Below are positions 1-23,862 of a stretch of 23,862 bases of DNA, one piece after another. The translations under genes and the position numbers were made by a program. The stretch is from positions 1-23,862 of the IMG/VR virus record IMGVR_UViG_3300022690_000151. One strand, 5' to 3'. Numbering within the stretch: position 1 is the first letter of the stretch; every line of letters starts with the position of its first letter. The stretch is from a virus. The notes under the pieces are model-generated. The model ran no database searches, had not been told where the DNA came from, and was given only the letters and a program-made list of their open reading frames with translations.

Positions 1-375
1 ATAATAAACACCGATTCCAGTTGACGGATTGAATTGTGTCTTGAGTATTCTAACAACTTCGTCTCCCATGTCCTCAAGGTTAGAATAAGATTCATCTCTT
101 GAGAATATTTGCACATCAATAGTTCTGTAATACAAAGTAATTTCGTATATGTCCTGGACTTCGTTGAAAGTTGGATGTTCAACTAAGTTTTCGTTGCCTT
201 CTGATTGGATCTTTTGCACGGTGACGGCCTTTGTCACTTCGTTGCCTGGGATTTGTGGATAAGCGAAAAATTGCACTGGCTCCTTCATATTGTCGCTTGT
301 GTTTTTAGAAATCTCTCCAGTTAAATTCCATTGAGCTTCGATGATATCTCGAAGTGTGTCGGCACTAAACGCCAT
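1..375 (-). CDS. Neck/tail-completion-like protein, 3' end missing
   Basis: The reading frame is open for 125 codons from an ATG at 375 to the left window edge, so the C-terminus is missing. The start overlaps the TAA stop of the connector-like gene by one base (TAATG), which supports translational coupling. The visible part begins MAFSADTLRDII, has a helical first 25 residues and then alternating beta strands (YEITLYYRTIDVQIFSRDES at about 78-97) followed by a helix (NLEDMGDEVVRILKT). A helix-strand-helix small protein directly after a head-tail connector fits a neck, tail-completion or tail-terminator protein. This is inferred from position and shape; no diagnostic motif is visible. Confidence 0.7.
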   Translation of the reverse strand, partial: MAFSADTLRDIIEAQWNLTGEISKNTSDNMKEPVQFFAYPQIPGNEVTKAVTVQKIQSEGNENLVEHPTFNEVQDIYEITLYYRTIDVQIFSRDESYSNLEDMGDEVVRILKTQFNPSTGIGVYY

Positions 376-779
376 TAAACAGTAGCCGGACTGGAGCCTT
401 CTTGTCCAGTCACTCCTCTTGTAGTTGTGAAAGTTCCTCCGGTATGTCCGGTAATATCTTCTTGACCATAAACGGCTCTCACATGATCGCCTATTCTTTT
501 TTCCCACTGTTTAATTCCATCAAGCGTTTGATTTTTTGCCGGAGTTTGCCAGTAATTGTATAACGAAGCTGAGAGGCCAGAAGCTAACGCAATTAACTGT
601 CTGTCTGGATTTTTCAAGGGAGTTTCTTTATGCACACCGACTTGAACGTTGACAAACGAGTCAGCGTCTCTCATGTGCGATTCTATCTTTTCGTCTGAGA
701 TTTGATTAGAGTCTGGAATATTGAGATACTGTTTTGTTGTTTTCAAGTCAGCATAGCCGATTGTAGCTGGCTGACTCAA
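375..779 (-). CDS. Head-tail connector (gp6-like) protein
   Basis: This 134-aa protein probably sits between the portal and the tail. It starts with a 'YADLKTTKQYLNI' segment, followed by an acidic helix (SDEKIESHMRDADSFVNVQVG) and a second helix (RQLIALASGLSASLYNYW). That arrangement is typical of gp6-like connectors, which are mostly helical and 100-150 aa long. The C-terminal 25 residues are Gly/Thr-rich and probably disordered. The start is TTG at 779, and it overlaps the TGA of the upstream gene as TTGA. An AAGGAG site lies 9 nt upstream, and no ATG competes. The family call rests on pattern and position, not on an alignment. Confidence 0.65.
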   Translation of the reverse strand: MSQPATIGYADLKTTKQYLNIPDSNQISDEKIESHMRDADSFVNVQVGVHKETPLKNPDRQLIALASGLSASLYNYWQTPAKNQTLDGIKQWEKRIGDHVRAVYGQEDITGHTGGTFTTTRGVTGQEGSSPATV

Positions 780-1117
780 GATGATAAGCTCCTTGTTATT
801 CTAATGTCGAACTGTTCGGATTTTCTAACCTCGCCAGATCCAGTGTCCTCAAAATCAACCTTGCCGTAATACTGTCCGGCCACGGTAGGGACTTGGGAAG
901 CTATGATTGACCATGCTAAAATGCCCTTCGTAGGAGGAGCAATCGTTCCGAGGATTATTCCTCCAGGCACAATGTCTGTCAGATAATCAGTTGTTTTAAT
1001 GAATAATCGGATATTGTCATACGGTGTCAAATCAAAGGCTCCTCCGGTTGCTTGATTAACAACTTCAAACTCGACAGTAAAGTCACGTTCTCCGATTGTT
1101 AGTGTAAGATCACTCAA
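776..1117 (-). CDS. Small Ig-like beta protein, BppU N-terminus-like
   Basis: This 113-aa protein has alternating hydrophobic strands: LTLTIGERDFTVEFEV, YDNIRLFIKTTDY, ILAWSIIASQV, GQYYGKVDFED and SEQFDIRITR. The pattern resembles the N-terminal Ig-like domain of phage baseplate upper proteins (BppU family), which often occurs as a small separate gene among fibre and connector genes. The start is TTG at 1117, overlapping the end of the 52-aa gene by eight bases (TTGAGTGA). The same TTGAGT context starts the next gene at 779 and the fibre gene at 4913. It is probably a virion component or an attachment module for a fibre; the exact role is unknown. Confidence 0.65.
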   Translation of the reverse strand: MSDLTLTIGERDFTVEFEVVNQATGGAFDLTPYDNIRLFIKTTDYLTDIVPGGIILGTIAPPTKGILAWSIIASQVPTVAGQYYGKVDFEDTGSGEVRKSEQFDIRITRSLSS

Positions 1118-1268
1118 TTCCGATCACAATCCTCGCCTCGCCATTCTGTCCAGTTGGAGGCACATTTATGACAGTTCTTAATCTTATTGTCGGCACATCT
1201 TGAATTTTTGTGTCAAAGATATTGTCGTCAAAGATATTCAACTGAAAACCGTCAAACATACCGGGCAT
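1110..1268 (-). CDS. Small 52-aa structural-cluster protein
   Basis: This short gene reads from ATG 1268 to TGA 1110. It begins MPGMFDGFQLNIFDDNIFD and ends in an RTVINVPPTG segment. The repeated phenylalanine-aspartate 'IFDDNIFD' pattern resembles short proteins with repeated 'FQxNAFQ' motifs found among phage structural genes, though no function is established for those. An AGGAGG Shine-Dalgarno lies 9 nt before the ATG, and a copy of the 15-bp promoter element lies 25 nt upstream, so it is the first gene of the unit 1268 to <1. Its stop overlaps the TTG start of the next gene. The promoter, ribosome site and tight packing together make a real gene likely. Confidence 0.7.
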   Translation of the reverse strand: MPGMFDGFQLNIFDDNIFDTKIQDVPTIRLRTVINVPPTGQNGEARIVIGIE

Positions 1269-1286
1269 AACTTAGAGTCCTCCTGA

Positions 1287-1301
1287 AATTATACAAGTGT
1301 T
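1287..1301 (-). promoter_or_regulatory. 15-bp promoter element, copy 1
   Basis: The minus-strand sequence is AACACTTGTATAATT. The TATA starts 25 nt before the ATG at 1268. It begins one base after the TGA stop of the 844-aa gene and drives the 52-aa/Ig-like/connector unit. This is the only copy followed by a strong AGGAGG ribosome site. Confidence 0.75.
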
Positions 1302-1302
1302 T

Positions 1303-3837
1303 TCAATCAGTGCCAAACACCACAATTTCTGAGTCAGTGTCATAGTCTCCGGCCTGAGTATTTCTAAGTTGGACTTTGTTTAGTTGTTCGGTATCATTTC
1401 TCCAAATTCCCACAGATTCAATCCTATCAGGGACGTTTGCCGGGCCGAACGCATTGGCTTGAATTGTATCGTAGCCGTGAGTTTCTTTGAAAAAACCTGA
1501 TCTATTATACACTATCAAAAAGGAAGAATGGTCACTGTCCGTGGGAGTCTGTTCAACATTCAATCCTCGATCCTGAGTCCTCACATCCGTAGCTCCGTTT
1601 AATGATGTATGCCTTGAATAATTAACGAGATCATCTGAATTAAAGAGATATCTAAGGTCGATTACTCCGTTTAACGCATTACCTTTTGTCTGAATATCAA
1701 GGGATCTAAAAACGTCAAAGCCGTCAGCATTATTCACGTTATCCCATACCTCGATATCGGAGACGAGAACTTCCCAAAATGCAGTTGAAGCTGTTGAAAC
1801 TCTATTTTTGATTGCCCAAAATCGTAAATCAATGTTTGACGAACTTATTGAAAATGTCCTTGATTGAATTAGGTCGTTAAACAATTCATCTCTATAAAGA
1901 GACATTCTCGCTAGTGTAGTTGAGAGTCTTGATATCTCAAGGAAAAATGCTCCGTTTGTTATTGTCAGGTCAGTGTAAGCTGTTTCAACTGTCCATCCAG
2001 TAGCCGGAGTTGAACCCACGCCATGCGAGGGAGCATAGTTTCCAGTTGTCGGATCTATTCTTAGAGCTATGCCATTTTGAGGAACCGAACCATGAGCTCC
2101 GGCCGTTGAGCCGAACAAGCCAATCCAATTAAGAGGATTATTACTTGCTGTTATGTTATTATCCACTACGTCAATTTTACATCTTATTACAAATCCAGAG
2201 TCAGAGATATTGCTAGGCGTTAAATCAACCGAAAGTGAATTGTTTGAATTATCCTCTATACCCGACCAAAAGATATTTTCATTACAAAAATTCAAACGAG
2301 AATCCGGTATAGCTTCTTGAACTGGAGTTGAGTTGAAAGTGCAAGAATTAGTGAAAGTGTCCCAAATTGTAATATTGTGAATCGTAGCTTGTATTTCTCC
2401 AAGGCCAGTATCTTGCCTATTCATTATTTTAACAAATTGAAGTGCTCCAATAGCGTTTGATATTATTCCATTTACTGTCTGCAATATAACGCCAAATCTG
2501 TCACTGATTGAAGCTTCGATAGTAGTTGAGCTAGTTCTTTTAATTTCACAAAAGAATTTTTGTTCGAGCATTGGATTGAATCTTGAATAGTCAAAGTCGG
2601 CATCGTGAGCTTGATTGACTGGAGCTTGAGTGTTAACACTAGAAATCCAAGCAAAGCCTTCATGGATTGGAAAAGTGTTGTCACAAGCAAAAGCAAAATA
2701 GATCCCATCTTGGTTAGTCGTTGAATCAACTGTTTGATTACCGTCAAACAGTCCGATGAAAATTACTTTGTCGAGTGCGTTTGCATCTCCGTCCAAGAGA
2801 TACAAGTTAATTTCAAACTGCATAGTCCAAGCCGAATTAGAAACTGGAGATCCCAAATCAAAAGCAATAGCGTCATTGGTAGTGTCAATAACACTATTGA
2901 AGAATAAGAAATCCTGGAGAGTTTCAATCCTTGCCTTTGTCGAGTCAGTTGTAGTCCATCCAGTAGCCGAGGAGAAATTTGATTGAAAGCTTACGGCATT
3001 AGAGCCAGTAAGTAAATCCGGGAATATGTCAAAGTCAATGGCCTTTATAGTTCCCTTTGCTGTAAAGAAATCCTGGAGTCCTTCGGAGTTGACAAATAAT
3101 TCAATATCGTCAATAACTCCGTTGAAAGTTCCTCCGACAGCCGAGCCATCGTTGTTATGAACTTTGATAAACCTTAGACGATCAATGGCCGATGATATGC
3201 CAGTAACTTTTAATTTTTCAACCTTGACAGAATAATTTGCGTCACTGTAAATTGAAGCTTCCATCGTAGTCGGAGAAGTCCTCTTTAACTCAAAGAATTG
3301 TGTTTCATTTGTATTCCAAACAGTTGTAAAAGTAGCTAGGACAACGGCTCCTTCTGGATCATTCACTGACTCGGCCAATAATTGAATTGCTTTTACATTA
3401 GCACTAGTCCAACTAAATCTCAATGCGATAAAGTCTTGAACTACTCCAGAGCCAGAAGTTGACGGATCTGCATACAGTCCCACATAACCCTCGATAACAG
3501 AGGACACTGGCATAGTTTGAGGCGAGCCTTGAGTCATTTTCCATCGTAAGCCCCAATTACCATTATTAGTCAGCTCAGTCGTAAAGCCAACTTTTTGATA
3601 AGTATCGAATGAAACTCCTCTATTGGCTCCGACTCGAACGAAATCCCACTCGATAACATCGGTTATGATATCAACTATAATCTCTGTCCCTACTGGAGGC
3701 CAGTTAGCGTCAGCGTCCGGCACGGTTGCATAAGCTGAAAAAGTATCTTGAAATGTTGCGACTCCAGAATTAGAGGCAAAGCTTCCTCCAATGTCGTCAC
3801 CGATTGTTTTTGTTGCTAACTTTTGCCATTCAGTCAT
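1303..3837 (-). CDS. Large multidomain fibre/adhesin with LamG-like repeats
   Basis: This 844-aa beta-rich protein has three divergent lectin-like (concanavalin/LamG-type) domains, at roughly 75-250, 285-495 and 530-700. Each carries a related core: FFELKRTSPTTMEASIYSD near 187, FFCEIKRTSSTTIEASISD near 433 and FFLEISRLSTTLARMSLYRD near 636. Each ends in an 'hxDIELF/W' strand. The last 140 residues are a jelly-roll-like domain (YSRHTSLNGATDV ... SEIVVFGTD) shared with the 358-aa and 325-aa proteins. The predicted role is a receptor- or glycan-binding fibre. The ATG at 3837 overlaps the upstream TAA as TAATG. An in-frame GTG at 3852 is possible but less likely. It is last in the unit 6328-1303. 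Confidence 0.75.
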   Translation of the reverse strand: MTEWQKLATKTIGDDIGGSFASNSGVATFQDTFSAYATVPDADANWPPVGTEIIVDIITDVIEWDFVRVGANRGVSFDTYQKVGFTTELTNNGNWGLRWKMTQGSPQTMPVSSVIEGYVGLYADPSTSGSGVVQDFIALRFSWTSANVKAIQLLAESVNDPEGAVVLATFTTVWNTNETQFFELKRTSPTTMEASIYSDANYSVKVEKLKVTGISSAIDRLRFIKVHNNDGSAVGGTFNGVIDDIELFVNSEGLQDFFTAKGTIKAIDFDIFPDLLTGSNAVSFQSNFSSATGWTTTDSTKARIETLQDFLFFNSVIDTTNDAIAFDLGSPVSNSAWTMQFEINLYLLDGDANALDKVIFIGLFDGNQTVDSTTNQDGIYFAFACDNTFPIHEGFAWISSVNTQAPVNQAHDADFDYSRFNPMLEQKFFCEIKRTSSTTIEASISDRFGVILQTVNGIISNAIGALQFVKIMNRQDTGLGEIQATIHNITIWDTFTNSCTFNSTPVQEAIPDSRLNFCNENIFWSGIEDNSNNSLSVDLTPSNISDSGFVIRCKIDVVDNNITASNNPLNWIGLFGSTAGAHGSVPQNGIALRIDPTTGNYAPSHGVGSTPATGWTVETAYTDLTITNGAFFLEISRLSTTLARMSLYRDELFNDLIQSRTFSISSSNIDLRFWAIKNRVSTASTAFWEVLVSDIEVWDNVNNADGFDVFRSLDIQTKGNALNGVIDLRYLFNSDDLVNYSRHTSLNGATDVRTQDRGLNVEQTPTDSDHSSFLIVYNRSGFFKETHGYDTIQANAFGPANVPDRIESVGIWRNDTEQLNKVQLRNTQAGDYDTDSEIVVFGTD

Positions 3838-4913
3838 TAGTCGTTGCCCCACACTGTAATTTTAGATCCGGCTCCTATTGTTTGAACGCCTGAAAATCTA
3901 AACATACTAGCTATATCGATCTGTCCGGCCTTTAAAGTCAAATCTCTATTTCTTACCGAAACCATATTTCTTTGAATATCATTAGGAGGAGAGAATTGGG
4001 AAGTGTCTGACGTGCCTTGACCGATCCCGGCCTTTTCCTGGCCAACTTTATTTATGAAAAAAAAGTTTGCATAATTATTTGAGTTGCCACTAGTAAGAAT
4101 TGAATATTCAGTCCCGGAGAATAGTTGGTCGGCAAAACTAGAATTTGCAAATCTCAAGTCGTAAAGATTTGTGGGAGACGTTTGAACCGTGCCGTCACCG
4201 AATCTTCCTTGATAAGCAAACTGTGACGTTCCTCCTTTAGAAACTTGGTTATTTATCCATAAGTATTTTCTTTTGGTAAAGTTCGGAGTTATTACGATAT
4301 CTTCTCCTCCCACGGCTGTTTTTTCTCCAAGCAAATTCCAAAAGTTCGGTAGCTGAGGATCGAAACGACTCCAACCTAAGACGACAAGTTCGGAGCCAGT
4401 CGGAAAACTTCCAGTTCCGGCATTATTAATATTGATAGTGTCGAGAGGACTCAAGTTAGACCACTTGCCAGCTACTTGTGATCTAAAATTTCCGAGTTGA
4501 ACTCCGTCCTCCCATCGACCTCCTCGAAAACTAACTAATTTTTCATGGCCCCATAAATTGTTGATATAACCAAAACCAAACTGAAAAAGTGATGTTACTG
4601 AATTTACGCTAAGAAGGATTTGATTTTGAGTAGCTCTTGACACGTCAGCCGTTCCGTTGTTTGCATCTCTGCTAGCGTAATTTGCCCCACTGTCAACGCC
4701 TCCGTCTCCTAATCGAATGTTTAATTGAATATCTGGCGAGTCGAATATATCTACGAGAATCATATAGAACTCTTTGTTTGGGAGGCCAGAGACAGTGATA
4801 TCGTCTCCTGGAGCTCCAAGTGTAGTCCTTCCAATTTCTGTCCACGATCCATCACTCACGACTGGAGGAATCGGGACTCCAAACGAAGAAGGATTAATGA
4901 AATATTGACTCAA
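3837..4913 (-). CDS. Fibre/decoration protein with two jelly-roll-like domains
   Basis: This 358-aa protein contains two related beta domains, at about 22-183 and 190-358. Each opens with a W-x-x-[IL]-G-x-x-T or N-L-L-G-E-K-T strand and ends with a closing strand of the type S-[EK]-[LI]-x-V-[LW]-G (SELVVLGW at 174, SKITVWGND at the end). The first contains YASRDANNGTADV, matching YATRRSQNGASDV in the 325-aa protein and YSRHTSLNGATDV in the 844-aa protein. The shared fold points to repeated fibre tips or decoration domains. The start is TTG at 4913 in TTGAGT, overlapping the TGA of the upstream fibre gene. Without the TTG start the first in-frame Met would cut into the first domain. Confidence 0.75.
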   Translation of the reverse strand: MSQYFINPSSFGVPIPPVVSDGSWTEIGRTTLGAPGDDITVSGLPNKEFYMILVDIFDSPDIQLNIRLGDGGVDSGANYASRDANNGTADVSRATQNQILLSVNSVTSLFQFGFGYINNLWGHEKLVSFRGGRWEDGVQLGNFRSQVAGKWSNLSPLDTININNAGTGSFPTGSELVVLGWSRFDPQLPNFWNLLGEKTAVGGEDIVITPNFTKRKYLWINNQVSKGGTSQFAYQGRFGDGTVQTSPTNLYDLRFANSSFADQLFSGTEYSILTSGNSNNYANFFFINKVGQEKAGIGQGTSDTSQFSPPNDIQRNMVSVRNRDLTLKAGQIDIASMFRFSGVQTIGAGSKITVWGND

Positions 4914-6328
4914 GGCTGATTACCGATTAAGACGACTTTCAATCCCTTACCGGGAGTTGTAGAGCCAACGGTGTCCAAATCGATTTTAATCTCGCTATCA
5001 TCAGCCAAATTAGGATCTGTAATAACTGGAGGAGTTACGGCCGACTCACTAGTTAATTCTCCGGCATCGATTGTGATTGGCGTTGACAAAATATCCACGC
5101 CACTTTCACGAATGTTTATCGTGATCACTGATCCAGTTGGAGCACTCGTCACGCTAGCTTTTACTTTACTTAGTGTAAAACCATAAGGCATCCTGAAAGT
5201 TACTTGTGCGTCTCCAGTTGTGAGATCACTTGTTTCGTCTGAGGCCGGAATAACGAATGATTGTAATTGTGCTCCTGGAGCTACTTGGAACGTGGGAGCC
5301 GAGCCAACTCCGTTTGAAGTTAAAACTTCTCCCGAACTTCCTACGGCTACGGTGTCAATGACTCCGGCCGAATCCCAGGTAATTAGCTCACCGTCAACGC
5401 CATCGGCAAGAGCTGAGAACGGAATATTTTGGAAGGTGTTATTACTTCCGTCTATTGTTTTATTGGAAAAAGTATCAGTTGTTGCTTTACCGACAAAAGT
5501 GTCATTAGAATCTGGAATTATCCAAGTTCGTAGTGTTGCCGTTGTTACGCCTGAAATGTCGAACGCTAATTGTTTTGTTGGATCGGCTGTATTATTAATT
5601 CTAAAGAGTCCGTCTAAAAATTCGTCCGATACAATCTGAATATCAGAGAGAAATGCTACTGTGCCGGATTTGTCTGGCCACGTTGCTGTTCTTGTTGTAG
5701 CCGTTGTTATTCCGGCAATTTGAAAAGCTAATTGTTTTGTATTGTCAGCGTTATCAAAGACACGGAATAGATCATCAGCGAATGTGTTACCTCCTCCAAC
5801 TACGTCAGAGAGTAAGGCGACAACTCCGTCTTTGTCTGGCCAGCTATAAGTTCGAGTCGTGCTACTTGCAATCGCTGAGACTTCAAAGTTTAAAATTTTT
5901 GTTGCGTCACCGTTGTCAAAAATTGAGAAGGCATCATCTGAAAAATTACCGATTGGAGGAGCTATTGCTTGCCAAACGATTGTCGTTGCCGTTGATTTTA
6001 AAAAGAATCCGTCTGGCCCTCTTGGAAAACGATTCCAAATAGCTCCGTCATAAAATAGAATATCTCCCTCGATTGGCCCGGATGAGACAGTTGCATCAAC
6101 GTCTGATAAATCTCCGAATAGTTCGTTAGTAATATCTTGTAGAAAATTGCTCAGAGTAAAGCCGTTAATCGTGCCTACATTAGTGAAATTTTCGTTGCCC
6201 CAATTAATATCTCCAGAGGACACAATTTGATTAAGTGGATCTTCTAGCTGATCTCTACTAACATCAAAATTATTGTCTTGAGGTAATGCACTACTCCAAG
6301 GAATCCTTAGATTAGTAATAATGGCCAT
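4910..6328 (-). CDS. Tail/head fibre protein with three 45-residue repeats
   Basis: This 472-aa protein has an N-terminal low-complexity attachment region and three tandem repeats of about 45 residues, at roughly 129-173, 183-228 and 236-280. The repeat consensus is D-x-hFRhxDNxDxTKQLAFxhxGhTTATxRTxxhPD followed by a G-T-V-A-x-L-S-D end. This repeat is common in phage fibre shafts. A 'DTFSNKTIDGSNNTFQNIP' segment (284-303) follows, then a C-terminal beta domain (355-472) that ends KGLKVVLIGNQP. It is probably a trimeric fibre. The ATG at 6328 has a purine-rich GGAGAGAGAGG upstream and promoter copy 2 with TATA 29 nt before the ATG. It is first in a three-gene fibre unit. Confidence 0.85.
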   Translation of the reverse strand: MAIITNLRIPWSSALPQDNNFDVSRDQLEDPLNQIVSSGDINWGNENFTNVGTINGFTLSNFLQDITNELFGDLSDVDATVSSGPIEGDILFYDGAIWNRFPRGPDGFFLKSTATTIVWQAIAPPIGNFSDDAFSIFDNGDATKILNFEVSAIASSTTRTYSWPDKDGVVALLSDVVGGGNTFADDLFRVFDNADNTKQLAFQIAGITTATTRTATWPDKSGTVAFLSDIQIVSDEFLDGLFRINNTADPTKQLAFDISGVTTATLRTWIIPDSNDTFVGKATTDTFSNKTIDGSNNTFQNIPFSALADGVDGELITWDSAGVIDTVAVGSSGEVLTSNGVGSAPTFQVAPGAQLQSFVIPASDETSDLTTGDAQVTFRMPYGFTLSKVKASVTSAPTGSVITINIRESGVDILSTPITIDAGELTSESAVTPPVITDPNLADDSEIKIDLDTVGSTTPGKGLKVVLIGNQP

Positions 6329-6350
6329 GCTTGATTTTCCTCTCTCTCCA

Positions 6351-6365
6351 AATTATACAAGTGTT
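6351..6365 (-). promoter_or_regulatory. 15-bp promoter element, copy 2
   Basis: The minus-strand sequence is AACACTTGTATAATT. The TATA begins 29 nt before the ATG at 6328. The element's first two bases are part of the TAA stop of the 80-aa gene at 6364, so promoter and stop codon physically overlap. Confidence 0.75.
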
Positions 6366-6606
6366 ATGCCCTCGGAGTTACCTCTTTGAGATATGGAAAA
6401 GCTGTAAGTAACTGATCTTTTTGAGCTTGAGTTGGATTAGCATCAAACTCGATATACTCTACTTTGCTAGGATCGGCCACGTTAAGCTGAAATTTAAATT
6501 CAATTCCTTGAGCATCAACGTCAACTCCAATATTGTTTTTGAGCCAGTTGACTATTGCTTGCCGAGTCACCGGGGCCGGAGTGTCAATGGCGAAAGCTAC
6601 GACCAT
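6364..6606 (-). CDS. Conserved-type small hypothetical protein (80 aa)
   Basis: I do not recognise this gene. It encodes an 80-residue acidic alpha/beta protein with a VTRQAIVNWLKNNIGVDV helix near 13-30, a central strand (IEFKFQLNVAD), a second strand (KVEYIEFDA) and a C-terminal helix (QAQKDQLLTAFPYL). There are no Cys residues, no signal peptide and no membrane segment. The ATG follows directly on the TAA of the 325-aa gene with no gap, so it is translated within the 8698-6364 unit. It may be an assembly or attachment factor for the neighbouring fibres, but that is a guess from position only. Confidence 0.75.
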   Translation of the reverse strand: MVVAFAIDTPAPVTRQAIVNWLKNNIGVDVDAQGIEFKFQLNVADPSKVEYIEFDANPTQAQKDQLLTAFPYLKEVTPRA

Positions 6607-7584
6607 TTAATTAAACCCCAATACTCTGACTTGAGAAACATTGGTATAACTTCCGGGATCATTATTTGTGAAAGTCAAACTAGTTATTCGAGCCGTCCCT
6701 ATGCTATAAGTAAAATAGTTTAATTGTCTCTCTGGAGCCGTAAATTCATCAGGGGCATCTGTTTGAACAGTTTTACTAAATCCCATTTTTGTATGGTTAA
6801 GTGTATCTTCGATATCAATTATAATTAATGAGTGCTCGCTGACTCCTCCCACATCTAACTCTATTCCAGATTGATTTGTGCCAGTAACATCAGACGCTCC
6901 GTTCTGACTCCTCCTCGTTGCGTATTCAGTGGACGTATCTCCGTTGATAGTCATTACCGTATCAATAGGGCCTCCTCCGTTAGCGTGCAAATAAACATAT
7001 ACTCTTAGATATCGTCTAGCCGAGAAATTTACTGTTATAACATCAGTGTCGGCACTCGGTGATTCGTCAGCAAGATCCTCCCAAACTCCTCCGGCTCCTC
7101 CTCCGGGAATTGTTACGTCAGTTCTATTTGCTCCAGGATTATCAACGGCTGTCACTCCGGCTCCAATGAAATTAAAAGTCGGTTGCTGAGGGAGTGCCAC
7201 GCCTTCGTCTTGAATAGTTTGATAGAAATCTATGTCAGCCGGGAGCGTAGCCCAAGCCGGGAATCCTCCCACGACAGTTAAGACTTGGCTTGGAGTGCCT
7301 ATTGCTAAACCGTCCCATGAAGGCGAGCCAGTGCCAAAAATTAAGTCTCCGGCTACGACTGGATGAGCGACAGTATCTTGATTCTGTGAACCGTCAAGTA
7401 AATCGTGAGGCTGAACATTACCTGGGATATTTACATTAGTTCTATTGTTGCCCGGATCATCTGTCGCTGTCACTCCAGTCCCAATAAAATTAAGGGTTGT
7501 CTGAAATGGTAGAGCGATTCCTTCGTCTTGAATTTCTTGTAAGATATCAAAGAAAACATTGTAACCTTGAGACGGACTTGGCAT
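6607..7584 (-). CDS. Fibre protein with duplicated IQDEG repeat and jelly-roll C-terminus
   Basis: This 325-aa protein has two copies of a known phage-fibre repeat, at about 11-54 and 120-161. Each reads like IQDEGhALPxQxTxNFIGxGVTAxDxPGxNRT followed by V-x-I-P-G. A beta domain follows at 165-325. It contains RRYLRVYVYLHANGG and YATRRSQNGASDV and ends VSQVRVLGFN, matching the domains of the 358-aa and 844-aa proteins. The N-terminus MPSPSQGY is nearly the same as that of the next upstream protein (MSFPSQGY), suggesting a shared docking peptide. The ATG overlaps the upstream TAA (TAATG). The predicted role is a fibre or decoration protein. Confidence 0.8.
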   Translation of the reverse strand: MPSPSQGYNVFFDILQEIQDEGIALPFQTTLNFIGTGVTATDDPGNNRTNVNIPGNVQPHDLLDGSQNQDTVAHPVVAGDLIFGTGSPSWDGLAIGTPSQVLTVVGGFPAWATLPADIDFYQTIQDEGVALPQQPTFNFIGAGVTAVDNPGANRTDVTIPGGGAGGVWEDLADESPSADTDVITVNFSARRYLRVYVYLHANGGGPIDTVMTINGDTSTEYATRRSQNGASDVTGTNQSGIELDVGGVSEHSLIIIDIEDTLNHTKMGFSKTVQTDAPDEFTAPERQLNYFTYSIGTARITSLTFTNNDPGSYTNVSQVRVLGFN

Positions 7585-7940
7585 TATATTCTCTCCAATA
7601 CTCTAGCTATACGAATCGTTCCGGCCGTGTCTGATCTAAAATTAATCAAGTCCGTGCTTAATACTGGAATCTCAAACGAATTAAGTGTCTCGGCCTCGAT
7701 CTTGTTATTGTTGTTTAGCAAAAACCAATTTGCCCCACTGTCATAAGAGACAGAGATGTTTGCTCTTTTACTAAAAGCAAAAATAAAAAGTAAATCACTT
7801 CCAAATCCAGGATCAACTTGAGGGATAATGTCAGAGGCGAACCATTCTTCGTCAACAATTACAGCGACATTAGAAATACTAGATTTTAGAATAGGGATTG
7901 GGACGGTTGACGGTATGTAACCTTGAGACGGAAAACTCAT
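7584..7940 (-). CDS. Single-domain beta decoration protein (118 aa)
   Basis: The protein begins MSFPSQGY, like the 325-aa neighbour. Residues 45-118 form a beta domain (VSYDSGANWFLLNNNNKI ... INFRSDTAGTIRIARVLERI). This domain also occurs twice in the 253-aa protein and once in the 108-aa protein at 15754. The conserved core is a D/S-G-x-x-F/W strand, an Asn-rich turn, and a final hNFRTxxxGThRhhRV strand pair. There is no signal peptide or membrane segment. The ATG overlaps the upstream TGA as ATGA. It probably coats the virion or forms part of a fibre base. The family relation is visible directly; the role is inferred. Confidence 0.75.
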   Translation of the reverse strand: MSFPSQGYIPSTVPIPILKSSISNVAVIVDEEWFASDIIPQVDPGFGSDLLFIFAFSKRANISVSYDSGANWFLLNNNNKIEAETLNSFEIPVLSTDLINFRSDTAGTIRIARVLERI

Positions 7941-8698
7941 GCTAGTTGAATCACTCTCAAGAATCTGATAGTGCCTCCGTTAGAATGTTGTAAGTTAAAC
8001 AAGTCTCCGTCCTCTACAACCACATCAAAGATACTAGAAGCTTCGGATTTTAAATTAACTGAGTTGTTAAAGTCCACAAAGTTAGTGCCGTCTAATGTAA
8101 AACGCAAACGTCCAGTAGCACTACTTGACCATTGAATACGGTAGATAACAGCGTCACCGGGAGACGTGCCAGTTGGAGGCAAGTCAACGCCAGAGAGATC
8201 AGTGTTTGACGCATACACTGAATTTGTAAGACTGAGAATTATCGTGCCAACTGGAGTGCCTTGAGGATTAGCGACAGTTACTTGCAAAGGAGTAACAGAG
8301 CCATTGATAATAGGAACGTCACAAGTGACTGGACAAATATCGACTTGACTAGCTATTCCTCCGGCCACAGTTCTTCTTTGTATATCCTCTGGAGCGATTG
8401 AAACAAGAATACGAAAAACAGTGGCTCCTCCAGTTGTCCTCAGATTGAATGAGTCTTTATCATCAGCCTTGATATTGCAAATTACCTCAGTATTGGCCAC
8501 GGTAGTTATGAGAGGGAAAAATGAAACTCCTCCGTCTAGGCTATACTCAAACACGCCTGAATCAGTCGTGATAATCGAAATATTCCAGATTGCATCAAAG
8601 CCCCATCTAATATCAGGAGGCAAATTAGTTGGAAAAATTGGAGCTAATGGAAGATAAACTCCGGAAGCTTTACCTCTGGAGTAAAGGTGAAATGCCAT
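7937..8698 (-). CDS. Double-domain beta decoration protein (253 aa)
   Basis: Two copies of the same beta domain are visible. The first is at about 60-110 (FEYSLDGGVSFFPL ... DSFNLRTTGGATVFRILV), the second at about 195-253 (LRFTLDGTNFVDFNNSVNL ... FNLQHSNGGTIRFLRVIQLA). A linker between them carries a CPVTCDVP segment. The domain matches the 118-aa and 108-aa proteins, so this gene looks like an internal duplication. It is the first gene of the unit 8698-6364. The ATG lies 25 nt after the TATA of promoter copy 3, and no Shine-Dalgarno is seen, which fits a leaderless message. It is likely a capsid- or fibre-associated decoration protein. Confidence 0.75.
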   Translation of the reverse strand: MAFHLYSRGKASGVYLPLAPIFPTNLPPDIRWGFDAIWNISIITTDSGVFEYSLDGGVSFFPLITTVANTEVICNIKADDKDSFNLRTTGGATVFRILVSIAPEDIQRRTVAGGIASQVDICPVTCDVPIINGSVTPLQVTVANPQGTPVGTIILSLTNSVYASNTDLSGVDLPPTGTSPGDAVIYRIQWSSSATGRLRFTLDGTNFVDFNNSVNLKSEASSIFDVVVEDGDLFNLQHSNGGTIRFLRVIQLA

Positions 8699-8716
8699 GC
8701 TAAAGTTGTCTTGCTA

Positions 8717-8731
8717 AATTATACAAGTGTT
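8717..8731 (-). promoter_or_regulatory. 15-bp promoter element, copy 3
   Basis: The minus-strand sequence is AACACTTGTATAATT. The TATA begins 25 nt before the ATG at 8698. The element starts one base after the TAA stop of the metzincin gene at 8733. Confidence 0.75.
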
Positions 8732-8732
8732 A

Positions 8733-9389
8733 TTAGTTAAAGTCAGCGTCAGTTAAACGCCTTCTCCTAAAGTAATCGATCCATCTTTGAGACAGACTTC
8801 TTGCTCCGTATCGTTCTTGGATTCGATGAACATCATTATCATTGAGTGCGTTCTTTTTTTTACCGAGATTAAAAGAAGGATACATGATCGACTCTTGGCT
8901 TGTAGTGTCATGTCTCAAGCCGAGGGAGTGGCCAAACTCGTGAATCATAATAGCTGTCAACGGAGGATGAGCTAAGTCTTGGAAATATGCAGACGGAACC
9001 CAATCCCATGTCTCATCATTGATCTCAACGTCTCCGGAGATATTCCCTTGGCCTGGGAACCAAGCATGAGCTAAAACTCCAGGCGAGGCAAATTTAACAA
9101 GAGGTTGAAATGAAACATTGAAATCGACATGAGCTGTCATATTGCGTTCCCTACGAAATTTTAATTTATTAATCCTTAATTGCCAAACTCTCAATGCGAC
9201 AGTGATAGCTCTGATTTGTTGTCGTCCTGGAATATCTGGCGACAGATTGTTTAATCGATAAGAAATGTCTCCGTCTGGCCAACTGTGAGGCCATTCATCA
9301 ACGCCAGGAATTGTCTCAGCAAACTGGATCTTCGTATATGGAAGTTGATCACGCATTTCGGCTGAACAATACACAAACTCGTTTGGCAT
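8733..9389 (-). CDS. Matrixin-like (metzincin) zinc metalloprotease
   Basis: This 218-aa protein is essentially a bare matrix-metalloprotease catalytic domain. It contains the full zinc motif HEFGHSLGLRHD (His150, Glu151, His154, His160), a Met-turn SIMYP (Met169), and the upstream LAHAWFPGQGNISGDVEIND segment (106-125). In matrixins that segment carries structural zinc/calcium ligands before an E-T-W. The early DISYRLNNLSPD and AITVALRVWQ segments are also typical. I see no signal peptide and no Cys-switch propeptide. The C-terminus is basic (YFRRRRL). The gene sits alone behind its own TATA candidate, between a two-helix membrane protein and the fibre unit. Likely roles are a virion-borne or released protease that cuts host surface protein, or a structural maturation protease. 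Confidence 0.92.
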   Translation of the reverse strand: MPNEFVYCSAEMRDQLPYTKIQFAETIPGVDEWPHSWPDGDISYRLNNLSPDIPGRQQIRAITVALRVWQLRINKLKFRRERNMTAHVDFNVSFQPLVKFASPGVLAHAWFPGQGNISGDVEINDETWDWVPSAYFQDLAHPPLTAIMIHEFGHSLGLRHDTTSQESIMYPSFNLGKKKNALNDNDVHRIQERYGARSLSQRWIDYFRRRRLTDADFN

Positions 9390-9410
9390 AAAAAAATTGG
9401 GTAATCCTAA

Positions 9411-9418
9411 GTTATAAG
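9411..9418 (-). promoter_or_regulatory. TATA-like promoter of the metzincin gene
   Basis: The minus-strand sequence CTTATAAC lies in the 42-nt gap before the metzincin. Its TATA begins 27 nt before the ATG, the same spacing as the conserved promoter elements, but the flanks differ (no AACACTTG). No Shine-Dalgarno precedes the ATG, only a T7 run. The divergent element may give this gene separate timing. Confidence 0.4.
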
Positions 9419-9431
9419 AGATACTCAGGAT

Positions 9432-9614
9432 TTATGTGGACTTGCCAGAGGTTCCTTTAACTATTGCCTCGATTTTGTCGCCAATGGCTAATGCTACAAT
9501 CGGAGCAGTTAAAGCAATTATATGAACTGGATCAGTTACGATTCCTTTGATTATGATTAAGGCTACTAGGCCACCATAAACGAGGATTCCTAAATGACGA
9601 GTGCGAATGTTCAT
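9432..9614 (-). CDS. Small two-helix membrane protein, holin-like candidate
   Basis: This 60-aa protein has a short basic N-terminus (MNIRTRH), a first hydrophobic segment at about 8-26 (LGILVYGGLVALIIIKGIV), a short acidic turn (TDP) and a second segment at 31-45 (HIIALTAPIVALAIG). The tail is charged (DKIEAIVKGTSGKST). Size and topology match small holins, but they also match many unrelated small membrane proteins. Its position between two predicted proteases, in a late gene cluster, makes a role in membrane permeabilisation or export plausible. A degenerate copy of the promoter element lies 24 nt upstream. Confidence 0.7.
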   Translation of the reverse strand: MNIRTRHLGILVYGGLVALIIIKGIVTDPVHIIALTAPIVALAIGDKIEAIVKGTSGKST

Positions 9615-9631
9615 AATCGCTCTCAGTGGTA

Positions 9632-9646
9632 AAGTTTTAAAGTGTT
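9632..9646 (-). promoter_or_regulatory. Degenerate copy of the 15-bp promoter element
   Basis: The minus-strand sequence AACACTTTAAAACTT matches 11 of 15 positions of the conserved element. It lies in the 37-nt gap before the two-helix membrane gene, and its TATA-equivalent position is 24 nt from the ATG at 9614. It may be a weaker or differently timed promoter. Confidence 0.4.
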
Positions 9647-9651
9647 ACTCA

Positions 9652-9975
9652 TTACTCATGCCAGTAAGAATAATCATAGCACTTCCAATGATCATTTAGC
9701 TTAACGTAACAATCAGAATAGAGATATGCGTGAGTAATCTCGTGCCACAAAATAATCATGCCATAATAATCCAAGGCTTGCATACTGGCCTCATGGACTA
9801 TGACTCTCTTTTTGATCACATCGGCACAGCCAGAGGTATGATAGCCTTCGACTTTAGATTTTGGACAAACATTATCTACTGACTCTTGACTTGTTGTAAT
9901 TAATTTCCAATCACAATCATATCCAGAGCCAGCTATAACACAAAGTTGCATAGTAAAAAAAAGAAGTGGGATCAA
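9652..9975 (-). CDS. Secreted HExxH putative zinc metallopeptidase
   Basis: The protein has 107 aa from a TTG start at 9975 that overlaps the upstream TGA as TTGA. This start gives a classic hydrophobic signal or anchor segment at residues 1-16 (MIPLLFFTMQLCVIAG). A longer in-frame start at 10062 would overlap the upstream gene by 91 bases and lose that N-terminal position. The mature part has a helix carrying WHEITHAY (His78, Glu79, His82) and a Cys-rich composition (Cys12, 21, 37, 50, 89, 99) that suggests disulfides and an extracellular location. The third zinc ligand is not certain; Glu or His near the C-terminus (DYSYWHE) are candidates. It is a metallopeptidase by motif only. It belongs to the surface/protease block. 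Confidence 0.7.
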   Translation of the reverse strand: MIPLLFFTMQLCVIAGSGYDCDWKLITTSQESVDNVCPKSKVEGYHTSGCADVIKKRVIVHEASMQALDYYGMIILWHEITHAYLYSDCYVKLNDHWKCYDYSYWHE

Positions 9976-10601
9976 AGGAGTATAAACTCGATTGAGTCCG
10001 TTTTTGCATCGATAGTTATGGACACGGTATATTTGCCGATCAAGGCGTTGTTTGGAATCCAAGCCTCTGATATGTCGCCATCAGATAGAGTCTGACCGAA
10101 CTTGTCCTTGACAAAGTTTCCATCAGGTGCTTTGATAGTTATCAGAAAAGTTTTCTCAGTGAACTCAGTTTGGCCAGTGATAAGAATTGCTCCCACATCT
10201 CTTGGATATCCAGAGGGTTTAGCGTTGAACTTGTTATCCTCGATTTTTAGGTTGAGGTCTATTGTGCTTACAGTTGGTTGAGACGGTGTTGGTAATGTTG
10301 TAACATCTCCTTGTGCTTGCAGTAATGTTACCTTGCCTTGTATGCCATCAACCTTCTCATCTAGTTTCTCAAAGATTTCAGTTAGTGCATCATTATGAGG
10401 TTTCCATTCGTTCTCTGATACAAAGTTTGCATTAAGCCATTCTATCATCGTGCCTTCGCCAACTTCTCGCCAGTTGTATTTGTCAGGAGTTACTTGGTCG
10501 TTCAGTTTCATCATGTTCTGTCCGGCTAATGCTAATGCCAAGACAGCGATTACGGTTGCGACAAAGGCTACTACTAGACCGTAGTTGATTCCTTTAGTCA
10601 T
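9972..10601 (-). CDS. Membrane-anchored surface protein with macroglobulin-like domain
   Basis: This 209-aa protein has an N-terminal membrane helix (about 5-27, INYGLVVAFVATVIAVLALA), a polar region with a short coiled coil (about 68-96), a Pro/Thr-rich linker (TLPTPSQPTVST) and a C-terminal beta domain (about 112-209). That domain reads like a macroglobulin/MG2-type strand set: ILITGQTEFTEKTFLITIKA, then P-D-G-N-F, then IGKYTVSITID. Such anchored domains are typical of thaumarchaeal surface proteins, which hints at host mimicry or a host-derived gene. The ATG at 10601 has AAGGAG at good spacing and overlaps the stop of the 32-aa gene (ATGA). An earlier in-frame ATG at 10637 lacks such support. 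Confidence 0.75.
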   Translation of the reverse strand: MTKGINYGLVVAFVATVIAVLALALAGQNMMKLNDQVTPDKYNWREVGEGTMIEWLNANFVSENEWKPHNDALTEIFEKLDEKVDGIQGKVTLLQAQGDVTTLPTPSQPTVSTIDLNLKIEDNKFNAKPSGYPRDVGAILITGQTEFTEKTFLITIKAPDGNFVKDKFGQTLSDGDISEAWIPNNALIGKYTVSITIDAKTDSIEFILL

Positions 10602-10696
10602 TTCTTTTTCTCCTTTTGTGTGTAGGTTATATCCCACTCTACCGTTGCCTCAATCTTCATTTCTTTATGGCAGTAAGGACAATCTATGTAGGTCAT
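10598..10696 (-). CDS. 32-aa CPYC zinc-knuckle-like micro-protein
   Basis: This small gene fits exactly between its neighbours. Its ATG overlaps the upstream TGA (ATGA) and its own TGA overlaps the downstream ATG (ATGA). It begins MTYIDCPYCHKEMKIEA and ends in a Lys-rich tail (TYTQKEKKK). The C-P-Y-C-H motif is half of a zinc ribbon, so metal binding would need a dimer or a partner. Its tail also carries the AAGGAG that serves as ribosome site for the next gene. No function is known. The double ATGA overlap is the main reason to trust it. Confidence 0.6.
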   Translation of the reverse strand: MTYIDCPYCHKEMKIEATVEWDITYTQKEKKK

Positions 10697-11859
10697 TCTC
10701 TAACTACCTTCGGGACACAATGATTCAACCATACTGGAAATTCATGTGTGCCGATTTTGTGTTGGTAAATGTAGAGAAAATTGTCGCATTGGAGTTGTAG
10801 AATGTCGCTGTATGTAATGTCGTCCCAATTCTTTAGGATGTGTTGTTCGTACAAACTCAATGGGCATTTTTCTTCTGCCCATACTCCTACTGGAGCTGGT
10901 TGTCCAAACACTTGACACCTAATTCCTGGAGGCTGAAATCCTCTATTGACTCCGGTAAATTCGGCATCTGGATCTTCAAACTTTCGTTCTTGAATTAGTC
11001 TGTCTCTGAGTTCTTCCATTTCTTGTTTCTCATCTGCAATATCCTTCGGTGTTACTGGATCAGTTTCTACCATAGCGTCTGATTGATCAGTTACTTTTTT
11101 AGCTAGTGGATGTTCTGGCCCTCTACCGAGATAATCTGTCCCGGCCAAGTCAGCCATGTATCGGTTCAACTCAAAGGCTCCAATTAGATTCATGTCAGCA
11201 TAACGTTTCATTATCCTACACTCCTCGATTGCTTTGAGCATCTTACCAATGATAGGTGATTGTGATAAGTTATCCCTTATCTGAAATTCCCATCTAGTTT
11301 GATCAGAGTAACCTTCTATTTCTGCTTGCTCTTGGTAAGCTCCGTAAGCTCCTAATCCAGTTCTACAAGTTGCTAGTGTTTTTATTGCTGATTCGATTTC
11401 TCGTTCTTCTCTTGTGAGTGGTTCTTCTGGCTCAGTAGGTTCCAAATCTGGCAAAACGTCAGCTCTAGGTTCTGATATGTCACCTTGCTCAATGAAGTGC
11501 TTGATCATCTCTGCTAAATCAGCGTTGTGTTGTGGTATTAGAGAAATCGAAGTTGGCACTTCTGTCTGATTGATTTCAGCCATTACATAATCAGGCAAAA
11601 ACCATTTCCAGTTACAAGTGAATGTTACATGATTGCTTGCTGATAGAAACACACACCAAGAATCATCAGATTCTTGAGGAAGTGGGAGATCAACTTGTTC
11701 GGCATACGCCAAGCCAAGTCCTCCGATTGATAGCATAGTTGCGATCAGTATGAGTCCGAGTTTGTTCTCAACAAAGTCTTTGATTGTCATTTCTTCGTCA
11801 GTTGCATCTTGTTTTATTTTCTTATGCGTTTTGTTAGAAACGCTTATTGTTTTGGTCAT
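10693..11859 (-). CDS. Membrane-anchored/secreted protein with RHH-like N-terminus
   Basis: I do not recognise the family of this 388-aa protein. The first 33 residues (MTKTISVSNKTHKKIKQDAT and onward to a DFVENK end) resemble the strand-helix of ribbon-helix-helix or antitoxin-type proteins. A hydrophobic segment at about 34-53 (LGLILIATMLSIGGLGLAYA) ends in an AYA-EQ site that could be cut by signal peptidase. The outer part has scattered Cys residues, an acidic proline-rich linker (PDLEPTEPEEPLTREERE, near 145), helical regions and an acidic coiled segment (DIADEKQEMEELRDRLIQER). It opens the surface/protease block. The ATG context TCAAGCATG matches that of the fibre gene at 6328. Confidence 0.75.
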   Translation of the reverse strand: MTKTISVSNKTHKKIKQDATDEEMTIKDFVENKLGLILIATMLSIGGLGLAYAEQVDLPLPQESDDSWCVFLSASNHVTFTCNWKWFLPDYVMAEINQTEVPTSISLIPQHNADLAEMIKHFIEQGDISEPRADVLPDLEPTEPEEPLTREEREIESAIKTLATCRTGLGAYGAYQEQAEIEGYSDQTRWEFQIRDNLSQSPIIGKMLKAIEECRIMKRYADMNLIGAFELNRYMADLAGTDYLGRGPEHPLAKKVTDQSDAMVETDPVTPKDIADEKQEMEELRDRLIQERKFEDPDAEFTGVNRGFQPPGIRCQVFGQPAPVGVWAEEKCPLSLYEQHILKNWDDITYSDILQLQCDNFLYIYQHKIGTHEFPVWLNHCVPKVVRE

Positions 11860-12082
11860 GCTTGAATTGCCTCGATAAAATTACATTATTAGTTTATGCG
11901 TTTAATGTTATTTGACTATTTGTTAAAATAATCTTTATGTCAAGGAAGAAGAAGAAGAGCTCTGTGTCTCAAGATCGGCTACGATCAAAAACTGTTTCTC
12001 CCTTGACTATCTGTTTCTGTCAAGATGAAATAAAAGTGAATGGGCCTCATTTCTAGGCACGAAAAAAAGGAAAAATAGGGTT
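11860..12082 (-). other. Intergenic spacer, promoter region of the surface block
   Basis: This 223-nt gap is the largest in the window. On the minus strand it holds the terminator tract after the 80-aa gene, a CTTGAC-N11-GTCAAG inverted repeat (12002-12024), a GATCG-N4-CGATC hairpin (11972-11985), and an AT-rich stretch before the ATG at 11859. A TGTAATTTTA sequence lies about 26 nt before that ATG and could act as a TATA box. The conserved 15-bp element is absent here, so this unit may be controlled differently. A 39-codon plus-strand frame (11937-12056, MSRKKKKSSVSQ) is present but weak. Confidence 0.5.
12061..12079 (-). terminator. Oligo-T terminator after the capsid unit
   Basis: Just after the stop of the 80-aa gene, the minus strand reads CCCTATTTTTCCTTTTTTTC. 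Two T runs (5 and 7) without a strong hairpin fit archaeal intrinsic termination. It would end the decoration/capsid/80-aa transcript. Confidence 0.5.
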
Positions 12083-12325
12083 TTATCCCTTTTTGGATTT
12101 TTTCTTATTCTGAGACTTTTTTGACTCTGTTATGTTTTCAGCTACAACAATTTTTGGAGCGACAGTTTCTTTGCGAGTGTCGCTAGTCCAATGAAGATCC
12201 GATTGCTTGCCCTCACAAGGACGGCCTATCATCTGGCCTCTTGCGTGATCTATTAGATCGTCAGCTTCTTCCTGGGTATTAGCCAGTGCTACGGCCCCAC
12301 ATCGTTGACAGCTTAGAGTTCCCAA
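12083..12325 (-). CDS. Small CxxC zinc-binding protein (80 aa)
   Basis: The start is TTG at 12325. A stop codon precedes it directly in frame, so no longer version exists, and an AGGTG site lies about 8 nt upstream. The protein has CQRCG at residues 6-10, an acidic helix (QEEADDLIDHARG), then a PCEGKQSDLHW segment whose Cys and His could complete a zinc site. The C-terminus is Lys/Ser-rich and basic (KKSQNKKKSKKG). It follows the major capsid gene at a 9-nt distance and ends the unit. A small nucleic-acid- or capsid-binding role is possible. No family is recognised. Confidence 0.7.
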   Translation of the reverse strand: MGTLSCQRCGAVALANTQEEADDLIDHARGQMIGRPCEGKQSDLHWTSDTRKETVAPKIVVAENITESKKSQNKKKSKKG

Positions 12326-12334
12326 TCAAAACAC

Positions 12335-13540
12335 CTATACATTAAATGCCGTGATTTTGAACGCTCCGTCCTCGAACGCTTGTTGAACATCGAAACGAAT
12401 TACTAAGTCAGTGTTGTAAAGTCCTCCGACAGTTAAGTCAAAGTTCTCTAGTGTCAAGTCCTCTCGTAGTCCAGTTACCTGAGCTACGTCACGTTTTGTT
12501 ATCATCACAGTTCCTTCTGCAATCTGAGGTGTCTCCCAGACATTCTTAAGCCCTAAACTGGAAGCTAGTCCAGAATTATTTACAACGTCTTTGTTGTCAG
12601 TTGGCCCTAAGATGAATCGGGATAAGAACGGATAAGATCCACTTGCTCCGGTTGACGTTGCTATTGCTAGAAATGCGTCAGCCGGGTTGATGAACATTGT
12701 ATCGGCTCTATTCCTCTGAGTTCCAGGGAATCGTGATCTGATAACATTAGACAAAGCTTCAAACTCGCTCTGAACTGGAGTAGCTAGATCAAGATTTGCT
12801 TTTGTGTCCGTGTTGTTTGTTGTTGTTGCGATAAGATTATCGATTTGTCTTTTACCAACAAGGAAGTAAATCATGTTACCAGCATTTTTGAGTGGTTGTT
12901 CAACTGCAAGGAAGTTGTTGTCTTTTACATCGTTACGCTCTACTTGGATCGTTCCTCTAAAGCTGTTCTTTGTATTGCTACAATCAAGCTCTATTGGTTC
13001 AACCTTACCTCCGATTACTGGAGGTTTTCCTCCGGCCTCTGCGAAGATATTGATAGTTGGATTATCTGTTTTAGATCCTCCGACAGTATCAGTGTATTGC
13101 GTTCTTGGGACATTAACTTTAGGTGTGTCCATATCAATTAGTCTGTCGTATTGTTTCCAATCACTCCAGGGTTCAGCTCCTTCGATTATTTCGTCTGCAA
13201 TTTTTAGTATTGACAAAGTGTTTGGCACAGCGACAGTTTCTTGCAAAGCGTGGCCTCCGATATACGGATTTGTCTTTGCATAGTCACCTATGCGAATACC
13301 ATATTGTCTAAACCAAATTTCGTTTAGATTTGGATTTAATCTCATATTCTCTAATGAGCCTTGAGATTTGTCGAAGAAGGCTGATAAAGGAGTTTCTCGG
13401 ATTGGTCGCCATGTGTCCATAGGTCGGCCAATTTGTCGATTTGCCTCAGCTCCAAGATTCAAAGCTTCTCTAATGTGTGCCATCTCTGGCAAGTCCATAA
13501 GAGATTGTCGAGTTACCTTTTCAGAGTTGTATTTTACCAT
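12335..13540 (-). CDS. Major capsid protein, HK97-fold
   Basis: This 401-aa protein has the features of an HK97-type major capsid protein. There is a helical N-terminal region, an acidic stretch, an extended loop (TPKVNVPRTQYTDTVGG at about 135-150), then a Gly-rich segment leading to VEPIELDCSNTKNSFRGTIQ. An A-domain region carries MFINPADAFLAIA and LGLKNVWETPQIAEGTVMI, the 'identify target, set value' strands usual in these proteins. A final IRFDVQQAFEDGAFKITAF strand closes it. It has no obvious cleaved delta domain, since scaffold is a separate gene at 14081. The ATG follows the stop of the decoration gene by 2 nt, with AAGGAG 14 nt upstream. It lies in one unit with the decoration protein behind promoter copy 4. 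Confidence 0.88.
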   Translation of the reverse strand: MVKYNSEKVTRQSLMDLPEMAHIREALNLGAEANRQIGRPMDTWRPIRETPLSAFFDKSQGSLENMRLNPNLNEIWFRQYGIRIGDYAKTNPYIGGHALQETVAVPNTLSILKIADEIIEGAEPWSDWKQYDRLIDMDTPKVNVPRTQYTDTVGGSKTDNPTINIFAEAGGKPPVIGGKVEPIELDCSNTKNSFRGTIQVERNDVKDNNFLAVEQPLKNAGNMIYFLVGKRQIDNLIATTTNNTDTKANLDLATPVQSEFEALSNVIRSRFPGTQRNRADTMFINPADAFLAIATSTGASGSYPFLSRFILGPTDNKDVVNNSGLASSLGLKNVWETPQIAEGTVMITKRDVAQVTGLREDLTLENFDLTVGGLYNTDLVIRFDVQQAFEDGAFKITAFNV

Positions 13541-13542
13541 GT

Positions 13543-14007
13543 CTAAGCCACTACTCCTTCTTGGTCAACTGACATAGCGATAAAATCTGTCGAAACTGTG
13601 CTAGGTTGTAATGCTCTACCGAAAACCGGTGTTGTGCTAACAGCGATTACGGCCACTCCGTCAGTGCCGGAAGCTCCTAATTGAGTTCCGATTACGATTG
13701 GAGTGCCAGAGCCATCGACTCTAACTTTACAACGGCCATTGATACAAACTTTAACGGCATCACCAGCTAGTCCAGCTATTTCGCTAGTCCCTCCGTAGGT
13801 TCCGTTTTGATCTCCTCCGACACATACGCCATGTATGAAAGCCGTGATTGAGTCTATGGGTTCTACACGAGGCAATAGTTCTCCGACAGCCGGAGTTACT
13901 ACTGTAACAGGTGATCCGATAGTAATTGATTCGTCTGCTATTGCGTTAATGACATAAGCTCTCTCATCGATTGCTCCGTCAAAAAGTCCTGCATATTTAT
14001 CAGTCAT
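13543..14007 (-). CDS. Capsid decoration/stabilisation protein (DUF2190-like)
   Basis: This 154-aa beta-rich, Gly/Val/Ala-rich protein sits directly before the major capsid gene. It contains repeated strand-turn units (AIADESITIGSPVTVVTPAVG, VKVCINGRCKVRVDGSG, IGTQLGASGTDGVAVIA, PVFGRALQPSTV). The 'V-x-V-x-G-x-I ... G-x-x-L ... G-x-A' pattern and the position are those of DUF2190-type or lambda D-like decoration proteins that cover capsid surfaces. A CINGRC pair could form a disulfide. The ATG lies 30 nt after the TATA of promoter copy 4, with no clear Shine-Dalgarno, consistent with a leaderless message. Confidence 0.75.
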   Translation of the reverse strand: MTDKYAGLFDGAIDERAYVINAIADESITIGSPVTVVTPAVGELLPRVEPIDSITAFIHGVCVGGDQNGTYGGTSEIAGLAGDAVKVCINGRCKVRVDGSGTPIVIGTQLGASGTDGVAVIAVSTTPVFGRALQPSTVSTDFIAMSVDQEGVVA

Positions 14008-14030
14008 GCTTAATTTTTAGACTCTCGGCT

Positions 14031-14045
14031 AACTATACAAGTGTT
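14031..14045 (-). promoter_or_regulatory. 15-bp promoter element, copy 4
   Basis: The minus-strand sequence is AACACTTGTATAGTT. The TATA begins 30 nt before the ATG at 14007. It drives the decoration and major capsid genes, which need the highest expression. An oligo-T tract lies directly upstream. Confidence 0.75.
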
Positions 14046-14053
14046 ATTGCCTC

Positions 14054-14071
14054 AAATAAAAAAAAGAAAAG
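14054..14071 (-). terminator. Oligo-T terminator after the scaffold gene
   Basis: On the minus strand, CTTTTCTTTTTTTTATTT follows 9 nt after the stop of the scaffold gene and precedes promoter copy 4. It fits an archaeal oligo-T terminator and would insulate scaffold from capsid transcription. There is no clear hairpin. Confidence 0.5.
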
Positions 14072-14080
14072 TGGGATTAA

Positions 14081-14995
14081 TTATGTGTAAATGCTCGGCT
14101 TTGCTTTTTGCAATTCTTTGTCTAGCTGTGCGATCTCATAACGCTTTTCATCAAGTTCGGCTCTTGGATGTGTCATTTCTGGAAATTCAATTCCAGTGCC
14201 AGGAATAGTCTCTCTGATTCGATGTTCTCTAACGACAGAGTTTTCTCTGACTTTATCAATATCAAGTTTCATACTTCCGGCATTAGATTGTGTCTCTTGA
14301 ACTTTTTTGTCAAGTGCTATGTTAGCTTCTCGAAGTTTCTTAACTTCTTTAATGAGAGGATTAATCACACGATTAAAGAGTTTCTTGTTGTTAGCTTCGA
14401 CAGTATATTGCATCTGTCTCATCGCCATTGGAGTATTCATCTGAGGCATCTGAGGCATTTTAGGAGCCATAGCTTGTTGAACTTCTGGAGCCATTGGAGG
14501 CATACCGGGAGCTGGAGGCATCTGAGGCATACCGGGCATCGGCATATTCTCTTTTATTCCTCCCATCTGATTTTCGCCACTTGCAGTTTGCATTGACTCA
14601 ATATCTGAATTAGGCTCATCTTTGCCTTCTTTTGGATAAGGCATATCGATATCTGAGGATTGATGTGAATCTAATTCTCCGGTAATTTCATCGGCCTCTT
14701 TTTCTTTGTCGATGATTCCGGCAATATCAGCTTCTCCTCCTTGATCTCTGTGAGCTCCTCCGTTATCTTCTTGCATCTTGTGATTATTGTTTTTCTGATT
14801 TTCTTCGTCAGCTTCTCGGATTGCTGTCGCATAAGCGTTTTCGCCATGAGCTTGTTGTCGTGGATCTTTGCTAACTCTCAACTGATAGTAATAATCCATA
14901 AGTTGTTGTTGGCTAGCTCCCATGTGCATAGCTTCCATGATTGGTTTAGCTTCGGCACAAGATCGACATTCTCGTAGTTTCTTTTTATAATCCAT
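14081..14995 (-). CDS. Capsid scaffolding protein
   Basis: This 304-aa highly charged protein lies between the protease and decoration/capsid genes, the usual place for scaffold. The middle (about 145-195) is extremely Met/Pro/Gln-rich (MPMPGMPQMPPAPGMPPMAP), and the rest is mostly helical with a coiled coil at about 210-260 (INPLIKEVKKLREANIALDK). The N-terminus has two cysteines (RECRSCAEAK), and an acidic Gly/Asp-rich stretch covers about 75-140. Composition and position support a scaffold that is removed by the upstream protease. The ATG lies 26 nt after the TATA of promoter copy 5, with no Shine-Dalgarno visible, consistent with a leaderless message. Confidence 0.7.
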   Translation of the reverse strand: MDYKKKLRECRSCAEAKPIMEAMHMGASQQQLMDYYYQLRVSKDPRQQAHGENAYATAIREADEENQKNNNHKMQEDNGGAHRDQGGEADIAGIIDKEKEADEITGELDSHQSSDIDMPYPKEGKDEPNSDIESMQTASGENQMGGIKENMPMPGMPQMPPAPGMPPMAPEVQQAMAPKMPQMPQMNTPMAMRQMQYTVEANNKKLFNRVINPLIKEVKKLREANIALDKKVQETQSNAGSMKLDIDKVRENSVVREHRIRETIPGTGIEFPEMTHPRAELDEKRYEIAQLDKELQKAKPSIYT

Positions 14996-15014
14996 TGATT
15001 TTGTTCTTGTGTCT

Positions 15015-15029
15015 AACTATACAAGTGTT
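15015..15029 (-). promoter_or_regulatory. 15-bp promoter element, copy 5
   Basis: The minus-strand sequence is AACACTTGTATAGTT. The TATA begins 26 nt before the scaffold ATG at 14995. It lies 15 nt after the stop of the 238-aa gene. Confidence 0.75.
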
Positions 15030-15044
15030 TTTAGTCGATCTAAA

Positions 15045-15761
15045 TTATGGAATATTATCCCTTGTTGATTCTATTGACCATAAATCAATTTCAATATCTC
15101 TAAAACTAGCATCCAGTGTATTAATCGAAGTAAAAATTCCCAGACTATTAACTACTCCACTTGGAAGATTTGTGGTATGAGTTGCTACAATAGAGCCGTT
15201 AATTTTGAAAACTTCATTAACGCCAGTCGTATGAACTATCTCAAAATTTGTAGAAGTTGTTAAAAGTGCAGTCACGCCAGTATCGGTTTCTGTTTTGGTT
15301 CCTCCGTTCACAGAATTAGCAAACCAATTAGCTGATCTGTTAGGATCAAAAGAAAAGTACGAAGCTTCTTGAAAATCACTTTCAGCAGTTGCAATAGTAG
15401 TTCCATCTATGGTATCTTCGTTTGCCATACCTAGAATAATAATAGTTTGAGCTAGCGTGCTATTTAGACTTGCAATTTGTTTCATTGTCCAATTATCAGT
15501 ATTAGTATTAATCCCTCCGTTATCTTTAGTTGTTAATCCGGCCGTTCTTCCGGCTACATTGTTTGTAGATATTTGAGCAGTTCCATATCTTTGTCGTATT
15601 CCGGCCGGAGCGTCAATTAAAGCACTTGTGCCAAATACAGTATATTTATCTAATATTCCTGGAGAACTTTGAAAAATGAAATCTTCAAGGAATATGTAAT
15701 TTGTAAATGGATCGGAAGGCAAAGGAGGAGGAGGAGCTCCTTGAATTGGGAATCTAGCCAT
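15045..15761 (-). CDS. LamG/concanavalin-like beta protein (238 aa)
   Basis: After a Pro-rich N-terminus (GAPPPPLPSDPF), the protein is one beta-sandwich-like domain: EDFIFQSS start, NWTMKQIASLNSTLAQTIII, ASYFSFDPNRSANWF, STNFEIVHTTGVNEVFKING, and a closing ASFRDIEIDLWSIES strand. The layout resembles the lectin-like repeats of the 844-aa fibre (strand 'FEIxRT..' followed by 'xDIExW'). It could be a capsid-bound glycan-binding protein rather than a tail component, since it is encoded between protease and scaffold. The ATG overlaps the upstream gene's TAG by 8 nt. No enzyme motif is visible. Confidence 0.7.
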   Translation of the reverse strand: MARFPIQGAPPPPLPSDPFTNYIFLEDFIFQSSPGILDKYTVFGTSALIDAPAGIRQRYGTAQISTNNVAGRTAGLTTKDNGGINTNTDNWTMKQIASLNSTLAQTIIILGMANEDTIDGTTIATAESDFQEASYFSFDPNRSANWFANSVNGGTKTETDTGVTALLTTSTNFEIVHTTGVNEVFKINGSIVATHTTNLPSGVVNSLGIFTSINTLDASFRDIEIDLWSIESTRDNIP

Positions 15762-16080
15762 CGAGATCAGCCACTAAACGGCCACGCACAGAAATTCCTC
15801 CGGCATCTGGAGTCCTAAAATTAATGGCACTGTTTGGATCTGCAAAAATATCAAATTGAGAAAATCCTTCTGGAATTGGATTGCCTCCGTTAATTAGGAA
15901 AAATAACGAGCCATCTATTGTGAGCTCGACTGGAACGGAATTTCCGGCTCCAGAAACTTGAAGCTGTAAAACAAGATCAACGGCTCTTGAGGATCTAACT
16001 TGAGGCACATAATCGGGAGTTAGCCATACGACATTTTGAGCGAAGGTTCCTTGAAACTCTACTCTTGTTAATAATGCCAT
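15754..16080 (-). CDS. Single-domain beta decoration protein (108 aa)
   Basis: The whole protein is one copy of the beta domain also found in the 118-aa and 253-aa proteins: VELTIDGSLFFLINGGNPI, FSQFDIFADPNSAINFRTPD, and GGISVRGRLVADLDG. It lies more than 7 kb away from those copies, on the far side of the capsid genes. No signal peptide or membrane segment is present. It is first in a two-gene unit. The ATG lies 25 nt after the TATA of promoter copy 6, with no Shine-Dalgarno. It is likely a head-associated decoration or fibre-docking protein. Confidence 0.7.
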   Translation of the reverse strand: MALLTRVEFQGTFAQNVVWLTPDYVPQVRSSRAVDLVLQLQVSGAGNSVPVELTIDGSLFFLINGGNPIPEGFSQFDIFADPNSAINFRTPDAGGISVRGRLVADLDG

Positions 16081-16098
16081 GAGTTTTTCTTATTCTAA

Positions 16099-16113
16099 AA
16101 CTATACAAGTGTT
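16099..16113 (-). promoter_or_regulatory. 15-bp promoter element, copy 6
   Basis: The minus-strand sequence is AACACTTGTATAGTT. The TATA begins 25 nt before the ATG at 16080. The element is also coding: in the frame of the 88-aa gene it gives its last residues Thr-Leu-Val and the TAG stop. Confidence 0.75.
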
Positions 16114-16367
16114 TTGAGTGGATCTTTGCCAGCTCTTTTCAAGTGTTGATGAAATGTATAGCGTAGCCATGTAAGCTGATATTCTGGATTAAACTCCTTG
16201 TAATACCAATCGAGTAATTTTTGAGTGTTATTCTTTTCTTTGATCTCATCCAGGACAGATTCAATCTCTCTCATTAAGTTAGAAACTTCTCTATGAGAAT
16301 AGAGCCCTCTTTGCTGTATTGCATAAATTTTGTTAAAAAACTTGAGACAGAAATCTAGGTAAGTCAA
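16101..16367 (-). CDS. Helical 88-aa hypothetical protein
   Basis: I do not recognise this gene. The protein is predicted mostly helical (FCLKFFNKIYAIQQRG, HREVSNLMREIESVLDEIKE, KLLDWYYKEFNPEYQLTWLR) and rich in aromatic and basic residues. The best start is TTG at 16367; there is no ATG in frame upstream before a stop. Its last codons and stop are inside promoter copy 6. It is the final gene of the long portal unit or has its own control from the spacer upstream, which holds an 11-bp inverted repeat. A DNA- or protein-binding role is possible but unsupported by any motif. Confidence 0.65.
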   Translation of the reverse strand: MTYLDFCLKFFNKIYAIQQRGLYSHREVSNLMREIESVLDEIKEKNNTQKLLDWYYKEFNPEYQLTWLRYTFHQHLKRAGKDPLKTLV

Positions 16368-16368
16368 T

Positions 16369-16455
16369 GTTATTGAGGACTCAATGAATAGAACACTAAC
16401 ATATCGTTAACCTATCGTTCGCTATTGGATATTCACGACTCTCATCCTCAATAAC
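16369..16455 (-). repeat. 11-bp inverted repeat flanking a possible operator
   Basis: The arms GTTATTGAGGA (16369-16379) and TCCTCAATAAC (16445-16455) are perfect inverted copies. The 65-nt interval between them contains two direct copies of TATCGTT (16402-16408 and 16413-16419), spaced 11 bp or one helical turn, around a GTTAAC. The segment is noncoding apart from one base at the end of the 38-aa gene. It could be an operator or an RNA stem closing a folded leader. Function is inferred only from the symmetry. Confidence 0.45.
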
Positions 16456-16571
16456 TACCATATCATTTTTCGTCCACATCTCATGCAATTACGATCACCT
16501 TCTGGCTCTCCGGCTTGTGGGACTGGCCTCTCACAATTACAAATACCGTCTGGAAGTCCTACATTATTCAA
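16455..16571 (-). CDS. 38-aa zinc-ribbon micro-protein candidate
   Basis: A 39-codon frame from TTG 16571 to TAG 16455 encodes MNNVGLPDGICNCERP, a short Pro/Gly/Glu loop, and NCMRCGRKMIW at the end. The C-x-C (11, 13) and C-x-x-C (29, 32) pairs with a 15-residue spacer form a plausible four-Cys zinc ribbon, which would be unlikely by chance. It starts 7 nt after the stop of the protease fusion gene. No Shine-Dalgarno is seen and the start is uncertain. Several other small Cys proteins in this window show the same trend. Confidence 0.5.
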   Translation of the reverse strand: MNNVGLPDGICNCERPVPQAGEPEGDRNCMRCGRKMIW

Positions 16572-16578
16572 ATTTTTT

Positions 16579-18735
16579 TTATAACGGTTCAATGGCTGTC
16601 ACCTTAACTCCAGGCGTTGCCGGAGATATCCAATTACCTCTAAACATCATACCTCTTGGATCTGTGACAACCCAAGTCAACCCTATTCCGTCAAGCTCAC
16701 CGAGTATGACTCCCTCTGGCACAAGAAAACACTCACAGCTCGTGCCGTCCTCACAATCTGGACACTCGACAGTTTCATTTCTTGGAGCTCCTCCGTTAAT
16801 TGATACGGCTGTGATTACATTGTCATTGATTGCCTGGAGGACTTCTGGATCTTCTTCATGCACAATCATTTGAATCTCGTTTCTCTCTTTGTCAAATTCA
16901 GAATCCAGGACTTGAGCATTAGTTCTATGTTCTACATGATGATTAATGTCCATATTCATACCTACGGCTGTGCGTGCCATAGCGTGTAGCTCATCAGGCT
17001 TGAGCCATCTCCTCAACGGTTCTCCGTCTTGCCTATGATCTGTTATTGCCTCACTACTTGCACGAATCAAGAACATTCGGCCAGGAGCATCGACAGATTT
17101 AACTCGGTTAAGATAATCCTCAGAGAGCCATCTAAAGTCTTGACGAATATTCTCGATAGCTTCTTGTATTTTTCTAAAGTTAGTTGAATATGTTTTCTTA
17201 GTGAGTCCTCCGTCTGGCTTGACTTTGTGCAATTCTCCCTTCTTGCTTGCTTTGTTAATTTCTCGATTAACGTCTTTGATATGATCTCTCTCGTGTTGAG
17301 TCGTAAAGCTTGGCTTATCAGCAATTCCTTTGACAAACTCCCAAGTGCATTTACAATTTGGATGAGTATTGGTATATCCTAATCCCTCGCTTGGAGGGAC
17401 TGGACGGTTATTCTTATCTAGTAAATCAAACGTGCGTCCGTCATAACCCTCACAGATTTCTGGAAATTCATGTCCATGATAAGTGAACTTAGCTAGGAGT
17501 TGGAGTTTAGGCTGAGACAAAACATAGCCAGACACTCCAGTCATTGACGCTCCGGCAAGTAGTGGGAGCCACGGCAATAGAATATCTAATCGTCTGTCTT
17601 TTTCTTTTTTCTTTTGTTCTGGCGTATCGCCTGGGATATCGGCAATAGAAATATCAAGTTGCTGTCTGTGAGTTATAGCTTCTTCAAGTTTGTCGTCAAC
17701 GTCCTTGACTACCATGTGTGGATCGTCCTCAAACTCTGGAGAGCTAACTACCATGTGTGGCATTTCAATAGGATCATTAGGCTTGTTCTTGTTGCCGTGC
17801 AAGTAATCAGCTCGTGCATGATCTAAGATAGGAGCTAATGAGTGGTCAGTTATCATGTCGCTTTTTGTAGTTCCATGTTTTACCCACTGGCCAGTTCTTT
17901 TGTCACGTTCAATGATTAACTCTCTAAGATTTGGAGGGGCTCCTCCTTGGGATTGTTCGATATCGTATTGCCACTCTGGAATTGATTTATCGTAATTGAA
18001 TCCAGTCGTGCCAATAGTCGGAGTCTCGGCCGGAGGCTCAAAGGGAGCTGTGTCATAGTTCTTAGTGTTTTGATTCTCATAAGGAATTGGTTGACTTTTT
18101 GTAATCATAATGTTTGGCTCGTTAGTTTTGTATTGCCATAAATTCTCAACGTCACGTCCTCCGGCATAACCTTCCGTAACTATTGGAGGATCTGGATTCT
18201 TGTGATCAAAGCCGTCATTGTCAAACGGTGATGTAACTGCAAACACTGGCAAAGGTAAGATTGGAGGATATCCAGTATCGGGAACCTCTGGACGAATAGC
18301 CGGGACGACATTCTCTTGAGGTTGATTCTTCCAATCATGTTCATTGACATTTAGTAATTGTGAGTATTCGCTAACGATTGCACGTTTTGATTCCATAGGA
18401 GGAATCCCTTGAGTATAGAGAAGAAACTCATAACGATCTATAATACTACTGACAAGCTGGCTCATTGGCTCTGACTTGAATACTGGCTCTATTCTGTCAA
18501 CGTTGCCGAGTGCCTCTTGAATTGTCATTGGACGATAATTTACTTCGACTTTAGTGAGAGGAGGATCAACTTCTGTGAACATTGAATGAACTACGTCTCC
18601 AAAATTATACTGATCACAAAGATCCTCAGCTTCGATTCGGCCTTGGACTAGTGTGCATTTACCTCCGGCTACAAAGTGACGACAGTTGCCACAGCTAGCA
18701 CTATCTTGTTTCTTTTCTAAGTGCGTTAAGGACAT
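16579..18735 (-). CDS. Mu F-like head protein fused to XkdF-like prohead protease
   Basis: From ATG 18735 the protein has 718 aa. Residues 15-40 form a four-Cys motif (CGNC ... GKCTLVQG ... LC) seen in some phage head proteins. A long polar linker follows. Near 387-405 is a hydrophobic stretch (LPWLPLLAGASMTG). At about 425-470 comes a Mu F/SPP1 gp7-like signature: EICEGYDGRTFDLLD, then THPNCKC. Residues 555-718 look like an XkdF-type serine protease, with NMDINHH as the probable catalytic His region and ITAVSING as the probable Ser. A Cys cluster (CPDCEDGTSCEC) is inserted near 658-669. It would process scaffold and act inside the procapsid. The start overlaps the 341-aa gene by 35 nt; a TTG at 18741 is an alternative. 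Confidence 0.78.
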   Translation of the reverse strand: MSLTHLEKKQDSASCGNCRHFVAGGKCTLVQGRIEAEDLCDQYNFGDVVHSMFTEVDPPLTKVEVNYRPMTIQEALGNVDRIEPVFKSEPMSQLVSSIIDRYEFLLYTQGIPPMESKRAIVSEYSQLLNVNEHDWKNQPQENVVPAIRPEVPDTGYPPILPLPVFAVTSPFDNDGFDHKNPDPPIVTEGYAGGRDVENLWQYKTNEPNIMITKSQPIPYENQNTKNYDTAPFEPPAETPTIGTTGFNYDKSIPEWQYDIEQSQGGAPPNLRELIIERDKRTGQWVKHGTTKSDMITDHSLAPILDHARADYLHGNKNKPNDPIEMPHMVVSSPEFEDDPHMVVKDVDDKLEEAITHRQQLDISIADIPGDTPEQKKKEKDRRLDILLPWLPLLAGASMTGVSGYVLSQPKLQLLAKFTYHGHEFPEICEGYDGRTFDLLDKNNRPVPPSEGLGYTNTHPNCKCTWEFVKGIADKPSFTTQHERDHIKDVNREINKASKKGELHKVKPDGGLTKKTYSTNFRKIQEAIENIRQDFRWLSEDYLNRVKSVDAPGRMFLIRASSEAITDHRQDGEPLRRWLKPDELHAMARTAVGMNMDINHHVEHRTNAQVLDSEFDKERNEIQMIVHEEDPEVLQAINDNVITAVSINGGAPRNETVECPDCEDGTSCECFLVPEGVILGELDGIGLTWVVTDPRGMMFRGNWISPATPGVKVTAIEPL

Positions 18736-19726
18736 TATCAAAACTCGGACTTGAGCCTATCGTTTCGCTCGTTCCTTCTTTAGGATTTTCTTTGTAGTAA
18801 AACCTCGGTTTTCCTCCCTTGTAAGTTACTTTTCTCTCAAGTGTTGTCCCGGACTCTTTTCTCTCTTTTACTTTAGCAAGTTGCTTTTTTGTAGTGTTTA
18901 AATTTGCACTGTTATTGCTCATCTCATAATATTTTGCATCGCCTAATTGATTACGATTCTTGTAGTCTCTTGCCGGGAATTTAATAATCTTTTTCCAGTA
19001 ATCTTGTTGATTTTCCAAATATGTTATTTTCTTCTCATACTTCTCAATGGCCTTCGGATCATCTTGGAATATTGTCCCTCCGGCTCCCTCTGGCCTTTTT
19101 GGCTTGGGAACGTCTTTGTTTCTTCTCTCAATTTCTGCATAGAATTTTTCATTACTGTCGTTTCTATACCAATCCTTGAAGTCTTTTTTTCCGGCTTTAA
19201 TTCCTTTAACTAAATCTTTTTCACTCATGTCATGTTCTGGAGCAAACAAGTGAGCATCAGCCGGAGTATATGGTTTAGAGGGTTTTTTTTCTCCTTGCTT
19301 TGCTAGAAAACTCTTAACAACTTCGTCTTTGTTCTCTCCCTTCTTGATTGGTATGTGTGCTCCTCTAACAGTAATCCACTCAGTATCGTCCTCAGCCTCT
19401 TGCATAAGTGCCTCATGTAATTTGTTAAACGTGTCACACTCACACATATTCTCTGACAATTTTTGATCTTCGTGACGTTTGCCTCCAACTGATTGAGCTG
19501 ACAGTCCTCCTCCGATTGCCACGGCCTCTCGTTCTAACCTATCGAGATCAGTAGAGGGAGGCTTGTAGATTCCAGTAGCTTCCTTTTCTCCTGGTTGAAC
19601 AATATCGAAGGGAGGATATGGTTTTTTGTTTATCTCTTTGAGTGCATCTGTGCAAATTGCCCATGCTGAATCGACTCCCTTTTGTCCCTTGACGGATTGC
19701 ACACAACTATCTAATTTTTCAGGCAT
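18701..19726 (-). CDS. Portal-adjacent head protein, basic helical (341 aa)
   Basis: The N-terminus (LDSCVQSVKGQKGVDSAWAICTDAL, residues 5-29; two Cys) is a short motif often seen at the start or end of phage head-morphogenesis proteins. A second motif, WITVRGAHIPIKKG (about 117-130) followed by a helix, resembles the 'phage minor head protein' linker segments. The rest is Lys/Glu-rich and helical (KYEKKITYLENQQDYWKK) with a Gly-rich linker near 215, suggesting a scaffold-like or minor head role. The ATG at 19726 has GAGGG 8 nt upstream and overlaps the 37-aa gene by 16 nt. It lies directly before the Mu F-protease gene and probably works with it. The function is inferred. Confidence 0.65.
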   Translation of the reverse strand: MPEKLDSCVQSVKGQKGVDSAWAICTDALKEINKKPYPPFDIVQPGEKEATGIYKPPSTDLDRLEREAVAIGGGLSAQSVGGKRHEDQKLSENMCECDTFNKLHEALMQEAEDDTEWITVRGAHIPIKKGENKDEVVKSFLAKQGEKKPSKPYTPADAHLFAPEHDMSEKDLVKGIKAGKKDFKDWYRNDSNEKFYAEIERRNKDVPKPKRPEGAGGTIFQDDPKAIEKYEKKITYLENQQDYWKKIIKFPARDYKNRNQLGDAKYYEMSNNSANLNTTKKQLAKVKERKESGTTLERKVTYKGGKPRFYYKENPKEGTSETIGSSPSFDNVLNALRKETR

Positions 19727-19824
19727 TGATATCCCTCAAATATTTTAGTAAGTTTTTCAACGTAAGTCTTTTCTTCGTAATCAGGATCGAAAATAAAACC
19801 ACAGTGAGGACATTTCTCAGGCAT
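19711..19824 (-). CDS. 37-aa CPHCG micro-protein
   Basis: The frame runs from ATG 19824 to TAG 19711 and begins MPEKCPHCGFIFDPDYEEK, then YVEKLTKIFEGYQCLKN. The CPHCG knuckle plus a later single Cys resembles half a zinc ribbon. It overlaps the upstream 61-aa gene by 8 nt and the downstream 341-aa gene by 16 nt, so the chain of overlaps is unbroken. Its opening is very like that of the upstream neighbour (CPECGHEF), suggesting tandem duplication and decay. The function is unknown. Confidence 0.6.
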   Translation of the reverse strand: MPEKCPHCGFIFDPDYEEKTYVEKLTKIFEGYQCLKN

Positions 19825-20002
19825 TTTTAAAAACTCCAGATTTGATTAATACTCTCTCAGCTTCTGTCAAAAAGCCTTTTTTTTCTTGTTGTTCTTGAGC
19901 TAGTTGCCATTCTTTTTCAACTATTCGCACGGCACTCCTAAACTTCGGTTTTAAATCCTCCTCCTCCTCCTCAAATTCGTGGCCACACTCCGGACATTTC
20001 AA
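19817..20002 (-). CDS. 61-aa CPECG zinc-ribbon-like protein
   Basis: I chose TTG 20002 because it overlaps the upstream TGA as TTGA and has GGAG 8 nt before it. A GTG at 20011 sits inside that ribosome site and is unlikely. The protein begins MKCPECGHEFEEEEEDLKPK, then a helix RSAVRIVEKEWQLAQEQQEK and FLTEAERVLIKSGVFKNA. One CPxCG knuckle would need pairing to bind zinc. The small size and place between portal and protease suggest an assembly or regulatory adaptor. No family is recognised. Confidence 0.7.
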   Translation of the reverse strand: MKCPECGHEFEEEEEDLKPKFRSAVRIVEKEWQLAQEQQEKKGFLTEAERVLIKSGVFKNA

Positions 20003-20100
20003 TTTTCCCACTCCAAAGACGTGATATGTTTTTCAGTAATTTTCATAACATTTCCTTTTTCGTCAACAACTGTGGCCCTCAGTTTGATTATATGTTTCAT
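19999..20100 (-). CDS. 33-aa micro-protein
   Basis: ATG 20100 overlaps the upstream TGA (ATGA), and the stop overlaps the next TTG (TTGA). The peptide begins MKHIIKLRATVVDEKGNVMK and ends ITSLEWEN, predicted as a strand-turn-strand unit. There are no Cys residues and no membrane segment. The gene is supported only by the exact stop/start tiling with its two neighbours. The function is unknown. Confidence 0.55.
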   Translation of the reverse strand: MKHIIKLRATVVDEKGNVMKITEKHITSLEWEN

Positions 20101-20222
20101 GGTTGAACAATCCAGTTAGGAGTTATAAAGTCATATACTTTCGTTTCAAACTCAGGATTAGCGTCCTTAACTTCTGTCGCAATCAGTCCTCCGTTAGATG
20201 TTACAACGTCAAAGTGAGTCAA
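20097..20222 (-). CDS. 41-aa micro-protein
   Basis: TTG 20222 overlaps the upstream TGA (TTGA), and the TGA stop overlaps the next ATG (ATGA). The peptide begins MTHFDVVTSNGGLIATEVKD and ends VYDFITPNWIVQP. It looks like a small beta-type peptide, without Cys or a signal sequence. No better start is available in this frame. It is part of the five-gene micro-gene chain. The function is unknown. Confidence 0.55.
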   Translation of the reverse strand: MTHFDVVTSNGGLIATEVKDANPEFETKVYDFITPNWIVQP

Positions 20223-20341
20223 TCTTCGTCCTCCCAAGTGCATACGAATACTCCCTTAACGGCATCGATAACAGTTTTCTTATCTTCATGTGGGATCATG
20301 ATTAATTTTCTCTTATCTCTTGTGTAATATCTTACGGCCAT
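20219..20341 (-). CDS. 40-aa micro-protein overlapping the portal 3' end
   Basis: ATG 20341 has AGAGGAG at a spacing of about 8 nt and overlaps the last 29 nt of the portal gene in another frame. The peptide begins MAVRYYTRDKRKLIMIPHED, then KKTVIDAVKGVFVCTWEDED, basic at the start and acidic at the end. The good ribosome site and TTGA coupling to the next gene argue that it is translated. It is the first of five micro-genes that follow the portal. The function is unknown. Confidence 0.6.
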   Translation of the reverse strand: MAVRYYTRDKRKLIMIPHEDKKTVIDAVKGVFVCTWEDED

Positions 20342-22058
20342 GTAATTTTCTCCTCTGAGTTTCTGTAAAATTTAATCTTGGATCGCTTGGTTGAGCTGTA
20401 TATGGATTAGGGACAAACGGATTGTTTTCAGTTGCCGGATTGTCGCCTCTGACATTTTGAATCATATCGTTATAGATTGGCATATCGTTTGGAGGTTGTC
20501 CCATGACTTGATTAGCGAAATTGTTTGGGACTGGAGATTCTCCTCCTCCGATTAAAGCTTGTTCGCTTGCTAGTGGTATGGGTTCCTCTTGGCCAGTTTC
20601 AAAGCCTGGAGGATAAACGCCTTGAGAGTCATATTCTTGTTGCATACTCTCGCCATATTCTTTTCTTAGGCCGAGTCCGGCATCCTCTAACAAGTCACGA
20701 ATCTCTATTGGATCTTGAACGGCTCCAGTTTGAATCGCAAGCTCAATGAGTTTGATTTGATCAGGTAAATCGATATCCTTCTTTTGCACTCTACCGAAGT
20801 TTAATTCGTATTCGCAATCATCCCAGGGAATCGCCACTAATCCTCCTCCGTAGCTTGGATCATAGATTGGATTAGCATCATACCAAGGACGGAATAGTTG
20901 CTCGATTAACATTCGAGTGACAGCCAATGGAAAAGCTGATAATCCTATTTGATCAAGTATGTTACTCTCTTTTGCATTAGCGTATTGATGAGAGCTTTCG
21001 GTTCCTTGTTTGCCTCTGAAATCATTGAGAGCTTTCATTATAGGGCCGAGAACAGTGTCCGTGAATTGTGTTGGATTAAATGCACGAGTTGAACTACCAA
21101 GCTCTTTAATTTCAATGGCCGAGCCAGCTACAACGTCCTCAGCAAGTTTCAAGTCTTGTATTTTTCTAGTGAGTTCAGCTCGTTCTTCTTCGTCAGCGTC
21201 CGGAGCAATCCAAACGTTGCGAGGAGTATAACGTCTCTCAGTGACGTGCATTGTTAACTGATTAGAATATTTACGATCAAGTAATGACGGCACAGTATTA
21301 GCCTCAGCTCCGTTAGCTGTGATTTGGTCAAAGGTATGAGGACTTTGCATGGCCACTCCAAATCCTACGCCATAAGCTGACGCATTAACTGGATTCCATT
21401 TCAAGTGAATTATCTCATCTGGATTATGATAGCCTTGGTATTCAGCTCCTCTAAACTCATACTTGTAAGGGATTCGTTGTCTGTCCCACCAAATACGAAC
21501 AGCCGAAGAAATTGGTATGTGCATTAAATCATGTTTAGTTCTTACAGCTCCGACTCCCATTCTAGGCTTCCAAAAGCTATTTCCAAACCATAACAACTCT
21601 TTACAAATAATTGTGTCAAGTTCGTCAAAGTCAATGGCTTGTGAAAAATCTTCTATGTATTGAGTAATATTTTCATTCTGTCCCTTCCAGAAATGTTCGC
21701 CTCCAGTGACTTGTGACGCTAAATGATTCATGGCGAGTGTCACGTCCTCGTCATTGGCTAACGGTAAAGCTTGAGAGACAAAAGGAATAAGAGGTTTATC
21801 AAAAGTTTTGCTAGTATAGCCTTCTTGTGAATAACGGCCGACAGTTGCAATCTCAGGGCCCCACACTGGCTGAGATAATCCAGGAGGAGAGCCAGACATG
21901 ATAGCTTCTTCAAAACTCGTTCTCATTGAGTTAACGTCAAGTGAGTTCAATGGAGCTCGTTGTTGCGAATTTGCATAATGACTATATCGATTCTGAGATC
22001 GATTCTCAGGAGCTAACATCTTGACTAGTCCATTACGGAGTCGAGTCGTCCAGGCCAT
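20313..22058 (-). CDS. Portal protein
   Basis: This 581-aa protein is the dodecameric portal that sits at one capsid vertex and passes DNA. Typical features are DEIIHLKWNPVNASAYGVGF (about 212-231), the usual 'D-E-I-hH-h' and 'G-h-S/G-h' region of portals, then NDFRGKQGTESSHQYANAKE and a long helical stem region (LDQIGLSAFPLAVTRMLIEQ) followed by an FRPWYDANP segment. The C-terminus is disordered, Pro/Asn-rich and ends in a basic run (RRKLHGRKILHKR). It lies after terminase as in most tailed viruses. The ATG lies 28 nt after the TATA of promoter copy 7 and has no clear Shine-Dalgarno. Confidence 0.88.
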   Translation of the reverse strand: MAWTTRLRNGLVKMLAPENRSQNRYSHYANSQQRAPLNSLDVNSMRTSFEEAIMSGSPPGLSQPVWGPEIATVGRYSQEGYTSKTFDKPLIPFVSQALPLANDEDVTLAMNHLASQVTGGEHFWKGQNENITQYIEDFSQAIDFDELDTIICKELLWFGNSFWKPRMGVGAVRTKHDLMHIPISSAVRIWWDRQRIPYKYEFRGAEYQGYHNPDEIIHLKWNPVNASAYGVGFGVAMQSPHTFDQITANGAEANTVPSLLDRKYSNQLTMHVTERRYTPRNVWIAPDADEEERAELTRKIQDLKLAEDVVAGSAIEIKELGSSTRAFNPTQFTDTVLGPIMKALNDFRGKQGTESSHQYANAKESNILDQIGLSAFPLAVTRMLIEQLFRPWYDANPIYDPSYGGGLVAIPWDDCEYELNFGRVQKKDIDLPDQIKLIELAIQTGAVQDPIEIRDLLEDAGLGLRKEYGESMQQEYDSQGVYPPGFETGQEEPIPLASEQALIGGGESPVPNNFANQVMGQPPNDMPIYNDMIQNVRGDNPATENNPFVPNPYTAQPSDPRLNFTETQRRKLHGRKILHKR

Positions 22059-22079
22059 ACTAAAAATTATCTCTCGTTA

Positions 22080-22094
22080 AATTATACAAGTGTT
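22080..22094 (-). promoter_or_regulatory. 15-bp promoter element, copy 7
   Basis: The minus-strand sequence is AACACTTGTATAATT. The TATA begins 28 nt before the portal ATG at 22058. The element overlaps the last base of the TAA stop of the 75-aa gene. It heads the long portal/protease unit. Confidence 0.75.
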
Positions 22095-22321
22095 TAGACT
22101 TTGATCCAGGCCATAGGGAGACATTGAGGTTTTTCCATCCAAGTCCCTCCAGTGCCGTGTTTGTGTTTATCCTCATAATAGAGAGCTTGATCTGTGCCTG
22201 GGATTTTAGAGCGTTTTATTGCACAAAGATAACATAATTGCCATTTCTTCCAGTTAGGAGCTTTTGGAGTTCGGCACGATTTTCCTCCTTTGACCGGACA
22301 ATCAAGATTAAGGCACTTCAT
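22094..22321 (-). CDS. Cys-rich zinc-finger-like protein (75 aa)
   Basis: The 75-aa protein contains C3, C8, C16 in a CLNLDCPVKGGKSC pattern, then LCYLC (about 29-33), and one later Cys. This could hold one or two zinc ions. The rest is basic and Trp-rich (APNWKKWQ, GTWMEKPQ). It lies between terminase and portal, the site of a small terminase subunit or HNH-type gene in some viruses, but no HNH or DNA-binding helix is clear. The ATG at 22321 has no Shine-Dalgarno. A CTATAC in the 46-nt upstream gap is too close to be a TATA box, so its control is uncertain. Confidence 0.7.
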   Translation of the reverse strand: MKCLNLDCPVKGGKSCRTPKAPNWKKWQLCYLCAIKRSKIPGTDQALYYEDKHKHGTGGTWMEKPQCLPMAWIKV

Positions 22322-22367
22322 GTAACCGTATAGTAGTGTCCAATAGTATTCTATTAAACTATGAAAA

Positions 22368-22511
22368 TCAAATTAAATCGTCCAAGTGTGGAATTTTTAG
22401 ATCGTTACAAATTGCGACAAAACTTATCTTTGCTAACAAATCTTTTGAGGTAACACGAGTCTCTTTAATGTAGTTTCTAGCGTTTTCTTTTTCTCGTGCC
22501 AAATATCGCAT
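22368..22511 (-). CDS. 47-aa gene overlapping the terminase 3' end
   Basis: The frame runs from ATG 22511 to TGA 22368 and encodes MRYLAREKENARNYIKETRV, then a helix DLLAKISFVAICNDLKIPHL. A GGGAGG lies just before the ATG and would suit a TTG start three codons later better. The first 35 nt overlap the terminase coding end, while the remaining 109 nt lie in a stretch with no other gene. Helical, no Cys motif. It fills the otherwise empty gap and is probably real. The function is unknown. Confidence 0.5.
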   Translation of the reverse strand: MRYLAREKENARNYIKETRVTSKDLLAKISFVAICNDLKIPHLDDLI

Positions 22512-23862
22512 ACCTCCCACTGTCATAATTTGTGTCAGCTATAATAGCATATATCAAACTCATCACGGAATCTTTTGGATGATTAAATTCCTTGCGAGCT
22601 CTCTGTCTTGGATCTTCGACAGTCTGATCGATATCCTCATCGATATCTTTTCGTGTCGTTGCACAAAAATCGTCCAAGAGAAAATCGCATTGATAGTCTA
22701 GCTTGTGAGGTATGATTAGTTTAGTTCGTTTGAGAGCTTCTTCGTTTGGCCTAGTTGGATGAGAGACGTATGTGCCAAGAAAATCTATAAAGTTTTGAAT
22801 CACTGTCGTCTTATCGATCTGTAATCGTCCAAGCTCTGTGCCGTGCTCATCAGTGTCTTGTTTGTATTTCATCTCAGGCTTTGTCTCATCTCCAATAGTT
22901 CGACAACCCATAAACAAACGTCTCCCTAGTCCTTTGAACTTAACATCATGCGAGTCTCGTCCTCCGTCTTGAATTACTTTGACTTGAATAGCTCCGTATC
23001 CAAGGTCGCCAACTGCATAATCCACATTGTAACTTTTTCCAAGTTCTGCGATATATCTTGACTGATCAAGTTGATGTTCTTGAGGTCGAGACTCGATCCA
23101 CGCAATCTGATAACGCTCAGATTTTCGCCATCGAATAAGAACTGTAATAACGGTTTTTCCTTGTGCTTTGCCAGAGCCAAAGTCAACTCCCATGACAACT
23201 CGGATTTCATTACCATAACACGCCTTGAGGAAATTAACTTCTTTAGGAGATAAAAGTGTCAAGTAATTGTTATAACAAGCACTGACCATAGCCGGAGTGA
23301 TCGGCCTTCGTTCGGCTTTGTAAAACGTTCCGTAACAGTGTGATTGTAAAACAGAGTGAGGAGAATATTTCTCTTGATACTCAATGGAAAACTCTGGATT
23401 AATGTTATGAAGCTGTGCGTCCTCAATAGTTCTTGGAATCATTGGAAAAATTGTTTGAGGTAAATGATAGCCTCTATGCTGAGTATTCTCTGGCTTTTGT
23501 GCAATCCATCGGCCATTTAGAATAACCTTCAATTCATCAGCGTCATTGATGATAAAGCCTTGAGCGTCTCGCTCTATTTTCTCATACCAAAACTTATCCT
23601 CATAAATCCACTCACGCTGATCTGTTTTCTCCCATTCTTTGTGATACTCACTCCCGGCCTCTCCTCCAATGCCGAGCATCCAGAAACGTCCGTGTGTTTG
23701 AAACAGTGCATATTTACCTCTGACTAAAAATTGAATGTCTTGATATTGTGCCTCATCCAGTATTAGAGCGATTAATGATTTGCCCTCTACCTTCTTGTAT
23801 TGTCCTTCGTCTGTCACTAGATAAATAGCTGAATCATTGACTAAAGAAAACTCTCCGATGTT
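22477..23862 (-). CDS. terL: Terminase large subunit, N-terminal part missing
   Basis: The frame is open to the right window edge, so the true start and the Walker A region are outside; the GTG at 23817 is just an internal codon. The 461 visible residues start within the ATPase. IALILDEAQ is a Walker B motif with its catalytic Glu (about residues 31-39). The C-terminal nuclease has its three acidic sites: MGVDFGSGKAQGKT (Asp near 227), AVGDLGYGAIQ (Asp near 286) and HPKDSVMSLIYA (Asp near 431). These make an RNase H-like metal site that cuts DNA during packaging. The protein ends in a basic tail. It cuts and pumps DNA into the procapsid through the portal. Confidence 0.93.
   Translation of the reverse strand, partial: NIGEFSLVNDSAIYLVTDEGQYKKVEGKSLIALILDEAQYQDIQFLVRGKYALFQTHGRFWMLGIGGEAGSEYHKEWEKTDQREWIYEDKFWYEKIERDAQGFIINDADELKVILNGRWIAQKPENTQHRGYHLPQTIFPMIPRTIEDAQLHNINPEFSIEYQEKYSPHSVLQSHCYGTFYKAERRPITPAMVSACYNNYLTLLSPKEVNFLKACYGNEIRVVMGVDFGSGKAQGKTVITVLIRWRKSERYQIAWIESRPQEHQLDQSRYIAELGKSYNVDYAVGDLGYGAIQVKVIQDGGRDSHDVKFKGLGRRLFMGCRTIGDETKPEMKYKQDTDEHGTELGRLQIDKTTVIQNFIDFLGTYVSHPTRPNEEALKRTKLIIPHKLDYQCDFLLDDFCATTRKDIDEDIDQTVEDPRQRARKEFNHPKDSVMSLIYAIIADTNYDSGRYAIFGTRKRKR

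Follow-up and report, generated by a model that had tools for sequence, protein, structure and literature searches.

According to a 2015 review, an S-layer surrounds the cells of most archaea, which have no peptidoglycan; the review also put forward a holin combined with an S-layer protease for archaeal viruses, calling the enzymes unknown (PMC4456609). The exit of tailed viruses from archaea that have only an S-layer has remained an open question. Archaeal exit systems include pseudomurein endoisopeptidase (Pei), which cleaves that polymer, and the pyramid-forming PVAP (PMC12596118, PMC4456609); enzymes of the first kind, PVAP, putative structure-based holins and other lytic proteins are among the entries for archaeal viruses in a 2025 survey of viral lytic proteins (PMC12596118). 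In the haloarchaeal virus HFTV1, gp33 (110 aa, two transmembrane (TM) segments) and gp34 (52 aa) are encoded between the neck and tail genes, on a transcript proposed to act in lysis (PMC12542753). All of these concern exit from archaea, as is proposed for the locus described here, but Pei and PVAP are a pseudomurein cutter and a pyramid builder, and gp33–gp34 includes no protease.

In bacteria, the holin–endolysin cassettes of phages resemble this locus in the tight coupling of a small membrane gene to an unsignalled enzyme, with exchangeable membrane partners and varied enzymes per slot. They differ in that the enzyme here is a protease, its presumed substrate a protein wall, and the membrane proteins match no holin family; holins are described as highly diverse (PMC4456609). 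The Listeria Mtz–Tim pair, as reported, is a phage-linked metzincin with a TIMP-like partner that raises sensitivity to lysis (PMC8235301). Mtz likewise has the HExxHxxGxxH motif and in prophages often lies beside holin–lysin genes; unlike the protein described here, it is secreted by a signal peptide, acts beside a peptidoglycan lysin and has a lipoprotein as its partner (PMC8235301).

The enzyme itself shares its fold, zinc motif and Met-turn with karilysin and the animal MMPs (M10). It differs from these in having neither a signal peptide nor the PRCGVPD motif and only one of the four structural-zinc ligands, and the viral matrixins differ further in their short leader with an invariant cysteine, mostly basic C-terminal tail and adjoining small membrane gene. 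The matrixins of granulovirus, ascovirus, entomopoxvirus and nudivirus are likewise virus-encoded and give the best viral fold matches, but they belong to insect viruses rather than archaeal head-tail viruses, and most of the matches listed are longer proteins. No report of archaeal tailed viruses with a matrixin or metzincin, or of viral lysis by an S-layer protease, was listed in the literature searched, which did not cover most subscription papers.

The window, that is the whole stretch of DNA analysed, is a complete linear virus record of 23,862 bases. On balance, its gene linkage and sequence motifs lead us to favour the reading that its matrixin is probably the enzyme of a holin-plus-S-layer-protease lysis pair, in the role of an endolysin, in a head-tail virus of Nitrososphaeria.

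Gene layout and the matrixin

The long genes of the window lie on the minus strand, in the order TerL, putative portal, maturation-like, scaffold and capsid genes, followed by a variable region of membrane and fibre-like genes (Table 1). Pfam gave no usable function for the other structural proteins of the window, so the names capsid, portal, scaffold, decoration and neck were assigned from gene order.

Table 1. Features of the window discussed in the text
Feature	Position	Strand	Basis or remark
Terminase large subunit (TerL)	22477-23862	-	phrog_675, E 3e-14
Maturation-like protein	16579-18741		Weak match to phrog_595 (head-maturation family), E 5.5e-5
388-aa protein, one N-terminal TM or signal segment	10693-11859	-	Membership of the system suggested by gene order
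221-aa protein, one N-terminal TM segment	9972-10637	-	No confident family
Small HExxH protein (HEITHA), hydrophobic N-terminal segment	9652-10062	-	True start probably internal
60-aa protein, two predicted TM segments	9432-9614	-	Resembles a holin in size and place only; no family hit
Matrixin (M10-like metzincin), 218 aa, ATG start, no signal peptide	8733-9389	-	PF00413 profile, fold model
Cys8 codon, N-terminal leader, possible cysteine switch	9366-9368	-	Invariant in 23/23; sole Cys of the protein
Zinc-binding motif HEFGHSLGLRH, residues 150-160	8910-8942	-	Coordinates computed from the ORF
Met-turn SIMYP, residues 167-171	8877-8891	-	M169 nearly invariant
C-terminal tail, residues 195-218, predicted helix 201-212	8736-8807	-	Net charge +3

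By every sequence and fold test run, the window protein is a matrixin. Residues 37-195 match positions 2-159 of the 159 in the PF00413 (Peptidase_M10) profile at E 4.9e-25 (score 88.7 bits; cut-off 24), and 103 distinct PDB sequences match the protein at E<=1e-3, headed by stromelysin-1 (1e-16). An AlphaFold model built from 15 relatives has a mean pLDDT of 85.8 and a pTM of 0.87. The solved structure closest to this confident matrixin fold is karilysin (Z 18.1, rmsd 1.9, 157 residues aligned), then MMP-1 (Z 18.0), with MMPs in general at about 17-18; in Foldseek, too, MMPs lead the solved structures, and insect-virus matrixins lead among viral proteins. The open reading frame is not a chance one, because relatives encode a matrixin at the same place and because the codons of the L015 and L017 matrixins differ by 27 synonymous and 7 non-synonymous changes.

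The initial annotation had described an active metzincin without a signal peptide, and this description largely stands. The HEFGHSLGLRHD motif and the SIMYP Met-turn are both present, the profile match and the fold model are those of an active-looking enzyme, and no N-terminal hydrophobic segment or signal peptide passes a Kyte–Doolittle scan, a test of hydropathy rather than a dedicated predictor. The claim that the structural-site segment is intact does not survive alignment with MMP-3: of the four structural-zinc ligands only the histidine of LAHA is kept, and the four-ligand site of animal MMPs is lacking.

The 42-nt gap ahead of the matrixin (9390-9431) contains a TTATAA some 28 nt upstream of the ATG and, immediately ahead of that start codon, a T tract; this may perhaps be a promoter. 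T-rich leaders also precede the starts of several relatives.

The leader cysteine and the C-terminal tail

When 23 viral-type matrixins are aligned, with identity to the window protein falling as low as 19%, only eight columns are invariant: Cys8, D89, F94 and the zinc-motif residues H150, E151, H154, G157 and H160. The alignment leaves out L015 (a near copy of L017), L086 (translation identical to L013), L091 (domain identical to L090), L302 (cut by the contig end), L254 and L264 (frame broken by a stop) and L303 (340 aa, judged to be of non-viral type). Around Cys8 the leader varies in both length and letters. As far as they were read, the window protein and L298, L239, L299, L263 and L039 contain no cysteine besides Cys8 (L263 being partly masked); wherever the reading is complete, this rules out a disulphide within the molecule. 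Binding of Cys8 to zinc would be the simplest reason for its invariance, making a minimal cysteine switch in the short leader possible; the fold alignments of the model to proMMP-1 and proMMP-3 start only from residue 14. The earlier statement that there is no Cys-switch propeptide therefore holds as far as PRCGVPD is concerned, this motif being absent from the matrixin ORF, but is weakened by the invariant cysteine of the leader.

The basic C-terminal tail is a second unexplained feature of the viral-type matrixins; it is net positive in 22 of the 23 and has zero net charge in L300.

Departures from the active-site pattern are seen in a few relatives. One additional residue lies within the zinc motif in L031 (14194-14838), L082 (1348-2094) and L250 (1369-2076), and a Leu is found in the Met-turn of L039 (13390-14199). 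These four copies may be inactive or altered, the first possibility being raised by the three of 23 with the extra zinc-motif residue.

Distribution in related viruses

A scan of IMG/VR with the single matrixin sequence returned no relative and tblastn of phage records none. These blanks are ascribed to patterns that were too strict, because profile searches of related records found many matrixins. Scanning genome contigs with the capsid protein, and phage records with portal and capsid, likewise gave nothing, and scans with the L006 slot protein (see below) and the L010 matrixin returned known records only. The window capsid protein found 48 loci and the terminase 24. PF00413 is over its cut-off in 11 of the 48 capsid records and in none of the 18 terminase records searched (one of which, G001, was already in the capsid set); the 37 capsid-related records with no matrixin include many fragments. 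A narrower alignment gave 11 loci, five of them new, and all four of the new records searched contained the PF00413 family.

In seven records (the window, L013, L015, L017, L019, L031 and L040) the matrixin lies a few kilobases beyond the capsid gene, and divergent forms occupy the same interval in L010, L011 and L039. It is located elsewhere in the record in L078 (G035) and L082 (G033). In L263 it comes soon after TerL, in L259 it follows tail genes, and in L089 it lies upstream of a recombinase-like gene.

The genes upstream of the matrixin also have counterparts. In L019 and L040 a homologue of the window 60-aa protein is encoded immediately ahead of the matrixin, and short HExxH proteins resembling the 9652-10062 product lie upstream in L005, L006, L010, L013, L019, L031 and L040. 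Aligned proteins of about 330-385 aa, in a position like that of the 388-aa protein, are found at nine other loci.

In L036 and L107 the 723-aa counterpart of the maturation-like protein contains the motif HEVGHAIVADL.

The small membrane gene upstream of the matrixin

The gene directly upstream (-1) in the window encodes 60 aa with two TM segments. Taking as the criterion an ORF of <=180 aa with at least one TM segment predicted by a simple hydropathy cut, 12 of the 18 matrixin loci tabulated have a small membrane protein at -1, compared with 44 of 675 for background genes of >=100 aa in the same kind of records; for proteins with at least two TM segments the counts are 9/18 and 18/675. Inspection by eye of the six loci without such a gene showed that in L011 a hydrophobic ORF is masked by an overlapping frame, that L010 and L092 have hydrophobic proteins of 67 and 53 aa below the threshold, and that a three-TM ORF lies two genes up in L263 and a two-TM ORF four genes up in L039; L107 has none. 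Six further copies in host genomes are divided, with a TM protein at -1 in L297 and L300 but not in L296, L298, L299 or L301. For HExxH genes as a whole, with L007, L015 and L043 omitted as near copies, a scripted count placed a small TM gene ahead of 12/31, compared with 33/665 genes without the motif (Fisher p 7e-8, this and the other linkage p-values being too good because the viruses are related).

No fewer than three unrelated families are represented among the -1 proteins. Family-B proteins lie ahead of the matrixin in L017 and also in L082/L108, where the matrixin shares only 20-25% identity with that of the window, and a family-C protein is common to L089 and the genome locus L261. Of the 19 pairs read, six (L005, L007, L015, L017, L019 and L108) have a 4-nt overlap between the stop of one gene and the start of the next.

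Assignment of the -1 proteins to a known holin family was rejected, as those scanned against the holin families of Pfam, NCBIfam and PHROG gave no match. A defence function was also set aside: PADLOC found nothing for five window proteins and one weak match for an L089 membrane protein (CARF-TM model, E 0.0016).

Other HExxH proteins in the place of the matrixin

L005, L006 and L007 have no PF00413 match, yet their surroundings are those of the matrixin loci. A protein of about 340 aa with an N-terminal TM segment is followed by a small HExxH protein, a family-B two-TM protein and a 181-196-aa protein with the motif HEALHAGC, which occupies the place of the matrixin; the gene downstream of it looks the same as in L010 and L011. 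In L274, a contig of G073, a 61-aa one-TM gene is followed by a 209-aa HExxH protein, and the portal, maturation-like, decoration and capsid genes match profiles of the window family. The L006 and G073 slot proteins reach no Pfam cut-off and do not align with each other (E 0.17), and the AlphaFold model of the former has a pLDDT of 33.8; exchange of the enzyme is for these reasons a reading of gene order and motif rather than of fold.

Hosts

Two relatives, G022 and G045, encode PCNA. Among 26 archaeal genomes the four best matches to it bear Nitrososphaerales or Thaumarchaeota names (E 4e-41 to 2e-37, 35-38% identity), followed by a Bathyarchaeota-named genome (7.5e-23). The Thaumarchaeota-named G072 reached only 9e-15, and the two Poseidoniales-named genomes gave no match and 1e-7. 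Of 400 genomes from the class to which G073 belongs, 4 contain the capsid protein and 10 have viral-type matrixins of at least 75 bits. Virus-type tail genes adjoin the matrixin in G175 (in the chromosome) and G180 (on a 19-kb contig), and the G144 locus has the look of a head-tail provirus by gene order, the matrixin being the only gene there that matched profiles. The PCNA, capsid and provirus evidence points to Nitrososphaeria as hosts of the relatives, and from these we infer the same host for the window virus. Nitrosopumilus maritimus, an ammonia oxidiser, is reported to have an S-layer (PMC11153153).

Other matrixin types are common in the class of G073 (L241-L258), where PF00413 is over its cut-off in 149 of 200 genomes, several with multiple copies; a signal or membrane segment was seen by eye in most of the 20 non-viral-type host matrixins read. 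At the G175 locus (L259:13092-19901 and L260:1-11231) host-looking genes flank virus-type tail genes, a gene for one TM segment, the matrixin and four large paralogues with signal peptides. No capsid genes were seen on this chromosome, and the locus is perhaps a remnant or a tail-like element. The viral-type matrixins with a leader cysteine in L296, L298, L299 and L301 are in Nitrososphaeria genomes, some beside ordinary-looking host genes; several look like solitary chromosomal copies, and domestication is possible.

Discussion

A holin–endolysin arrangement fits an enzyme that has to get from within the cell to the S-layer, has no signal of its own and is accompanied by a small membrane protein. 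The matrixin would be made in the cytoplasm, where the invariant leader cysteine may hold its zinc site shut until release. Late in infection the small membrane protein encoded upstream would open the cytoplasmic membrane in the fashion of a holin, and the freed protease would reach and cut the S-layer, allowing the virions to exit: an endolysin made from a protease. Matrixins require zinc and calcium, and sea water would therefore favour activity after release. Pore formation, latency, the S-layer as substrate and the lysis role are what we infer here, the last because the matrixin is linked to small membrane genes. In favour of lysis, the position of the gene varies while the small membrane partner recurs, the -1 families are unrelated, and other HExxH proteins stand in the slot behind a membrane gene. 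Against it are the six of 18 loci without a qualifying gene at -1, the four of six extra host-genome copies without a TM gene there, the lack of a holin family match, the three of 23 relatives whose zinc motif is longer by one residue and the 37 of 48 capsid-related records that show no matrixin.

The initial annotation, noting the fibre genes, had proposed that the enzyme cuts S-layer protein during entry or exit, or trims fibre proteins. The recurrent neighbour is not a fibre, however, but the small membrane protein directly upstream; the neighbourhood favours the exit option, and entry and fibre trimming have gained no specific support, the position of the gene being variable. A matrixin carried in the virion could perforate the S-layer when infection begins, in the manner of virion-bound hydrolases, and a virion protein needs no signal peptide and could well be encoded in the structural cluster beside fibre-like genes, as in the window and its relatives. 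We consider such an entry function rather unlikely, since the gene moves while its membrane partner stays with it, the protein is not fused to a fibre or binding domain, and most relatives that retain the capsid genes are without it. The last point also bears on maturation of capsid, scaffold or fibre proteins, which would suit the place of the gene between the capsid and fibre/neck genes in the window and several relatives but is quite improbable given that 37 of 48 records with the same capsid lack the matrixin, that in others it is outside the cluster, and that the window has a separate, if weakly matched, phrog_595-like protein.

Two further possibilities leave out lysis or the S-layer. 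Together with its secreted neighbours the matrixin might strip receptors or S-layer proteins from the cell surface, for instance to block superinfection; there are several TM or secreted proteins upstream, and the solitary viral-type copies in host chromosomes could have been domesticated for such a use. This we find improbable, as a matrixin without an export signal could get to the surface only through a pore or upon lysis. Alternatively the protease might cut, and so switch on, the adjacent membrane protein, with the S-layer not its substrate at all. The tight pairing with diverse membrane proteins would be explained, but no common cut site is visible by eye across their families and holins are not generally known to need a protease, making a protease-activated pore highly improbable.

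If the matrixin does act in lysis as the protease of a holin-like pair, it is conceivable, and here we are more doubtful, that it represents a general lysis module of head-tail viruses of Nitrososphaeria. Diverse holin-like proteins would release an interchangeable cytoplasmic zinc protease, either a matrixin kept latent by its leader cysteine or another HExxH enzyme, which would then digest the S-layer with the aid of a small secreted HExxH protein and a secreted protein of about 350 aa. Such a module would amount to an endolysin strategy re-created for a wall of protein. Ammonia-oxidising archaea are key organisms of marine nitrification, and the locus supplies a definite enzyme with its partner gene, both open to expression and to trials on cultured members of this group.

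Related records carry further genes, among them three tRNA genes (Gln, Gln, His) in G043 (L104:17909-18133) and MT-A70-type methyltransferase and PAPS-reductase-like genes at L094:15066-15743 and L103:3893-4729.

Follow-up and report, generated by a model that had tools for sequence, protein, structure and literature searches.

How do tailed viruses leave archaeal cells that are enclosed in a lattice of protein? Most archaea possess a protein S-layer instead of murein, and a 2015 review proposed that archaeal viruses employ a holin together with an S-layer protease, at a time when neither a holin of an archaeal virus nor an S-layer-degrading enzyme was known (PMC4456609). The consulted passages of a survey of lytic proteins of viruses, from 2025, cover endolysin, holin, spanin, pE, Pei and PVAP and include structural holin candidates in archaeal viruses; an S-layer protease is not among the entries of those passages (PMC12596118). 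A matrixin or metalloprotease acting in the lysis of archaeal viruses was looked for in the literature, with no result, an absence that is no proof of novelty.

This question is raised by a 23.9-kb IMG/VR fragment of a tailed virus (the window, i.e. the whole stretch of 23 862 nucleotides that was analyzed), in which every clear gene lies on the minus strand. According to the original prediction, six of these genes form a single block in which two proteases and a small membrane protein would replace a lysis cassette. All six proteins are indeed present at the predicted place, and are given here along with the capsid and terminase genes (L and G numbers below refer to other viral contigs).

8733..9389, minus strand: M10 matrixin-like metalloprotease of 218 aa, without a signal peptide (PF00413, AlphaFold, Foldseek)
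9432..9614, minus strand: two-helix 60-aa membrane protein (type A), putatively holin-like, with two predicted transmembrane (TM) segments
9652..9975, minus strand: small secreted or anchored Cys-rich zincin (HExxH) of 107 aa, with a TTG start and 10 homologues
9972..10601, minus strand: p209, anchored surface protein with an N-terminal TM segment and a probably beta-rich C-terminal part
10598..10696, minus strand: 32-aa CPYC mini-protein (p32), delineated by its reading frame and 4-bp overlaps with p388 and p209
10693..11859, minus strand: p388, Sec-exported or N-anchored Cys-containing protein, from a family of 15 with conserved cysteines
12335..13540, minus strand: probable major capsid protein, the lineage marker, named from position and without a family hit
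22477..23817, minus strand: terminase large subunit, a context gene (phrog_675, E 3e-14)

One further window protein matches a head maturation protease (phrog_595, 5.5e-5), and the portal, like the major capsid protein, was named from genome position. The capsid protein connects the window with 48 related viral loci, at 56–97% identity. RadA is encoded in G048, which also carries the cassette described below (NCBIfam, 1.9e-72), and in G042, the capsid of which is 75% identical to that of the window, whereas PCNA is found in G021 (67% capsid identity) and one MCM among the window relatives. The presence of RadA and PCNA in the relatives suggests that the hosts are probably archaea, as originally supposed. 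Scans of genome collections with the capsid alignment and with a viral RadA recovered neither a provirus nor a host, most relatives contain no tRNA and hence give no host hint, phage records yielded no relative of M10 or of the capsid protein, and Rfam produced no match on the window. Several other features of this virus group can be recorded. An 80-aa zinc-ribbon-like protein (12083-12325, minus strand) is encoded directly after the capsid gene and occurs in 27 related loci, mostly at the same position; p253, p118 and x108 (7584-8698 and 15754-16080, minus strand) apparently belong to one small family with several copies in the group; and one related archaeal virus contig carries a match to the TIGR-Tas RNA-guided endonuclease (NCBIfam NF052498, 7e-51).

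The block is tightly packed. In the direction away from the capsid gene, p388, p32, p209 and the small HExxH protein are joined by three 4-bp overlaps, followed by gaps of 37 bp between the small zincin and the 60-aa membrane protein and 42 bp from there to the matrixin. Leave-one-out HMMs recover every tested window family from its relatives (E-values of 9.1e-18 for p388, 1.2e-10 for the HExxH protein, 2e-9 for p209, 4.7e-11 for the 60-aa protein and 1e-83 for M10). The co-conservation that the prediction called for is also apparent, with the gene order recurring in some ten contigs, including one with an otherwise unrelated backbone. Specifically, p388, (p209), small zincin, TM protein and leaderless zincin follow each other in the window, L031, L013, L019, L040, L010, L005/L007, L006 and G048, and the small zincin was not detected in L015 and L017. 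The whole cassette is present in G048, which otherwise resembles the window in nothing but TerL (29%), so the cassette moves as a unit. Together, the leave-one-out recovery and the recurrence in many contigs indicate that the block is more than a chance assemblage.

The block also comes apart into two parts. The TM protein and M10 occur with no p388 or small zincin nearby in L073/L074, G047, L146, L148/L149, L140 and L152, and, conversely, p388-(p209)-small zincin occurs without M10, elsewhere in the genome, in G007, G038, G039 and G042. Judging by gene content, then, the block consists of two separable modules, one that combines the two-TM protein with a leaderless enzyme and one that combines p388, (p209) and the secreted mini-zincin.

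The enzyme of the first module was originally described as a metzincin, and it proves to be a true M10 matrixin that is not secreted by itself. PF00413 matches over the whole domain (E 4.9e-25, 88.7 bits versus a cut-off of 24), and phmmer matches the protein to stromelysin-1 (1e-16). The AlphaFold model, built from 20 sequences, has a pLDDT of 91.5 and a pTM of 0.90; an earlier model from 10 sequences was poor (pLDDT 49.6) and was set aside. The best PDB matches of the model are catalytic domains of matrix metalloproteinases (MMPs), with an E-value of 2.7e-13 for MMP-13 in Foldseek and, in the VIA comparison with MMP-1 (1cgl), a Z of 21.1 and 1.5 A over 159 residues. Given the agreement of Pfam, phmmer and a confident model, the family assignment and the matrixin fold are secure, and protease activity is predicted. 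The zinc site HExxHxxGxxH (H150, E151, H154, G157, H160) is invariant in 20 M10 homologues. With homologues down to 20% identity, the alignment contains only ten invariant columns, and those beyond the zinc site are D89, F94, G119, N124 and a single cysteine within the first 16 residues, to be read against a baseline of a quarter of the ORFs of at least 150 aa having any cysteine in their first 30 residues.

All 20 M10 homologues lack a signal peptide, as judged by low N-terminal hydropathy, and M10 is therefore expected to stay in the cytosol. Both the PRCGxPD prodomain motif and a hydrophobic leader were sought in M10 and neither is present, in contrast to a classical secreted MMP. A cysteine switch, in which the invariant Cys8 silences the cytosolic enzyme, is nevertheless plausible because the N-terminal cysteine is invariant and because the proenzyme structures align further towards the N-terminus: the chains of 1slm and 1su3 align from residue 14 of the model and most mature chains from about residue 31. 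Of the 48 related records, 34 gave no M10, though many are fragments. An M10-like protein of 271 aa that does bear a signal peptide is encoded at L138:2278-3707, in divergent orientation to an adjacent 41% relative of the L005 zincin.

The most constant companion of M10 is a small membrane protein. With TM segments called from hydropathy alone, 14 of the 18 loci have a small TM protein encoded immediately upstream of M10, compared with 14 of the 307 other genes (4.6%; Fisher p 8e-14, a value that overstates independence because the loci are related). The count rises to 15 of 18 when a miscall in L013 is corrected, the TM gene there having been missed because the long M10 start overlaps it; exceptions include G034, with the TM gene downstream of M10, and L039, where it is four genes away. 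The type A orthologues of the window protein (L019, L040, L146, L148, L149, L140) invariably lie directly before M10. The slot is also occupied by types B/C/D, which are linked by profile comparison, and by E and F, with no detectable relationship between A, B/C/D, E and F, while two further TM proteins (L010, L011) are unassigned. Apparently, at least four mutually unrelated TM families share the slot before M10. On the M10 tree, the eight TM types require 11 changes, and types A, C and F must each have changed at least twice, given the well-supported branches. Searches for similarity to holin families gave no Pfam match for the 60-aa protein of the window, no match to the PHROGs holin families among the nine small TM proteins scanned, and no tblastn match for two small TM proteins in phage records.

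The enzyme is exchanged as well. In L005, L006 and L007, the spot of M10 is taken by an unrelated HExxH protein that is likewise leaderless and has no Pfam family, and the TM type that precedes this replacement is the TM type of L013. In G038 and G039, which lack M10, the neighbour of the small TM gene is a beta-helix-like protein, also leaderless, that is perhaps a glycan-directed enzyme in the M10 slot. These beta-helix-like proteins (253/270 aa; L131:16688-17764, minus strand, and L122:5617-7171, plus strand) adjoin the TM gene or are one small ORF away from it. A 76-aa zincin-like ORF with the motif HETIHxAIDKA precedes the TM protein and M10 by a few genes at L146:748-978 and L149:3247-3477.

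In the second module, p388, p209 and the small zincin each contain an N-terminal hydrophobic segment (weak in one zincin). The description of p388 as anchored or secreted agrees with its Sec-type hydrophobic segment ending in AYA/E, which in the window is preceded by a ribbon-helix-helix-like stretch, in place of the plain signal-type N-terminus of most relatives. This stretch spans residues 1-34 (11757-11859, minus strand) and is also seen at L095:7834-7942 (plus strand); in G048 it forms a 35-aa ORF of its own, which overlaps the beginning of p388, and L031/L004 have a zinc-ribbon-like sequence in its place. With p388 as the query, a profile search of the PDB returned no informative match (E 0.2), and family searches with p32 gave no match above threshold. 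Homologues of p209 are found beside p388 and the small zincin in L031, L004, G048, G007 and G042; the protein has an N-terminal anchor and a probably beta-rich C-terminal part, and its designation as macroglobulin-like finds no backing in Pfam, which gives sub-threshold hits only. The predicted secreted Cys-rich HExxH protein is present, with HExxH invariant across the alignment of 10 homologues, but its start is most likely the TTG at 9975 and not 10062, because the resulting sequence (MIPLLFF...) matches the relatives and yields a 4-bp overlap with the p209 stop, as in most of them. The best PDB match in its profile search is MJ1213, a 110-residue archaeal minimal metalloprotease, aligned over the HExxH region with an E-value (0.067) too weak to place the protein among the minimal gluzincins (MJ1213/selecase).

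Taken together, these observations lend reasonable, if far from complete, credence to the view that archaeal tailed viruses use the block as a protease-based cassette for egress (lysis). Co-conservation partly supports the predicted replacement of a lysis cassette by proteases and a membrane protein, with lysis itself being inferred, but the picture is not one of two secreted proteases: M10 is leaderless, and the two-TM protein with M10 therefore resembles a holin with an endolysin. It is this holin/endolysin-like arrangement, with a protease as the enzyme and an S-layer in place of murein, that leads to the egress reading, and, since the pairing of TM protein and enzyme recurs with exchanged partners in many viruses, both related and unrelated, it is probably a means of exit from protein-coated cells. 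As the prediction had it, no peptidoglycan hydrolase is visible, Pfam finding none among the scanned proteins of the 23.9-kb fragment; because the window is a fragment, a further lysis gene could be located elsewhere. Other points that weigh against the egress reading are the lack of a holin match for the tested TM proteins, the related records in which M10 was missing and the displaced TM genes of G034 and L039.

For the egress cassette we infer a membrane lesion, the S-layer as substrate, late timing, latency of the enzyme and a role for the exported module. The 60-aa two-helix protein would accumulate in the host membrane and open a holin-like lesion; the leaderless M10 would be synthesized in the cytosol and retained there, possibly in a latent state owing to its invariant N-terminal cysteine, and would then escape through the lesion and cleave the proteinaceous S-layer. 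The translationally coupled second module (p388 and p209 with the small zincin) would be exported and, on the outer side of the membrane, would probably weaken the S-layer lattice or detach it. A more elaborate and still tentative version is a three-part egress machine with an exchangeable holin-like protein, a cytosolic protease held latent by a short cysteine switch up to its passage across the membrane, and an exported module of p388, p209 and the mini-zincin that would be deployed beforehand and have an outer role like that of a spanin; matrixins, other zincins or beta-helix enzymes would fill the enzyme slot in turn, depending on the host surface layer.

The chief rival to egress, though weakened, is a tail-borne entry protease, i.e. 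a matrixin that would open the S-layer from outside at infection, with the exported proteins doing something else. In the capsid-gene lineage, M10 directly precedes presumed tail or fibre genes, which fits a virion role; moreover, surface-degrading phage enzymes are often virion-bound, and in a study of flavophages a metallopeptidase was suggested to serve in entry or escape (PMC8776804). However, M10 is a single-domain protein, with PF00413 followed by about 20 C-terminal residues and tail-attachment parts not evident; the TM-A and M10 pair of L146, L148 and L149 resides among non-structural-looking genes, not beside tail genes; and the constant neighbour of M10 is a small membrane protein rather than a tail protein. 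An entry function thus appears unlikely.

The M10-free occurrences of p388-(p209)-zincin described above lie away from structural genes, as would be expected if p388, p209 and the secreted zincin remodel the surface and block superinfection, with M10 maturing or trimming them. This explanation leaves unaccounted for both the tight pairing of the leaderless M10 with exchanged small TM proteins and the loci with M10 and a TM protein in which p388 and the zincin are not nearby (L073/L074, G047, L146, L149), and has to be considered quite improbable. The absence of a leader would also suit a cytosolic protease that degrades host proteins during takeover, anchored or inhibited by the TM protein, a small partner that could tether it. 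Yet an unrelated zincin replaces M10, or a beta-helix-like protein adjoins the TM gene, and such exchange of enzymes suggests that the target is a barrier in the envelope, different from host to host, rather than a single cytosolic substrate, so that host takeover seems very remote.

The egress cassette can be compared with several known systems. The hypothetical archaeal holin with an S-layer protease (PMC4456609) has the same parts, and the block is a concrete candidate for it. The holin-endolysin cassettes of bacteriophages share with the block a small protein of two or three TM segments beside a hydrolase without a leader, genes that in several cases overlap slightly, independent exchange of both parts and movement of the cassette between backbones; here, in contrast, the enzyme is a matrixin or other zincin, the tested membrane proteins resemble no known holin family, and the hosts are probably archaea. 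As with a holin, a small protein with two or more predicted TM segments lies beside the proposed lytic enzyme; as with an endolysin, a leaderless enzyme lies beside a holin-like gene, but its domain is M10 only, not a peptidoglycan hydrolase. The PeiW/PeiP pseudomurein endoisopeptidases of methanogen viruses are likewise archaeal virus enzymes that open the cell wall, but they act on pseudomurein and no holin has been identified for them (PMC4456609), whereas here a zinc protease has a TM partner. The PVAP pyramids of SIRV2 and STIV also provide egress through the S-layer by a small membrane protein; set apart by description, they involve no protease, and a 10-kDa protein forms seven-sided pyramids (PMC4456609). 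With matrix metalloproteinases and karilysin (M10), the viral enzyme shares the fold, HExxHxxGxxH and an N-terminal cysteine reminiscent of the cysteine switch, but it is not secreted, lacks a classical prodomain and has a basic C-terminal helix conserved in near homologues.

The exit of tailed viruses from S-layered archaea is an open question, for which the block supplies named, conserved and testable candidate genes. It also yields a search rule for such cassettes, namely, a leaderless zincin with a small TM gene immediately in front of it, and provides enzymes that may be able to cleave the surface layers of archaea.
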